NCBI RefSeq assembly: GCF_013377855.1
Contig: NZ_JABXYJ010000005.1
Span: 303,811 to 367,810, forward strand
Source: Cognatundibacterium oligocarboniphilum
Lineage (GTDB): Bacteria; Pseudomonadota; Gammaproteobacteria; Burkholderiales; Burkholderiaceae_D
Reading direction: 5' to 3'
Length of the DNA: 64,000 bases
In this document: piece after piece, positions 1 to 64,000 of the stretch
Numbering within the stretch: the first letter of the stretch is position 1
Layout: each line of letters opens with the position of its first letter
The notes under the pieces: generated by a model
The model's input: the letters and a program-made list of their open reading frames with translations, nothing else
The model's database searches: none
Told to the model about the DNA's origin: nothing
Translations under genes and position numbers: made by a program

Positions 1-107
1 GCGAATCACAATTATTCGACCGGCCGGTGTGGCTTGGCGCAGAGGTCAGTCATGATCATCGTTACGCGAATGCCAGTCTGTTAAAACACCCGTTTTCTCA
101 GTGGTAA
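1..107 (+). CDS. CYTH-domain protein, C-terminal end only
   Basis: An open frame enters from the left edge (complete codons from base 3) and stops at TAA 105-107, giving about 34 residues. The end contains the pattern PVWLGAEVSHDHRYANASL, which resembles the C-terminus of bacterial CYTH-domain proteins (triphosphate tunnel metalloenzymes, often inorganic triphosphatases), where a W-[LF]-G-x-E-V-x-x-D-x-R-Y-x-N pattern is usual. The catalytic tunnel residues lie outside the window. It converges with the MaoC genes that read leftward. The reading frame is clear; the family call rests on this short tail only. Confidence 0.55.
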   Translation, partial: ESQLFDRPVWLGAEVSHDHRYANASLLKHPFSQW

Positions 108-191
108 GGGATTTGCAGGAATAAGCGGGGCATGGCTGGTTTGAACCTGTTTCCCGCTGAACCTGTTCGGCGATTTCCAGTAAAGCTGAGC

Positions 192-644
192 TCAATAGCT
201 GCGTGAAATCGACTCGGCGATGCACACGGGTTTTTCGGAACCCTCTCTTTCAATCGTGACTTCCCAGATCATCTGGGCGCCATCCTTGATATCCTCAACC
301 TGTAGCAGCTTGATATGTCCACGCACGCGGCTTCCGGCAGGAACCGGCGCCGGAAACCTGACTTTGTTCAAGCCATAGTTAACTCCCATTTTGACATAGG
401 TCAGCCGTATTGCATTCCCCATCAGCATCGGTAGCAGGGATAAGGTGAGAAATCCGTGCGCAATCGTTCCTCCGAAAGGCGATTCTTTTTTCGCGCGTTC
501 TATGTCGAGATGAATCCACTGATGATCGCCGGTCGCTTCCGCGAACTGATTGATGCGTTCCTGTTCGATGCTGATCCATGCCGATGTGGCGAGTTGCTGC
601 CCGATCAGGCTTTTAAGTTCTTCCAGACTGTGAATTTCGCGCAT
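192..644 (-). CDS. MaoC-like (R)-specific enoyl-CoA hydratase
   Basis: A 150-residue single hot-dog-fold protein of the MaoC dehydratase family, which adds water to trans-2-enoyl-CoA. The hydratase-2 motif is visible at about residues 37-46 (ATGDHQWIHLD), with the expected catalytic Asp40 and His45, followed by the typical FGGTIAHGFLTLSL segment. A start 36 bases further upstream is open, but the ATG at 644 is preferred because an AAGGA ribosome site lies just before it and the extension overlaps the gene upstream. It follows another MaoC gene after one base, so the two are probably co-translated and may act as partners or on successive substrates. The exact substrate is unknown. Confidence 0.85.
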   Translation of the reverse strand: MREIHSLEELKSLIGQQLATSAWISIEQERINQFAEATGDHQWIHLDIERAKKESPFGGTIAHGFLTLSLLPMLMGNAIRLTYVKMGVNYGLNKVRFPAPVPAGSRVRGHIKLLQVEDIKDGAQMIWEVTIEREGSEKPVCIAESISRSY

Positions 645-645
645 T

Positions 646-1122
646 TTAATTCCTTTCAACAGACGTCGGGCGACGGCCAAACATACCCATACCTTTGATG
701 GTACAGACTGTTTTGCCGTCCTGATTCACCGCTTTCCAGACCGTATGTACGACGCCGCGATCCGGTTTGGAGGTAGATGGAGTGCTGGCAACTGTTTCTG
801 CTGTCACTGTCAGTGTGTCGCCCGGACGTACAGGCAGAATCCAGCGGACCTCATCCACGCCCGGTGAACCCATGCTGGAAGAATCGGCAATAAATCCATC
901 GACCACCATGCGCATGATCATGCTGCAGGTATGCCAGCCGCTGGCAATTACTCCGCCAAAAATAGAATTTTTGGCCGCTTCTTTATCGACATGAAACGAT
1001 TGTGGGTCGAACTTTTCAGCAAATTCAATAATTTCATCCTCGCTGACGATACGCTGCCCCAATTGGATAATATTTCCGGGGACGAAATCTTCGAAATACC
1101 AGTTTAAAGCTTTATCTGCCAT
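646..1122 (-). CDS. MaoC-like acyl dehydratase
   Basis: A 158-residue MaoC family protein. The motif FAEKFDPQSFHVD carries the catalytic pair Asp39 and His44, followed by FGGVIASGWHT, the helix that binds CoA substrate in this family. An AAGGAAG ribosome site precedes the ATG. It is the first gene of a two-gene leftward unit with the second MaoC gene. Tandem short MaoC proteins often form heteromers or split the work of one double hot-dog hydratase; which applies here is not shown. A terminator-like hairpin lies between it and the acyl-CoA dehydrogenase pair upstream, so it probably has its own promoter in 1123-1226. Confidence 0.85.
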   Translation of the reverse strand: MADKALNWYFEDFVPGNIIQLGQRIVSEDEIIEFAEKFDPQSFHVDKEAAKNSIFGGVIASGWHTCSMIMRMVVDGFIADSSSMGSPGVDEVRWILPVRPGDTLTVTAETVASTPSTSKPDRGVVHTVWKAVNQDGKTVCTIKGMGMFGRRPTSVERN

Positions 1123-1226
1123 AGTAACTTCCTTCTTTATCAGGCAATGTTATCGGATGGCATGAATTGTGATGAGCATCCGTCAAACATTGGTAAGGCG
1201 AATGAATGGAATGCGGTTGATGTGCC

Positions 1227-1260
1227 AAAAAAAATCCCGAACAGCGCCGGGATTTTTTTA
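1227..1260 (-). terminator. Bidirectional rho-independent terminator
   Basis: A perfect stem AAATCCCG/CGGGATTT with a short loop (AACAGCG region) is flanked by an A-run on the left and a T-run on the right. For leftward transcripts from the acyl-CoA dehydrogenase pair the A-run becomes the U-tail, immediately after the stop codon. Confidence 0.8.
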
Positions 1261-1264
1261 TACG

Positions 1265-2404
1265 TCAGGCCGCGTTCTTAAAGCCCGGTTGTGCCACAAA
1301 ACGTGCCAGATGATGATCTGTATCACCCAGTGACAATTCAATCATGGTCAGACGCTTGAACATGTGGGCGACAGGCAGTTCATTGGTGACGCCCATGCCG
1401 CCATGTAGTTGTACGGCTTGCTGACCGATATAACGTGCCGCCTGGCCGACGCGGGCTTTTGCCGCAGACAAGGTGCGGCGACGCTCTTCCGTGCTGTCGG
1501 ATGAGACTTTTACCGCTGCCAGTGTCGCCATGGAGCGGGCTTGTTCCATTTCCATGAACATATCCGCCATCCGATGTTGTAGCACTTGGAATTTGCCAAT
1601 TGGAACACCGAATTGCTGGCGTGTTTTCAGGTATTCCAGCGTGGCAGCGATGGTAGTTTCCATGATGCCGATCCCTTCCGAGCACAGCAGCGAAACGCCG
1701 TAATCTGAGACGGCATCGAGCAGTTCCCAGCCGCCGTCTTCACGCCCAAGCATTGCCATGGCAGGGATATTCACCTGCTCAAAGACGATATCTGCTGCAC
1801 GTTGTCCATCAATCGTACGGTAATCATGGCGTGTGATGCCAGCTGCATCCGCATCTACCAGGAACAGCAATATGCCGGATTTATCCCGTTGCTGGCCGCT
1901 GCAGCGTGCTGAAACGATCAGCTTGTCAGCCTGCGCACCATGCAACACAATGGTTTTTTTACCGTTCAAACGGTAACCATCCGTAGTTTTTTCTGCTGTC
2001 ATGCAGATATCCGACAGGTCGTGGCGTGATTGCTGCTCGTGCAGCGCGGTCGCCAGACGGATCTCGCCGGTGGCGATTTGTTCCAGTACATCGAAATGGG
2101 CTTTGGCACGCTTTAAAAACTCAGCGGCACACACCGTTGAAAAGTAAGGCTCGATGACCAGGCCGCGCCCCAGTTCCTGCATGACTACCATCAGATCAAT
2201 CGCAGAGCCATTAAAGCCACCCTGATCTTCAGGCACCGGCAGCGCCAGCGCTCCCAGTTCTGCCAGCGCAGCCCAGGCTTCTGCGGATACACCGGCAGGG
2301 GATTCGATGATTTTTTTACGGTGTTCAAAGCCGTAATCTTTTTCTGTCCAGCGACGGATTGCTTCGGCAAACTGGGTTTGTTCCTGAGTTAATGTGAAAT
2401 CCAT
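1265..2404 (-). CDS. Acyl-CoA dehydrogenase, PimD-like small subunit
   Basis: A 379-residue FAD acyl-CoA dehydrogenase-fold protein: helical N-domain to about 115, beta domain about 116-225 (NGKKTIVLHGA), helical C-domain ending in the QLHGGMGVTNELPVAHMFKRL region. Length and pattern match the small subunit (PimD-like) of pimeloyl-CoA dehydrogenase. No glutamate is visible where either usual catalytic base would sit: the helix-G region reads DYGVSLLCSEG near residue 234, and the C-terminal site reads HGGMG. This fits a partner subunit in an alpha2-beta2 enzyme whose active base is in the large subunit. It lies 10 bases downstream of the large-subunit gene. The substrate (dicarboxylyl-CoA or another bulky acyl-CoA) is inferred only. 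Confidence 0.75.
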   Translation of the reverse strand: MDFTLTQEQTQFAEAIRRWTEKDYGFEHRKKIIESPAGVSAEAWAALAELGALALPVPEDQGGFNGSAIDLMVVMQELGRGLVIEPYFSTVCAAEFLKRAKAHFDVLEQIATGEIRLATALHEQQSRHDLSDICMTAEKTTDGYRLNGKKTIVLHGAQADKLIVSARCSGQQRDKSGILLFLVDADAAGITRHDYRTIDGQRAADIVFEQVNIPAMAMLGREDGGWELLDAVSDYGVSLLCSEGIGIMETTIAATLEYLKTRQQFGVPIGKFQVLQHRMADMFMEMEQARSMATLAAVKVSSDSTEERRRTLSAAKARVGQAARYIGQQAVQLHGGMGVTNELPVAHMFKRLTMIELSLGDTDHHLARFVAQPGFKNAA

Positions 2405-2414
2405 GCTGGTCTCC

Positions 2415-3605
2415 TCAAAGTCCTAAAATCATTTGGGTAATGATATTTTTCTGTATCTCGTTAGAGCCGCCATAAATGGAGGTTTTACGGAAATTAAAAT
2501 AGTAAGACGCCAGAGCCGCCGCATCGTCATCGCTCATGATGCTGTGCTCTGTTTCCCCTTCGAGGAAGGCAGGATCGAAGGGTTGGGCGTACGGGCCGAC
2601 TGCTTCCACCATCAGTTCGGTCAGACGTTGCTGGATTTCTGTACCTTTGATTTTCAGCAGGGATGCTTCCGGACCTGGACGGCCGCTGTCCTGGGAGATC
2701 ACTCGCAAGACGGTGATTTCAAGCGCCATGATTTCAATTTCCAGTGTCGCGACTTTGCTGGCGTAGATCGGATCATGAATCAGCGGCTGTCCGTTTTTCT
2801 GATGATTGGCAGCGACCCGTTTCAGGAATTGCAGTTCGCGCTTGGCGCGGCCTACGGCGGCAATATTGGTCCGCTCGTGCCCTAACAGATATTTGGCGTA
2901 AGTCCAGCCTTTGTTTTCTTCGCCGATCAGGTTTTGTACCGGAACTTTCACATTATCAAAAAAGACTTCATTCACTTCGTGGTCTTCGTCGAGCATGATG
3001 ATAGGCCGGACTGTGATGCCCGGGGTTTTCATATCGATCAGCAGGAACGAGATGCCTTCCTGTTTGCGCGCATTCGGATCTGTTCGTACGAGGCAGAAAA
3101 TCATGTCGGCATGTTGTGCCAGCGTTGTCCATGTTTTTTGCCCATTCACGATGTAATGATCGCCATCGCGTTCTGCGCGGGTTTTGAGCGAGGCAAGATC
3201 CGATCCGGAGCCAGGTTCGGAATAGCCCTGGCACCACCAGTCGTCGCAATTCAGAATGCGGGGCAGGTAATAATCTTTCTGCGCCTGATTACCAAAAGCC
3301 ATGATGACCGGCGCCACCATGTTGACCCCGAAGGGCAGGATAGCAGGGGTACCGATGCGGGCGCATTCTTCTTCAAAAATATGGCGCTGGGCCGGTGTCC
3401 ACCCAGTACCGCCGTACTGGGGTGGCCAGCCGGTGCCCACCCAGCCTTGTTTGGCCAGAATTTTATGCCAGCGCACATAATCCTCTTTCGACATGCGCTT
3501 ATGGTTCAGTACTTTGTGTTGCAGATCGGATGGCAGATTCGCTTCCAGGTAGCTGCGCACCTGATCACGAAATGCCAGATCTTCTGCCGAGTAATTCAAA
3601 TCCAT
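2415..3605 (-). CDS. Acyl-CoA dehydrogenase, PimC-like large subunit
   Basis: A 396-residue acyl-CoA dehydrogenase close in length and motifs to the large subunit of pimeloyl-CoA dehydrogenase. Visible are WCQGYSEPGSGSDLASLKTR (about 124-143, flavin/substrate signature), NGQKTWTTLAQHAD (154-167) and the C-terminal IYGGSNEIQ. The usual C-terminal glutamate (YEGT position) is Gly, while helix G has LLGHERTN with Glu244, the base position used by isovaleryl- and long-chain types. The upstream extension to 3635 is rejected because AGGAGAC sits correctly before the ATG at 3605. It heads a two-gene operon with the small subunit; a palindromic operator candidate is about 105 bases upstream. Confidence 0.8.
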   Translation of the reverse strand: MDLNYSAEDLAFRDQVRSYLEANLPSDLQHKVLNHKRMSKEDYVRWHKILAKQGWVGTGWPPQYGGTGWTPAQRHIFEEECARIGTPAILPFGVNMVAPVIMAFGNQAQKDYYLPRILNCDDWWCQGYSEPGSGSDLASLKTRAERDGDHYIVNGQKTWTTLAQHADMIFCLVRTDPNARKQEGISFLLIDMKTPGITVRPIIMLDEDHEVNEVFFDNVKVPVQNLIGEENKGWTYAKYLLGHERTNIAAVGRAKRELQFLKRVAANHQKNGQPLIHDPIYASKVATLEIEIMALEITVLRVISQDSGRPGPEASLLKIKGTEIQQRLTELMVEAVGPYAQPFDPAFLEGETEHSIMSDDDAAALASYYFNFRKTSIYGGSNEIQKNIITQMILGL

Positions 3606-3710
3606 ATTGTCTCCTGTTGTAGATGCCTGCATCACGACCGAACCCGCTGCACCGAGTGAGCAGTGATTCGCTTCCGGAACAGTCTGATCATGGTGCTTTC
3701 AATAAAAAAA

Positions 3711-3724
3711 GCACGATCGTTCAA
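3711..3724 (-). promoter_or_regulatory. Palindromic operator candidate, shared with site at 9734
   Basis: Read toward the gene, the site is TTGAACGATCGTGC, a near-perfect palindrome around CGATCG. The same pattern occurs at 9734-9748 upstream of the other acyl-CoA dehydrogenase operon. The form and the placement before acyl-CoA genes suggest a TetR-family operator; no regulator gene is in the window. Confidence 0.45.
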
Positions 3725-3830
3725 AAGTATTGTACAACGGATTTGAAAAATGGTGACTGACAAAAACAGAACGCTGAAAAATGTTGTTTTGTCGCCGGCG
3801 CCAGAGGTATTGGCGCCGTCTGGCAGACTG

Positions 3831-5057
3831 TCAGTGAAAATGCGCAGTACCTGGAGCAGGAGTATTTTCAGGCATTTCGGGGTGCACCAGTTCGCCTTCC
3901 TGATCGGCAAATAAAGGGATACCGCAATCGTCGCAAAATTCCATCGCAAAGATTTCTTCTGCTTGTTTGATGCTGGTGATGCCGGATTCGGTCAGAATTT
4001 CAGGAATATCGCCAGTCAGATTGCCGTGTTCATCTGTGCTGACTGCATTTGCCTGGTCTTCTGCCTGATACAGTGGCCAGACTACGCCATAGATGACTTC
4101 CGGGGCATCTTTCAGACAGAAGCTGAGGCGGAATTCATCGACTTGCCCGGGCGTTTCCTGTGCGCCGAAGGAGGCAATGATGACGCTGAACTGATCGGGC
4201 TCCTTACTCAGTGTCTGTGCCAGATAAAAGACTGCTGAACGGACAGAGACCGGGCGTATCCGGATATCCGCTTCACGACAGGCGGTATAAAAAGCTTCCG
4301 GCAGCAACAGCTCTGTACCACATCCGGGAAGCAGCTGTTTAAAGTTCGTGGCGGCGTGGGATTCCCAGACGAGCAGAGCGTCACTTTTTGCCTGAGCGCA
4401 GTCATAAGGCGCCTCGATGGTTTGCCACAGAAACAGCGGCTCATGTACCGGAGCAACGACAACCCCGAGCACATAGCGGATATCAGCCAGAAACGGCACA
4501 GTTTGCGCGCGGTCGGTGTCAATAGCGCAAGGCAACCCTTTCAGCAGGCTCAGTGCATGTTTCTCCATCACGGCATACGTTTCGCAATGGTTACGGGGTA
4601 ACTGATCGATCGAATACAGATGTGGCAATAAGCGCAGGCTTGCATGAGGTGTCAGGAAATCGGTTTTGAGCTGCATACTCAGAATGTCGGTCAGTTCTGC
4701 AGGGATTATGCCGGAAGCAATTTCAAATCGCGTCCAGGCAAGCACTGGTGCAGCAATTAGCAAAGCCTGATACTTTTTTCCCTGAATATCCACTTCTGCG
4801 CTGGTGCTGCAGGTTTCGAGTGTTTCAACAAACACTTCATAAGCATTGGGATGGGTGGTGAACAGATGCTCTGCTGCGGCATCGAGCAGATCCTGATGGT
4901 GCAGACGCAGATTCTTTGCCACACTGGCATCCAGTTTTTCCTGCCATGCCAGGTCTTCCAGCCGGCTGGAAGACTGTGCCACTGCGAGAGCAAGGTTTGA
5001 CAAGCGCTGGCTTTCAGCGGCGAGTTTGAGGCGAGGGCGTTTTACAGGTCGGCGCAT
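3831..5057 (-). CDS. DUF2863-like protein of unknown function
   Basis: A 408-residue soluble protein with no signal peptide or membrane segment. It starts with a basic MRRPVKRPRLKL stretch and ends with a short Cys pair (EFCDDCGIPLFAD) and an acidic tail ELVHPEMPENTP. The start, length and C-terminal Cys-x-x-Cys tail resemble the DUF2863 family that I recall as restricted to Burkholderiales. No catalytic motif is recognisable. It stands alone between the acyl-CoA dehydrogenase pair and the glutathione transferase, all leftward, with gaps of 63 to 225 bases. The gene is certainly coding; the family name is from memory. Confidence 0.6.
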   Translation of the reverse strand: MRRPVKRPRLKLAAESQRLSNLALAVAQSSSRLEDLAWQEKLDASVAKNLRLHHQDLLDAAAEHLFTTHPNAYEVFVETLETCSTSAEVDIQGKKYQALLIAAPVLAWTRFEIASGIIPAELTDILSMQLKTDFLTPHASLRLLPHLYSIDQLPRNHCETYAVMEKHALSLLKGLPCAIDTDRAQTVPFLADIRYVLGVVVAPVHEPLFLWQTIEAPYDCAQAKSDALLVWESHAATNFKQLLPGCGTELLLPEAFYTACREADIRIRPVSVRSAVFYLAQTLSKEPDQFSVIIASFGAQETPGQVDEFRLSFCLKDAPEVIYGVVWPLYQAEDQANAVSTDEHGNLTGDIPEILTESGITSIKQAEEIFAMEFCDDCGIPLFADQEGELVHPEMPENTPAPGTAHFH

Positions 5058-5120
5058 ACAGTTAATCCGGTCAGCAGGCGGAATGTAGTCAGATTCCGCA
5101 CATGAAAGAAATCATTGCAA

Positions 5121-5813
5121 TCATTTTCTGGCATATTGTGTTTTACCAAACAGAATATCTTTTGCCAGAGTGTTGTCCAATGGTTTGCGCAGATCTGCCA
5201 GCACGGAGAGCCCTTGTCGTACTGCCGGGCGGGCGCTGATCACATCAAACCAGCGTTTCGCGTGTGGGAAATCAGCCCAGTCTATGCCCTGATTGGCAAA
5301 TGATCTGGCCCATGGGAATACAGCAATGTCGGCAATCGTGTAGGTGTCGCCAGCCAGGTAGTCTGATTGGGACAGCCGGTGATCGATCACGGCGTATAAG
5401 CGCTTTGCCTCGTTAGTGTAACGCTCAATCGCATAAGGGATGGGTTCCGGCGCATAAATCCGGAAATGATGCGCCTGGCCGAGCATCGGGCCAAAACCTC
5501 CCATCTGAAACATCAGCCATTGCAGGGTTTCGTACTTTTCCCTGACTGTATTGCCGAGGAATTGCCCCGTTTTTCCAGCCAGATAGAGCAGGATGGCTCC
5601 GGATTCAAACAGTGAAATCGGTTTACCGTCAGGGCCATCGGCATCAACGATGGCGGGGATTTTATTATTCGGGGAAATGCTGAGAAACTCAGGTGTAAAC
5701 TGGTCCCCGGCACCGATATCCACCGGAATCGCACGGTATGCCAGGCCGCATTCTTCCAGCATGATGTGGATTTTGTGACCATTCGGCGTGGGCCAGGAAT
5801 AAACGTCTATCAT
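5121..5813 (-). CDS. yfcG: Glutathione S-transferase, YfcG type
   Basis: A 230-residue Nu-class glutathione transferase. The N-terminal thioredoxin-like domain (to about 85) has WPTPNGHK with Thr9 and Asn11, the residues that replace the usual Tyr/Ser/Cys in YfcG, and SPNNKIPAIVD plus LFESGAILLYLA for glutathione binding. The C-terminal helical domain has GGFGPMLGQAHHF and YAIERY, both typical of E. coli YfcG. YfcG has strong disulfide reductase and weak transferase activity with glutathione. It is a single gene, divergent from the EamA transporter. Confidence 0.85.
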   Translation of the reverse strand: MIDVYSWPTPNGHKIHIMLEECGLAYRAIPVDIGAGDQFTPEFLSISPNNKIPAIVDADGPDGKPISLFESGAILLYLAGKTGQFLGNTVREKYETLQWLMFQMGGFGPMLGQAHHFRIYAPEPIPYAIERYTNEAKRLYAVIDHRLSQSDYLAGDTYTIADIAVFPWARSFANQGIDWADFPHAKRWFDVISARPAVRQGLSVLADLRKPLDNTLAKDILFGKTQYARK

Positions 5814-6272
5814 CGTGAGCTCCCATAGTGAAATATCGGTACAAAGGATTGAGTATGGATTTGATGCGTTCCCCGATGCTTATTATGCAGAGGTTTGTCA
5901 GTTCGCGCACAGAATCCTCATGCCGGGCAGTGTTATTGGTATCAGCTGCCTGTTTAATTTGTTTATTCAGCCGTTTTTTCTGTTGAAAGATCGAAATGCG
6001 GCTGGATAATCGCTGTCACCCAGTTCATCCAGCTTTGTGTTCTTTTCGGCAGGTGGCGGCTGATCCGGATGTACATTTGAATCAGTTGATTGCCAGCCAG
6101 ATCCCGTTGGGTGGTGAGGGTTTGTCGAATGGTAGCGACATGTATCAGGCAAACAGACATCGGCCTGTATGCAGACTGACTCCGATTTTTTGTCTGCCCG
6201 GATTGTTATGCCATAAGCAGTGAATAATGGCATCATGTTGTATCGTTGTGATTGGCGGTATGGTGAGAATTC
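5814..6272. other. 459-base divergent intergenic region
   Basis: The space between the leftward yfcG and the rightward EamA gene. Short open frames exist on both strands but none has a plausible ribosome site or a recognisable protein. It must hold the two divergent promoters; I cannot pick a convincing -35/-10 pair, and I see no stable RNA gene. Confidence 0.5.
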
Positions 6273-7148
6273 ATGAAAGACAGGTCGGTTGTGCCTTATG
6301 TGGCGTTGCATTTTGCAGTATTTTTGTTTGGCAGTGCGGGTGTGTTAAGTAAGATGCTGGTGGTTTCGTCGTTATTGCTGGTGTTCGGGCGAACCTTGTT
6401 TGCCACTCTCAGCCTGATTCCTTTATTGCTGGTTCAGCGCGAATTTTCTTTTCGTGCGGTGCCGAAAACGGTCATTCTGTGCGGTGTACTGCTGGCAGTG
6501 CACTGGCTGAGTTTTTTTGCCGCAATGAAGGCGGCTCCTGTCGCGTATGGGTTGATGGGTTTTGCCAGTTTCCCGTTGTTCGTGACCTGGCTGGAGCCCT
6601 GGCTGTTTAAGGAACAAAGGGATAACAGGGACTGGTATGCGGCATTGGCAGTAGTCATTGGGATGATTATCATGGTCAGTGATACCGGTGGCGGGGCAGG
6701 CGCGACACCAACATCTCCCTTAGCCGGACTCATGCTTGGTGTTTTTTCAGGATTGAGTTTTGCCTTGCTGGTATTGGCAAACCGCTGGCAGGGTGGTCGC
6801 ATTGCGCCATTCCGGCTGGCATTTTTGCAAAACAGTGTCGCCACGCTCACCTTGCTGCCTTTGGTGCTGGCTGATGGCGGTTTAAGTCAGATTTCTGCAT
6901 GTGACTGGTGGGGACTGGTGCTGATGGGTGTTGTGTTTACGGCGATTTCGCACGGCCTGTTCATGTATAGTCTACGCCATGTTTCTACCCGTTTTGCCAG
7001 TCTGATGACTTCGTTGGAACCGGTGTACGGTATTGGTGTCGCCTATCTTGTGTTACATGAAATGCCGGGTCTGCGGGCACTGATTGGCTGCGCGATTGTA
7101 ATTTCAGCGACGGTGGCTGTGTCATATTGGCACGGGAAGGCGCATTAA
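6273..7148 (+). CDS. EamA/DMT-family transporter
   Basis: A 291-residue membrane protein with about ten hydrophobic segments, in two repeated five-helix halves (EamA domains at roughly 8-135 and 150-285). Typical features are the first-half segment YGLMGFASFPLFVTWLEP and the second-half counterpart ASLMTSLEPVYGIGVAYLVL, each ending in the LEP motif of drug/metabolite exporters. The substrate is unknown; family members export amino acids, nucleobases or metabolites. The ribosome site (GGTGAGA) is modest. It ends at a terminator shared with the converging acyl-CoA dehydrogenase. Confidence 0.85.
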   Translation: MKDRSVVPYVALHFAVFLFGSAGVLSKMLVVSSLLLVFGRTLFATLSLIPLLLVQREFSFRAVPKTVILCGVLLAVHWLSFFAAMKAAPVAYGLMGFASFPLFVTWLEPWLFKEQRDNRDWYAALAVVIGMIIMVSDTGGGAGATPTSPLAGLMLGVFSGLSFALLVLANRWQGGRIAPFRLAFLQNSVATLTLLPLVLADGGLSQISACDWWGLVLMGVVFTAISHGLFMYSLRHVSTRFASLMTSLEPVYGIGVAYLVLHEMPGLRALIGCAIVISATVAVSYWHGKAH

Positions 7149-7170
7149 GATTCTCCGGAGGATTGCTGAT

Positions 7171-7209
7171 CAACAAAAAAGGCGAAGATATTCTTCGCCT
7201 TTTTTGTTG
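7171..7209. terminator. Bidirectional terminator between converging genes
   Basis: An 18-base arm CAACAAAAAAGGCGAAGA is perfectly repeated in inverse after a three-base loop (TAT), giving A-run, GC stem and T-run. It serves the EamA gene (rightward) and the ACAD11-like gene (leftward). Confidence 0.9.
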
Positions 7210-7243
7210 GGATTGAGTAGGAGTGAGTTGCTCAGGATGTAAA

Positions 7244-8503
7244 TCAGGAGCGGGTGATCGGCAGCCCCAGATATTCCTTCAGATCTATGTGCTTTGCCAG
7301 TTCAAGCTTGGCAATCGCATTGCGGTGGACTTCGTCCGGACCATCTGCCAGACGCAGGGTGCGGTTGCCCGCCCATTGTGCTGCCAGCGGGAAGTCGCCT
7401 GATACCCCGCCAGCGCCATGCGCCTGAATCGCCCAATCCAACACTTGCTGTGTGACATTCGGTGCCAGGACTTTGATCATTGCGATCTCAGCCTGGGCAT
7501 GCTTGTTGCCGACGGTATCCATCATATAAGCAGCTTTCAGCGTCAGCAGGCGGGCTGTGTCGATCTGAATGCGGGATTCCGCAATGCGCTCACGCCAGAT
7601 GCTCTGTTCAGAGATCTTTTTGCCAAATGCGACGCGGCTGTTCAGTCGTTTGCACATTAACTCCAGTGCGCGTTCAGCCACACCGATGGCCCGCATGCAA
7701 TGGTGAATGCGTCCGGGACCAAGACGACCTTGCGCAATTTCAAAGCCACGGCCTTCACCCAGCAGGATGTTGGACGCCGGCACGCGCACATTCTCAAACA
7801 GGATTTCGCAGTGGCCATGTGGCGCATCATCATAGCCAAAGACCGGCAGAGGGCGTTTGACGGTAATGCCAGGCGTTTTTGCATCGACCAGAATCATCGA
7901 TTGCTGTGCGTGGCGGGCCGCATTGAAATCGGTCTTGCCCATCAGGATGTAGACCGCGCAACGCGGATCACCGGCACCGGATATCCACCATTTATGGCCG
8001 TTGATCACATAGTGGTCACCATCGCGCTCGATGCGGGTTTCTACATTGGTCGCATCCGACGAGGCAACGCCAGGTTCGGTCATCGCAAAAGCAGAGCGGA
8101 TTTCACCGCGCAACAGTGGTTCCAGCCATTGTTTTTTGTGCTCTTCGGTGCCGTAGCGTTCAATGGTTTCCATGTTCCCGGTATCCGGCGCAGAGCAGTT
8201 AAATACTTCCGGTGCCCAGCTCACGCGACCCATAATTTCGCATAACGGTGCGTAATCGAGATTCGACAAACCTTCCGGTGCGCGGGCAGATTTCGGTAAA
8301 AACAGATTCCACAAACCCTGTTCGCGGGCTTTCGGTTTCAGTTCTTCAATAATACGGCTAGCGATCCAGCGGTTTCCCTGCTCCTGGCCGTTACGGTCGA
8401 TCTCTTCCTTGTACGCTTTTTCATTTGGATAGATATGTTCATCCATGAAACGCAACAGTTTCCCCTGCAATTCCTTACAGCGATCCGAGTATTCAAATTC
8501 CAT
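7244..8503 (-). CDS. Acyl-CoA dehydrogenase, ACAD10/11-like
   Basis: A 419-residue FAD acyl-CoA dehydrogenase. It shows [14 protein letters not shown] (flavin signature), [13 protein letters not shown] and, near the C-terminus, [15 protein letters not shown]. Asp387 in ADGPDEVH takes the place of the usual Glu of YEGT, as in mammalian ACAD10 and ACAD11. In those proteins an APH-type kinase domain is fused in front of the dehydrogenase; here the kinase is the separate gene immediately upstream. Related bacterial pairs take part in breakdown of 4-hydroxy acids such as levulinate-derived 4-hydroxyvalerate, by phosphorylating the hydroxyl and eliminating phosphate. That role is inferred for this pair. 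Confidence 0.85.
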
Positions 8504-8573
8504 GTTGTCTCCCGCGGTGTTGTTTTAAAAGTTAACTGCTGCGAACCAAATAAAATCTGATGCTGTGGGGTGT

Positions 8574-9650
8574 TTAGCCTGCCATTTTTTCTACATAACT
8601 CCAGCCGAGTTCTGCCATAGGACGGGCTGCTTCTCCGGATTTTTTAGCCTGGGCGCTGGATGCCGTACCATCTACATAACGTTTCATGATGCCTTGTAAA
8701 ATTCCTGCCATGCGAAACAGGTTATAAGCGAGGTAAAAATTAAAGTCTTCCTGACGAATGGTTTTGCCTGTGCGCTCACAATATCTGGCGATGTATTCCT
8801 GCTCGCTGGGAATGCCCAGCCCCTTGTGATCAAGACCGGCAATGCCGCGGAATTGTCCCGGGGTAACGTGCCAACTCATGCAATGGTAGGAAAAATCCGC
8901 CAGCGGGTGCCCCAGCGTCGATAATTCCCAGTCAAGGATCGCCAGAATCCGTGGTTCTGTCGGGTGAAACATCATGTTGTCGAGCCGGTAATCGCCATGC
9001 ACGATGCTGGTGTCGTCGCCTTCAGGAATATTACTGGGCAACCAGTCGATCAGCTTATCCATCGCTTCGATTTTTTCAGTTTCGGAAGCGCGGTATTGCT
9101 TGGTCCAGCGGTCAATCTGGCGGGCAAAATAATTGCCGGGTTTGCCATAATCTGCCAGTCCGATAGCTGCGTAGTCGATAGTATGCAACTGGGCGATCAC
9201 GCGGTTCATTTCATCATAAATTTCTCCGCGTTGTTGCGGCGTCATGCCTGGCAGGGATTGATCCCACAATACGCGACCGTCGACGAATTCCATGATATAA
9301 AACGCGCGGCCTATCACGGATTCGTCATCGCATAAGGCGTATTGTTTGGCGGCTGGAAAACCGGCTTTGTTCAGGGCATTCATCACCTTGAATTCACGTT
9401 CGATCGCATGGGCAGAGGGAAGTAATTTAGCAACCGGACCAGGTTTTGCACGCATCACGTAACGCTGATTGCCCGCGGTCAGTTTGAAGGTCGGATTGGA
9501 CTGACCGCCTTTGAACTGTTCCACCGTCAGTTGATCGGCCAGGGAAACATCGAATCCTTCGACGTGCTGTCGCATGTAGTCGGCCAGCGCACCGATATCA
9601 AATTTCTGACGTTCAGTAACTGGCATGGTGCCCATAAACTCTTCGAACAT
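8574..9650 (-). CDS. APH-family kinase of the ACAD10/11 type (LvaA-like)
   Basis: A 358-residue aminoglycoside-phosphotransferase-fold kinase. N-lobe motifs include FKGGQSNPTF and RYVMRAKP (ATP lysine); the catalytic loop is SIVHGDYRLDNMMFH with Asp220 and Asn225; the metal-binding LDWELSTLGHPLAD has Asp240. This is the small-molecule kinase group that includes the N-terminal half of ACAD10/ACAD11 and LvaA of Pseudomonas, which phosphorylate the hydroxyl of 4-hydroxyacyl-CoA. It is first in an operon with the ACAD10/11-like dehydrogenase (70-base gap). The start at 9650 has GGGAGAC before it. An operator candidate lies 84-98 bases upstream. Confidence 0.8.
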   Translation of the reverse strand: MFEEFMGTMPVTERQKFDIGALADYMRQHVEGFDVSLADQLTVEQFKGGQSNPTFKLTAGNQRYVMRAKPGPVAKLLPSAHAIEREFKVMNALNKAGFPAAKQYALCDDESVIGRAFYIMEFVDGRVLWDQSLPGMTPQQRGEIYDEMNRVIAQLHTIDYAAIGLADYGKPGNYFARQIDRWTKQYRASETEKIEAMDKLIDWLPSNIPEGDDTSIVHGDYRLDNMMFHPTEPRILAILDWELSTLGHPLADFSYHCMSWHVTPGQFRGIAGLDHKGLGIPSEQEYIARYCERTGKTIRQEDFNFYLAYNLFRMAGILQGIMKRYVDGTASSAQAKKSGEAARPMAELGWSYVEKMAG

Positions 9651-9733
9651 GAATGTCTCCCGGCGATTTAAATAGTGTGTTTTATCCGTGCCCGGATCTT
9701 GTCCGGACGTGCCGGATTATTTTAACTGAAATA

Positions 9734-9748
9734 ATCGAACGTTCGTAC
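9734..9748 (+). promoter_or_regulatory. Palindromic operator candidate, shared with site at 3711
   Basis: TCGAACGTTCGTAC contains the perfect palindrome CGAACGTTCG. Aligned with the site at 3711-3724 (opposite strand), about 17 of 20 surrounding bases agree, including the following CT-rich flank. It lies upstream of the APH kinase and ACAD10/11-like operon. Confidence 0.45.
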
Positions 9749-9870
9749 TATTTATTTTTCTTTTCAAAAGTATAGAGACTTATCGCGATTGCTGTATGAA
9801 ATCACACCTGAAATGTATTCATGCATTTTTTCTTGTTTCACCGTCCTGATGGCTAATTCAGTTCGGAAAA

Positions 9871-9902
9871 CAAAAAAGGCTTTCAGAATCCTCTGAAAGC
9901 CA
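9871..9902 (-). terminator. Terminator of serB
   Basis: A stem GGCTTTCAG/CTGAAAGCC with a six-base loop follows the leftward serB stop; the A-run at 9872-9877 is the U-tail of that transcript. Confidence 0.85.
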
Positions 9903-9928
9903 GGTCGGAAGTACACGTTTGGCGAAAT

Positions 9929-10819
9929 CTACAATGGAAGCCTGATATCGGTGAACAGATTCAGAACGCCATCCAGCCCCACGACATTCAGCGCCACGTC
10001 TGCTTGCGCACGCACTACAGGCTTGGCGCGGAATGCAACGGATAAACCGGCAACACCCATCATCTTCAAATCATTGGCGCCATCACCCATGACGATCGCT
10101 TGTTGTGTGCTGATGCCGAGTTCAGCGCAGACGCGTTCCACCGTATGACGCTTTTCATCGGCATCGACAATCGTACCGATGATCTCGCCTGTCAGTTTAC
10201 CGTCGATGATTTCGAGCTGATTGGAATGCGTGACATCCAGATTCAGACGGGTTTTCATACGATCCGTAAAAAAAGTGAAACCTCCTGATACCAGCAATGT
10301 TTTCAAGCCGGATGCCTGAATGACACTGAGCATGTGATCTGCACCAAGGGAGAGCTCCAGTCTCTCATCATAGACTTTTTGCAGTGCGGAGGCGTCCAGT
10401 CCTTTCAACAAAGAGACGCGCCGTTTCAGACTGTCCCGGAATTCCAGTTCACCGCGCATCGCAGCTTCGGTGATTTCAGCTACCTGAGGTTTCAGACCCT
10501 GCATGTCGGCAATTTCGTCGATGCATTCAATCGTGATCAGGGTCGAATCCATATCCATCGCCACCAGCTTGAAATCGCTCAGGCGAATGTTTTGTTCCAG
10601 TGCCGTCAGGTCGATATGGGCCGCATCGCATTGCTGGCGTATTTCAGTCAGCAGGCTGTCATTGGCTTGCGCATTCTCGATGCGGACTGCGCGCGGATTG
10701 AGAATGACGATGTTGCTTGTCTGCGTTTTCTGAGCGATATGCTGAATCAGTGTCTGATTCTCAGTCGTGATGGCGTGCAGACCTTGCAGCGTTAATTGTC
10801 GTGTTTTCATGGGCAGCAT
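9929..10819 (-). CDS. serB: Phosphoserine phosphatase
   Basis: A 296-residue HAD-family phosphatase performing the last step of serine synthesis. An N-terminal ACT-like regulatory region (about 1-80) precedes the catalytic domain: DMDSTL (nucleophile Asp89, acid Asp91), LLVSGGFTFF (motif II Ser), and MGDGANDLKM (motif III metal-binding Asp pair). Its ATG at 10819 overlaps the TAA of mfd as TAATG, so translation is probably coupled; a second ATG at 10810 is also possible, and neither has a clear ribosome site. A strong terminator follows. Confidence 0.95.
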   Translation of the reverse strand: MLPMKTRQLTLQGLHAITTENQTLIQHIAQKTQTSNIVILNPRAVRIENAQANDSLLTEIRQQCDAAHIDLTALEQNIRLSDFKLVAMDMDSTLITIECIDEIADMQGLKPQVAEITEAAMRGELEFRDSLKRRVSLLKGLDASALQKVYDERLELSLGADHMLSVIQASGLKTLLVSGGFTFFTDRMKTRLNLDVTHSNQLEIIDGKLTGEIIGTIVDADEKRHTVERVCAELGISTQQAIVMGDGANDLKMMGVAGLSVAFRAKPVVRAQADVALNVVGLDGVLNLFTDIRLPL

Positions 10820-13800
10820 TAATGGAGAGCTTTGATTGTCTGTTTGATCTGTGTTACGCGGCTGGCAAGATCAGGCATGTTGGCGGTGATGCGCAATTTG
10901 TCCTGTCCATTCAAGCGGATGTGCTTGTTCTTTTGCACCAGTTCGATGATGCGCATGCCGTCGATCGGCGGCTGCGGCTCAAATTGCAGAGTGGCGGCTT
11001 CGCTGTGTGCATCAATCTTGATGATGCCCAGCGGCTTGGCAGCAACGCGTAAACGATGGGTTTCCAGCAGGGATTTAACCGGCTCCGGCAATTTGCCGAA
11101 ACGGTCGATTAATTCTTCTTGCAGGTCATCAATGGCAGCATGTTTGCTGCAATTAGCCAGGCGCTTGTAGATAGACAAGCGCTCATGTACATCACCGCAA
11201 AATTCATTCGGCAACAGTGCCGGAATATGCAGATTAATCTCGGTGGTGCTTTGCAAAGGCGCTGCCAGATCGGGTTCTTTGCCGTTTTTCAGCGAACGTA
11301 CGGCTTCATTGAGCATGTCGGAATACATCTGGAAGCCGATTTCATGCATTTCGCCAGACTGGTTATCGCCCAGCACTTCACCTGCGCCACGAATTTCGAG
11401 ATCATGCATGGCAAGATAGAAGCCGCTGCCGAGCTCTTCCATTTGCTGAATCGCCTCCAACCTGCGATTGGCCTGCTTGGTCAGCCCCTGTACATCATGC
11501 ACCAGCAAATACGCATAGGCTTGATGGTGCGAACGGCCGACGCGTCCGCGCAACTGATGTAACTGAGCAAGGCCAAATTTGTCCGCGCGATGCATGAGGA
11601 TGGTATTTGCACTTGGTACGTCGATACCGGTTTCGATAATGGTGGTGCACAGCAGAATGTTAAATCGCTGCGCCACAAAATCACGCATCACTTTTTCCAG
11701 ATCGCGCTCATGCATCTGGCCGTGCGCGATGACGACGCGCGCTTCCGGCAACAGGGTTTCCAGCATGGCCTTACGGTTTTGGATGGTTTCTACTTCATTA
11801 TGCAGGAAATACACCTGTCCGCCGCGCTTGAGTTCGCGCAGACAGGCTTCGCGGATCACAGAATCATCTTCGCCGCGCACAAAGGTTTTGATCGCCAGCC
11901 GTTTTTGTGGTGCAGTGGCGATAATCGAAAAGTCGCGCAAACCTTCCAGTGCCATCCCCAGCGTACGCGGGATAGGTGTGGCTGTCAGCGTGAGCACGTC
12001 AACCTCAGCGCGCAAGGCTTTTAACGCTTCTTTCTGACGCACGCCAAAGCGGTGCTCTTCGTCGATGATGACCAATCCCAGTCGTGAAAATCTGACATCA
12101 TCTGACAGCAGTTTATGCGTGCCGATCACGATATCGACGGTACCATCGCCCATGCCTTTCATTGCCTGACTGACTTCTTTGCCGGTACGGAAGCGGGATA
12201 ACTCAGCAATTTTGACTGGCCAGTTAGCAAAACGGTCGGCGAAAGTCTGCGCATGTTGTTCCGCCAGCAGGGTGGTTGGTGCCAGAATCGCCACCTGTTT
12301 ACCGCCCATCACGGCAACGAAGGCAGCGCGTAGTGCGACTTCCGTTTTACCGAAGCCCACATCACCGCAGATCAGCCTGTCCATCGGTTTACCTGAGGTC
12401 ATGTCAGAGATCACTGCATTAATCGCAGCCGCCTGATCCGGCGTTTCTTCAAAGCCGAAACTCTCGGCGAAGCTTTCGTAATCTCTGGCTGAGAATTCAA
12501 ATGCATGTCCCTGACGGGTGGCTCTGCGTGCATACAGATTGAGTAATTCTGCTGCGGTGTCACGTATCTGCTGGGCTGCTTTGCGTTTGGCTTTTTCCCA
12601 CTGCCCCGAACCCAGACTATGCAGCGGTGCATCTTCCGGTGAGGCACCGGAATAGCGCGAAATCACATGTAATTGCGCGACCGGCACGTACAGCTTGGTT
12701 TCCTTGGCATATTCCAGATGCAGGAATTCAGTTTCACCTTCACCCAGATCCATGCTGATTAAGCCCATGTAGCGTCCGATGCCGTGGTTACTATGCACCA
12801 CAGGGTCGCCGATTTTGAGTTCGGACAGATCGCGCACCATATGCTCGACCTGGGTCACTGCTTCCTGTTTTTTTCTGCCTATGCGTTTCCCACTACCGGC
12901 GTACAGTTCGGCCTCAGTAATAAAAGCGATGCCTTCGGCCAGCACGAAGCCGGCATGCAGCGGGGCGATACCCAGCATCAGGCGGGCGCTGCCGGTGACA
13001 AAATCGGTATAGCCATCGCACAAAGTTAGTGCGATATCAAATTCATTGAAATATTGTTGCAGAGTCTCACGCCGACCTGCACTTTCGGCGCAGATCATGA
13101 CCCGTTTGTCAGTCTGGAGTAAAAATGTACGCAAATTCGTCAAAGGATCATCAGCGCGACGATTGACAGCGATATCCGGTAAGAAGCTGCTGACCTCTGA
13201 GGTGGACGCGGTCTTGTCAATGGCGGACAATACCCAGCGAGCCTGCGGTTTGAGGATGGTAAAAAAATCTTCGTCGCGCAGAAAGACGCTTTCCGGCGGC
13301 AAGACTGGGCGCTCGCGGTCCGCTTTCAGGAACTGATAGCGTGAACGGGTATCGGTCCAGAAGCGTTTGATCGCTTCGTCGACATCTCCCAATAAAGCGA
13401 AATGCGGATTCGCTGGCAGATAGTCAAACAGCGTGGCCGTTTCTTCAAAAAACAGTGGCAGATAGTATTCGATACCGGCTGATGCGATGCCATTGCCGAT
13501 GTCTTTGTAGATGGATGATCGTGACGGATCGCCTTCAAACTGTTCACGCCAGCGGCTGCGGAATGCGGCGCGCGCCGGTTCATCCATCGGGAATTCACGT
13601 CCTGGCAGCAAGCGGACTTCTGGTACCGGGAAGATGGAACGCTGGGTATCCGCATCGAAAGTTTTGATGCTTTCTATGCTGTCGCCGAACAAATCCAGCC
13701 GGTAAGGCAGCGCGGAACCCATAGGAAATAAGTCGATCAACCCACCGCGTACCGAATATTCGCCAGGTGACATCACCTGATTCACATGGTTGTAGCCAGC

Positions 13801-14250
13801 CAGCGTCAATTGCGTCTTGAGTTTGGCCTCATCCAGTGTGTCGCCTTTTTTAAAGAAAAAGGTATAGGCGGCAAGGAAAGATGGTGGCGCCATGCGTAAC
13901 AGCGCGGTGCTGGCAGGTGCTAACAGGACATCGCAGCGGCCATTCTGGATTTCATGCAAGGTTGCCAGACGTTCAGAGACCAAATCCTGATGCGGCGAAA
14001 ATGCGTCATACGGCAGGGTTTCCCAGTCGGGCAGCAAATGACAGCGCAATTCCGGGTTAAACCACGGAATTTCATCCAGCAAGCGCTGTGCGTCACCCGC
14101 ATTGGCAACAAATACGGTCAACATTCTTTGCTGAGATTTCAAGGCACTGGCGGCCTGTGCCAGCGCATATGCGTCGGAAGAACCGTGCAGGGCAGGGAGT
14201 GCCAGCCTGTGGCCGGGTTTTGCTAGGAATTTGCTGAAATCAAATGACAT
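10819..14250 (-). CDS. mfd: Transcription-repair coupling factor Mfd
   Basis: A 1143-residue ATP-driven translocase that removes stalled RNA polymerase at DNA lesions and recruits UvrA, the normal length for Mfd. In order: UvrB-like N-terminal region (about 1-330), RNA-polymerase interaction domain near 460-540 (IGDPVVHSNHGIGRYMGL), RecG-like helicase motor with ICGDVGFGKTEVALRAAF (Walker A) and IIDEEHRFGVRQKEALK (DEEH box), the motif VLTLTATPIPRTL, the second lobe with QLRGRVGRSHHQAYAYLL, and the C-terminal TRCF domain. It is divergent from ispD, with a 123-base shared promoter region, and translationally coupled to serB. Confidence 0.97.
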   Translation of the reverse strand: MSFDFSKFLAKPGHRLALPALHGSSDAYALAQAASALKSQQRMLTVFVANAGDAQRLLDEIPWFNPELRCHLLPDWETLPYDAFSPHQDLVSERLATLHEIQNGRCDVLLAPASTALLRMAPPSFLAAYTFFFKKGDTLDEAKLKTQLTLAGYNHVNQVMSPGEYSVRGGLIDLFPMGSALPYRLDLFGDSIESIKTFDADTQRSIFPVPEVRLLPGREFPMDEPARAAFRSRWREQFEGDPSRSSIYKDIGNGIASAGIEYYLPLFFEETATLFDYLPANPHFALLGDVDEAIKRFWTDTRSRYQFLKADRERPVLPPESVFLRDEDFFTILKPQARWVLSAIDKTASTSEVSSFLPDIAVNRRADDPLTNLRTFLLQTDKRVMICAESAGRRETLQQYFNEFDIALTLCDGYTDFVTGSARLMLGIAPLHAGFVLAEGIAFITEAELYAGSGKRIGRKKQEAVTQVEHMVRDLSELKIGDPVVHSNHGIGRYMGLISMDLGEGETEFLHLEYAKETKLYVPVAQLHVISRYSGASPEDAPLHSLGSGQWEKAKRKAAQQIRDTAAELLNLYARRATRQGHAFEFSARDYESFAESFGFEETPDQAAAINAVISDMTSGKPMDRLICGDVGFGKTEVALRAAFVAVMGGKQVAILAPTTLLAEQHAQTFADRFANWPVKIAELSRFRTGKEVSQAMKGMGDGTVDIVIGTHKLLSDDVRFSRLGLVIIDEEHRFGVRQKEALKALRAEVDVLTLTATPIPRTLGMALEGLRDFSIIATAPQKRLAIKTFVRGEDDSVIREACLRELKRGGQVYFLHNEVETIQNRKAMLETLLPEARVVIAHGQMHERDLEKVMRDFVAQRFNILLCTTIIETGIDVPSANTILMHRADKFGLAQLHQLRGRVGRSHHQAYAYLLVHDVQGLTKQANRRLEAIQQMEELGSGFYLAMHDLEIRGAGEVLGDNQSGEMHEIGFQMYSDMLNEAVRSLKNGKEPDLAAPLQSTTEINLHIPALLPNEFCGDVHERLSIYKRLANCSKHAAIDDLQEELIDRFGKLPEPVKSLLETHRLRVAAKPLGIIKIDAHSEAATLQFEPQPPIDGMRIIELVQKNKHIRLNGQDKLRITANMPDLASRVTQIKQTIKALH

Positions 14251-14373
14251 GCGGGCTGAACTGGTGGAGTCCGTAAAACCTGTTTGCTGAACAGAATACG
14301 CGGTTAAAATGAGCGCCTAATTATAAACGAAGGGAACGTTGCCATTAAGGCGCGTGATTTCCCGATTTTTGAC

Positions 14374-15096
14374 ATGATGTCTGAACAATTGAAACAATCC
14401 GTGAATGTATCAGAGACGTGTTATGTGGGACTGATTCCCGCTGCCGGTGTGGGCGCACGAATGGGGGCGGATATTCCCAAGCAGTATTTACGATTGGGAA
14501 CGGACAGCATTCTGCAACATACTGTGAATACCTTCCGCGATTCGCCGGCGATCAGCCATACTTACGTGCTCGTCAGTCCAGAGGATACGATGATCAATGG
14601 GATGTTGCAGCCAGCCGCCAATGTGACAGTGCTGCGCTGCGGAGGCGCAACACGGCGTGATACGGTTCGTCAGGGATTGGCGCATCTGAAGGCGACGCTG
14701 AAAGAAGATGACTGGGTGCTGGTGCACGATGCGGCAAGACCCGGTCTCACCAAAGAATTGCTGCAAAAAATGATTGACCAGATTGCCGCGCATCCGGTTG
14801 GCGGTTTGCTGGCGATGCCGGTGGTGGATACAGTCAAGCGTTTGATGGATGGCAGAGTTCAGACTGTTTCGCGGGATGGCTTATGGCTGGCGCAAACGCC
14901 GCAAATGTTTCGCTATCGTCTGCTATGCGATGCGCTCGATCTGGCGGCGCAGGTGACCGATGAATCCAGTGCCATCGAGTCGGCGGGGTATATTCCTTTG
15001 CTGATCGAGGGAAGTCCCCGGAATCTGAAGGTGACTTTACCGTCGGATCTGGCGCTGGTTGCAGGATACATGGGGATTTTTGCAGCGGAAAACTGA
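14374..15096 (+). CDS. ispD: 2-C-methyl-D-erythritol 4-phosphate cytidylyltransferase
   Basis: A 240-residue nucleotidyltransferase of the MEP isoprenoid pathway, which joins CTP to methylerythritol phosphate. The CTP-binding signature PAAGVGARMGADIPKQYL (residues 22-39) includes the key Arg29 and Lys36; VLVHDAARPG holds the metal-binding region; the C-terminus has the usual PRNLKVTLPSDLALV. The sequence begins with two Met codons; neither has a strong ribosome site, and residues 1-14 are an unusual extension. It is followed after 101 bases by ispF, the common pairing in this pathway. Confidence 0.95.
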   Translation: MMSEQLKQSVNVSETCYVGLIPAAGVGARMGADIPKQYLRLGTDSILQHTVNTFRDSPAISHTYVLVSPEDTMINGMLQPAANVTVLRCGGATRRDTVRQGLAHLKATLKEDDWVLVHDAARPGLTKELLQKMIDQIAAHPVGGLLAMPVVDTVKRLMDGRVQTVSRDGLWLAQTPQMFRYRLLCDALDLAAQVTDESSAIESAGYIPLLIEGSPRNLKVTLPSDLALVAGYMGIFAAEN

Positions 15097-15197
15097 TCCG
15101 TTGACCGGATGGACAATCCGGGCATTCAAGCCGGCACGGTAAAAACCGGATAAGCCGAAATGCCGGGCCTCACAAAAAAGACAAAAGAGAATGTTTG

Positions 15198-15692
15198 ATG
15201 AAAAATAAAGTATTTCCTTTCAGAATAGGGCAAGGTTATGACTGTCATGCCCTGGTGCCGGGGCGGAAGCTGATTATCGGTGGGGTGACAATTCCGCATG
15301 AGACCGGACTGGCCGGCCATTCGGACGCAGATGTTTTGCTGCATGCTATGACGGATGCCTTGTTCGGTGCAGCAGGGCTGGGAGATATCGGTAAACATTT
15401 TCCTGATACGGATCCGCGCTTTAAGGGGGTTGACTCGCGGGTATTGCTGAGGGAGGCAGTTCAGCGTTTGCATGCGGCAGGCTATGTGGTCGGAAATCTG
15501 GACGCCACCATTATTGCGCAGGCACCCAAAATGGCGCCGCATATACCGGATATGGTGCGTCATGTGGCGGAGGATTTACGGGTAGACGTTTCGCAAGTGA
15601 ATATCAAAGCAAAAACCAATGAAAAACTGGGGTATCTGGGGCGTGAAGAAGGGATTGCCGCCGAGGCCGTGGTGCTGGTATTTCCAGCGTGA
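15198..15692 (+). CDS. ispF: 2-C-methyl-D-erythritol 2,4-cyclodiphosphate synthase
   Basis: A 164-residue zinc enzyme that cyclises the CDP-methylerythritol phosphate product in isoprenoid synthesis. [10 protein letters not shown] (Asp15, His17) and [20 protein letters not shown] (with His49) provide the zinc ligands; [20 protein letters not shown] is the typical C-terminal substrate loop. A TTG three bases earlier is open, but the ATG at 15198 behind AAGAGA is the better start. It is transcribed with ispD. Confidence 0.96.
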
Positions 15693-15731
15693 GCAACTAG
15701 ACTGATTGGTGTCACCCAAACGGGAGTGAGT

Positions 15732-16004
15732 ATGAAACACGAAGAGCTGAAACAATTACTGCTGAAGTTGCATACCGAACTGGCATCGGCCAATGCTATG
15801 GACGATGAATTGAAATCACTGTTAACTGAATTGAACCATGATATTCATCATGTACTCAGTTCCGATCAGTCATTGAATGATCCCGTGTATTCGGCGCTGA
15901 GTGAACGGTCGCTGGCATTGTCTGCCAAATTTGCGGCACAGCATCCTAAACTCGAACCGGCATTGCGTGAAATTGGATCCATGTTGGAAAAAATCGGCGT
16001 GTAA
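15732..16004 (+). CDS. DUF4404-like small protein
   Basis: A 90-residue, helix-rich cytosolic protein (MKHEELKQLLLKLHTEL...HPKLEPALREIGSMLEKIGV). The pattern of an N-terminal leucine-rich helix, an LLTELNHDI segment, an AAQHPKLEPALREI helix and an ending in [ML]-G-[IV] resembles DUF4404 proteins, whose function is unknown. The ATG at 15732 is chosen over the GTG at 15726 because GGGAG lies six bases before it. It follows ispF by 39 bases and ends at a terminator, so it may ride on the ispDF transcript. Confidence 0.65.
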   Translation: MKHEELKQLLLKLHTELASANAMDDELKSLLTELNHDIHHVLSSDQSLNDPVYSALSERSLALSAKFAAQHPKLEPALREIGSMLEKIGV

Positions 16005-16019
16005 GTTATTTTCCTTTCT

Positions 16020-16058
16020 AAAAAAAGCTGGCCAGTGTAACTGCCCGGCTTTTTTTGT
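16020..16058 (+). terminator. Terminator after the DUF4404-like gene
   Basis: An A-run, the stem AGCTGGC/GCCCGGCT (one G-T pair and a bulge) and a T-run form a hairpin with U-tail directly after the stop codon. Confidence 0.75.
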
Positions 16059-16082
16059 TTCATTTCGTAAGCGATTTCGTAA

Positions 16083-16900
16083 GTGTTTTATGGAGGGGAT
16101 TTTGACTGGCACGTATTACTTGCGTCGCCGTTTCCGGCTTTTACCCACCATACCTGGAGCCATAATCTGGGTATTCTGTTCCAGAACTGGGTGGTGCTCA
16201 GCGTTTTCTGGTCGCTGATGCTGATTGTGTCGAGACGAATTACGCTCAGCATGGTTTTGTTCGGTATTGTGTACTTAGGATTTATCATTGCCAATGCACT
16301 GAAGCTGAAATACCGCTCAGAACCTTTGCTGCCGTGGGATATTGCGATGTTGGGACGGATGATGTCGCTGACTAATACATATCTGTTTTCAGTACGTTTC
16401 ATGCTTTTGCTGCCAGTAGTGCTGGCATTGCTGATTCTCATGCTGACACCCGGGAACAAGCAACCATTCATCTATACATGCTGGTGGATGCAAAGCTGAT
16501 TTCGAGCGATAACTATGATCTGGTAACACCGCAGGAGCAGAAGAAACTACATACAGTGCAGGCCCTGATGATCAGTAATCAGAAGAATATTCATTGGGTT
16601 GAGCCGCATTTCCAGATCAATGACATGGCTCCCCAGATCATGAAATCGGCGGGAATCCCGGCATCACCCTATTGGCAGCAGATCGACCGGGTGTCTCATC
16701 TGATGCCTGCCCAGATTTTCGAGTATTCGGAAGACCGGAATGGCAAAGTTCAGTACATGCACGGGTTGGAAAGCGCACCGTATGATCAGCGCATGAATTT
16801 GCTGACCTTTGACGCTCTGTTTGGTGACCAGCATATCGCCAGCGCACTGAACCGGCGGCCTTTATGGCATACGGCGATGGCAGGGCAGGTGTCTCGGTAA
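16083..16900 (+). pseudogene. LtaS-like sulfatase-family membrane protein, internally deleted
   Basis: Two fragments in different frames. The first (16083-16499) encodes several hydrophobic helices and the loop LKLKYRSEPLLPWDI, characteristic of LTA-synthase-type phosphoglycerol transferases. The second (open from about 16442, with an internal ATG at 16478, to TAA/stop at 16900) encodes a sulfatase-like C-terminal tail, TREQATIHLYMLVDAKL and LHTVQALMISNQ...IHWVEP...APQIMKSAGIPASPYWQ. The central periplasmic catalytic domain of about 300-400 residues, with its Thr nucleophile and metal ligands, is absent, and the pieces are joined out of frame near 16440-16475. The N-terminus also appears short. 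Enzyme activity is therefore not expected. It lies between a terminator and slyD. Confidence 0.75.
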
Positions 16901-16961
16901 TATGAGGCGGGGCAGCGCCTGATCCGGTTGGCGTGCTGTGATTCAGGCACGGTGATTCTGT

Positions 16962-16967
16962 TACAAT
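16962..16967 (+). promoter_or_regulatory. Possible -10 box of the slyD promoter
   Basis: TACAAT, preceded 17 bases earlier by a weak TGATTC, lies 96 bases before the slyD start. The -35 match is poor, so this is tentative. Confidence 0.3.
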
Positions 16968-17040
16968 ACGGCCTCCATCCGATTCGAGGGCGGTTTTCCT
17001 CTGTCCTGCCACGCATCCCGGACATCTCCCAATGTCATTT

Positions 17041-17060
17041 ATCCTCAAATATCCTCAAAT
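17041..17060 (+). repeat. Perfect tandem 10-base repeat at the slyD start
   Basis: ATCCTCAAAT occurs twice head to tail, ending three bases before the slyD ATG, exactly where a ribosome site would be expected. No purine-rich ribosome site is present there. Confidence 0.85.
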
Positions 17061-17063
17061 ACC

Positions 17064-17543
17064 ATGCAAATCAAAGCCAATACCGTCGTCAGTCTGAATT
17101 ACGTCATGTACAACATGGATGGTGAAGTGATTGACCGCAACCAGGATCCTATCGTTTATTTGCATGGCGATTACGATAATATTCTGCCGGCCGTAGAAGC
17201 TGCATTAGAGGGAAAGCAGACCGGAGATAAAGTCAGCGTGGTGCTGGCGCCCGAGCAAGGTTTTGGCGATATTGAACCGGATTTTGTGCGGGAAGAAGAT
17301 ATCAGTGCTTTCCCGCCTGACATTGAAGTCGGCATGATGTTTGAAACCCGCGATCCGGATACCGAAGAAACAATGCAGTTCCGCGTGCTTAAAATCGATG
17401 CCGGCACAGTGACGCTGGATGGCAATCATCCACTGGCTGGTATGACAATTCGTTTTGATACCGAAGTGCTTGATGTCCGTGAGGCCAGCGATGAAGAGGT
17501 GGTGCATGGTCATGTGCATGGCGCGGGCGGTCACCATCATTGA
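17064..17543 (+). CDS. slyD: FKBP-type peptidyl-prolyl isomerase SlyD
   Basis: A 159-residue SlyD-like proline isomerase and chaperone. The FKBP part is split by an insert-in-flap domain: YNMDGEVIDRNQDPIVYLHG and ILPAVEAALEGKQTGDKV, then the IF domain with PEQGFGDIEPDFV (about 68-130), then GNHPLAGMTIRFDTEVLDVR. The His-rich tail HGHVHGAGGHHH is a short version of the nickel-binding tail of E. coli SlyD. Its promoter and leader are separate from the decayed gene upstream. A copy of the palindromic repeat element follows, then a J-domain gene. Confidence 0.9.
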   Translation: MQIKANTVVSLNYVMYNMDGEVIDRNQDPIVYLHGDYDNILPAVEAALEGKQTGDKVSVVLAPEQGFGDIEPDFVREEDISAFPPDIEVGMMFETRDPDTEETMQFRVLKIDAGTVTLDGNHPLAGMTIRFDTEVLDVREASDEEVVHGHVHGAGGHHH

Positions 17544-17609
17544 TTTTGCGGTGATGCCACGTAGTCCGTGGCTGATACCTCGTAATGCGCGAAGGATTCG
17601 TTTTACCTG

Positions 17610-17690
17610 AAAATACTCCCCCGGAGTATTTTGGGGAAGCGTTGGAAAATATGAGGTAAAGCCCGATATCGTGGGCATACTCCCCATATT
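17610..17690 (+). repeat. Intergenic palindromic element, copy A
   Basis: Begins with AAATACTCCCCCGGAGTATT (10-base arms around CCC), continues through an ATGAGGTAAAGCCC core and ends with GCATACTCCCCATAT. The order palindrome, GAGG...AG-GCC core, TACTCCCC end is shared with the copies at 22880 and 61814. It separates slyD from the J-domain gene, and its first palindrome may also act as a hairpin after slyD. Confidence 0.65.
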
Positions 17691-17708
17691 GATGAAAATG
17701 ATGAAGAA

Positions 17709-17993
17709 ATGCACACAAAAGACCATTACCTGATTCTTGGTATTGCGCCGAATGCGTCAATGGTGGAAATCAGGAAAGCCTACCGCCAGAAAGCCGCTGA
17801 ATTCCATCCTGACCGGAATGACTCAGAATTTGCGGCGCAAAATTTTCATGCGGTGAAAGAGGCTTACGACGTATTGTCGGACGATGCGGCGCGTGCTGCC
17901 TATGATGAAAACCGTCGCCGCAATCTGCTTGATTCGCCGCTTGAGACCGCCGCTGAAATCTGGAAAGCTTATTTATCAGGAGTATTGCAGTGA
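17709..17993 (+). CDS. Short J-domain (DnaJ-like) protein
   Basis: A 94-residue protein that is almost only a J domain: DHYLILGIAPNASMVEIRKAYR (helices I-II), the HPD motif in AAEFHPDRND (His34-Pro35-Asp36), and AVKEAYDVLSDDAARAAYDENRR (helices III-IV), followed by about 20 residues. There is no Gly/Phe region or zinc-finger, so it is not canonical DnaJ. Such proteins stimulate the ATPase of an Hsp70 and target it to a specific client. It overlaps the next gene by four bases, so it belongs to an operon with unrecognised proteins, which may be its clients or partners. Confidence 0.85.
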   Translation: MHTKDHYLILGIAPNASMVEIRKAYRQKAAEFHPDRNDSEFAAQNFHAVKEAYDVLSDDAARAAYDENRRRNLLDSPLETAAEIWKAYLSGVLQ

Positions 17994-18580
17994 AGCTGTC
18001 CCGTTTTTTTGAAGATCTGATGTCAGTTTACAGGGCTGAAATTGAAGATTTAAAATCTGATTCCGAAGGTAACAATATACTGAAGGCGCGCTTGCGCGAG
18101 AAGGCATCCCAGTTGCCTTTGTTGTTACCGATGATGGCGAGTAATCCCGAAATGCTGGCGTCGGCATTTCATCAGGGATTTATTTTTCTTAACCCCCTGG
18201 TGCTGGAAGCATTGGTGGGTAAAGAGGAAGTGCGTTTGCCGGAATGGAAAAGCCTGTCTGCCGCCGTGCGCCTTGAATTCTGGGCAGAGCCACTGGCAAA
18301 AACCGTGCTGGCAGAGCCTGCCGGAGATCGCTTTCTGGTGACGGCAGCTGCGCTGGAGTATCTGTATCGTGGCGTGCAGAGCCGTAAAGGCAGTGCGGCC
18401 GCCGATGCTGATCAGGATGATGATGAGCAGAACGAGGAAAACGATGACCGCGAAAATGGTGATCTGGATGGCCAATATGGCCGTCACGGTCGTGATGACG
18501 GTGATGATGGTGATGACTACGATCTGGGCGAGGCTGGCGCTGACTGGCTTGCCGAGCAAGGCTTTGACCGTAAAGAGTAA
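17990..18580 (+). CDS. Unrecognised protein with acidic C-terminal tail
   Basis: A 196-residue protein I do not recognise. Residues 1-130 look helical and globular (SRFFEDLMSVYRAEIEDL..., with hydrophobic LLLPMMASNPEMLASAFHQGF). Residues about 132-185 are low-complexity and rich in Asp, Glu and Gly (QDDDEQNEENDDRENGD and RDDGDDGDDYD), probably disordered. It starts at GTG 17990, behind AGGAG, overlapping the J-domain stop; the coupling suggests a functional link. No signal peptide or clear membrane helix. It is 11 bases before another acidic-tailed protein. Confidence 0.8.
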   Translation: MKLSRFFEDLMSVYRAEIEDLKSDSEGNNILKARLREKASQLPLLLPMMASNPEMLASAFHQGFIFLNPLVLEALVGKEEVRLPEWKSLSAAVRLEFWAEPLAKTVLAEPAGDRFLVTAAALEYLYRGVQSRKGSAAADADQDDDEQNEENDDRENGDLDGQYGRHGRDDGDDGDDYDLGEAGADWLAEQGFDRKE

Positions 18581-18591
18581 GGATAAGAAGA

Positions 18592-19353
18592 ATGACTTTA
18601 CCTGCAGTGATTGAGGCGCAGAATCTGATTCTGGCCGGTGATATTTCCGGCGCAGAATATGCGCTCGCGAATATCGCCGAAACCCACGGCGATAAAGCGC
18701 TGGTGGCCGCACTGGATGATTTGCCCGCTAAGGATTTACTGGCGGTGATCCGTGAATACGATGCTTCAAAAGAGTCGCTAGTGAATCTGGTGGTGACGCC
18801 GGAGCAGTTTGCCCAGGCAGTGGTGCTGGAACGTCGCTATGGTGACCAGACCCATGAGCAGCTGCGTGGCATGATCAATTCCGTCATTTTCCGCGATGGC
18901 GCCGATCCTGCTGAATTTTTGTATGAAATCGCAGAAGTGGAGGGCGGTTACGATGCCCTGGTTGACTATTTACTTGATCGTGCGCAGATGGTCGAGCACT
19001 TTTATAAATATGCGACTTTCGATCTGTATGAATACGGCGACGGCGAGAAAACCCGGGCCCGTGAAGACGACCTGATGCATCTCGACCACGACCATGAAGG
19101 CGTTGCGTCACCGCTCGACATGGCCAATCTGGAAGATCACGACTGGATGCAGGTAACGTATATCCTGCGTTATGAATTGCCGGAAATTTTCCGTGAAGTG
19201 CTGATGAAATTGCGGGCACGTTATCAGGCCTATCTGGCCACTCTGCAAAGTGATGAGCCTGAAGTCGCCGGCGAAGGCGAAGGCGAAGCGGAAGAGGATG
19301 AGCGTCCGAAAAATAACGATGACGGTGATGATGAGGAAGAGTCTGCCTTGTAA
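18592..19353 (+). CDS. Unrecognised protein with acidic C-terminal tail
   Basis: A 253-residue protein I do not recognise. The first 225 residues read as helical repeats (LPAVIEAQNLILAGDISGAEYALANIAETHGD resembles a helix-turn-helix repeat like TPR) and include a His/Asp-rich stretch, MHLDHDHEG. The last 30 residues are strongly acidic (EVAGEGEGEAEEDERP and DDGDDEEE). It has an AAGGATAAGAAG ribosome site 11 bases after the previous gene, so the two are co-transcribed. The two acidic tails in neighbouring genes have no sequence identity beyond composition. Confidence 0.8.
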   Translation: MTLPAVIEAQNLILAGDISGAEYALANIAETHGDKALVAALDDLPAKDLLAVIREYDASKESLVNLVVTPEQFAQAVVLERRYGDQTHEQLRGMINSVIFRDGADPAEFLYEIAEVEGGYDALVDYLLDRAQMVEHFYKYATFDLYEYGDGEKTRAREDDLMHLDHDHEGVASPLDMANLEDHDWMQVTYILRYELPEIFREVLMKLRARYQAYLATLQSDEPEVAGEGEGEAEEDERPKNNDDGDDEEESAL

Positions 19354-19410
19354 ACATACTGTGATCTGAGTCCGGCAGCCGTGCTTTGGACTGCTCCGGA
19401 TTCTTTCCGG

Positions 19411-19450
19411 AAAAATGCAGACTGCGGTTACGTGTTCTGCATTTTTTATT
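19411..19450 (+). terminator. Terminator or attenuator inside the J-domain cluster
   Basis: AAAAATGCAGA and TCTGCATTTTTT form an 11-base stem around a 14-base loop, ending in a T-run. It lies between the 253-residue and 405-residue genes. Confidence 0.75.
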
Positions 19451-19496
19451 GTTGCAGAGTTTGAAAATCGTTTGAGAATCACAAGAGAAAACCGTC

Positions 19497-20714
19497 ATGT
19501 CCGATCAATTTCATATTGCCCTGACCGATCATCGCCCTTTCTTTGAAACGGCGCTGCGTTACGGTGTACAGCGGGCTATTATTCCCAGCAGCAAAATCAC
19601 CGCGATAGAGACCGAAGCGCCGAAAGGGATGGTGCAGATTGCGGCAGCGTTCGGCAGTCAATATTTGCGTCCCGAGATTGAACTGGCACGCCGGCGCATT
19701 GTGAATCTCGCCAGCCTGTATCTGCTGGAAACATCCGGCGGTGATCTGGAGATGGCTGCCAAATTGATCCGCGACAACACCTTTCTGACTTTATCTCGTG
19801 GCGGCTCCGGTTTGCTGAAAGCCTTGTTTGCGATGCCGGAATACCCGCTGCTGGGGCAGGATGTCAAAGGAAGGGTAGAGGATTTTCTGGATGCCTGGTC
19901 ACTGAAGGATAGGCCGGCAGATTACCGGAATGCGCTGGCGCACAGGCAGGCCAATGTAATGGAGATTGAGGCCGGATTCTGGTTTGGCGATATGCTCGGA
20001 TTATCCCGCAGTTATTTAAGAGAGGAAGATGTCGAAGCGGCGGCAATCGTCCGGACGGCTTTACTGACAATGATGTTTGCCGATCAAGGTGCCGTACTGG
20101 AAAATCAGCTGGAGTTTGCCACGCTGATTGAATCTGTGCGCCGTATGGGCGTTGCGAAGCGAAATAAAGCCGTCGCTGCACTGGATCTGACGCTTGTTCC
20201 TGAACAATTTACTGCCATTGCACGACGTATCGCAGAAGAGATCCGGACCCATGATCTGCCGCTGCTGAACGATAAAAACACATCGCTCGACAAGCTGGTA
20301 TTCAGTCTCAAGGACCGTTATTACCTGAAAGATCATGAGATTGAGGATACATCAGAATATGATGCACTGGTTTCCAAGGAATGGACCCGGCTGACCAAAG
20401 GTAAAACTGATGTTGATTCGCTCATGACGCTGTTTCTGTGTATGGCTGCCGGTGTCGCGCCCAAAACAAGTTTGCCGGAAAAAACGGCTAAAAGCATTGT
20501 GAAAAAATTCCGGGCTGAAGGTTTTTCTCATGAGCTTGCCGCTCAATGGATAAAAACGTCAGCGCCGCATGAAAAACAGGAGGGGCTGCTGGAAGACTGG
20601 CATCATTTTGTTGAAGAGGCCGGCAATTATCTGCTCGATGACTGGGATACCAATTACAGTGGTGCATTGCGTTTTCTGAATATGCATTGCCACATTCAAC
20701 AAGCTGCCAGATAA
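19497..20714 (+). CDS. Unrecognised 405-residue protein
   Basis: A 405-residue cytosolic protein I do not recognise. Predicted mostly helical throughout, with no membrane segment, signal peptide, nucleotide-binding loop or evident catalytic motif. Noticeable segments are LSRGGSGLLKALFAMPEYPLLG (about 98-119), EAGFWFGDMLGLSRSYL (157-173), and a C-terminal HHFVEEAGNYLLDDWD. It follows the acidic-tailed genes but is separated from them by a hairpin with U-tail, and a further terminator follows it, so it may be a partly independent unit. There is a weak AAGAGAAA ribosome site. Codon use looks like that of the neighbours. Confidence 0.8.
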   Translation: MSDQFHIALTDHRPFFETALRYGVQRAIIPSSKITAIETEAPKGMVQIAAAFGSQYLRPEIELARRRIVNLASLYLLETSGGDLEMAAKLIRDNTFLTLSRGGSGLLKALFAMPEYPLLGQDVKGRVEDFLDAWSLKDRPADYRNALAHRQANVMEIEAGFWFGDMLGLSRSYLREEDVEAAAIVRTALLTMMFADQGAVLENQLEFATLIESVRRMGVAKRNKAVAALDLTLVPEQFTAIARRIAEEIRTHDLPLLNDKNTSLDKLVFSLKDRYYLKDHEIEDTSEYDALVSKEWTRLTKGKTDVDSLMTLFLCMAAGVAPKTSLPEKTAKSIVKKFRAEGFSHELAAQWIKTSAPHEKQEGLLEDWHHFVEEAGNYLLDDWDTNYSGALRFLNMHCHIQQAAR

Positions 20715-20737
20715 GGTATTTCTGTTTTCCTCATCAT

Positions 20738-20774
20738 AAAAAAAGCCTGACGTGAATATGGTCAGGCTTTTTTA
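20738..20774 (+). terminator. Bidirectional terminator
   Basis: AAAAAAAGCCTGAC and GTCAGGCTTTTTTT form a 14-base stem with a nine-base loop, between the rightward 405-residue gene and the leftward alcohol dehydrogenase. Confidence 0.9.
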
Positions 20775-20864
20775 TTTCCAGAAAAATTTGTCGGAAAAGG
20801 CTGCATATAAATCAAATCCAGCACTGATTCCGATGGGCACGACCCGTTGCGAGGCGTGATAAGT

Positions 20865-22025
20865 TTACAAACTCAATTCCAATACCTGTTGGCTGATTGC
20901 CGGCGTGACATCCCGTTTCTCACCGAGGGCGACCATGCGATGTGTTTCCAGTGCGGAGATCAGGGAAGAGATGTGGCTGCTGTTCAGGCCATAATCACGC
21001 AAGCGGGTTTTGACGCCCATTTGTTCGAAATAATCCTGCATTTTGCTGATCGCGGTGTCGATGCGTGTATCGTCATTACCTTCGCGTAAATCCCAGACAC
21101 GCTCTGCAAACTGAAGCAGCTTGGCGCGTTTGGCTTCCTTTCGTACACGCAACATGCTCGGCAATACGATGGCCAGTGTCTGGGCATGGTCAATGCCGTG
21201 CAGTGCAGTCAGTTCATGACCAATCATGTGTGTAGCCCAGTCCTGCGGTACTCCGGTGGCGATAAGCCCGTTTAAGGCCATCGTTGCGCACCACATCAAA
21301 TTAGCGCGGACATCGTAATCGTGAGGATTGGCAAGCGCTTTTGGTCCTTCTTCGATCAGGGTTTTTAATAAGCCTTCTGCAAAACGGTCTTGCACCGGAG
21401 AATTTACCGGATAAGTCAGATATTGTTCCATGACGTGGACAAAGGCATCGACTGCGCCATTTCCGATTTGGCGAACGGGCAGGGTATAGGTTTTGGCCGG
21501 ATCGAGAACTGAAAACTTCGGAAAACAATGACGGCTGGAAAACGCCAGTTTTGCATTGATGGATTTACGTGTTACCACCGCGCCGGAATTCATTTCGGAG
21601 CCTGTGGCCGGCAAGGTCAGAACAGTGCCGAAGGGCAGCGCCTGGGTAATGTTTGTGCCGCGCTTCTCCAGAATTGCCCACGGATCGCCACCTTCGAATA
21701 AGGCGGCTGCGGCAATAAATTTGGTGCCGTCAATGACGGAGCCGCCGCCGACAGCCAGCAGGAAATCAATCTGGCTTTCTTTGATGAGTGCGACGGCTTT
21801 CATCAGGGTTTCGTAACTTGGATTGGGTTCGATGCCTGTAAATTCCGTTACCTGGCGGCTTCCCAGGGCTGTCATCACTTCGTCAAATACACCGTTGGTT
21901 TTGATGCTGCCGCCGCCGTACAGTAGTAATACCTTGGCGCTGGCGGGGATTGCTTTATTCAGATCGGCAATGCGTCCCTGTCCGAAAAGAATCTGGGTCG
22001 GGTTGTAAAAATCAAAATTCAGCAT
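20865..22025 (-). CDS. Iron-type alcohol dehydrogenase (YqhD/BdhA-like)
   Basis: A 386-residue group-III alcohol dehydrogenase, NADPH-linked aldehyde reductase of the YqhD/butanol dehydrogenase type. The nucleotide site GGGSVIDGTKFIA (about 93-105), LPATGSEMNSGAVV, and the metal ligands Asp193, His197, His266 and His280 (GAVDAFVHVMEQ, THMIGHELTALHGIDH) all match YqhD numbering within one residue. YqhD reduces toxic aldehydes such as those from lipid peroxidation. It is a single leftward gene; a dyad-symmetric operator candidate lies 55-72 bases upstream of the start. Confidence 0.9.
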   Translation of the reverse strand: MLNFDFYNPTQILFGQGRIADLNKAIPASAKVLLLYGGGSIKTNGVFDEVMTALGSRQVTEFTGIEPNPSYETLMKAVALIKESQIDFLLAVGGGSVIDGTKFIAAAALFEGGDPWAILEKRGTNITQALPFGTVLTLPATGSEMNSGAVVTRKSINAKLAFSSRHCFPKFSVLDPAKTYTLPVRQIGNGAVDAFVHVMEQYLTYPVNSPVQDRFAEGLLKTLIEEGPKALANPHDYDVRANLMWCATMALNGLIATGVPQDWATHMIGHELTALHGIDHAQTLAIVLPSMLRVRKEAKRAKLLQFAERVWDLREGNDDTRIDTAISKMQDYFEQMGVKTRLRDYGLNSSHISSLISALETHRMVALGEKRDVTPAISQQVLELSL

Positions 22026-22079
22026 GAATGTCTCCGTTTGGTGAGGCGAGGAACTGGCATCTTAGCGCAAATTCTAAAA

Positions 22080-22097
22080 ATCAACCGGTCGTTCGAT
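22080..22097 (-). promoter_or_regulatory. Imperfect palindrome upstream of the alcohol dehydrogenase
   Basis: ATCAACCGGTCGTTCGAT matches its own reverse complement at 12 of 18 positions and shares the TCGAACG half with the sites at 3711 and 9734. It sits between the RsmI-like stop and the alcohol dehydrogenase start, a plausible position for a repressor site. Confidence 0.35.
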
Positions 22098-22100
22098 TTT

Positions 22101-22853
22101 TTACTGGGCGAGGAAAAGAAAGACTGTCGGCTTTTTATGAAAGTCCGGTAATTGGTTTGCTGCAACGCGCTTTTTCCATTCTGTTACAGTCATTGTCTGT
22201 ATGGATTCGCTATGCAGGGTGAGATCAGTGGCAACGCAGATCAGGCTGTTTCCCTGGCAATGATTCGCCAGGGCTTCCAGCATGGCGGTATTGCGATAAG
22301 GAGTTTCAATCATCAACTGGGTCTGCTTTTCTTTACGGGAACGCTCTTCCAGTTCCTTGATGCGCTTGGCGCGCAGGGCTGCATCAGTCGGCAGATAGCC
22401 ATGAAATGCGAAGCTTTGCCCGTTTAAGCCGCTGCCCATCAATGCCAGCAGCAGAGAGGATGGGCCTACCAGCGGGCGCACCTGAATGCCGTGCTGATGC
22501 GCCAGACGCACCAGATTGGCGCCGGGGTCGGCCACTGCCGGTACGCCTGCTTCGGAAATCAGACCAGCATCGTGCCCTTGTTTTAAGGGAGCCAGCAGTC
22601 CTTCCAGCGCGTGCGCTGGCGTGTTGATGTTCAATTCGCTGATCTGTATTGCTTGAATTGGCAGTCGCAACGGATGTCGTTGCCCGAGAAATTTGAGGTA
22701 AGCCCGCGTAGTTTTGGCGTTTTCGGCAATCAGAAAACCCATTTGCGCTGAGATGCTCTGCACCGTTTCCGGAATAATGCTGGCCAACAGGTCTGGCGCC
22801 TGATCCTGATTGAGTCCCAGTGTGTTTGGAATAAGAAATAGTGTGCCGGTCAT
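22101..22853 (-). CDS. RsmI-like tetrapyrrole-methylase-family methyltransferase
   Basis: A 250-residue SAM-dependent methyltransferase of the tetrapyrrole methylase fold, close in outline to RsmI, which 2'-O-methylates C1402 of 16S rRNA. Visible are GTLFLIPNTLG, LISEAGVPAVADPGANLVRLAH (SAM-binding loop, about 97-118), and VGPSSLLLALMGSGLNGQSF, followed by FHGYLP and the RsmI-like ETPYRN. It is shorter than canonical RsmI (about 285 residues) and has lost its GGGG-type start, so it may be a paralogue with a different target. Downstream of maf, separated by copy B of the repeat element. Confidence 0.8.
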   Translation of the reverse strand: MTGTLFLIPNTLGLNQDQAPDLLASIIPETVQSISAQMGFLIAENAKTTRAYLKFLGQRHPLRLPIQAIQISELNINTPAHALEGLLAPLKQGHDAGLISEAGVPAVADPGANLVRLAHQHGIQVRPLVGPSSLLLALMGSGLNGQSFAFHGYLPTDAALRAKRIKELEERSRKEKQTQLMIETPYRNTAMLEALANHCQGNSLICVATDLTLHSESIQTMTVTEWKKRVAANQLPDFHKKPTVFLFLAQ

Positions 22854-22879
22854 AAAATGAATTGAAATCGGTTAAGAAT

Positions 22880-22955
22880 ATACTGGGGGGAGTATTTTTA
22901 AAGTGTCCTTAAAATAAAAAGAGGACAGAGCCAAAAATAGGAATACTCCCCTGAT
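22880..22955 (+). repeat. Intergenic palindromic element, copy B
   Basis: Begins with ATACTGGGGGGAGTAT, runs through TTTAAAG and an AAGAGGACAGAGCC core and ends with GGAATACTCCCCTGATT. The inner GGGGAGTATT (22887-22896) and AATACTCCCC (22942-22951) are perfect inverted repeats, so the whole could fold into one hairpin. It lies between maf and the RsmI-like gene. Confidence 0.7.
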
Positions 22956-22960
22956 TGACA

Positions 22961-23575
22961 TCATTTAAAGAAGGCGACGCCTGCCAGGCGCAACATGCTG
23001 GTCAGCGCAATCAGCGGTAATCCGGTCAGCGCAGTCGGATCATCGCTGCGGATGGCAGACAAAATGCTGATACCCAGCCCTTCATTTTTTGCACTGCCGG
23101 CACAGTCGTAGGGCTGCTCAATGCGCAGATAGGCATCCAGCTCCGTATCGTCCAGGTCACGGAAAGTGACTGTGGTCGGTATATTTTGTATCTGGCAAGG
23201 GTGTTTGCTGTCAGGCCGGGTATCCAGCAGGCATAATGCGGTGTGAAAAATCACTTGGTGTCCACGCATGATTTGTAGCTGCTTTAGCGCATTTTCATGA
23301 TTTCCCGGTTTGCCAATTTGCATCCCATTCAGAGTGGCAACCTGGTCGGAGCCGATAATCAGGGCGGGACCTGAAAGCCTCGCGATGGCCTGAGCCTTCT
23401 GGTGTGCCAGACGTAAAGCCGTGCTATCCGGGGTTTCTCCTGATAATGCCGTCTCATCAATATCCGGACTCTGGCAGGTAAATGGCAGTTGCAAACGGGA
23501 TAATAATTCCCTGCGATAAGCAGAGCTTGATGCCAGAATTAATGGCGCTGTTGCATGTTGTTTGTGAGATGTCAT
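22961..23575 (-). CDS. maf: Maf-like nucleotide pyrophosphatase (YceF type)
   Basis: A 204-residue Maf/HAM1-fold nucleoside triphosphate pyrophosphatase, likely acting on m7GTP like E. coli YceF. Features are PLILASSSAYRRELLSRL at the N-terminus, SPDIDE, the catalytic IIGSDQVATLNG, GKPGNHENALKQL, and the C-terminal YDCAGSAKNEGLGISIL. The frame is open for a further 46 codons upstream, but those overlap yceD and look non-coding; the ATG at 23575 begins the conserved sequence. It is divergent from yceD with a 132-base promoter region, the same neighbourhood as in E. coli. Confidence 0.88.
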   Translation of the reverse strand: MTSHKQHATAPLILASSSAYRRELLSRLQLPFTCQSPDIDETALSGETPDSTALRLAHQKAQAIARLSGPALIIGSDQVATLNGMQIGKPGNHENALKQLQIMRGHQVIFHTALCLLDTRPDSKHPCQIQNIPTTVTFRDLDDTELDAYLRIEQPYDCAGSAKNEGLGISILSAIRSDDPTALTGLPLIALTSMLRLAGVAFFK

Positions 23576-23707
23576 CTTCAGAAATAAAACAGGCGAAGTA
23601 TCTGATTGACACGTTTCTCGTGAGAATTGCGCCAAAAATGTGCTAAGCCTTTGACTAATAAGGGTGATTGCTGTTATTATCGCAGGTTTTCTGGGTTCAA
23701 ATATCCT

Positions 23708-24232
23708 ATGCAAGCTTTTGTGATTGACGCTTTCGCGTTTTGCCGGCTCGGTGAGCGGCGTTCGGGAAGCATACCTGTCGCAGATTCACCCCGGCTTTCT
23801 GGAGAGTGTGCCGACACGAACAGTGTGTTGGAATGGTCTTTATCCGGAGGGACGGATGGTTTAGGACACGCCAGACTGGCGCTGAATGTGACTGGCTCCG
23901 TCAATCTGATGTGTCAGCGTTGTTTGCATCCGTTTGCACTGGATTTGAATTCAGAGTCAGTATTGATCCTCGCCAGAAGCGAAGAAAATGCCGATGAAAT
24001 TGAGGCATTGCTTGAAGATGACGAGATTGATGTTGTAGTAGGCAGCAAAGCATTCAATATCATGGATTTGATTGAGGATGAGGTGCTGCTGGCAATACCC
24101 CAATCGCCCAAACATGCAGTATGCCCGGATGTATCATTGGCTTCAGCAAATTCTACTGCAGGGGTTGACGCAGGAAGCGGCAAAAAAGAATCGCCTTTTG
24201 CCGTGCTGAAGAAAATAAGTGGGCGTACCTAG
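23708..24232 (+). CDS. yceD: 23S rRNA accumulation protein YceD (DUF177)
   Basis: A 174-residue DUF177/YceD protein, linked to 23S rRNA accumulation. It has the Cys-containing segment LMCQRCLHPFALDL (about 73-86), an acidic middle (EALLEDDEIDVV), the DUF177 core FNIMDLIEDEVLLAIPQSPKH, and a C-terminal KKESPFAVLKKI. The ATG at 23708 starts the family-like sequence; the 27 earlier codons are rejected. It is directly upstream of rpmF, the conserved pairing. Confidence 0.88.
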   Translation: MQAFVIDAFAFCRLGERRSGSIPVADSPRLSGECADTNSVLEWSLSGGTDGLGHARLALNVTGSVNLMCQRCLHPFALDLNSESVLILARSEENADEIEALLEDDEIDVVVGSKAFNIMDLIEDEVLLAIPQSPKHAVCPDVSLASANSTAGVDAGSGKKESPFAVLKKISGRT

Positions 24233-24370
24233 TGGCATTATTCTGAAAAAACACTCAGGTCGAAGTATTGTTAGGGATTCTTGGTTGGCGATGTTCGCAT
24301 TCCGGTGTGCGCATTCTTTAGCCAGGTGTGTAAATTTTTAGAAACATTTTTTGAAGTATTAGGAGTTATC

Positions 24371-24553
24371 ATGGCAGTTCAGCAAAATAAAAAGTCCCCA
24401 TCCAAGCGTGGTATGCACCGTTCCCACGATTTCCTGACTGCACCACAGTTGGGTATCGAGCCAACAACAGGTGAAACGCATCTGCGTCACCACATCAGCC
24501 CAAATGGCTTTTACCGTGGTCGTAAAGTATTGAAAACCAAGAACGACGAATAA
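24371..24553 (+). CDS. rpmF: Large ribosomal subunit protein bL32
   Basis: A 60-residue basic ribosomal protein: [22 protein letters not shown] at the start and the [20 protein letters not shown] end typical of bL32, lacking the zinc-binding cysteines as usual in proteobacteria. AGGAG is placed eight bases before the ATG. It is followed by a strong terminator and then the plsX-fab cluster, so part of the rpmF transcript probably stops before plsX. Confidence 0.97.
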
Positions 24554-24566
24554 TTCGTTCCTGATT

Positions 24567-24614
24567 TTAAAAAAGCGGCGTGACGAGTCTCGTACTTGGC
24601 GCCGCTTTTTTTCG
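24567..24614 (+). terminator. Terminator after rpmF
   Basis: AAAAAAGCGGCG pairs with CGCCGCTTTTTT across an 18-base loop, followed by more T residues. Confidence 0.88.
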
Positions 24615-24779
24615 CCTGTAGCGATAGCGTGTTTTCCTGAATTGCATACGGAGAATGGCCGGGCAGGCAAAATTTCCTCGTTTTTTTGATTCACTATTTT
24701 CCCGCAGAAATGAAAATGGTCGAAATGGCGCTTCAGTTTGATACACTAGCCGTTTCGGATTGAAGTTTCGCAACACTAC

Positions 24780-25856
24780 ATGACAATAAAAATTTCCATA
24801 GACTGCATGGGCGGTGATCACGGGCCAGCAGTTACCGTAGCGGCAGCAGTGGCATTTGCAAATCGCGAACCAGACGTTGAGTTTCTTCTGGTGGGTCTTG
24901 AGGCTGACATCCAGTCTGAACTGAAAAAACTGCACGCCACACAACATCCTCGTCTGAAGATCATTCATGCCAGCGAAGTCATTGAAATGCACGACCCGAT
25001 TGAGGTCGCTTTGCGACGCAAAAAAGACTCTTCCATGCGTGTTGCAGTGACTCAGGTGAAAGAGGGGATGGCGCAAGCCTGCGTTTCAGCAGGTAACACC
25101 GGTGCTTTGATGGCGGTTTCCCGTTATGTGCTGAAAACGATGCAGGGGGTGGATCGCCCTGCAATTTGCAGCATGTTGCCCAACCAGAAAAATTTGCCCA
25201 CGTATATGCTGGATCTGGGGGCAAACGTTGATTGCGAGCCAGTGCATCTGCATCAGTTTGCAATCATGGGCTCTGCACTTGTGTCTGCGCTAGAGGGGAA
25301 GGAGCGTCCGACAATTGGTTTGCTGAATGTCGGGGAAGAAGATATCAAAGGTAATGATGTCGTGAAAAAAACTGCTCAGTTGCTGCGTGAGGATCATGAG
25401 CGGGGTTTGCTGAACTTCTATGGCAACGTCGAAGGGAACGATATTTTCAAGGGCACGACCGATATTGTTGTTTGTGACGGTTTTGTCGGTAATGTGACAT
25501 TGAAGGCTGTTGAGGGATTGGGGCGTTTTGTAAAAACGACGCTTACTGAATCTTTCAAGAGTAATTTTTTGAATATTCTCGGTGCGGTGATTGCGCGCGG
25601 CGCCCTGAAATCGATTTCCCGGACAATGAACCCGTCGAATTATAATGGCGGCAGCCTGTTAGGTTTGCGCGGTCTGGTATTTAAAAGCCACGGCAGCGCA
25701 GACAAATACAGTTATGAATGGGCGATACAGCGTGCATTTGATGCCGCAAAAAATGATGTTCTGGCGCGCATTTCAACTTCGATGGCGAAACTCATGCCTG
25801 TGGCAGACCCGGTTTCGTCTGATAATAACGATCTTCCGGTGCAAAAAACTGCATGA
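24780..25856 (+). CDS. plsX: Phosphate acyltransferase PlsX
   Basis: A 358-residue enzyme that makes acyl-phosphate from acyl-ACP for phospholipid synthesis; peripheral to the inner membrane. The N-terminus [20 protein letters not shown], the middle [12 protein letters not shown] and [12 protein letters not shown], and [18 protein letters not shown] are family hallmarks; length is normal. No clear ribosome site precedes the ATG. Its stop overlaps the fabH start (ATGA), so the two are co-translated. Confidence 0.97.
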
Positions 25857-26839
25857 CAATTTTCAGCAAAATTATAGGTACAGGCAGTTATCTGCCATCC
25901 AGAAAAGTCAGCAACCAGGAACTTGCTGATCAGCTCGCCGCAAACGGCATTGAAACATCTGATGAATGGATTGTCAGCCGCAGCGGTATTTCTCATCGGC
26001 ATTATGCCGATCCAGGCGTGAATTCCAGTGACCTCGGCGTTCAGGCTGCGCAGCAGGCTTTGCAGGCAGCCGGAATGCAAGCGAATGATATTGACCTGAT
26101 TATTCTTGCAACATCAACCCCGGATTTTATCGGTGGTTTTCCCAGCACCGCTTGTGTCGTCCAGAATAAACTGGGTATGACCAATGGTGCGGCGGCTATG
26201 GATGTGCAGGCGGTGTGCAGCGGCTTCATGTACGCCATGGCTGTGGCGGACAGCATGATTAAAGGCGGCACGCACAAAAATGCGCTGGTGATTGGCGCTG
26301 AGGTTTTTTCGCGCATTCTTAATTTCAAAGACCGTACCACATGTGTGTTATTTGGTGATGGCGCGGGTGCTGTGGTGATGGCCCGCTCTGAAACTCCGGG
26401 CGTATTGGCCACCAAATTGCATGCTGATGGAAGTCATGCCGATATTCTGTGTGTTCCCGGGAATATTCAGGATGGGGCAATTGCGGGAAACGCCTATTTG
26501 CATATGGACGGTCAGGCCGTGTTTAAACTGGCCGTTTCAGTGCTGGAAAAAGTGGCAAATGAGGCTTTGTCACTGGCGGGGTTGCAGGCATCGGACATTG
26601 ACTGGATGATTCCACATCAGGCGAATATCCGCATTATGCAAAGTACGGCCAAAAAAATGCATCTCCCTATGGAAAAACTGGTGGTGACGGTGGATCAGCA
26701 CGGAAATACCTCCGCTGCGTCAATCCCTCTGGCGCTGGATCAGGCAGTGCGGGACGGCAGGGTGAGAGCAGGACATAAAGTATTGTTGGAAGGAGTCGGT
26801 GGCGGTTTCACCTGGGGTGCTGCCATTGTGCAAATGTAG
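25853..26839 (+). CDS. fabH: 3-oxoacyl-ACP synthase III
   Basis: A 328-residue thiolase-fold condensing enzyme that starts fatty-acid synthesis by joining acetyl-CoA to malonyl-ACP. The catalytic triad is visible: Cys122 in [13 protein letters not shown], His255 in [12 protein letters not shown], and Asn285 in [27 protein letters not shown] closes the protein. It overlaps plsX by four bases. Confidence 0.97.
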
Positions 26840-26871
26840 TATTCAAAATAACCAGAGAGATATTAATACTT

Positions 26872-27804
26872 ATGAATCAATTTGCGTTTGTATTTCCCGG
26901 TCAGGGGTCGCAATCGATCGGAATGCTGAATGGTTTCGCGGATAATCCAGTTGTCCGTCAGACAATCGAAGAGGCTTCCGATGCGCTGGGAACTGATTTG
27001 GGGCGTTTGATTGCAGAGGGCCCGAAAGAGGCGCTGGATCTGACGACGAATACGCAACCTGTCATGCTGACTGCGGCAGTTGCCAGTTATCGTGCCTGGA
27101 TTGCTGCGGGTGGAAAAGTGCCGGCGATAGTCGCTGGACATAGTCTCGGTGAGTACTCGGCTTTGGTGGCAGCAGGCGTGGTTGCATTTAAAGATGCAGT
27201 GCCTCTGGTGCGTTTTCGTGCGCAGGCCATGCAGGATGCAGTGCCCGTGGGGCAAGGTGGAATGGCCGCCATCCTGGGGCTGGCAGACGAAGATGTCCGG
27301 GCTTTATGCACTGAGGCTGCACAGGGTGAAGTGGTTGAGGCGGTTAATTTTAATGCTCCAGCCCAGGTTGTGATTGCAGGCAGTAAGGCCGCAGTTGAGC
27401 GCGCATGTGAAATTGCAAAAGTAAAGGGCGCTAAACGTGCTCTCCCTTTACCTGTATCAGCGCCATTTCACTCATCCCTGCTGCAACCAGCGTCGGACAA
27501 ATTGCGCGAATACCTTGCAGGTATTTCTTTTTCTGTTCCACTGATTCCCCTGATTAATAATGTGGATGTCGCTATTGTCAGTGATCCTGCTGCCATTAAA
27601 GATGCGTTGGTCAGACAGGCAGCCAGTCCGGTGCGCTGGGTGGAAACAGTATTGAAAATGCATGCGAGCGGGATGACGCATATCGTGGAATGTGGTCCCG
27701 GTAAGGTGCTTGCCGGCTTAACGAAACGTATTCACGGCGATTTGATCGGTGATGCGTTTTTTGATCAGGCAACTCTGGATAAAGTATTGGAAATTTTAAA
27801 ATGA
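26872..27804 (+). CDS. fabD: Malonyl-CoA:ACP transacylase
   Basis: A 310-residue acyltransferase loading malonyl groups on ACP. FVFPGQGSQSIGML at the N-terminus, the nucleophile Ser91 in AGHSLGEYSALVA, the CoA-site Arg region VRFRAQAMQDAVPVGQGGM, and His200 in VSAPFHSSLL are present. Its stop overlaps the fabG start by four bases (ATGA). Confidence 0.97.
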   Translation: MNQFAFVFPGQGSQSIGMLNGFADNPVVRQTIEEASDALGTDLGRLIAEGPKEALDLTTNTQPVMLTAAVASYRAWIAAGGKVPAIVAGHSLGEYSALVAAGVVAFKDAVPLVRFRAQAMQDAVPVGQGGMAAILGLADEDVRALCTEAAQGEVVEAVNFNAPAQVVIAGSKAAVERACEIAKVKGAKRALPLPVSAPFHSSLLQPASDKLREYLAGISFSVPLIPLINNVDVAIVSDPAAIKDALVRQAASPVRWVETVLKMHASGMTHIVECGPGKVLAGLTKRIHGDLIGDAFFDQATLDKVLEILK

Positions 27805-28553
27805 CACTGGTATTAGCAAATCAGGTTGCTTTGGTCACCGGAGCATCCCGCGGTATAGGAAAAGCAATTGCAGTTGCGCTGGCGAAAGCTGGCGCCAAAG
27901 TCATTGGCACAGCAACTTCCGAGTCGGGAGCAGACGCAATTTCGGCTTATCTTGCTGAGATTGGACCGGAGGCGGGTAAGGGTGTCGCATTCAATGTCAA
28001 TGATGTGGAACGTTGCAATTCTTTGGTTGACGAGATTCAGAAGTTATACGGAAGTTTGTCTATCCTCGTCAATAATGCAGGTATCACTCAGGATCAGCTG
28101 GCCATGCGTATGAAAGAGGAGGAGTGGGATAACGTTATCTCCACCAATCTGAATTCTGTGGCACGCTTATCCAGAGCAGTATTGCGCGGTATGATGAAGG
28201 CAAAGCATGGACGCATCATCAATATTACCTCCGTTGTCGGCTCATCCGGAAATCCCGGGCAGATGAATTATGCAGCAGCAAAAGCGGGTGTAGCGGGGAT
28301 GAGCCGGGCTCTGGCACGTGAAATCGGAAGCCGTAACATTACAGTTAATTGCATTGCGCCGGGTTTTATTGATACCGATATGACAAAGGCATTAACAGAA
28401 GAACAAAAGGCGGCTATTTTGTCGCAGATTCCGATGGCAAAACTGGGTCGGCCAGAGGATATCGCAGCGGCAACCTTGTTTCTGGCATCGCCTGACGCGG
28501 GTTATATTACAGGTACGACACTGCATGTTAACGGTGGGATGTATCTGGCATAA
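27801..28553 (+). CDS. fabG: 3-oxoacyl-ACP reductase
   Basis: A 250-residue short-chain dehydrogenase, NADPH-dependent, doing the first reduction in chain elongation. The cofactor loop TGASRGIGKA (13-22) and catalytic Ser144, Tyr157 and Lys161 (NITSVVGSSG and QMNYAAAKAG) are in the expected positions; NNAGITQDQL and PGFIDTDMT are typical of FabG. Coupled to fabD by overlap. The next gene, acpP, is 150 bases away with its own likely promoter. Confidence 0.96.
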   Translation: MTLVLANQVALVTGASRGIGKAIAVALAKAGAKVIGTATSESGADAISAYLAEIGPEAGKGVAFNVNDVERCNSLVDEIQKLYGSLSILVNNAGITQDQLAMRMKEEEWDNVISTNLNSVARLSRAVLRGMMKAKHGRIINITSVVGSSGNPGQMNYAAAKAGVAGMSRALAREIGSRNITVNCIAPGFIDTDMTKALTEEQKAAILSQIPMAKLGRPEDIAAATLFLASPDAGYITGTTLHVNGGMYLA

Positions 28554-28621
28554 TTCATTTTATTTGCAATTAGCAGCAATTTCGTTGGAATTGACTTAAA
28601 TTGTTGCTGAAAATTCTGGAC

Positions 28622-28652
28622 TTGCTTTTTTTGCGCACAAACCTGCTAAAAT
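28622..28652 (+). promoter_or_regulatory. Possible acpP promoter
   Basis: TTGCTT (28622-28627) and TAAAAT (28647-28652) are separated by 19 bases, slightly long for a sigma-70 promoter, in a T-rich stretch before acpP. A separate promoter fits the much higher demand for ACP. Confidence 0.4.
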
Positions 28653-28703
28653 GCGCGCACTTTCTGTAAGCCCTTATTATTGATTTTTTCACTGGAGATA
28701 CAC

Positions 28704-28943
28704 ATGTCCGATATCGAACAACGCGTTAAGAAAATCGTCGCAGAACAACTGGGCGTCGCTGAAGCTGACATCAAAAACGAATCCTCTTTCGTCGATGACC
28801 TGGGTGCAGATTCATTGGACACAGTTGAATTGGTGATGGCACTCGAAGATGAATTCGAGATGGAAATCCCTGATGAGCAGGCTGAAAAAATCACTACTGT
28901 GCAGCAAGCGATTGATTACGCGACAGCACACGTTAAGGCGTAA
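28704..28943 (+). CDS. acpP: Acyl carrier protein
   Basis: A 79-residue small acidic protein that carries acyl chains on a phosphopantetheine. The attachment site is Ser37 in [18 protein letters not shown], with helix IV at the C-terminus. The ATG at 28704 behind GGAG is the real start; eight earlier codons in the frame are not part of the family. It sits between fabG and fabF, as in most proteobacteria. Confidence 0.98.
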
Positions 28944-28976
28944 TTCAGTTTTCGTTTTTAAATCCAGGAGAAACGC

Positions 28977-30218
28977 TTGAGTCGTACGGATAAACGTCGT
29001 GTCGTTGTCACCGGACTGGGATGTATTTCCCCGGTCGGTAATACGATTGCCAGTGCTTGGGATGCGGTGAAAGCTGGTAAATCTGGTATTGCTACTATTA
29101 CCAAGTTTGATGCTTCAGCCTTTTCTACGCATTTTGCCGGGGAAGTCAAAGACTTCAATGTGGAAGACTACATTCCGGCGAAAGAGGCTCGTAATATGGA
29201 TACTTTCATCCATTACGGCATTGCGGCGGGGATGCAGGCGTTTCAGGATAGTGGATTGTCGGTCACCGAAGAAAATGCAGACCGCATTGGTGTAATTGTC
29301 GGTTCTGGCATCGGTGGCTTGCCGCTGATTGAAGAAACCAAAGAGACTTTAATGGAGCGTGGACCACGTCGTATTAGTCCATTCTTTGTTCCGGCTTCCA
29401 TTATCAATATGATTTCCGGACATCTTTCGATCAAATATGGTCTGAAAGGTCCTAATCTGGCCATCGTGACAGCCTGTACCACAGGATTGCATTGCATTGG
29501 GTCTGCCGCCCGCATGATCGAATATGGCGATGCAGATGTCATGATTGCAGGCGGCGCGGAATCGACGATTTCTCCGCTGGGCCTGGGTGGTTTCGCTTCC
29601 GCGCGCGCGCTGTCTTCCCGTAATGATGATCCTGCCACAGCATCCCGCCCTTGGGATAAAGACCGGGATGGATTTGTGCTGGGTGAAGGTGCAGGCGTGA
29701 TGGTGCTGGAAGAGTATGAGCATGCCAAGTCACGCGGAGCAACTATTTATGCAGAGGTCGTTGGCTTCGGTATGAGTGGTGATGCTTATCATATTACGTC
29801 TCCTAGTATGGATGGTCCGCGCAGGAGTATGTTCAACGCGCTCAAAAATGCAGGGCTGAATACCGATCAGATTCAATATCTGAATGCGCATGGGACATCA
29901 ACTCCTCTGGGAGACAAAAATGAAACCGAGGCGATCAAGGCGGCATTCGGTGAGCAGGCTTATAAGTTGACTGTGAATTCCACTAAATCCATGACTGGCC
30001 ACTTGCTGGGCGGGGCTGGTGGTATCGAGTCAGTCTTTACTGTGCTGGCAGTGCATCATCAGATGTCGCCACCAACCATCAACATCTTTAATCAGGATCC
30101 AGAGTGTGATCTGGATTATTGTGCCAATGTGGCCCGGGATCTGAAGATCGATTATGCAATGAAGAATTCATTCGGATTTGGCGGCACGAATGGCACTTTG
30201 ATTTTTGCCAAAATATAA
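28977..30218 (+). CDS. fabF: 3-oxoacyl-ACP synthase II
   Basis: A 413-residue condensing enzyme. The triad is Cys167 ([12 protein letters not shown]), His305 ([11 protein letters not shown]) and His342 ([13 protein letters not shown]), with the [10 protein letters not shown]-terminus. The start is a TTG, with AGGAG six bases before it; no closer ATG exists and the first conserved segment [16 protein letters not shown] begins at residue 7, so TTG is well supported. It ends the fatty-acid cluster and a terminator follows. Confidence 0.97.
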
Positions 30219-30238
30219 AAAAATTCTTTTGAATCTTT

Positions 30239-30278
30239 GAAAAGCACCTTTTTCATCTGAAACAAGGTGCTTTTTTTA
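30239..30278 (+). terminator. Terminator after fabF
   Basis: AAAAGCACCTT and AAGGTGCTTTTTT form an 11-base stem with a 13-base loop, ending with a T-run that runs to within four bases of the next start codon. Confidence 0.85.
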
Positions 30279-30282
30279 TTTT

Positions 30283-30768
30283 ATGAGTATTTCTGTTTCA
30301 GCAGTTATCAGCCCTTCCAAAGTGCCGGCATTTGCATTGACTATCATGGGTATTCTGGTGGCGGCATCCCTTTTCCTGCTTTCCGGCTGGAGTGATTTGG
30401 CATTGCCAGCGCGATTGGTCCTGAGTTTTCTGATTATTGCGTTTATCATCTTTGCAGCTTGGACCGGGCGTCGCAAAGATTCCGTTCGACTGATTATTTC
30501 TGGTCAGGGTCAGATTGTGTTGAATTATCTTGATCCGGTAAATGGTTCACCGCAAAAATCACTTGCTGTTCAATTGAGCAAACGGAGTATTGTCCGAGAT
30601 GGATTGATGTTTTTGTATTTTACGTCGGCTGACGGTTCGTCGCTGCCGCCCATCGTTATTTTTCAGGATTCTATTGATCGATTAACGATGCATCGTTTGC
30701 GGGTAAGTTTGCTTTGGATCATCTCCCGGATGCAGAATGAGATGGAGGGCGAATCAGGGAACTTTTAA
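30283..30768 (+). CDS. Two-helix membrane protein, YgfX-like, before rpoE
   Basis: A 161-residue protein with two membrane segments (about 15-34 PAFALTIMGILVAASLFLL and 43-61 ARLVLSFLIIAFIIFAAW) followed by a charged cytosolic part of about 100 residues. This arrangement resembles YgfX/CptA-like proteins, and a gene of this type often precedes rpoE in Burkholderiales; the name is tentative. The ATG lies only five bases after the fabF terminator T-run and has no ribosome site. The last codons contain the -35 element of the rpoE promoter. Confidence 0.5.
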   Translation: MSISVSAVISPSKVPAFALTIMGILVAASLFLLSGWSDLALPARLVLSFLIIAFIIFAAWTGRRKDSVRLIISGQGQIVLNYLDPVNGSPQKSLAVQLSKRSIVRDGLMFLYFTSADGSSLPPIVIFQDSIDRLTMHRLRVSLLWIISRMQNEMEGESGNF

Positions 30769-30785
30769 AGAGGGTTTGACTCTAT
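30758..30785 (+). promoter_or_regulatory. Sigma-E-type promoter of rpoE
   Basis: GGAACTT (30758-30764), a 16-base spacer, and TCTAT (30781-30785) match the sigma-E pattern GGAACTT-N16-TCTRA closely. It is 77 bases before the rpoE start, consistent with autoregulation. Confidence 0.6.
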
Positions 30786-30861
30786 CGTTATATAGGCAAT
30801 TGAAAGTTGAGTGCGTGAACAGATTATGGATTCAGATAAATAAAAATACAGGGATGACTGA

Positions 30862-31464
30862 GTGACGACAGAGCGCGAGATAGATCAGATTCTGGTCGAG
30901 CGCGTCCAGCGTGGAGATAAAAAAGCATTTGAGCTTCTGGTTTCCAAATATCAGCGGAAACTGATGCGGCTCGTGTCTCGTCTTGTCTACGATCAGGCCG
31001 AAGCTGAAGATGTCGTTCAGGAAGCGTTCATTAAAGCGTACCGGGCATTGCCAAATTTTCGCGGTGAGTCGGCATTTTATACGTGGCTATACAGGATTGG
31101 TGTGAACACGGCTAAAAATCATCTGGTGACTCAGGGGCGCAGGGCGCCAACGTCAACCGAGGCCGATGTTGAAGAAGCTGAAACATTTATTGAGGCAGAT
31201 GGACTGAGGGACATTAATACACCCGAATCATTGCTGGCCAGTAAGCAGATTGCTGAAACTGTCAATGCAGCTATGTCTGCGTTGCCTGAAGAATTGAGGA
31301 ATGCGATTACGTTGAGAGAAATTGAGGGGCTCAGTTACGACGAAATTGCAGAGGTGATGCTGTGCCCGATTGGTACGGTAAGAAGCCGGATTTTCCGGGC
31401 CCGTGAAGCGATTGCTGAACGGCTGAGACCGATTTTAGGTACTAATCTCGATCAGCGCTGGTAA
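30862..31464 (+). CDS. rpoE: RNA polymerase sigma factor RpoE
   Basis: A 200-residue group-4 (ECF) sigma factor for envelope stress. Region 2 (about 15-85) has the DNA-opening segment LVYDQAEAEDVVQEAFIKAYRALPNFRGESAFYTWLYRI (parts cited) and region 4 (about 130-190) has LPEELRNAITLREIEGLSYDEIAEVM with the helix-turn-helix GTVRSRIFRAREAI. Start is GTG with AGGG before it. It is first in rpoE-rseA-rseB-mucD, and the sigma-E-like promoter upstream predicts self-activation. Confidence 0.95.
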   Translation: MTTEREIDQILVERVQRGDKKAFELLVSKYQRKLMRLVSRLVYDQAEAEDVVQEAFIKAYRALPNFRGESAFYTWLYRIGVNTAKNHLVTQGRRAPTSTEADVEEAETFIEADGLRDINTPESLLASKQIAETVNAAMSALPEELRNAITLREIEGLSYDEIAEVMLCPIGTVRSRIFRAREAIAERLRPILGTNLDQRW

Positions 31465-31504
31465 TTTCTCTGAAAAATTGAATTAGCCAAAATTTGGTGA
31501 AAAT

Positions 31505-32173
31505 ATGATGAACGATATTTCTAAACACGAAGATATTTCTGCGTTGACCGATGGGGAAATGAGTGAGGCAACCATCATTGCCTTACTAGCACGGATGAAT
31601 TCACCTCAGGAAAAGCAAACCTGGGACGTTTATCATCAGATTGGTGATGTTTTGCGATCAGATGATCTGGCTGTTCCTGTCAGTGCTGATTTTGCGAAGA
31701 AATTTTCAGCCCGGTTTGCGTCAGAGCCTGTGATTCTGTTGCCCGAAACACATCGCCAAAATAAACAATCGAAAGGATTTCCTTACCTGCGAACATATAT
31801 GGGCATGGCGAGTGCTACTGCTGCGGCCATTTTTGCATTGTTAGTCATTCCACCCTTACTGCATCAGAATGATCGGTCTGCTACTTCTGTGCAGGTTGCG
31901 CAAAGTGGTCAGAGTCGTGGGACAGCCACGCCGATACAGCTTGCATCTGCGCCAGTTCTGGTGAATGAGTCGCCGCAACAAATGGCCAGCAATGATGCAG
32001 AGGCTATTGTTGCAGGGAAGACTGTAAACGAAAAACCTGACGTTCGCGTTGAAATGCTGAGAGATCCGCGTATTGACAGTTATTTGTTGGCGCATCAGCG
32101 ATTCTCTCCATCGATTGGTAGCACACAATATGTGACCCGTGCCAATGCTGTAACGGGTACTCCGGAGAAATAA
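31505..32173 (+). CDS. rseA: Anti-sigma-E factor RseA
   Basis: A 222-residue inner-membrane anti-sigma factor. The cytosolic N-domain (ISALTDGEMSEATIIALLARM, WDVYHQIGDVLRSDD) matches the RseA/MucA sigma-binding domain; one membrane segment follows at about 99-119 (YMGMASATAAAIFALLVI), and the periplasmic tail would bind RseB. Under envelope stress it would be cut by DegS-type and RseP-type proteases, releasing RpoE. Two Met codons start the frame; either may be used. Confidence 0.85.
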   Translation: MMNDISKHEDISALTDGEMSEATIIALLARMNSPQEKQTWDVYHQIGDVLRSDDLAVPVSADFAKKFSARFASEPVILLPETHRQNKQSKGFPYLRTYMGMASATAAAIFALLVIPPLLHQNDRSATSVQVAQSGQSRGTATPIQLASAPVLVNESPQQMASNDAEAIVAGKTVNEKPDVRVEMLRDPRIDSYLLAHQRFSPSIGSTQYVTRANAVTGTPEK

Positions 32174-32178
32174 AGACT

Positions 32179-33183
32179 ATGTCGCTTGGTCGTTTAAAGT
32201 GTGCGGGAATAATTTTCGGCGTGTCTTGTGCAGCCGGTATTGCCAGTGCGGGAACACTGAATCAGGAAGATGAGCAAAAAAATGCTTTGGAAATATTGCA
32301 TAAAATACAGTCATCAGCTGAAAAACTCAATTATGCAGGCACTTTTGTCTATCAACAGGCGAATCAAATCAGAACATCACGTATCACGCATTATGCCGAT
32401 GTAAATGGTGAGTTGGAAAAGCTCGAAATACTTGATGGAAAACCGCGTGAATACATCCGAAAAGGGGACGAGGTATCCTGCTTTTTGCCGGAAACTAAAA
32501 CCATCCAGATAGAAAAGAACGTGACCCAGGAAGTGTTTCCTGCTTTGTTGACGCAGAATATGCAATCACTCCCGGATTTATACTGGATCAAAAAGGGGGA
32601 ATTAAACAGGGTCGCTGGTGTAGAGTGTCAGACATATCTGCTGGAACCTCGCGATGCTTATCGCTACGGCTACCGCCTTTGTTCTGAAAAAAATTCAGGT
32701 TTGTTATTACGTGCGCAAACTGTCAATACCAAGAACGAAGTGATTGAGCAGATCGCATTCACACAATTAAAACTGGGTGAAATTGATAAAAGTAAATTAA
32801 AACCAAGTTTTCAGAATGTCGCTCAGTGGCATATTGAAAATCTGACCGTCCAATCCAATATCAGCTCAGGCTGGATTGTTAAGTCCTTACCGGCAGGGTT
32901 TAAAAAAATCCGGGAATTGAAACGCGTTATTCCTACTCCCTCCGACTCAGGCAAACAGTCAGCATCCCATCAGGTGATACAGATGATTTTTTCGGATGGT
33001 CTTGCAGCATTTTCTGTGTTTATTGAACCGGATAATGAGGCCCGTACCGAGGGGAGTCTGCAGCAGGGGGCTCTGACGATTATGGGGCGTCGTCGCGGTA
33101 GTTACTGGCTGACTGTGGTTGGAGAGGTACCGGTGTCAACCATTCAGCAGGTCATGAATTCTATAGAATTAAAATCAAAGTAA
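32179..33183 (+). CDS. rseB: Sigma-E regulatory protein RseB
   Basis: A 334-residue periplasmic protein, first gene after rseA with only a five-base gap. A signal peptide is visible at 1-24 (LKCAGIIFGVSCAAGIASA). The MucB/RseB N-domain has KLNYAGTFVYQQANQIRTSRITHY and the C-domain has LKLGEIDKSKLKPSF and FSDGLAAFSVFIEP. RseB protects RseA from cleavage and senses mislocalised lipoproteins or LPS. Confidence 0.9.
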   Translation: MSLGRLKCAGIIFGVSCAAGIASAGTLNQEDEQKNALEILHKIQSSAEKLNYAGTFVYQQANQIRTSRITHYADVNGELEKLEILDGKPREYIRKGDEVSCFLPETKTIQIEKNVTQEVFPALLTQNMQSLPDLYWIKKGELNRVAGVECQTYLLEPRDAYRYGYRLCSEKNSGLLLRAQTVNTKNEVIEQIAFTQLKLGEIDKSKLKPSFQNVAQWHIENLTVQSNISSGWIVKSLPAGFKKIRELKRVIPTPSDSGKQSASHQVIQMIFSDGLAAFSVFIEPDNEARTEGSLQQGALTIMGRRRGSYWLTVVGEVPVSTIQQVMNSIELKSK

Positions 33184-33232
33184 TCTGTGTTTGAGTTTTT
33201 AACGTCGTGTGAATAAGTGAGTAAATAACATC

Positions 33233-34699
33233 ATGAAAGCAAAAAATTTTTTTCCAGCTAAAAAAATTATTTCTACTCTGGTGATGAGTACTTGTGTCGG
33301 TTTTATTGCGCCAGCATCAGTCAATGCATTACCTGTCGCTGAAGCTGCTTCCGCTGCTGCCGTATTGCCCGATTTTACGGATCTGGTCGATAAAGTTGGG
33401 CCAGCTGTCGTCAATATCCGCACAACAGAAAAACTGCAACATTCCCAGGCAGGAAATGCTCTGGAGGATGAGCAGATGCAGGAATTTTTCCGCCGGTTTT
33501 TCGGAATGCCTATCCCAAAACAAAACCCGGCACCTAAAGGTCGCAAACAAGTACCGCAACAAGAGGAAGAAGTTCCGCGGGGTGTTGGTTCCGGCTTCAT
33601 CGTTTCCCAGGATGGCTATGTCTTAACCAACGCTCATGTGGTTGACGGAGCGACTGATGTTTATGTAAAGTTGACGGATAAGAGGGAGTTCAAGGCAAAA
33701 GTAGTTGGTACCGACAAACGTACCGATGTTGCAGTCCTGAAAATTGAAGCCTCCAAATTACCCAAAGTGACGGTTGGCGACTCCAGTAAAATCCGTGCTG
33801 GTGAGTGGGTCATTGCGATCGGTTCCCCGTTTGATCTTGAAAATACCGTCACCGCGGGCATTATCTCTGCCAAGGCGCGGGATACCGGTGATTATCTTCC
33901 ATTAATCCAGACCGATGTTGCCGTTAATCCGGGAAATTCGGGTGGCCCGTTAATCAATATGCGTGGTGAAGTTGTTGGCATCAACTCGCAGATTTACAGC
34001 CGCTCTGGTGGATACATGGGGATTTCTTTCGCAATTCCGATTGATGAAGCAATGCGGGTTGCCGAGCAGTTGAAGGGGGCGGGTAAAGTAACCCGTGGAC
34101 GAATTGGTGTCCAGATCGGAGAGGTATCAAAAGAAGTTGCGGAATCCATTGGCCTGCCAAAAGCCCAGGGTGCTGCGGTCGTCAGAATAGAACCAGGCAC
34201 GCCTGCTGAAAAAGCGGGCATTCAGGATGGCGATATTATTTTGAAATTCAACGGTCAGACGATCGAAAACAGAAATGATTTGTTGCGGGTAGTTGGTGCA
34301 ACCAAGCCAGGCACCAAATCAACGATTACCGTCTGGAGAAAAGGCAGCACCCGTGATTTGAGTATTGTCGTGGCGGAAGCCGAACCTGATAAGGTCGCCC
34401 AAAAAAACGATAAAAAAGCTAAAAAAGAACAGGCAAATTTCCTGGGATTAGTTGTTGCCGATTTATCGGATGCGCAGAAAAAAGAGTTGCCAGATGGCGG
34501 GGTGGTTATCGAAACTGTTGACGGTGCAGCCGCAGCGGCTGGTTTGCAGGCTGGAGACGTGATATTGACTCTGAATAATGCTGACGTAAAAAACGCTAAA
34601 CAGTTTAATGCGATGGTCAGCAAATTGGATCAGAAAAAAATGGCAGTACTGCTGGTGCGTCGGGAAGGCATCTCTCAGTTTATTCCGATAAAACCATGA
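33233..34699 (+). CDS. mucD: Do-family periplasmic serine protease MucD
   Basis: A 488-residue DegP/MucD-type protease and chaperone. A signal peptide covers about 1-32. The catalytic triad is His135 (LTNAHVV), Asp165 (RTDVAVLK) and Ser236 (GNSGGPL). Two PDZ domains follow (about 280-375 and 395-485), each with a GLP/A-GLQxGDxI pattern. It is the last sigma-E gene and degrades misfolded envelope proteins. A basic linker KNDKKAKKEQ separates the two PDZ domains. A terminator follows. Confidence 0.95.
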   Translation: MKAKNFFPAKKIISTLVMSTCVGFIAPASVNALPVAEAASAAAVLPDFTDLVDKVGPAVVNIRTTEKLQHSQAGNALEDEQMQEFFRRFFGMPIPKQNPAPKGRKQVPQQEEEVPRGVGSGFIVSQDGYVLTNAHVVDGATDVYVKLTDKREFKAKVVGTDKRTDVAVLKIEASKLPKVTVGDSSKIRAGEWVIAIGSPFDLENTVTAGIISAKARDTGDYLPLIQTDVAVNPGNSGGPLINMRGEVVGINSQIYSRSGGYMGISFAIPIDEAMRVAEQLKGAGKVTRGRIGVQIGEVSKEVAESIGLPKAQGAAVVRIEPGTPAEKAGIQDGDIILKFNGQTIENRNDLLRVVGATKPGTKSTITVWRKGSTRDLSIVVAEAEPDKVAQKNDKKAKKEQANFLGLVVADLSDAQKKELPDGGVVIETVDGAAAAAGLQAGDVILTLNNADVKNAKQFNAMVSKLDQKKMAVLLVRREGISQFIPIKP

Positions 34700-34742
34700 A
34701 ACTGAAAATCTGATTCACTACCTGACGTTTGGTCGGATTATC

Positions 34743-34775
34743 AAAAGCTGTCCTGATTCAGGGCAGCTTTTTTTA
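34743..34775 (+). terminator. Terminator after mucD
   Basis: AAAGCTGTCC and GGGCAGCTTT form a 10-base stem with one G-T pair, then a T-run. Confidence 0.85.
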
Positions 34776-34847
34776 TGGATATGCGTCATCCTTGGGGCAC
34801 AAGACATATAATGTCGCACTTTATTGAAGGATCAGGATTGTCCGCTG

Positions 34848-35102
34848 ATGATTACATTCACATTGTATTCCCGTAGTTACTGCCATCTTTGTGATGACAT
34901 GCTGGAGCAACTTCGGCATTCTCTGACGAATCCGGAGCAATTTGCTATTTCCGTTGTGGATGTTGATACAGATCCATTACTGCTGGCGCAATACGATGAA
35001 CTGGTTCCGGTTTTGATTGGCCAGAAAAATGTAGGGCCGGTACAAAAAATTTGCCATTATTTTTTAGATAAGCAAGCATTAGACGCTTTTTTAAAAGCCT
35101 GA
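34848..35102 (+). CDS. Glutaredoxin-like thiol protein
   Basis: An 84-residue thioredoxin-fold protein, starting [18 protein letters not shown] with a CxxC site (Cys12, Cys15), then the cis-Pro region ELVPVLI. It belongs to the short glutaredoxin-like (DUF836-type) group often found after mucD and before lepA in betaproteobacteria. The ATG at 34848 begins the conserved strand; a TTG at 34824 is also open. Here it is followed directly by rnhB (one base between stop and ATG), not lepA. Confidence 0.8.
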
Positions 35103-35103
35103 C

Positions 35104-35700
35104 ATGCCAGAAAATTTGAATTTGTTTGATTATGCACATGAGGTGATCTGCGGTGTCGATGAAGCCGGACGCGGGCCTCTCGCCGGCCCGGTTACTGCCG
35201 CTGCGGTGATTCTGAATCCGGCACGGCCGATACATGGTTTGCGGGACTCTAAAAAGCTGACGGAAGTGCGCCGGGATGCGTTGGCTACAGAAATTAAAGC
35301 GCATGCACTGGCTTGGGCGATTGCGGAATGTTCAGTCGAGGAAATTGATCAGCTCAATATTTTGCAGGCATCCATGCTGGCAATGCGCCGTGCAGTGGAA
35401 AAATTGTCTGTCACACCTACGCTGGCATTGATTGATGGAAATCGATGCCCGGTGATGTCTGTCAGATCAGAAGCCATTATTAAAGGTGATGATAAGGTTG
35501 ATGCAATTTCAGCAGCATCCATTCTGGCCAAGACTGCGCGTGATGCTTTGTTATATCAGTTGCATCAGGAATATCCGCAATACGCCCTTGACCAGCACAA
35601 AGGGTATCCGACCGCATTGCACCTGGAGCGATTGCGTCAGCATGGTGTTGCGCCAATCCACCGCAGATCCTACGCACCGGTGAAAGTTTTGTTGAAATGA
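35104..35700 (+). CDS. rnhB: Ribonuclease HII
   Basis: A 198-residue RNase HII that removes RNA from RNA/DNA hybrids and misincorporated ribonucleotides. The metal-binding acids are visible: Asp19 and Glu20 ([14 protein letters not shown]), Asp111 (LIDGN) and Asp133 ([13 protein letters not shown]). DSKKLTE is also typical. Its stop overlaps the next start (ATGA), coupling it to the methyltransferase gene. Confidence 0.96.
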
Positions 35701-36485
35701 AACCGATTATTTCTCGCGAAAATGGTCTGTATAAAGATCTGAAAAATCTGGCGGCCAACTCCCAGGCTCGTCGTAAAGCAGGAAAAACCTTATTGGATGG
35801 CGTACATCTGTGCGAGGCTTATTTGCAGCAGATTGGTATGCCACAGTTATGTGTGGTGGCTGATACAGCACAAACACATCCCGAAGTTGCCGCCATTTTA
35901 TTGAAATGTGAAGCGCAGCAGGTGCTTTGTATTTCTTTACCAGAGAATTTATATCAGGCAATCAGCCAGGTTGAAAATGGGGTCGGAATTTTATTCGTCA
36001 TTCTGACGCCAGTCCCAGTATTACCCGAAATGATTGAACATACCTCTGTGGCACTGGATGGTTTGCAGGATCCCGGAAATTTGGGTTCTTTGCTACGCAG
36101 TGCAGCAGCGGCGGGAGTGAGGCATGTATTTTGCGCTCCCGGTACTGCCTTCGCATGGTCTCCTAAAGTCATGCGAGCCGGAATGGGAGCACATTTTTTG
36201 CTTAATATTTACGAGCAGGCCGACTTGCAAAGCATCTTGAGTGTCGCCAGGATCCCTGTACTGGCAACCAGCTCCCACACCCAGACGACCATTTATCAGG
36301 CTAACCTGAAGCAGGCTGTCATCTGGCTTTTTGGTCACGAGGGACAGGGGGTGTCGCCGGAGCTAATGAAAATGGCCACACAGACGGTGACAATTCCTCA
36401 ACAGGCAGCGATAGAGTCGTTGAATGTCGCTGCGAGTGCAGCGATCTGTTTATTTGAGCAGGTCAGGCAGCAATTGTCGGTTTAA
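35697..36485 (+). CDS. TrmH/SpoU-family RNA 2'-O-methyltransferase
   Basis: A 262-residue knot-fold methyltransferase. Conserved motifs are [21 protein letters not shown] (motif 1), [11 protein letters not shown] (motif 2) and [22 protein letters not shown] (motif 3). An N-terminal substrate-binding domain (about 1-105) starts with [20 protein letters not shown]. The RNA target is not deducible; the pairing rnhB-SpoU-ppsR/ppsA is common in Burkholderiales. Confidence 0.88.
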
Positions 36486-36534
36486 ATAATTGGCCAATTA
36501 GTTGTTATCTAATTAATGCTGCCTTTGGCAGATA

Positions 36535-37377
36535 TCAGTACACCCGGGTATCTGCTTTAATTTCCTGAAGAATGGTTGTTGAAATTTCTTCAATCGACTT
36601 GGCTGTCGATGAAAGCCAGCGAATTCCTTCTCTTTTCATCATTGCTTCCGCTTCATTGATTTCGTAACGGCAGTTTTCGATCGAGGCATACTTACTGCCG
36701 GGACGGCGTTCGTTCCTGATTTCAGATAGGCGCTCTGGCGCAATGCTTAGTCCAAAAATCTTGTTTTTGAATTCTGGCAAGGCTGTCGGAAGTTTGCCGC
36801 GTTCAAAATCATCGGGAATCAATGGGTAATTGGCCGCTTTGATCCCATATTGCATTGCCAGATATAGACTCGTCGGTGTTTTTCCGGAGCGGGAGACGCC
36901 AATCAGAATCACATCTGCGGTCGATAAGTTTTTATTGGATTGCCCGTCATCATGCGCCAGTGAGAAATTAATTGCCTCAATCCTGTTTTTATATTCCTCT
37001 GAATCGGCAATATTGTGGCTGCGCCCGATGGTGTGTGTCGATTTGACGCCCAGTTCCTGCTCAAGCGGAGAAACAAAAGTTTGTATTAAATCCATGTGCA
37101 GGCCTTTGGATTTAAATACGACATTGGCTAAATCTGCTTTGACCAGCGTGGAAAATACAATCGGACGGGTTCCTTCTGCCGCATAAGCGTCATTAATACG
37201 CCTCACTGCGTCGTGCGCCTTGTCAACCGTATCAATAAATGGCAGCCGGATTTGCCGGAATTTCAGGTCGAACTGCGTTAATACGGAGTGACCAAAAGTT
37301 TCAGCAGTGATGCCTGTTCCATCAGAAATAAAAAAAACAGTCCGATTTGCTTTAGGGAGGGAGGGCGTGTCAGGCAT
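36535..37377 (-). CDS. ppsR: Phosphoenolpyruvate synthase regulatory protein
   Basis: A 280-residue bifunctional kinase and pyrophosphorylase (DUF299 family) that inactivates and reactivates PEP synthase by ADP-dependent threonine phosphorylation. It shows [17 protein letters not shown] at the N-terminus and the P-loop-like [16 protein letters not shown], then a [14 protein letters not shown] region. The ATG at 37377 is chosen because the 33 earlier codons look hydrophobic and random. It is divergent from its target ppsA. Confidence 0.92.
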
Positions 37378-37598
37378 GGTCAGAATTTTCAAAAAGAGAG
37401 ATGAAATTATTACACAATGAAACAACAAAAAAAGTCGGCAATATAATGGGATGCCTGAAACAATTTTGCAGGACACAATGTAAAATGCGGTAACAGTTTA
37501 TGAAACGCAGTTGTCTCTAAGAATAACAAAAAATGATGGCTGACGTAGCAATCCGGCAGTAGACAGTAAAGATTTCTTACCATCAAAAAGAGGTTGTT

Positions 37599-40013
37599 AT
37601 GTCCAACGCAGCAAATACCGGGGCAACTTATGTTGCTTCGTTTGAGCATTTACGAATGACGGATGTTGAATCTGTCGGCGGAAAAAATGCATCTTTAGGC
37701 GAAATGATCAGCCAGCTGGCTTCTGCCGGTGTCCGCGTGCCTGGTGGTTTTGCCACCACCGCACAAGCATTCCGCGATTTTTTATCGCATAGTGAAAATG
37801 GCGGCGCTCCGTTGGCGCAGCGTATTGCCGATCGTCTGGCAGATCTGAATATTGATGACGTGAAAGAACTGGCAAGAGCCGGTGCTGAGATCCGTCAATG
37901 GATTATTGATACGCCATTTCAACCCCGTTTGCAAAAAGAGATCGAAGATTTCTACAGCAAACTGGTTGCTGATTCTGTGGGTGAAGTTTCTTTTGCTGTC
38001 CGATCTTCAGCAACGGCAGAGGATTTGCCTGACGCGTCATTCGCCGGTCAGCAGGAAACTTTCCTGAATGTTGTCGGGATCGAGAATGTACTGGAGGCAA
38101 TGAAGCACGTATTCGCCTCTTTGTATAACGACAGGGCAATTTCTTACCGCGTGCATAAAGGATTTACCCATGCCGAAGTGGCATTGTCGGCTGGTGTGCA
38201 ACGCATGGTACGTTCTGACCTGGGAGCGGCTGGTGTCATGTTCACAATCGACACCGAATCCGGCTTTAAAGATGTGGTTTTCATCACTTCCAGCTATGGT
38301 CTGGGGGAAACCGTAGTACAGGGGGCGGTCAATCCGGATGAGTTTTACGTTCATAAACCGATGCTCGAACAGGGCAAATTGCCTGTTATTCGCCGCAATA
38401 TCGGTTCCAAACTGATCAAGATGGAATTCACTGGCGAAGCAAAGGCTGGACGTTCTGTCAAAACCGTGGATGTGCCGGTAGAAATGCGCAACCGTTACTC
38501 TCTGAATGATAACGAGGTCGTTGAACTGGCAAAATATGCCGTCATCATTGAAAAGCATTATGGCCGCCCGATGGATATTGAATGGGGCAAAGATGGACGC
38601 GACGGGAAGTTATACATTTTGCAGGCGCGCCCTGAAACCGTCAAATCCCAGCAAAAGGTAACGGATGCGCAGCAGCGCTTCAAACTGAAGGGTACCGGTA
38701 CCGTATTGGCGGCTGGTCGTGCAATTGGCCAGAAAATCGGTGCCGGTCGTGTGCGCGTAATTCATGATCCATCCGAGATGGAGCGCGTGCAGCCAGGTGA
38801 TGTACTGGTCGCTGACATGACAGATCCTAACTGGGAGCCGGTCATGAAACGTGCGTCAGCCATTGTGACGAACCGTGGTGGCAGAACTTGTCACGCTGCG
38901 ATCATTGCGCGTGAGCTGGGCGTGCCTGCCGTTGTGGGCTGCGGTGATGCCACTGATATATTGAAAGATGGCACACTGGTAACGGTTTCTTGCGCCGAGG
39001 GTGATGAAGGCAAAATCTATGATGGTCTGCTGGAAACCGAGGTCACGGAAGAACTGCGCGGCGAATTGCCTAAGTTACCACTGAAGATTATGTTGAACGT
39101 CGGTAATCCTCAGCTGGCATTCGATTTCCAGTCGGTGCCGAACGAAGGGGTAGGCCTCGCGCGACTGGAATTTATCATTAACAACAATATTGGTGTTCAT
39201 CCAAAGGCTATTCTGGAGTATCCGAATATTGATGCCGACTTGAAAAAAGCGGTTGAATCGGTGGCGCGCGGACACGCATCCCCAAAAGCGTTCTATGTAG
39301 ATAAACTGGCTGAAGGGGTGGCGACGATTGCTGCTGCTTTCTGGCCAAAAAAGGTGATTGTCCGTTTGTCCGACTTCAAATCCAATGAGTATAAAAAACT
39401 GATCGGCGGCTCTCGTTACGAGCCGGATGAAGAAAATCCGATGCTTGGCTTCCGTGGCGCTGCACGTTATCTCGCCGCAGACTTTGCTGAATCATTTGAA
39501 ATGGAATGCCAGGCGATGAAGCGGGTTCGGAACGACATGGGCTTAACCAATGTAGAGATCATGGTGCCTTTCGTCCGGACTTTGGGGCAGGCAGAAAAAG
39601 TAGTGAGTTTGCTGGCTAAAAATGGCCTGAAGCGTGGAGAGAACGGCTTGCGTCTGATCATGATGTGCGAGGTTCCGTCGAATGCCATTCTGGCGGAAGA
39701 GTTCTTGCAATACTTTGATGGTTTCTCTATCGGATCGAATGATCTGACTCAGCTGACACTCGGTCTGGACCGTGATTCCGGAATGGAATTGCTGGCGGCC
39801 GATTTTGACGAACGTGATCTCGCTGTGAAAGCGATGTTGTCCCGTGCGATTGCTGCATGTCGTAAACTCGACAAATATGTTGGTATTTGTGGACAAGGGC
39901 CTTCGGATCATCCGGATTTCGCTGCCTGGCTCATGAGCGAAGGTATTGAGTCGATTTCGTTGAATCCTGATTCTGTGATTGATACCTGGCAAAAACTCGC
40001 TCAGATCAGTTAA
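37599..40013 (+). CDS. ppsA: Phosphoenolpyruvate synthase
   Basis: An 804-residue enzyme making PEP from pyruvate and ATP in gluconeogenesis. N-terminal ATP-grasp-like domain (about 20-350, with [14 protein letters not shown] and [21 protein letters not shown]), the mobile phospho-His domain with His432 in [14 protein letters not shown], and a C-terminal PEP/pyruvate barrel with [20 protein letters not shown] and the catalytic Cys in [11 protein letters not shown]. Full length is normal. AGAGGTTGTT precedes the ATG. A terminator follows. Confidence 0.97.
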
Positions 40014-40039
40014 TCAGTGCGTGTCAGATAAGATTGTCT

Positions 40040-40077
40040 AAAAAACGGGAGTGCGTTATTGCACTCCCGTTTTTTTA
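40040..40077 (+). terminator. Terminator after ppsA
   Basis: AAAAAACGGGAGTGC and GCACTCCCGTTTTTT form a perfect 15-base stem with a six-base loop and T-run. Confidence 0.92.
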
Positions 40078-40268
40078 TGGTCATTACGATCCATGTATTC
40101 AACTTTGAAATTTATGTATATATAGAGAGGAAGTTGATAGAAAAATATTGGATTTGATGCTTACAATGAAGTGTAAGATGATATTTTTATGGGTAAATTT
40201 ACATTTATTTTACCGATGCAATTTGTAGTAATTTAGATCACAATACAAAAAACATAAGGAGAAAGCCT

Positions 40269-40703
40269 ATGAATACTTGGATGGTATGGGCGACGTTAGC
40301 GGGGGCAGTCGTGATTCTGGAGTTGTTCTCGGGAACATTTTATTTACTGATGATTTCATTTGGTTTATTGGCGGGTGCTGTCGCCGCATTTTTGTCAGCC
40401 GGAACTTCTGTCCAGCTGGTTACTGCAGCCATTGTCGGAACTGTTGCGACATTAGCTTTGCATAACAGCCAATATGGGTGGAAAGGTAATAAAGACGCCG
40501 CCCGTGATCCGAATGTCAATATGGATATCGGACAGACGTTGACGGTTAGCCAATGGCAGGAGCAGGGCGGGGGCAGATACACGTCCCGCACGATGTATCG
40601 GGGGGCGATGTGGGATGTTGAGTTGCAGCATGTGTCCGGATATCCCGGAGAGTATGTTATTCAGGAAATTCAAGGCAGTCGTCTGATCGTCCGTCCTGTA
40701 TAG
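40269..40703 (+). CDS. NfeD-family membrane protein
   Basis: A 144-residue short NfeD protein: two or three membrane segments in the first 70 residues (WATLAGAVVILELFSGTFYLL...), then an OB-fold domain (DIGQTLTVSQWQEQGGGRYT...). NfeD proteins pair with the SPFH protein encoded next, which follows after 63 bases. AAGGAGAAAG precedes the ATG. The upstream 190 bases (40078-40268) are very AT-rich and contain the inverted pair GGTAAA...TTTACC at about 40192-40214; I cannot name a regulator. Confidence 0.85.
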   Translation: MNTWMVWATLAGAVVILELFSGTFYLLMISFGLLAGAVAAFLSAGTSVQLVTAAIVGTVATLALHNSQYGWKGNKDAARDPNVNMDIGQTLTVSQWQEQGGGRYTSRTMYRGAMWDVELQHVSGYPGEYVIQEIQGSRLIVRPV

Positions 40704-40766
40704 GAAAGTTTGATTATTTTGTTCAGTCCGGGCCGGTCAGTTTTTCAATCACAATAAGGTGAATGT

Positions 40767-41690
40767 ATGGAAATAGGTAGCGTAGCTCTGGTAATTTTTA
40801 TATTGGCGATTGTTTTCGTCGTTAAAACAATTAACGTCGTTCCCCAACAGCACGCCTGGGTCGTGGAACGTCTCGGTAAATATCACAATACACTGGGGCC
40901 GGGTCTGAACATCGTCGTTCCGTTTATTGATCGGATTGCCTATAAACATGTGCTGAAGGAAATTCCGCTGGATGTGCCGCCTCAGGTTTGTATTACCAAA
41001 GATAATACGCAATTGCAGGTAGACGGTATTCTGTATTTCCAGATTACGGATGCGATGCGTGCCTCATACGGGTCGTCCAATTATATTGCTGCAATTACCC
41101 AATTAGCCCAGACCACGCTGCGTTCTGTCATCGGTAAAATGGAACTTGATAAGACCTTTGAAGAGCGTGATCATATCAACACAACGATTGTCAGTGCGAT
41201 TGATGAGTCGGCAGCCAACTGGGGCGTAAAAGTACTTCGTTATGAAATCAAGGACCTGACGCCACCAAAAGAAATTTTGCATGCAATGCAGGCACAGATT
41301 ACGGCGGAGCGTGAAAAAAGAGCATTGATCGCCGCATCAGAAGGTCGGAAGCAAGAACAGATTAATATTGCAAATGGTGAGCGGGAAGCGGCTATTGCAA
41401 AATCAGAAGGTGAGAAACAGGCATCGATTAATCGTGCAGAAGGCCAGGCTGCCGCGATTCTGGCAATTGCACAGGCCAGTGCTGAAGCGATACGGAAAAC
41501 AGCATCCGCTATTCAGGAGCCAGGTGGACAGGATGCCGTGAATCTCAAGGTGGCAGAACAATATGTCGGCGCATTCGGAAATCTCGCAAAGACCAATAAT
41601 TCGATTATTGTTCCGGCCAATCTGGGCGACATGAGTGGTCTGATTGCGACTGCGATGCAGGTCGTGAAATCGCAGAAGCCAACTCCATAA
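40767..41690 (+). CDS. SPFH/stomatin-family membrane protein (QmcA-like)
   Basis: A 307-residue protein with an N-terminal membrane segment (about 4-22 GSVALVIFILAIVFVVKTI), an SPFH domain (NVVPQQHAWVVERLGKYH... to about 200), and a long coiled-coil-like region with AREAAIAKSEGEKQASINRAEGQAAAIL (parts). Such proteins form large oligomeric scaffolds on the inner membrane. It is paired with the NfeD gene, and the leader AAGGTGA lies before the ATG. Confidence 0.88.
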   Translation: MEIGSVALVIFILAIVFVVKTINVVPQQHAWVVERLGKYHNTLGPGLNIVVPFIDRIAYKHVLKEIPLDVPPQVCITKDNTQLQVDGILYFQITDAMRASYGSSNYIAAITQLAQTTLRSVIGKMELDKTFEERDHINTTIVSAIDESAANWGVKVLRYEIKDLTPPKEILHAMQAQITAEREKRALIAASEGRKQEQINIANGEREAAIAKSEGEKQASINRAEGQAAAILAIAQASAEAIRKTASAIQEPGGQDAVNLKVAEQYVGAFGNLAKTNNSIIVPANLGDMSGLIATAMQVVKSQKPTP

Positions 41691-41720
41691 CTTGCACCCT
41701 CTGCCAATATTGGCATAGAG

Positions 41721-41765
41721 TCCGAAACTGCGCTTCAGGTGCAACATCCGCAGCGCAGTTTCGGA
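41721..41765. other. Strong hairpin without U-tail between converging genes
   Basis: TCCGAAACTGCGCT and AGCGCAGTTTCGGA are perfect 14-base inverted arms around a 17-base loop. A perfect palindrome GCCAATATTGGC lies just before it (41703-41714). No T-run follows. It probably protects or terminates the two converging transcripts. Confidence 0.65.
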
Positions 41766-41781
41766 GGAGCGTGAGGCGTTT

Positions 41782-42894
41782 TCAGCGACCGCCTTGTCTG
41801 ATTTCTCCAAACAGATTTTTCAATTCTCTTGGTTGCGAGCGCCAGTACTGTGGCGGAGCATCCACCGTCCCCCCCAGTTTTGCTGCAGCGTGCCAAGGCC
41901 AATGTGGGTCATAAAGAATGCCGCGTGCAATGCCGATCAGGTCTGCCTGACCATCATTTAAGATGCGTTCGGCATGTTCCGCTTCAGTGATTAAACCGAC
42001 GGCGATCACTGGCATAGAAGTAATTTTTTTGATCGTTTCGGCAAAATGAACTTGATAGCCAGATTCCAGTGGAATTTTCTGTTGTGTTGATAAGCCCCCG
42101 CTGGACACATGGATGAACGCGCAATGTTTTTGCTCCAGTGCCTGAGTGTAGGTAATGCTTTGCAGGATATCCCAACCGCCCTCAACCCAATCGCTGGCGG
42201 AAATTCTGACCCCAAGCGGGTAATCTGCTGGCAACACTTCTTTTACCGCATCGATCACTTCCAACGGAAATCGCATCCGATTTTCCAGGTTTCCACCATA
42301 TTGGTCAGTGCGCTGATTCGACAACGGTGACAAGAACTGATGCAACAAATAACCATGTGCGCTATGAATCTCGATGGCATCTATTCCGAGACGATAGGCG
42401 CGAATCGCGGCATCGGCAAAAGCCTGTTTGATTCTCTGCATACCTGCGAGATCCAATGCTGCCGGAGCCGGTTCATTGGACCCATGAGGAATAGCTGAAG
42501 GCGCTACGGTATGCCAACCACCTTCGGCCACAGGAATCAGCTGCCCACCTTCCCATGGCCGTTGGCTGGATGCTTTGCGCCCAGCATGTGCCAACTGAAC
42601 GGCGATCGGCATGGAAGAGTATTTTCTGACCGCACTCAGGGTGTTTTTTTAACCGGACTCTGTAGCGTCGGACCACAGGCCGACGTCATAAGGAGAAATT
42701 CGCCCGATCGCCTCGACCGCCGTTGCTTCGATAATCAGCATACCCGCACCGGATAATGCCAGGTTGCCGAGATGGATGGTATGCCAGTCACTGACAAGGC
42801 CGTCCTGTGCTGAATACTGGCACATGGGAGCGATAATAATGCGATTTTTAAGGTGCAATGAACCAAGATTAATGGGAGAAAACAGCGTGCTCAT
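41782..42894 (-). pseudogene. Old Yellow Enzyme (YqjM/XenA-like) interrupted by one stop
   Basis: A 370-residue NADH:flavin oxidoreductase frame broken only by TAA at codon 82 (42649-42651). The upstream part (81 residues) has NRIIIAPMCQYSAQDGLVSDWH with the YqjM-type cysteine; the downstream part has QLAHAGRKASSQRPWEGG, the active-site EIHSAHGYLLHQFLSPLSNQRTDQYGG (parts) and the C-terminal IGIARGILYDPHWPW. The frame is the same on both sides, and TTA to TAA (Leu to stop) is a single-base explanation. An ATG 36 bases later could restart a 276-residue fragment lacking the cysteine loop, so the gene is probably dead unless the base is an error. Confidence 0.8.
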
Positions 42895-43189
42895 CTGGTT
42901 TATCTTTCTTTGATTAAAAAAATCTTACCCGGCATCATAAGTCAAAATAATGAATGCTGCTTCCTTCCCTGACGATCATCACGCTTATCCGGATCGTACG
43001 ACAGAGGTCAATATCTGGGATCCAAAATATTTGAATGACTTGTCCAGATTATTCGGGGGTGTCAGCTCTTGTGAATAGATGAGTTTGTCCTGATATGGAG
43101 TAGCCACTCTACGCATTTGTAGATATGTGAAGATCTCCCGTACGAACAGCAGGGCAGAAACCGATTTAAACATTAACCGAAACTTAATA

Positions 43190-43828
43190 ATGACAAATTT
43201 AATCAATACATTGCAGTGGCGTTATGCCACCAAAAAAATGAACCCTGCGAAAGCAGTTCCACAGGAAAAAGTTAACCATATCCTGGAAGCCATACGATTG
43301 ACGGCCACATCCAGCGGATTGCAACCATATGAGGTATTGGTCATCACCAATCCCGAGATACGTGAAAAAATCAAGGCAATCGGATGGAAGCAGGCCCAGA
43401 TTACAGAGGGGTCTCATTTGTTGGTATTTGCCGCATGGGATAACTACACGCCTGAGCGCATCAACATGATGTTTGATCTGACCAATGACGAGCGCGGTTT
43501 TAAAAATGAGGGTTGGGAGAATTATCGGAATATGCTGCTGGCTAATTATCCTCAGCGTGATGCCGAAGTGAATTTCCAACACGCGGCCCGTCAGGCATAT
43601 ATCGGCTTAGGAACGGCGCTGATTGCTGCTGCGGAAGAACAGGTCGATTGCACACCTATGGAAGGATTTGATCCTGCAGCACTCGACGAAATTCTTGGGT
43701 TGCGCGCAAAAGGCCTGCGCAGTGTCGTCATCTTGCCGTTAGGCTATCGTGAAGAGGATAAGGATTGGCTGGTGAATCTGAAAAAAGTACGCCGTCCTGC
43801 AAGTCAGTTTATTTCCGAAATTCAGTAA
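43190..43828 (+). CDS. NfsB-like nitroreductase (FMN)
   Basis: A 212-residue FMN-dependent NAD(P)H oxidoreductase of the nitroreductase fold, close to NfsB-type: LQWRYATKKMNPAKAVPQEKV, AIRLTATSSGLQPYEVLVI (FMN-binding), and the C-terminal LGLRAKGLRSVVILPLGYREEDKDW. The earlier 21 codons of the frame are rejected because the ATG at 43190 begins the conserved sequence; the ribosome site is weak. Its physiological substrate (quinones, nitroaromatics) cannot be read. It is beside the broken Old Yellow Enzyme gene but on the other strand. Confidence 0.88.
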   Translation: MTNLINTLQWRYATKKMNPAKAVPQEKVNHILEAIRLTATSSGLQPYEVLVITNPEIREKIKAIGWKQAQITEGSHLLVFAAWDNYTPERINMMFDLTNDERGFKNEGWENYRNMLLANYPQRDAEVNFQHAARQAYIGLGTALIAAAEEQVDCTPMEGFDPAALDEILGLRAKGLRSVVILPLGYREEDKDWLVNLKKVRRPASQFISEIQ

Positions 43829-43894
43829 TTGATACTTAGTCATTTCGGGATTTGAATCCAGAAAGCACAAAGTAGATACCGTATCGGCATCTAA

Positions 43895-43926
43895 AAAAAG
43901 GGATACATTGACGCGTATCCCTTTTC
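43895..43926. terminator. Bidirectional terminator
   Basis: AAAAGGGATAC and GTATCCCTTTT form an 11-base stem with an eight-base loop between the nitroreductase and the converging deacetylase. Confidence 0.8.
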
Positions 43927-43945
43927 AATCAATGCTTGATTTTGT

Positions 43946-44830
43946 TCATTGTAATGCTTTCTGGAATACAGGATCATTGAGATTTTTAAAACGATATCCT
44001 TCATTCAGCAAACGGGCGATGATGCCATCCAGCTGCTTCAACGTGTTGGGATGAATTTCATGCATCAGAATAATTCCGCCATTATGCGCACGGATTGAGG
44101 ATAAAACGTGCTCTTTATAATCTTTGCGATTTCGGGCAAGTACGCCGCAGCTTAGTGCTTCTTTCGCATCCACTTCACCATGATGATCAAATGCCCAGTC
44201 ACAGGAATCAACATGCCAGCCGACGATGCGATATTCAAGGGATTTGAGTAGCTGATTGGATTCGCAACTGGAGTTCCCATAAGGGTAGCGAAACAGTTTG
44301 TATTCATTGTCCTTGCTTACGGTAGCAAGTCCTTTATTGATTTCTTCTTGCTGTTCACTGACCGGGATATCGTGAAAATTTGGATGACTCCAGGAGTGGC
44401 TTGCGATCAGGGTGTTCCCGGTATCGGTCACTTGCCTGACCAGTTCAGGATAGGCCTCGGCCTTTTGGCCAATCATAAAAAAGGTGGCAGGAATCTGGTA
44501 TTTTTTCAGTAACGCTAAGATCAATTCTGTCTGACCAGGTTCAGGACCATCATCAAAAGTCAGCACTACTTCCCCAGCCGGTGGTACAGCAGCAATTTCA
44601 GAAATAAAGCGGCAATGCTCTTTTAACGTAGTTTCATCCACTGTGACCCGCTCTTCCAACTTTTTCATACGGTGCTTTTTTATTTTTGTGGTTTCCTCTT
44701 TTAATGAGTGACCTGTGTCCGGTAATGACTGGTTTTCCGCATGGATAGAAGCAGGCATCAAAGCCCACAAGAATGTGATTACAGCGCCGATTCGCAATAC
44801 TGGGTTCATCATCAGATAAAATCTCAACAT
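43946..44830 (-). CDS. Polysaccharide deacetylase, exported
   Basis: A 294-residue NodB-domain deacetylase with a signal peptide (about 9-31, LRIGAVITFLWALMPASIHA). The catalytic motifs are TFDDGPEP (Asp93, Asp94), SHSWSHPN (His145 and His149), and a later RYPYGNSSCESN and HEIHP. Such enzymes remove acetyl groups from peptidoglycan or surface sugars in the periplasm; here the target is unknown. It starts three bases after the YheS-like gene stop, so the two are co-transcribed. A second start at 44812/44809 is possible. Confidence 0.85.
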   Translation of the reverse strand: MLRFYLMMNPVLRIGAVITFLWALMPASIHAENQSLPDTGHSLKEETTKIKKHRMKKLEERVTVDETTLKEHCRFISEIAAVPPAGEVVLTFDDGPEPGQTELILALLKKYQIPATFFMIGQKAEAYPELVRQVTDTGNTLIASHSWSHPNFHDIPVSEQQEEINKGLATVSKDNEYKLFRYPYGNSSCESNQLLKSLEYRIVGWHVDSCDWAFDHHGEVDAKEALSCGVLARNRKDYKEHVLSSIRAHNGGIILMHEIHPNTLKQLDGIIARLLNEGYRFKNLNDPVFQKALQ

Positions 44831-44833
44831 GAT

Positions 44834-46816
44834 TTATTTCGCTGCTTCCAGGAGTTCTTGTTGTTCAAGCCAGTCGCTTTCCATCTGTTCCACCTCTTTA
44901 AGCAGGTAAGCCTGATCCAGCAACAAAGTTTTCAGCTTTTCTTTATTCTGATCACTGTAAATGTCGCTGTCTGCCAGTAGCTGATCCAATGCGGTTTTTT
45001 TCAGATTCAGCTTCGCCATTTGTTCTTCAAGCCGTTTAATGCGGCTTTCTATTGGTTTGCGTAGTGCCGACAAGCGTTGTCTTTCTTCTGCATCACGCTT
45101 TCGCTGTTCTTTATCATCGATTTTGACAGTGACAGGACTGACTTGCGGCAGATTGTTTTTCTCTTTGTTTTTTTCTGGCAAAGCCGGGCTGGCCGCATTT
45201 TCCAGTTTGTTTTTAAATAGCCAGTCTTTGTAGTCATCTAGATCACCATCGAAAGGCATCAGTTTACCGTCTGCCACGATAATGAACTGATCTGTTGTGG
45301 CACGTAACAAGTGACGGTCATGGGATACGACGACCAGTGTGCCTTCAAATTGCGCCAATGCCTCCGTCAGCGCTTCGCGGGTTTCCAGATCCAGATGATT
45401 GGTCGGTTCATCCAGTAATAAAAGATTGGGGCGCTGCCAGACAATCATCGCCAGTGCGAGCCGGGCTTTTTCGCCGCCGGAAAACGGTTTGATCGGGCTC
45501 GTGACCATGGTGCCAGGAAAATTGAAACCACCGAGAAAATTGCGCAGCTCCTGCTCCCTCACATCCGGCGCGATATGCGCCAGATGCCATAAAGGCGACT
45601 CATCATGCCGCAGCATTTCTACCTGATGTTGAGCAAAGTAACCGATCGACAGCCCTTTACCTGTCTGCATCGTACCTGCCAGCGGAGGAATATCACCCAC
45701 GATGGTTTTAATCAGCGTTGACTTACCTGCGCCGTTCACCCCGAGCAAACCAATGCGCTGGCCAATCTGCAAAGAAAAATTGACTCCGCCAACGATTTTC
45801 TTTTCAGTAAAACTGTGATCTGTTTTGGATTCTGTGCGGTAGCCGCAATCGACATCTTCCATAACCAGCATCGGATTTGGTGCGCTCAATGGTTCACGGA
45901 ATTCGAACGAGAATTCTGCAGCAGCCCGCAACGGCGCCAATTCTTCCATGCGCGCTAAGGCCTTGATACGGCTTTGCGCCTGCTTGGCTTTAGTTGCCTT
46001 GGCTTTGAAGCGATCGATGAATGACTGGAGGTGTGCACGCTTGCGGTTCTGCTTTTCTATCATGCCCTGGGCCAGTTCCAACTGTGCTGCGCGCTGACGT
46101 TCAAAGGCAGAATAATTTCCGGAGTAGCGTTTGAGCTTTCTGTCGTCAATATGGACAATCACATTGACTACGCCATCCAGAAAATCCCGGTCATGCGAGA
46201 TGATGATCAGTGTTCCTGCATAACGCTTCAGCCAGTCCTCCAGCCAGATGATGGCATCGAGATCCAGATGGTTGGTCGGCTCGTCCAGCAGCAACAGATC
46301 AGATTTACACATCAGTGCCTGAGCAAGATTGAGACGCATACGCCAGCCGCCGGAAAAACTGGCAATAGGTTGATCTAGTTGTTCCAGCTTAAAACCCAGG
46401 CCAATCAGTAATTGCTCCGCACGCGAGCGAACCGTATAGGCATCTGCATCAGAAAGCGCAGCATACAGATTGCCGATTGCAATGCCATTGTCATGACTTT
46501 CCGGTTGCGCCTCCAGATCGGCCAGTTCAGCCTCCAGTTTGCGCAGGGCAACGTCACCGTCGATGGCATAGTCAATCGCACTACGCTCCAGTGGTGGCGT
46601 TTCCTGAGCAACATGAGCCAATTGCCATTTAGCCGGAAATTCTATGCTGCCCTGATCCGGATGCAATTCACCGCGCAGCATGGCAAACAGGCTGGATTTG
46701 CCTGCTCCATTTGAGCCGATCAGACCGATTTTGTCACCGGGATTCAACGTGACATCGACGCTGTCGAATAATGGTTTGGTGCCACGGGCGAGGATAACTT
46801 GCTGCAAACGTATCAT
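44834..46816 (-). CDS. yheS: ABC-F ATPase, YheS-like
   Basis: A 660-residue soluble ABC-F protein with two ATP-binding domains and no membrane segment. Domain 1: Walker A GSNGAGKS (34-41), signature SFSGGWRMRL, Walker B LLLLDEPTNHLDLDAIIWLE; domain 2: GVNGAGKSTLIK, PFSGGEKARLALAMIVWQRP, LLLLDEPTNHLDLETREA. The interdomain linker has YIDRFKAKATKAKQAQSRIK-like text, and the C-terminus is a coiled coil. ABC-F proteins act on ribosomes. The 18 earlier codons are rejected; the ATG at 46816 begins the family sequence. Confidence 0.92.
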   Translation of the reverse strand: MIRLQQVILARGTKPLFDSVDVTLNPGDKIGLIGSNGAGKSSLFAMLRGELHPDQGSIEFPAKWQLAHVAQETPPLERSAIDYAIDGDVALRKLEAELADLEAQPESHDNGIAIGNLYAALSDADAYTVRSRAEQLLIGLGFKLEQLDQPIASFSGGWRMRLNLAQALMCKSDLLLLDEPTNHLDLDAIIWLEDWLKRYAGTLIIISHDRDFLDGVVNVIVHIDDRKLKRYSGNYSAFERQRAAQLELAQGMIEKQNRKRAHLQSFIDRFKAKATKAKQAQSRIKALARMEELAPLRAAAEFSFEFREPLSAPNPMLVMEDVDCGYRTESKTDHSFTEKKIVGGVNFSLQIGQRIGLLGVNGAGKSTLIKTIVGDIPPLAGTMQTGKGLSIGYFAQHQVEMLRHDESPLWHLAHIAPDVREQELRNFLGGFNFPGTMVTSPIKPFSGGEKARLALAMIVWQRPNLLLLDEPTNHLDLETREALTEALAQFEGTLVVVSHDRHLLRATTDQFIIVADGKLMPFDGDLDDYKDWLFKNKLENAASPALPEKNKEKNNLPQVSPVTVKIDDKEQRKRDAEERQRLSALRKPIESRIKRLEEQMAKLNLKKTALDQLLADSDIYSDQNKEKLKTLLLDQAYLLKEVEQMESDWLEQQELLEAAK

Positions 46817-46924
46817 AGGGAATTCAATTTGGGGGAAAGCTGTAAGCAGTCTGCCGTAGCAGTCAAGCAATTCAGCGTGGATTCGTTATCTGACCCTGAA
46901 GGTCGTTCGTTTGTTGGAGTCAAT

Positions 46925-46955
46925 AAAAAAACGGGCAAACGCAGAGTTGCCCGTT
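46925..46955 (-). terminator. Terminator after prmB
   Basis: AACGGGCAA pairs with TTGCCCGTT across an eight-base loop; the A-run on the left is the U-tail for the leftward prmB transcript. Confidence 0.8.
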
Positions 46956-46974
46956 ATGTTACCGAAAGATGTTT

Positions 46975-47877
46975 TCAGACCTGAAAATTGATCAAGTCCC
47001 GGGCTTCAATCAGGAATACCATGTCGTCACCCGCACTGGTTGAAACCCAGGTCAGGTTCAGTTCTGGAAATGCAGCCTCTGCAAAAGCGCGCTCATTCCC
47101 GATCTCTACCATCAGAATGCCATCTTCGGTCAGTCGTTGAGTCGCGCCGGCAATGATTTTTCGCACCAGATCCATTCCGTCATTGCCGCCAGCCAATGCA
47201 ATCTGCGGTTCGTGCAGATATTCCTTTGGCAATTTTGCCATCGAACCAGAATTTACATAAGGCGGATTGCTGATGATCAGGTCGTATTTTTTATCAGGAA
47301 CCCGGTTATATACATCGGATTCAATCAGCGTGATGCGGTCTTGCAGTTCGTATGTGTTGACATTGATCTGCGCGACAGCCAGCGCATCTTGCGAGATATC
47401 AACCGCATCGACGTGGGCATTCTGGAACATGTCGGCCAGCATGATCGGCAGGCAGCCTGATCCTGTGCAAAGTTCAAGGATATTGCTGATGCTATCCGGA
47501 TCATTGACCCAAGGTGAAAAATGCTCGGGAATTAATTCTGCAATGAACGAGCGCGGTACGATGACGCGTTCATCGACGTAGAAATTATAGGTGCCCAGCC
47601 AGGCTTCATGAGTTATGTAAGACGCCGGCACGCGATCAGTTGCCCGGCGTTCAATGATGCGCAATGCGGCATCAATTTCATGGGGCAGTAAATTTGCGTC
47701 CATGAAAGGATCGATTTTATCCAAGGGTAAATGCAGAGAATGCAGCAGCAGGTAAGCAGCCTCATCCAGCGCATTGGCACTACCGTGGCCGAAGAACAGT
47801 TTTTCCTGATTGAAGCGGCTGACGGCATAGCGTAACAGGTCACGCAGTGTTTTAAAGGTTGTGGCTGGTGTGGGCAT
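46975..47877 (-). CDS. prmB: Ribosomal protein uL3 glutamine methyltransferase
   Basis: A 300-residue HemK-type methyltransferase that methylates glutamine on uL3. The SAM-binding motif is ELCTGSGCLPIML (135-147) and the substrate motif NPPY is at 204-207 (LIISNPPYVNSGSM), in the PrmB-type context PKEYLHEPQIALAGGNDGMDL. It ends the dapC-dapD-pilU-yffB-dapE-prmB operon; the intergenic distance from dapE is 45 bases. Confidence 0.93.
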   Translation of the reverse strand: MPTPATTFKTLRDLLRYAVSRFNQEKLFFGHGSANALDEAAYLLLHSLHLPLDKIDPFMDANLLPHEIDAALRIIERRATDRVPASYITHEAWLGTYNFYVDERVIVPRSFIAELIPEHFSPWVNDPDSISNILELCTGSGCLPIMLADMFQNAHVDAVDISQDALAVAQINVNTYELQDRITLIESDVYNRVPDKKYDLIISNPPYVNSGSMAKLPKEYLHEPQIALAGGNDGMDLVRKIIAGATQRLTEDGILMVEIGNERAFAEAAFPELNLTWVSTSAGDDMVFLIEARDLINFQV

Positions 47878-47922
47878 AATTTCAGTCTGATGATAGCGTA
47901 CCGTGAAGCAGGCCTGAAAATA

Positions 47923-49442
<1,520 letters not shown>

Positions 49443-49456
49443 GAGGAGTTTTGCTA

Positions 49457-50599
49457 TCAGACATTCAGGGTAAATTCGGTAAACGAGGCTTCTTCTTTGG
49501 TTTCTGGTTCCGGTTCAGGGGCGGCGGCTGTGGTGGCGGCAATTTCATTATTCAGCAACCACAACAAATTATTGGCAGAGTCTGCATTCGCAAGACCTTC
49601 TTCTTTGCTGACAAGGCCTTCTTTAATCAGGGTGAACAGCGCCCGTTCAAAGGTTTGCGAGCCAGGGGAAAGGCTTTTTTCAATTGCTTCCTTGATCTGA
49701 AAAATATCGCCTTGCTCAATCAATTCCGAAACGTAGCGGGTATTGAGCATAATTTCGACTGCCGGACAGCGACCGCCATTGACCGCTTTGATCAGACGCT
49801 GAGAAATAATGGCTTTGATCGAGGAGGCCAGATCCAGTAGCAGGGCTGTACGGTTTTCCATGGGAAAAAAGCTGATGATACGGTTCAGCGCCTGATAGCT
49901 GTTATTGGCGTGCAGCGTTGCCAGTACAAGATGGCCCGACTGGGCGTAGGCAATGGCAGACATCATGGTATCGAGGTCACGGATTTCACCGATCAGAATG
50001 CAGTCTGGCGCCTGGCGCAGGGAATTTTTCAGTGCTGTTTTCAGGCTTTCTGAATCACTGCCGATTTCGCGCTGATTCACAATCGATTTTTTACTGCGGA
50101 ATAAATATTCAATTGGATCTTCGAGTGTCAGGATATGGCCTGTTTTAACGCCGTTGCGATGATCCAGCATGGAAGCGATAGTGGTGGATTTTCCTGAACC
50201 GGTCGAACCAACCACCAGAATCAGACCACGTTTTTCCATGATCAGGTCAGACAGAACCGGTGGCAGATTCAGTGTGTCGATTTTCGGAATATCACCGGGG
50301 ACATAACGGAAAACAGCAGAAATGGAGCCGCGCTGACGGAAGGCCGACAGACGGAAGCGCCCAATACCAGGTGCACCGATACCGATATTGAGTTCGTTTT
50401 CGCGCTCCAGCACTTCCAGATGCTCGGGAGATACCACCTCAGACAAAAGCGACAAAATATTTCCCTGATCCATTTTTTGCTGATTAATTGGCAGCAGGTT
50501 GCCATTAATTTTCAAATGAACCGGCGAGTTCATCGCAAAAAACATGTCGGAGGCATGTTTTTCCTTCATGAGCTGAAATAATCGTTCCATTGCTCCCAT
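49457..50599 (-). CDS. pilU: PilT/PilU-family pilus retraction ATPase
   Basis: A 380-residue secretion/pilus ATPase. Walker A is GSTGSGKS (131-138), Asp box LTLEDPIEYLF, Walker B-type DCILIGEIRDLDTM, and the His box SGHLVLATLHANNS. It has the PilU-like DMFFAMNSPVHLKINGNLLPI start and lacks the PilT C-terminal AIRNLIRE signature, so PilU is preferred over PilT; E/P-rich tail. It is inside the dap operon, with no pilus gene near. AGAGGA precedes the ATG. Confidence 0.88.
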   Translation of the reverse strand: MGAMERLFQLMKEKHASDMFFAMNSPVHLKINGNLLPINQQKMDQGNILSLLSEVVSPEHLEVLERENELNIGIGAPGIGRFRLSAFRQRGSISAVFRYVPGDIPKIDTLNLPPVLSDLIMEKRGLILVVGSTGSGKSTTIASMLDHRNGVKTGHILTLEDPIEYLFRSKKSIVNQREIGSDSESLKTALKNSLRQAPDCILIGEIRDLDTMMSAIAYAQSGHLVLATLHANNSYQALNRIISFFPMENRTALLLDLASSIKAIISQRLIKAVNGGRCPAVEIMLNTRYVSELIEQGDIFQIKEAIEKSLSPGSQTFERALFTLIKEGLVSKEEGLANADSANNLLWLLNNEIAATTAAAPEPEPETKEEASFTEFTLNV

Positions 50600-50626
50600 G
50601 ATGTATCCTCTTTGCTGTGATTCAGT

Positions 50627-50650
50627 TCAGGCCGGTCATTGCCGGCCTGA
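50627..50650 (-). other. Hairpin between dapD and pilU
   Basis: TCAGGCCGG and CCGGCCTGA (overlapping the loop TCATTG) form a GC-rich stem without a U-tail; it may attenuate or stabilise the operon transcript. Confidence 0.4.
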
Positions 50651-50684
50651 TGATTGATTGGTAGGGTCTTATCAGGAGATAGAG

Positions 50685-51512
50685 TCAGGCTCCGCGCAAC
50701 AGCTCATTGATACTGGTTTTGGAGCGGGTCTGCGCATCAACACGCTTGACGATCACGGCGCAGTACAGACTGTATTTGCCATCTGCGGAAGGGAGGTTGC
50801 CGGACACGACCACAGAGCCAGCCGGAACACGTCCATAAGTCACTTCGCCGGTTGCGCGATCGTAAATCTTGGTGGACTGGCCGATATACACTCCCATAGA
50901 AATGACGGAATTTTCTTCGACGATCACACCTTCCACAATTTCAGAACGCGCACCGATAAAGCAGTTGTCCTCAATGATGGTTGGATTCGCCTGCATTGGT
51001 TCCAGTACGCCGCCAATGCCGACGCCGCCAGATAAATGCACATTTTTCCCAATCTGCGCGCAGGAACCGACTGTGGCCCAGGTGTCGACCATGGCACCTT
51101 CATCAACATAAGCGCCGATATTGACGTAAGAAGGCATCAGGATCACATTTTTTGCGATAAAGCTACCGCGACGTGCGACTGCAGGAGGAACCACGCGGAA
51201 TCCGCCTTTGGCAAAATCTTCTGCGGTGTAATTGGCAAATTTGGTCGGAACCTTATCAAAAAACTGCATGTGATCACCAGATGGCATACAGACGTTGTCT
51301 TCGAGCCTGAAAGACAGCAGAACCGCTTTCTTAATCCATTGATTGACGTGCCACTGACCTTCTGCTTTTTCGGCAACGCGCAGGCTGCCTGCGTCAAGCT
51401 CGCCCAATACATGCGCCACTGCTTCACGCACTTCTGCCGGCGCGGATTTAGGGGAAATCTCAGTGCGGTTTTCCCAGGCCTGATCGATGATTTGCTGCAA
51501 TTGCTGTGTCAT
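50685..51512 (-). CDS. dapD: Tetrahydrodipicolinate N-succinyltransferase
   Basis: A 275-residue left-handed beta-helix enzyme using succinyl-CoA in the succinylase branch of lysine synthesis. An N-terminal helical domain (to about 95) precedes hexapeptide repeats seen in [40 protein letters not shown], and [21 protein letters not shown]. The ATG at 51512 is chosen over 51566 because GGAAG precedes it and family sequence begins there. Confidence 0.96.
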
Positions 51513-51584
51513 AGTCACTTCTTCCAATAAATTAACAGAGAGGATAAATTGTCCTGAACAGTCCATCGCTGTTCAGATTGCGCG

Positions 51585-52808
51585 TCAGCGGTCATTCAGT
51601 GTTTTGCAGAAGGCCACGATACGCTGTGCCGCTTCAAGGCATTCTTCCACTTCGGCGACCAGCGCCATGCGAATACGGTTTTCGCCCGGGTTGATGCCAT
51701 GCGCTTCGCGGGCGAGATAACTGCCGGGTAATACGGTGACATTATATTGCTCATACAGCTGGCGGGCGAATTCAGTGTCACTGATGCCATTCAGATCATT
51801 CACCCTGGCCCACAGATAGAATGCGGCGTCCGGCAGTTGCACATCCAGCACCTCCGCCAATAGGGGGGTGATCTGCTCGAATTTCCGGATATATTTTGTC
51901 CGGTTTTCTTCGACATGCGTTTCATCATTCCATGCATCAACAGATGCGGCCTGAATCATCGGACTCATGGCACTGCCGTGGTAGGTACGGTAGAGCAAAA
52001 ATTTCTGCATGATCTCTGCATCACCGGCGACGAAACCTGAGCGCAGACCCGGAACGTTGGAGCGTTTCGACAAACTCGACAGCGTGATCAGGCGTCGATA
52101 GTCCCGACCCAGTAAATGGGCTGCCTGCAGGCTGCCGAGTGGCGCTTCCCGTTTGAAGTAAATTTCCGAATAGCATTCATCGGCAGCAATCACGAAGCCA
52201 TAGCGGTCTGATAAATCAAATAATTCTTTCCAGTCATTCAATGTCAGCACGGCTCCGGTAGGATTACCCGGCGAGCAGATATACAAAAGCTGTACCCGCT
52301 GCCAGACAGCCTCAGGAATCCTTTGATAGTCAGGTGCAAAATTGCGCTGCGGGTCTGCATTGGCAAAATAAGGCTCGGCACCGCTCAGATAGGCTGCACC
52401 TTCGTAAATCTGGTAAAACGGATTAGGGCACAGCACCAGTGGCGGCCCATCCTGACATACTGAAGGATTAATGATCGTCTGCGCCAGTGCGAATAAGGCT
52501 TCCCTGGAGCCATTGACCGGCAAAATCTGTGTTGCCGGATTGAGTGCCTGAATGTTATAGCGTCGCGCCAGCCAGTTGGCGATTGCGTTGTGTAAAGCTT
52601 CGGAGCCAGCTGTTGCCGGATAGCTGGCTAAACCATCCATATTCCTGATCAGCGCATCCCGGATAAATTCCGGTGTCGGATGTTTCGGTTCTCCGATCCC
52701 CAGACTGATGGGCGAATACGCTGGATTGGGCTGGACGCCTGCAAACAGACGCTTGAGTTTCTCAAAGGGATACGGCTGTAACTTGCTGAGGTGAGGGTGA
52801 AAGGTCAT
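51585..52808 (-). CDS. dapC: N-succinyldiaminopimelate aminotransferase
   Basis: A 407-residue PLP fold-type I aminotransferase. Features: SLGIGEPKHPTPEF (substrate loop), VNGSREALFALAQ, YICSPGNPTGAVL, AADECYSEIYF (Asp/Tyr PLP contacts) and Lys248 in SLSKRSNVPGLRSGF. It acts between DapD and DapE and is first in the leftward operon. Divergent from smc across 350 bases. Confidence 0.93.
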   Translation of the reverse strand: MTFHPHLSKLQPYPFEKLKRLFAGVQPNPAYSPISLGIGEPKHPTPEFIRDALIRNMDGLASYPATAGSEALHNAIANWLARRYNIQALNPATQILPVNGSREALFALAQTIINPSVCQDGPPLVLCPNPFYQIYEGAAYLSGAEPYFANADPQRNFAPDYQRIPEAVWQRVQLLYICSPGNPTGAVLTLNDWKELFDLSDRYGFVIAADECYSEIYFKREAPLGSLQAAHLLGRDYRRLITLSSLSKRSNVPGLRSGFVAGDAEIMQKFLLYRTYHGSAMSPMIQAASVDAWNDETHVEENRTKYIRKFEQITPLLAEVLDVQLPDAAFYLWARVNDLNGISDTEFARQLYEQYNVTVLPGSYLAREAHGINPGENRIRMALVAEVEECLEAAQRIVAFCKTLNDR

Positions 52809-53158
52809 TTTTTAATTAAAGAGACATGCCGGACAATCTGGTGCCTGCCTTTTGCTTGTATCAGTTTTGTCTGCCGTCAGGGCAGTGGGCTGACGATAAT
52901 TCTGATGATGGCCTGCTTTGCCGTATTATAGCTGCTCGACGTATTCTTCAAAGAAAGGCTTTGAAGAAAATTCAACACTGCATAGGTTTCTTTTTTCGGA
53001 GAAATGATCCAGCTTATTCATTTTTCAATCTCTGCATGTGAATTTTCGTTGTTTCAAATGGTATGATGCAAGGCTATTCCTATAGAGGATGCTGCACTTT
53101 TTCCCGCCGTAAGCGGGTACCCTGGGTCTGACTGTCAACGATAATAAAATTTCATCAA
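52809..53158. other. 350-base divergent promoter region (dapC/smc)
   Basis: Between leftward dapC and rightward smc. It contains a small stem CCCGC...GCGGG at about 53103-53117 and a TATGAT box near 53061 without a convincing -35. A short open frame (52826-53041) has no protein-like character. No RNA gene is evident. Confidence 0.45.
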
Positions 53159-56100
53159 GTGCGATTAACGTCTATTAAACTGTCGGGATTCAAATCATTT
53201 GTAGATCCCACCCATTTTCAGGTTCCGGGACAACTGGTCGGCGTTGTTGGTCCCAATGGTTGTGGTAAGTCCAATATCATCGATGCAGTACGCTGGGTGC
53301 TGGGGGAGTCCAAGGCATCCGAATTGCGCGGTGAGTCGATGCAGGACGTTATTTTCAATGGCTCCACGCACAGAAAGCCGGCTGGGCGTTCTTCAGTAGA
53401 GTTGGTTTTTGATAACAGTCTGGGCAAAGCGGCCGGACAGTGGAGTCAGTATGCTGAAATAGCCGTCAAACGTACGCTCACACGCGATGGCACGTCGACC
53501 TATTACATCAATGGCCAGCCCGTAAGGCGGCGGGATATTCAGGACATCTTCCTCGGGACCGGACTTGGGCCGCGTGCTTATGCGATTATTGGTCAGGGTA
53601 TGATTTCCCGTATTATTGAAGCCAGACCGGAAGAGTTGCGAATTTTCCTGGAAGAGGCTGCCGGTGTTTCCCGCTATAAAGAACGCCGCCGCGAAACAGA
53701 AAACCGGATTCACGATACCCATGAAAATCTGGTCAGGGTCGAAGATATTTTGCGGGAACTGAATGCGAATCTGGAAAAACTGGAAGCGCAGGCAGTGATT
53801 GCAAATAAATTTCATACTTTGCAGGCCGATCAGGAAGAAAAGCAAAAATTACTCTGGCTGTTGCGTAGAAATGAAGCGGCCGGTGAGCAGAAAAAACATT
53901 TTTCCGAGATAGAAAAGACGCAATTGGATCTGGAAGAGCAGACAGCCAGGTTGCGTCATGTCGAACTGGAGTTGGAACAAATGCGGCAGGCGCACTACGC
54001 CGTTGGCGATCGCCTGCACCAGGCGCAGGGGCATTTGTACCAGACCAATGCTGAAATTGGCAGCTTGGAAGCACAAATTAAATTTGTTATCGAATCGCGC
54101 AGCAGACTGCAATCCCAGTTGCATTCACTGACAGCACAGCGGGATCAGTGGCAACGGCAAAGTCATCAGTTACAGGATGACTTATCCGAAGCCGAAATCC
54201 AGGTCGAAGAACTGGCGATGCGGGCTGAGCAGGCCAGCGAGACTGCGCAATCGCAGCAGGATCTCTTGCCGGAGCTGGAGCAGCAATGGCGAGAGTGTCA
54301 GCTGAAAACCACTGAATCGCGTGGCCAGATTATGCAGATGCAGCAGCAGATTGAACTGGAATCTGCGCAACAGCGTAATGCATCAAACATCCTGAATAGT
54401 CTCGCTGCCCGTAAAGAAAGGTTGCAGCAGGAGCGGCAAGGTTTGGTGATGCCCGATTCGGTTCATCTGGATCATCTGTCCATTCAACTCGAAGAAAAAA
54501 AACAAATGCTGGAAGAGCTGAATATGCAGCTCGATGAAGCGCAGGAACGGCTGCCTTTGCTGGATGATGAGAGGAAGCAGGCGCAACAGCAGGTCAATCA
54601 GGACGCTGCCGAGCTGGCGCAGCTGGAAGCAAGACTGCTTGCACTGAAACAGTTGCAGGAGAAGGTACAGTCTCAGGGGAAAGTGCAGCCCTGGCTGGAA
54701 AAACACGAACTGGGCAATTTGCCTAAACTCTGGCAAAAATTACATATCGAAACTGGTTGGGAAACAGCGCTGGAAGCTGTATTGCGCGAGCGAACCACAT
54801 CGCTCGAAATGTCCAGTCTGGATTGGGCAAAGGCTTTTTTTAGTGATCCGCCGCCTGCCAAACTGGCCTTATACAGTCCGCTGGTGAATGCAGAGCCGGT
54901 TTCATCGCTCAATGGATTTAAACCTTTCCTCGGTCTGTTGCAACTGAATGAACCCGGTATTCGCGGTCTGATGCAGGACTGGTTGCACCAGATTTATATC
55001 GCAGAGGATGTGACGACAGCTTTTGCCGGTCGGCATCAGTTGCCAGCCGGTGCGATGTTCGTCACACGTCAAGGACACATGATTTCCCGTTCCAGCGTCC
55101 GTTTTTATGCTGCCGATTCTGAGCAGGATGGTGTGCTTGGCCGGCAGCAGGAAATTGAAAATATCAGCAAGCAGTGTCGCACCAGACAATTGCTGGCTGA
55201 TGAAGCCAAACATCGCGCCATTCGGGCTGATGCCGGATACAGCCAGGCGTCCATGCAGTTGCAGGAATTGCGCCAACGCGCTGGCGCGTTCACGCAGGCC
55301 ACGCATACATTGCAGATTGAATACATGAAGCTGGCTGAAATTCAGGAACGCTTCAACCAGCGCAGTACGCAGATCGATGCGGATCTGGCAGAAATCATTG
55401 CTCAGGAAAGTGAGCAGCAACAGGCACGTGCAGCTTCTGAGCAGAAGTTTGAAACCCTGGATATTGAACTGGCTGAATTGCAGGAGACGCACGAGCAGGG
55501 GCAAACAGTTTATCTGGAAAAAGAGCAGCAGTTGAATCAGGCACGACAGCGGCTGCGAGATCTGGAGCTGGCAGCACAGGAAGCTGCATTTGCCGAAAAA
55601 TCGCATCGTCATAAAATGGACGAGTTACGGCGTAATATCGCCACAGCACTCGAGCAGTCGGCGCAGTTATTTGCCAGCATGGAGCAGGGGCAGCTGGAAC
55701 TGGAGTCGATGGATGATCAGACTGCCCAGGCAGGCTTGCAGGATCTGCTCGACAGGCGGACTGCGCAGGAACGGGCTCTGGCGGATGCGCGCCATGAATT
55801 GGATCAGTTGTCGCAGCAATTGCGTCAGGCGGAAGACCATAAAACCCAGACCGAACGCAGCCTGCAGCCGCAACGTGACCGTATCGTTGAATTGCAACTG
55901 AAAGAGCAGGCAGCCCGTCTGGCGCAGGAGCAATATGATGAGCAGCTGCGTAATTTTGAAGTGGATGAACAGAGTTTATCCGACAAGTTACATCCGGATC
56001 TGAAACCTGCGTATCTACAGGGGGAAGTCACCCGGCTATCGAATGCGATTGCCGCTCTGGGCGCTGTGAATATGGCCGCGCTGGAAGAATTGGCGCAAGC

Positions 56101-56683
56101 AAAAGAACGGAAAAATTTCCTCGATGCGCAACATGCCGATCTGACTGAAGCAATCACTACTTTGCAGGATGCCATTCAGAAAATCGACATGGAAACCCGG
56201 GAATTGTTACAGGATACCTTTGATAAGGTAAATCATCATTTTGCTGAATTATTCCCGGTGTTGTTCGGCGGAGGACAGGCAAAACTGATCATGACTGGTG
56301 ACGAAATTCTGGATTCCGGTGTACAGGTCATGGCGCAGCCGCCAGGAAAGAAGAATGCGACGATTCATTTGTTGTCCGGTGGAGAAAAAGCGCTGACAGC
56401 AACGGCACTGGTATTTTCTATGTTCCAGCTGAATCCGGCGCCGTTCTGTCTGCTTGATGAGGTGGACGCTCCTCTGGATGACTCAAACACCGAACGTTTC
56501 TGTAATATGGTGAAACGGATGTCATCCAACACACAATTTTTATTTATCTCCCATAACAAGATTGCAATGGAAATGGCGCAGCAACTGATCGGCGTGACCA
56601 TGCAAGAGCAGGGAGTTTCCCGTATTGTGGCGGTGGATATGGAATCTGCCGTCAATTTTGCTACTGAGGTTCAAGCAGCATGA
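53159..56683 (+). CDS. smc: Chromosome partition protein Smc
   Basis: A 1174-residue structural-maintenance-of-chromosomes ATPase. The N-terminal head has RLTSIKLSGFKSFVDPTHF and Walker A GPNGCGKS (31-38) plus FLGTGLGPRAYAIIGQG; long coiled coils (about 170-500 and 670-1000) surround a hinge at about 510-670; the C-terminal head has LLSGGEKALTATAL and FCLLDEVDAPLDDSN (Walker B). Start is GTG; no good ribosome site is visible. Works with ScpA/ScpB in chromosome compaction. The stop overlaps zipA (ATGA). Confidence 0.96.
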   Translation: MRLTSIKLSGFKSFVDPTHFQVPGQLVGVVGPNGCGKSNIIDAVRWVLGESKASELRGESMQDVIFNGSTHRKPAGRSSVELVFDNSLGKAAGQWSQYAEIAVKRTLTRDGTSTYYINGQPVRRRDIQDIFLGTGLGPRAYAIIGQGMISRIIEARPEELRIFLEEAAGVSRYKERRRETENRIHDTHENLVRVEDILRELNANLEKLEAQAVIANKFHTLQADQEEKQKLLWLLRRNEAAGEQKKHFSEIEKTQLDLEEQTARLRHVELELEQMRQAHYAVGDRLHQAQGHLYQTNAEIGSLEAQIKFVIESRSRLQSQLHSLTAQRDQWQRQSHQLQDDLSEAEIQVEELAMRAEQASETAQSQQDLLPELEQQWRECQLKTTESRGQIMQMQQQIELESAQQRNASNILNSLAARKERLQQERQGLVMPDSVHLDHLSIQLEEKKQMLEELNMQLDEAQERLPLLDDERKQAQQQVNQDAAELAQLEARLLALKQLQEKVQSQGKVQPWLEKHELGNLPKLWQKLHIETGWETALEAVLRERTTSLEMSSLDWAKAFFSDPPPAKLALYSPLVNAEPVSSLNGFKPFLGLLQLNEPGIRGLMQDWLHQIYIAEDVTTAFAGRHQLPAGAMFVTRQGHMISRSSVRFYAADSEQDGVLGRQQEIENISKQCRTRQLLADEAKHRAIRADAGYSQASMQLQELRQRAGAFTQATHTLQIEYMKLAEIQERFNQRSTQIDADLAEIIAQESEQQQARAASEQKFETLDIELAELQETHEQGQTVYLEKEQQLNQARQRLRDLELAAQEAAFAEKSHRHKMDELRRNIATALEQSAQLFASMEQGQLELESMDDQTAQAGLQDLLDRRTAQERALADARHELDQLSQQLRQAEDHKTQTERSLQPQRDRIVELQLKEQAARLAQEQYDEQLRNFEVDEQSLSDKLHPDLKPAYLQGEVTRLSNAIAALGAVNMAALEELAQAKERKNFLDAQHADLTEAITTLQDAIQKIDMETRELLQDTFDKVNHHFAELFPVLFGGGQAKLIMTGDEILDSGVQVMAQPPGKKNATIHLLSGGEKALTATALVFSMFQLNPAPFCLLDEVDAPLDDSNTERFCNMVKRMSSNTQFLFISHNKIAMEMAQQLIGVTMQEQGVSRIVAVDMESAVNFATEVQAA

Positions 56684-57780
56684 CAGATCTACAATTAAGT
56701 TTATTGGCAGTCAGTGGTACTTTGGTTGTCGGCGTATTTATTTTCAATAAATGGCAGGAATATAAAGCAAAGAAGACCGTTGAAAATGCCTTTGGTGACG
56801 GACATGATGATGTCCTGCTGAATCCGGCGCAACCGGATGATGCACTTTCTTTGCAACGCCAGGAGCCAGTGTTTTCCAGTGATGAGATCATCAGCATCGA
56901 GTCTGAAGAGGCGGCGCTGCCTCACGAGGATAGCGTGCTGCCGGCAGCGGCTGAGACGGTAAATGGTGTGATGCCGCAGTCAGAAAAAGAATTGCCGGTG
57001 GACGAACTGATTGATTGTGTGATTCCGCTGGAATTTGATGTGCCGGTACGTGGCGAAAAGATTCTGGCTGAAATTTCAGAATTGAAATATGTCGGCAAAA
57101 AACCTGTCCATTTCATCGGGCAGAGTCATACCGGTGAGCGCGATGTGATTGCTACCGGCGGCGCTTATACTACCTTGTTTGCCGGTATTCAAATGGTCAG
57201 CCGCAGCGGTCCGCTGACGGAACTGGAGTATTCCGAATTCATCATGAAATTACGTGCGATTGCCGATAATCTGAATGCGCACCCTGATATTCCGGATATG
57301 AACAGCGTGATCAGCAATGCGCGCGAACTACACCAGTTCGTTGCCGAGCATGATGCCCAGTTGAGCCTCAGCATTGCTGCCAACGGCACCACCTGGGCAT
57401 TGCATACCCTGTTGCCGGCATTGGAAAAACTCGGCTTCGATCAGCGTCCGGACGGCCGCCTGATGATGCCTGATGGTGACGGCGGCAGTTTGTTCACCTT
57501 ATCAACCAATGTCGGCGTCAGTGAAACAGTGACGTCGCGCCTGACCCTGTTGCTTGACGTTCCCTGTGTTGCACCATCCCGTGATGGTTTCGGTGCGATG
57601 GCGGCGTGCGCAAAGTCGCTGGCAACCCGTCTGAACGGCGCGATTGTGGATGACGGCAATCAGCTGATTTCCAAGGCGGCGATTGATGAAATTGCCGGGC
57701 AGGTCAATGAGTTTTACACTGCAATGGCAGAAGCCCGGATTCCTGCCGGTTCTATGCGCGCTCAGCGCCTGTTCAGCTGA
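56680..57780 (+). CDS. zipA: Cell division protein ZipA homologue
   Basis: A 366-residue inner-membrane protein. One membrane helix at 6-24 (LSLLAVSGTLVVGVFIF), an acidic/variable linker to about 120, and a C-terminal ZipA FtsZ-binding domain (about 230-360: HDAQLSLSIAANGTTWALHTL, FTLSTNVGVSETVTSRLTLLLDVP, parts). ZipA anchors FtsZ to the membrane. Overlaps smc by four bases and precedes ligA, as in Burkholderiales. Confidence 0.82.
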   Translation: MTDLQLSLLAVSGTLVVGVFIFNKWQEYKAKKTVENAFGDGHDDVLLNPAQPDDALSLQRQEPVFSSDEIISIESEEAALPHEDSVLPAAAETVNGVMPQSEKELPVDELIDCVIPLEFDVPVRGEKILAEISELKYVGKKPVHFIGQSHTGERDVIATGGAYTTLFAGIQMVSRSGPLTELEYSEFIMKLRAIADNLNAHPDIPDMNSVISNARELHQFVAEHDAQLSLSIAANGTTWALHTLLPALEKLGFDQRPDGRLMMPDGDGGSLFTLSTNVGVSETVTSRLTLLLDVPCVAPSRDGFGAMAACAKSLATRLNGAIVDDGNQLISKAAIDEIAGQVNEFYTAMAEARIPAGSMRAQRLFS

Positions 57781-57792
57781 TTGTCTGTCTGA

Positions 57793-60183
<2,391 letters not shown>

Positions 60184-60184
60184 A

Positions 60185-61060
60185 ATGAGAAAGATTAAAA
60201 AAGCCGTTTTTCCGGTCGCGGGTCTGGGGAGTCGGTTCTTGCCTGCCACGAAAGCGCAGCCAAAAGAAATGCTGCCGATCGTGGACAAGCCATTGATTCA
60301 GTATGCAGTGGAAGAAGCTGTCGAGGCTGGCATCACCGAGATGGTTTTTATCACCGGTCGTAATAAACGCGCGATCGAAGATCATTTTGATAAAGCCTAT
60401 GAACTGGAAAGCGAGCTGGAAGCAGCGGGCAAGGAAGCTCTGCTGGATCTGGTGCGGAACGTGATCCCTAAAAACATTAACTGCATTTATATCCGACAGC
60501 CTGCGGCTCTGGGGCTGGGGCACGCGGTGTTGTGCGCCCGGCCTGTGATTGGCGATGATCCTTTTGCGGTCCTGCTGGCGGACGATCTGATGGACGCCGA
60601 CCCGGGACAACCATCCGTGATGGCACAAATGGCGCAGCAATACGAACAGGAGGGCGGCAGTATTATCGCCGTGCAGGATGTACCGCGTGAATTTACCCGC
60701 CAGTACGGCATCGTCAGCGGCGCGCCTTACAAGGACCGTCTGGAACGTATGCAGGGTATTGTCGAAAAACCGATGCCGGATGTGGCGCCGTCCACGCTGG
60801 CGGTGGTCGGACGCTATATTTTATCCGGCCGGATTTTTTCCTATCTCGAAAATCTGGGCAAAGGTTCCGGAGGGGAAATTCAACTGACCGATGGTATTGC
60901 TGCCATGCTGAAAGATTTTCCGGTTTATGCTTATCGCCCATCTGCGACCCGTTATGATTGCGGTTCCAAGCTCGGGTATCTGAAGGCCAGTGTGGCTCTG
61001 GGCCTGAAGCACAAGGAAACCAGCGTTGAATTCGCTGAATTTCTGAAGAATATTAAATAA
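60185..61060 (+). CDS. galU: UTP-glucose-1-phosphate uridylyltransferase
   Basis: A 291-residue nucleotidyltransferase that makes UDP-glucose. [25 protein letters not shown] (parts) is the catalytic signature; [25 protein letters not shown] (metal Asp) and VEKP plus [14 protein letters not shown] follow. Two bases after the ligA stop. A terminator follows. Confidence 0.96.
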
Positions 61061-61103
61061 GGTTTTATCCGGAATTGGGATCTGCCTGCTTTTAAAAATG
61101 CAC

Positions 61104-61136
61104 TGACGGCCTGAGTTTTCGGGCCGTTTTTTTACG
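61104..61136 (+). terminator. Terminator after galU
   Basis: ACGGCCTGA and TCGGGCCGT form a 9-base stem (one T-G pair) with a T-run. Confidence 0.85.
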
Positions 61137-61208
61137 TATTATCAGGTTGTGCAGTGTATGCTGATGGTGTTGAGTTATCTGATTGTCGTGCCAGAAAAGG
61201 TGAGGTAA

Positions 61209-61742
61209 ATGATTCATCCAATTTTAAAAATGGGTGATCCGCGCTTGCTGCGGATTGCAGAACCGGTCACCGAGTTCAATACCCCGGCCTTGCATGAGCT
61301 GATCAGCGATATGTTTGACACGATGCGGGCAGCCAATGGTGCAGGGCTGGCGGCGCCGCAAATCGGGGTCAATCTGCGGCTGGTGATTTTTGGTTTTCAA
61401 TCCAACTCCCGTTATCCGGATGCGCCGGTGGTGCCGGAAACGGTATTGATCAATCCGGTACTGACACCACTTTCGGATGCCACGGATGATGCGTGGGAAG
61501 GCTGTTTGTCCGTGCCGGGTATGCGGGGACTGGTGCCGCGCTGGTCTGCTCTGCATTATGCGGGCATGGATCAGTTCGGCAATCACTTGAGTCGCGAAGT
61601 GGATGGCTTTCACGCCCGGGTCGTGCAGCATGAATGCGATCATCTGGATGGCATTTTGTACCCGCGCCGCATCCGGGATCTGACTCAGTTCGGATTTACT
61701 GAAATCCTGTTTCCCGAATTAGATCCTGCCATGGACGACTGA
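61209..61742 (+). CDS. def: Peptide deformylase
   Basis: A 177-residue metalloprotease that removes formyl from new proteins. All three motifs are intact: [10 protein letters not shown] (45-54), EGCLSVPG (Cys99) and HECDHLDG (His141, Glu142, His145). AGGTGAGG precedes the ATG. It stands alone after galU, converging on the RluF-like gene, with copy C of the repeat element between them. Confidence 0.96.
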
Positions 61743-61813
61743 GCATCTGATGCCGATTGCTCTTGCAATGCTTTGCTGTTCGATATGTATGAGCTTACTC
61801 AGTTGTCATTAAC

Positions 61814-61906
61814 CTTTAAAACATACCCCCTGGGAGTATGTTTTAAAGACTTTATTTAATGAGGAAGACAGGGCGGTTTTTCTGAAATCAGGGGGAGTAT
61901 GTGTAA
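61814..61906 (+). repeat. Intergenic palindromic element, copy C
   Basis: CTTTAAAACATAC and GTATGTTTTAAAG are 13-base inverted arms around CCCCTGGGA; then TTTAATGAGGAAGACAGGGC, and the end CAGGGGGAGTATGTG. From the first palindrome through GAGG-A-GACAG it closely follows copy B. It lies between converging def and the RluF-like gene, and the first palindrome could also terminate def. Confidence 0.7.
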
Positions 61907-61908
61907 AA

Positions 61909-62655
61909 TTAAAATTCCTCATCATCCCGCAGATAACGCCATTGTCCTTCAGGTAATTTACCCAGTTTGACTTTGCCGATGCGGACGCGTTTGAGTCCGA
62001 TGACTCTCAATCCTACCAGTTCGCACATGCGGCGGATCTGGCGTTTTTTTCCTTCCCGCAGAATGAAGTTGAGCTGATCTTCGTTTTGCCAGGTCACTTT
62101 GGCCGGCAGCAGTTTTTTGCCGTCCAGGCTCAGTCCGTGATTTAAGCGACGCAGGTCGGCATCCGGCAGGCGCCCTGGTTTGCTGTAGGCAACCCGTACC
62201 AGATATTCCTTCTCGACCGAAGTTGTTTCGCCTATCAGGTGTTTTGCGATACGTCCATCCTGCGTCAATACCAACAGGCCCACCGAGTCGATATCCAGAC
62301 GACCGGCCGGCACCAGGCTGCGCAATTGGGTCGGGTGAAATACCGTCTGCACCTTGTCTTCCGGCCAGCGGTTTTCCGGTTTTACGAGTGCTATGGCTGG
62401 CGTATAGCCATCTTCCGCCTGACCACTGACATAGCCGACCGGCTTGTTGATCAATATGGTCACACGCTTTGACTGCTCGGCCGCAGCCTGGCGCTCGACG
62501 CTGACGCGCTGATGTGGAAGCACCTTGCTACCCAGTTCGGCAACAATTTTTCCATCCACACGTACCCAGCCACGGGCAATCCACTCATCTGCCTCACGGC
62601 GGGAGCATAATCCGAGTTCGGACATGCGTTTTGAAAGTCGTACTAGTTCAGTCAT
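61909..62655 (-). CDS. Pseudouridine synthase, RluF-like
   Basis: A 248-residue RsuA-family pseudouridine synthase. An N-terminal S4 RNA-binding domain (about 5-55, LSKRMSELGLCSRREADEWI) is followed by the catalytic GRLDIDSVGLLVLTQDG with Asp121, EKEYLVRV, and FILREGKKRQIRRMCELVGL. The C-terminal part resembles RluF (23S rRNA U2604). Target is therefore inferred. It is a separate leftward unit, 68 bases after glnD. Confidence 0.82.
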   Translation of the reverse strand: MTELVRLSKRMSELGLCSRREADEWIARGWVRVDGKIVAELGSKVLPHQRVSVERQAAAEQSKRVTILINKPVGYVSGQAEDGYTPAIALVKPENRWPEDKVQTVFHPTQLRSLVPAGRLDIDSVGLLVLTQDGRIAKHLIGETTSVEKEYLVRVAYSKPGRLPDADLRRLNHGLSLDGKKLLPAKVTWQNEDQLNFILREGKKRQIRRMCELVGLRVIGLKRVRIGKVKLGKLPEGQWRYLRDDEEF

Positions 62656-62723
62656 AAGAAAATAAAAGCATCAGCGCCGGAAAGCGGCGCCGGGGTGACG
62701 ATAAAGTTGAAATGATGCGTTGT

Positions 62724-64000
62724 TTACCCCACGCGCAAAGCTTCCAGTAATTCGGTTTCAAACTGGATTTGGGTTCTTGCACCTTGCAGGGCTGCACCAT
62801 CAACGATGAAAACATCCTCCACACGTTCACCAAGGGTCATCACTTTGGCGGTATGCAGATTGATTTTATATTTGGCCAGTACCATCGCAATCGCATACAG
62901 CAAGCCGTTTCTGTCGTTGGCAGAGATCGAGAGCAGATAATACTGACCTCTTTCATCGGGGCGCAAATCCACCGTCGGCACGATTGGGAAGCTGCGCGAC
63001 ATGCGCGACAGGCGTCCGCAGTTTGGAGGTGATAGTGGTGTCTGTTGCGCCAGAACCTCGCTCAGCTCATGTTCAATCAGATTGATGATGTCCCGGTACT
63101 GATTGGCGAATGTCGGCTCGGTCACCATGAATGTATCAAGCGCATAGCCATTTTTGGTGGTGTAAATTTTGGCATCCAGAATGCCGAAATTCTTGCCATC
63201 AAAATAGTTACAGATGCGTGCAAACAGATCCGGCTGGTCTTTCACGTAGACCGTAACTTGCAGACCCTCACCAATCGGTGCAAGACGACATTTGACGACC
63301 GGTGTCGGATGGCTGATCTTGTCATGCAGGACTCTTGTTTGCCAGGCGATGTCCGAGGCATCGTGACGCAGGAAGTAAGAGACATCCAGTTGTTCCCACA
63401 GGCGTTCATGGGCATCGGGGCTGATGCCGGCCAGCCGCAATGCTTTTAACGCTTCTTCCTGGCGATTTTTCAGTTCCCGGTCTTTGGAGGGCGCTTCACC
63501 GCCAAGCACTCTGAGCGTCATGCGGTATAAGTCTTCGAGCAACTTGCCTTTCCACGCATTCCAGACTTTTGGGCTCGTGCCGCGAATATCGGAAACTGTC
63601 AGCAGATACAAGGCAGTCAGGTGGCGTTCATCTTTCACCAGTGCGGCGAAATTTCTGACAACATCCGGGTCGGATAAATCCTGTTTTTGTGCCACATGCG
63701 ACATGGTCAGATGATTTTTAACGAGAAATACCACTAGTTCGGTATTCGCTTTCGTCAAGCCGTGGTCATAGCAGAATTTTTTGGCGTCGGTCATACCGAG
63801 TACTGAATGATCGCCGCCGCGCCCTTTGGCGATATCATGAAATAATGCCGCAATATACAACACCCAGGGCTGGTTGAAGTTTGCCATCAGTTGGCTGCAA
63901 AACGGGTATTCGTGCGCATGCTCTGCCATTGTGAAGCGGCGCAGGTTGCGCACAACCATCAGGATGTGTTGATCAACCGTGTAGGCATGAAACAGATCGT
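62724..64000 (-). CDS. glnD: Bifunctional uridylyltransferase GlnD, C-terminal part
   Basis: Incomplete: the frame is open through the right edge (codons reading [22 protein letters not shown] continue beyond the ATG at 63959, parts of the HD domain), so the N-terminal uridylyltransferase domain lies outside. Present are the HD domain ([16 protein letters not shown]) that removes UMP from PII, a helical region, and two ACT domains near the C-terminus ([19 protein letters not shown] and [20 protein letters not shown]) that sense glutamine. GlnD controls nitrogen metabolism by modifying PII. Confidence 0.95.

Follow-up and report, generated by a model that had tools for sequence, protein, structure and literature searches.

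A divergent betaproteobacterial relative of the atcJABC operon in Cognatundibacterium oligocarboniphilum

The closest described counterpart of the genes considered here is the atcJABC operon of Shewanella oneidensis, in which atcJ, atcB and atcC are reported to be needed for growth in the cold and deletion of atcA is reported to leave growth like that of the wild type (PMC6715715). AtcJ of that organism is described as a protein of 94 aa with a C-terminal extension of ~21 aa, which contacts DnaK and binds AtcC through its tail, and AtcC in turn contacts AtcB (Maillot et al. 2019, PMC6715715). Shewanella AtcB has also been reported, at a meeting, to contact RNA polymerase (PMC7871303). A broader likeness is to the HscB-IscU/HscA system, a comparison made in PMC6715715, where a dedicated class C J protein is again encoded beside its partner. 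Among the atcA, atcB and atcC products of the present locus, searches of Pfam and NCBIfam recognised no Fe-S partner of the kind found in the HscB system, and a separate, third J-domain match in the genome (C30:166042, just over the DnaJ cut-off) is presumably HscB.

The window, i.e., the whole stretch of 64,000 nucleotides that was analysed, contains a four-gene array that shares with S. oneidensis atcJABC, as described in PMC6715715, the order of the genes and a J protein of 94 aa with a short tail; the "P-x7-W" motif within that tail is common to both as well. The genes and their associated features are as follows.

17064-17543: slyD-like gene (Pfam FKBP_C above cut-off, NCBIfam models below cut-off)
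17709..17993, + strand: atcJ, 94 aa, class C J-domain protein with a short C-terminal extension
17937..17963, + strand: P-x7-W motif PLETAAEIW, AtcJ residues 77-85, presumed AtcC-binding site
17990..18580, + strand: atcA, 196 aa, GTG start
18542..18577, + strand: conserved AtcA C-terminal motif DWLAEQGFDRKE (tail conservation)
18592..19353, + strand: atcB, 253 aa, acidic linker at the C-terminus
19339..19350, + strand: AtcB C-terminal [DE]-S-A-[LI] motif, here ESAL, invariant
19410..19447, + strand: hairpin with a trailing T run in the atcB-atcC gap, -18.3 kcal/mol, z -4.9, candidate terminator or attenuator
19497..20714, + strand: atcC, 405 aa
20739..20773, + strand: intrinsic-terminator-like hairpin 3' of atcC, -18.6 kcal/mol, z -6.1, with a T run

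The outline of this array in the first-pass annotation, which was made from the letters alone, has largely held. Its 94-residue protein that is nearly all J domain with an intact HPD is AtcJ (HPD at residues 33-35; Pfam DnaJ domain over residues 5-66, E 7.4e-23), the GTG-start gene said to overlap it by four bases is the atcA reading frame, whose start does overlap the atcJ stop by that amount, and its 405-residue protein is the product of the fourth gene. The acidic-tailed protein that it placed 11 bases downstream is indeed AtcB, at that spacing from atcA, but an acidic tail does not set AtcB apart, as AtcA consists of a conserved N-terminal part, an acidic linker and a conserved tail, and its tail region is strongly acidic too. 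The four-base overlap of atcJ and atcA is kept in the window and in 43/43 relatives that have both genes (with starts chosen by script), whereas the Shewanella-type (g1) loci introduced below have a gap of 7-81 bases at this junction.

The same annotation recognised no known family for the last three proteins and offered the locus as a candidate for an undescribed system. Pfam returned nothing above cut-off for the products of atcA, atcB and atcC, and the NCBIfam Atc models gave scores short of their thresholds: 59.4 bits for AtcJ against NF050028 (cut-off 150, E 3.5e-16), 19.8 bits for AtcA against NF047888 (cut-off 200, E 5.4e-4) and 15.3 bits for AtcC against NF047890 (cut-off 370, E 0.011), with no match of AtcB to any of these models. 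Some NCBIfam DnaJ models outscore the AtcJ model on the first gene, as is expected of a J domain. The window proteins are too diverged from the Shewanella-type Atc proteins for the NCBIfam models and, judged by these scores, lie outside the AtcJ, AtcA and AtcC equivalogs as drawn and belong solely to the wider family. The failure of every window protein to reach an Atc cut-off, and of AtcB to match at all, counts against an atc assignment, and lends something to the rival reading in which this is a truly undescribed J-domain system, unrelated to atc, that combines a J protein with acidic proteins by coincidence.

That rival loses nearly all of its ground when families are compared with families. 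As the NCBIfam AtcC model was silent in 274 genomes sampled across the class (0/274), a suitable order was located by way of E. coli RpoB and searched instead, namely the order of genome G255, whose RpoB is 81% identical to that of E. coli over 600 residues. In this order 35/247 genomes match the AtcC model, 31 of them over the curated cut-off, and 20 loci were taken from it: 16 with AtcC above the cut-off ("g1"), together with the complete set of four divergent loci ("g2"). The curated model and the account in PMC6715715 lead us to infer that Shewanella and Aeromonas relatives are among the g1 loci. In both sets the operons run in the same gene order as in the window. Single-sequence phmmer searches with the window proteins (E <= 1 against this small set, matches at the expected operon positions) found J in all 20 loci, A in 7, B in 9 and C in 10. 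With hhalign and families of 43-45 betaproteobacterial ("beta") sequences, the values against g1 were J 99.4%, A 91.7%, B 54.5% and C 92.2%, and those against g2 were J 99.6%, B 89.8%, A 15.7% and C 4.5%, the last of which falls below the largest off-diagonal value in the same table (5.3%). Deeper alignments compared with pooled g1 and g2 gave J 99.8%, A 96.3% (E 1.9e-9), B 93.9% (E 1.5e-7) and C 96.7% (E 4.3e-10), with mismatched pairs at or below 1.6%. The weakness of A and C against g2 alone and of B against g1 alone, which persists for AtcB in the deeper alignment (40.9%), also speaks against the atc reading.

The deeper alignments held 87 (J), 118 (A), 96 (B) and 94 (C) rows after identical, short and long sequences had been dropped. 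Some of these rows are duplicates of one gene that differ in the start residue, so that the counts of tail motifs given below were taken from a recount of rows distinct by their C-terminal part (J 80, A 87, B 89, C 89). The beta AtcA alignment used 43/45 sequences, leaving out a 478-aa frame fused with AtcB (L068) and a partial sequence (L055), and the A1-A3 alignments comprised 27/45 beta sequences, the window among them.

On these profile comparisons we take each of the four proteins to be a homologue of the Atc protein whose name it bears, with AtcB as the weakest link, its assignment leaning on operon position and on g2. The locus, in a freshwater bacterium, is best regarded as an atcJABC operon of a divergent betaproteobacterial branch, which belongs at some distance to a system already described. 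The three proteins for which profile searches were proposed are therefore not without known family. Since AtcA, AtcB and AtcC of Shewanella are their remote homologues, and since a counterpart is already known in the Shewanella cold-growth operon (PMC6715715), the system is not an undescribed one.

Structure comparison, also proposed earlier, was run for AtcB and AtcC. The AtcC AlphaFold model is almost wholly helical (pLDDT 88, pTM 0.77) and that of AtcB is helical as well (pLDDT 68); Foldseek against the PDB gave no significant match for either, with a best E of 1.4 and a TM of about 0.1 for AtcC, and a best E of 0.23, to assorted helical proteins, for AtcB. At the level of sequence, phmmer and profile searches of the PDB brought nothing usable: the AtcA, AtcB and AtcC profiles matched no PDB entry at E 0.1, a g1 AtcC (L109) matched none at E 1, and P0004 gave chance matches only (E 0.49 and 0.64). 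The empty Foldseek searches and the lack of Pfam or NCBIfam assignments for genes 2-4 are what the unrelated-system rival has in its favour; it is already contradicted by the position-by-position hhalign matches with their low off-diagonals, and by a gene order and J tail motif that are the same as those of atc. We consider it highly improbable, and an unrelated new system was rejected on the ground that hhalign pairs each protein with its Atc counterpart.

The linkage of the four genes is more than chance. They occur in the order J-A-B-C on one strand in 43/44 relatives' loci. In the exception, L055, a contig end falls within atcA; in L068 the matches to A and B share one fused reading frame. 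Among the best 80 of 265 AtcB relatives, 78/80 loci have JABC and the other two lie at contig ends; the 44-locus and 80-locus sets overlap, and their counts are not independent. Excluded from the counts are L055 and L142, whose contigs begin partway through atcA, and L184, whose contig ends after atcB. The suggestion that a co-chaperone is coupled with its partners in an operon-like array is thus well borne out, and the J-domain gene stays linked to the others in the relatives in which the neighbourhood was checked. An atcC gene is present in 45/118 genomes searched (own included), made up of 40/43 from the window's genus and five others, and all four genes are together in 39 of the 40 atcC-bearing genus genomes, the remaining one being at a contig end. 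The three genus genomes without an atcC match are G007 (65% complete), G024 (73%) and G020 (94%). Across Burkholderiales, AtcC was found in 15/300 sampled genomes (own included, two of the matches weak), by which it is a patchy trait of the order, and none was found in plasmids. The best 80 of 265 AtcB relatives come from Undibacterium (best 98%, U. griseum), Sapientia, Solimicrobium, Herminiimonas, Glaciimonas, Collimonas, Herbaspirillum, Rhodoferax, Polaromonas, Acidovorax, Accumulibacter, Dechloromonas and others. By these relatives the window is best placed in Undibacterium. Several of the carrier genera are usual inhabitants of cool water or soil.

The first-pass annotation also saw a "folding theme" in the slyD gene just upstream. 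The gene is there, and a slyD neighbour precedes 33/44 loci, which could suggest a wider folding island in which the J protein acts on SlyD or on metal-protein clients. However, all 33 loci are from the window's genus, none of the five loci from other genera carries a slyD match (0/5), and five genus loci that do have upstream sequence lack one as well. In the larger set (best 80 of 265 AtcB relatives), slyD stands before the operon in 32/80 loci and no slyD match was found in 46/78 JABC loci (+ strand only, flanks of 4 kb or less, some contigs shorter). The slyD linkage is a genus-level neighbourhood and lies outside the conserved operon unit, and the idea of a slyD-linked folding island, to which we attach very little probability, was rejected for its absence from many JABC loci. 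The two ORFs upstream of slyD (16083-16900) have no Pfam family at E 0.01.

The AtcJ tail motif is kept in the window and in 43/43 beta relatives having atcJ, in 16/16 g1 AtcJ proteins and in 3/4 of those from g2 by script, the fourth (L128) being an N-truncated sequence whose tail was missed by the test window and which does have the motif. Among the best 80 of 265 AtcB relatives, 78/79 loci have it; in the exception (L205) the W is replaced, a point against the atc reading. Gene content and order, the homology of the four proteins and the conservation of HPD and tail motif were computed here; by analogy with Shewanella, we infer all of the protein contacts and the cold role for this organism. 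The AtcJ J domain would recruit and stimulate DnaK, and its P-x7-W tail would dock on AtcC, a helical adaptor that would hold AtcB, and AtcB would then bring the complex to its target. It is very probable, in our judgement, that this is a betaproteobacterial atcJABC operon, which would take DnaK to machinery bound by AtcB/AtcC, probably that of transcription, for growth in the cold.

The differences between branches lie mainly in AtcC and in the tails of AtcA and AtcB. AtcB itself is of nearly equal length in the two (253 aa here and 251-255 in g1), and the window shares with g1 an acidic AtcA tail and a homologous AtcC N-terminal region. Beta AtcC proteins are 393-425 aa long (405 in the window) as compared to 296-306 aa in g1 and 306 in g2, so that AtcC of ~405 aa here is about 110 residues longer than the 297 aa of Shewanella. 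The match to g1 AtcC spans about residues 13-186 of the window protein, the pooled g1 and g2 comparison extends to profile position 266, and the C-terminal part compared separately with its g1 equivalent gave no match (0.3%), a further point against the atc reading. Beta AtcA has GF[DE]R 1-4 residues from its end in 79/87 sequences distinct in their last 100 residues, and QGF[DE] among the last 20 residues in 84/87. Beta AtcB ends in [DE]-S-A-[LI] in 89/89 sequences distinct in their last 100 residues, preceded by ~30 poorly conserved, mostly acidic residues, in contrast to DDMFSFL[DE] or close variants in g1 and DDMFAPL in g2. By analogy with the AtcJ tail, these AtcA and AtcB motifs may be short binding motifs carried on tethers.

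It is from such differences that a rival with a modest chance of being right can be constructed, namely that the operon is homologous, with the DnaK-AtcJ-AtcC connections retained, but works in a process that is not cold growth, a difference which the longer AtcC and the different AtcA/AtcB tails would reflect. The unmatched extra ~110 residues of AtcC, the unlike tails of the two branches and the patchiness of AtcC in Burkholderiales (the 15 of 300 above) are in its favour, and are to be weighed against the near-constant presence of AtcC and of the four genes together within the genus, the retention of the AtcJ tail motif and carrier genera that are usually of cool water or soil. A more speculative proposal, to which we give a small chance, is that the atc machine has been "rewired" in the beta branch, where AtcC would have gained (or the gamma branch lost) a C-terminal domain of roughly 110 residues, and [DE]SA[LI] of AtcB and GF[DE] of AtcA would sit on probably disordered acidic tethers. 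AtcC would then serve as a hub that reads the three C-terminal tails of J, A and B, perhaps via the extra domain, and would load DnaK either on some target different from RNA polymerase or on one additional to it.

Returning to the preferred reading of a cold-growth atc operon, a final point against it is the hairpin with its T run in the 143-base gap between atcB and atcC, by which atcC may be partly uncoupled from the genes upstream. Neither this hairpin (19410-19447) nor that 3' of atcC (20739-20773) was reported by the terminator pattern scan, which has a loop limit of 8, and the promoter and terminator finds of the pattern scan were no more numerous than in shuffles.

The assignment gives a four-gene cluster formerly "unknown" a named hypothesis that can be tested directly, and it widens the span of sequences available for comparison of the Atc network. 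Motifs that do not vary in the beta branch, or in the two branches together (AtcJ P-x7-W, the last four residues of AtcB, AtcA GF[DE]), point to contacts that may matter, and the extended AtcC and the conserved ends of AtcB and AtcA deserve further study. A second, distant model operon could also help with the question of why DnaK should require a co-chaperone of its own at low temperature.

A search of titles and the starts of abstracts found, among the matches listed, no publication on Atc proteins of Undibacterium. Weber and colleagues are said, in work from 2023, to have given the name PX7W to the AtcJ tail motif and to have assigned it its role, and reportedly describe short AtcJ proteins that carry it, along with atc operons in both betaproteobacteria and gammaproteobacteria. 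The window AtcJ is consistent with the AtcJ subfamily of that work. The same work is cited in PMC10939069 for conservation in several environmental proteobacteria.

The gap between atcB and atcC, which ranges from 2 to 431 bases in length across the relatives, holds the following element in the window:

19410-19447, atcB-atcC gap: hairpin, then a run of T

On the basis of this element and the range of gap lengths, atcC may therefore be regulated separately from the rest of the operon. In one relative (locus L068, and L151 with a contig of equal length) there is no stop between AtcA and AtcB, which are read as a single frame of 478 aa; either the two proteins are naturally fused there or the frame arose from a mistake in the assembly.

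The bacterial order that includes genome G255 holds a divergent branch of atc operons (L125-L128), with AtcA proteins of 137 aa, AtcB proteins of 215-217 aa and AtcC proteins of 306 aa, the last scoring below the NCBIfam AtcC cut-off. In profile comparison, this branch bridges the AtcB profiles of the loci that exceed that cut-off and of beta, the branch to which the window belongs.

Besides atcJ, the window's own genome yields just two DnaJ-family matches at E 0.001, one of which (contig C31, position 96482) is DnaJ, while the other, a weak match (C30, position 166042), is presumably HscB. Upstream of the slyD-like gene, at 16083-16900, lie two mutually overlapping ORFs of 138 and 140 aa, neither of which has a Pfam match at E 0.01; the first, judged by eye, has the appearance of membrane helices, and the pair are possibly remnants of a single longer gene.
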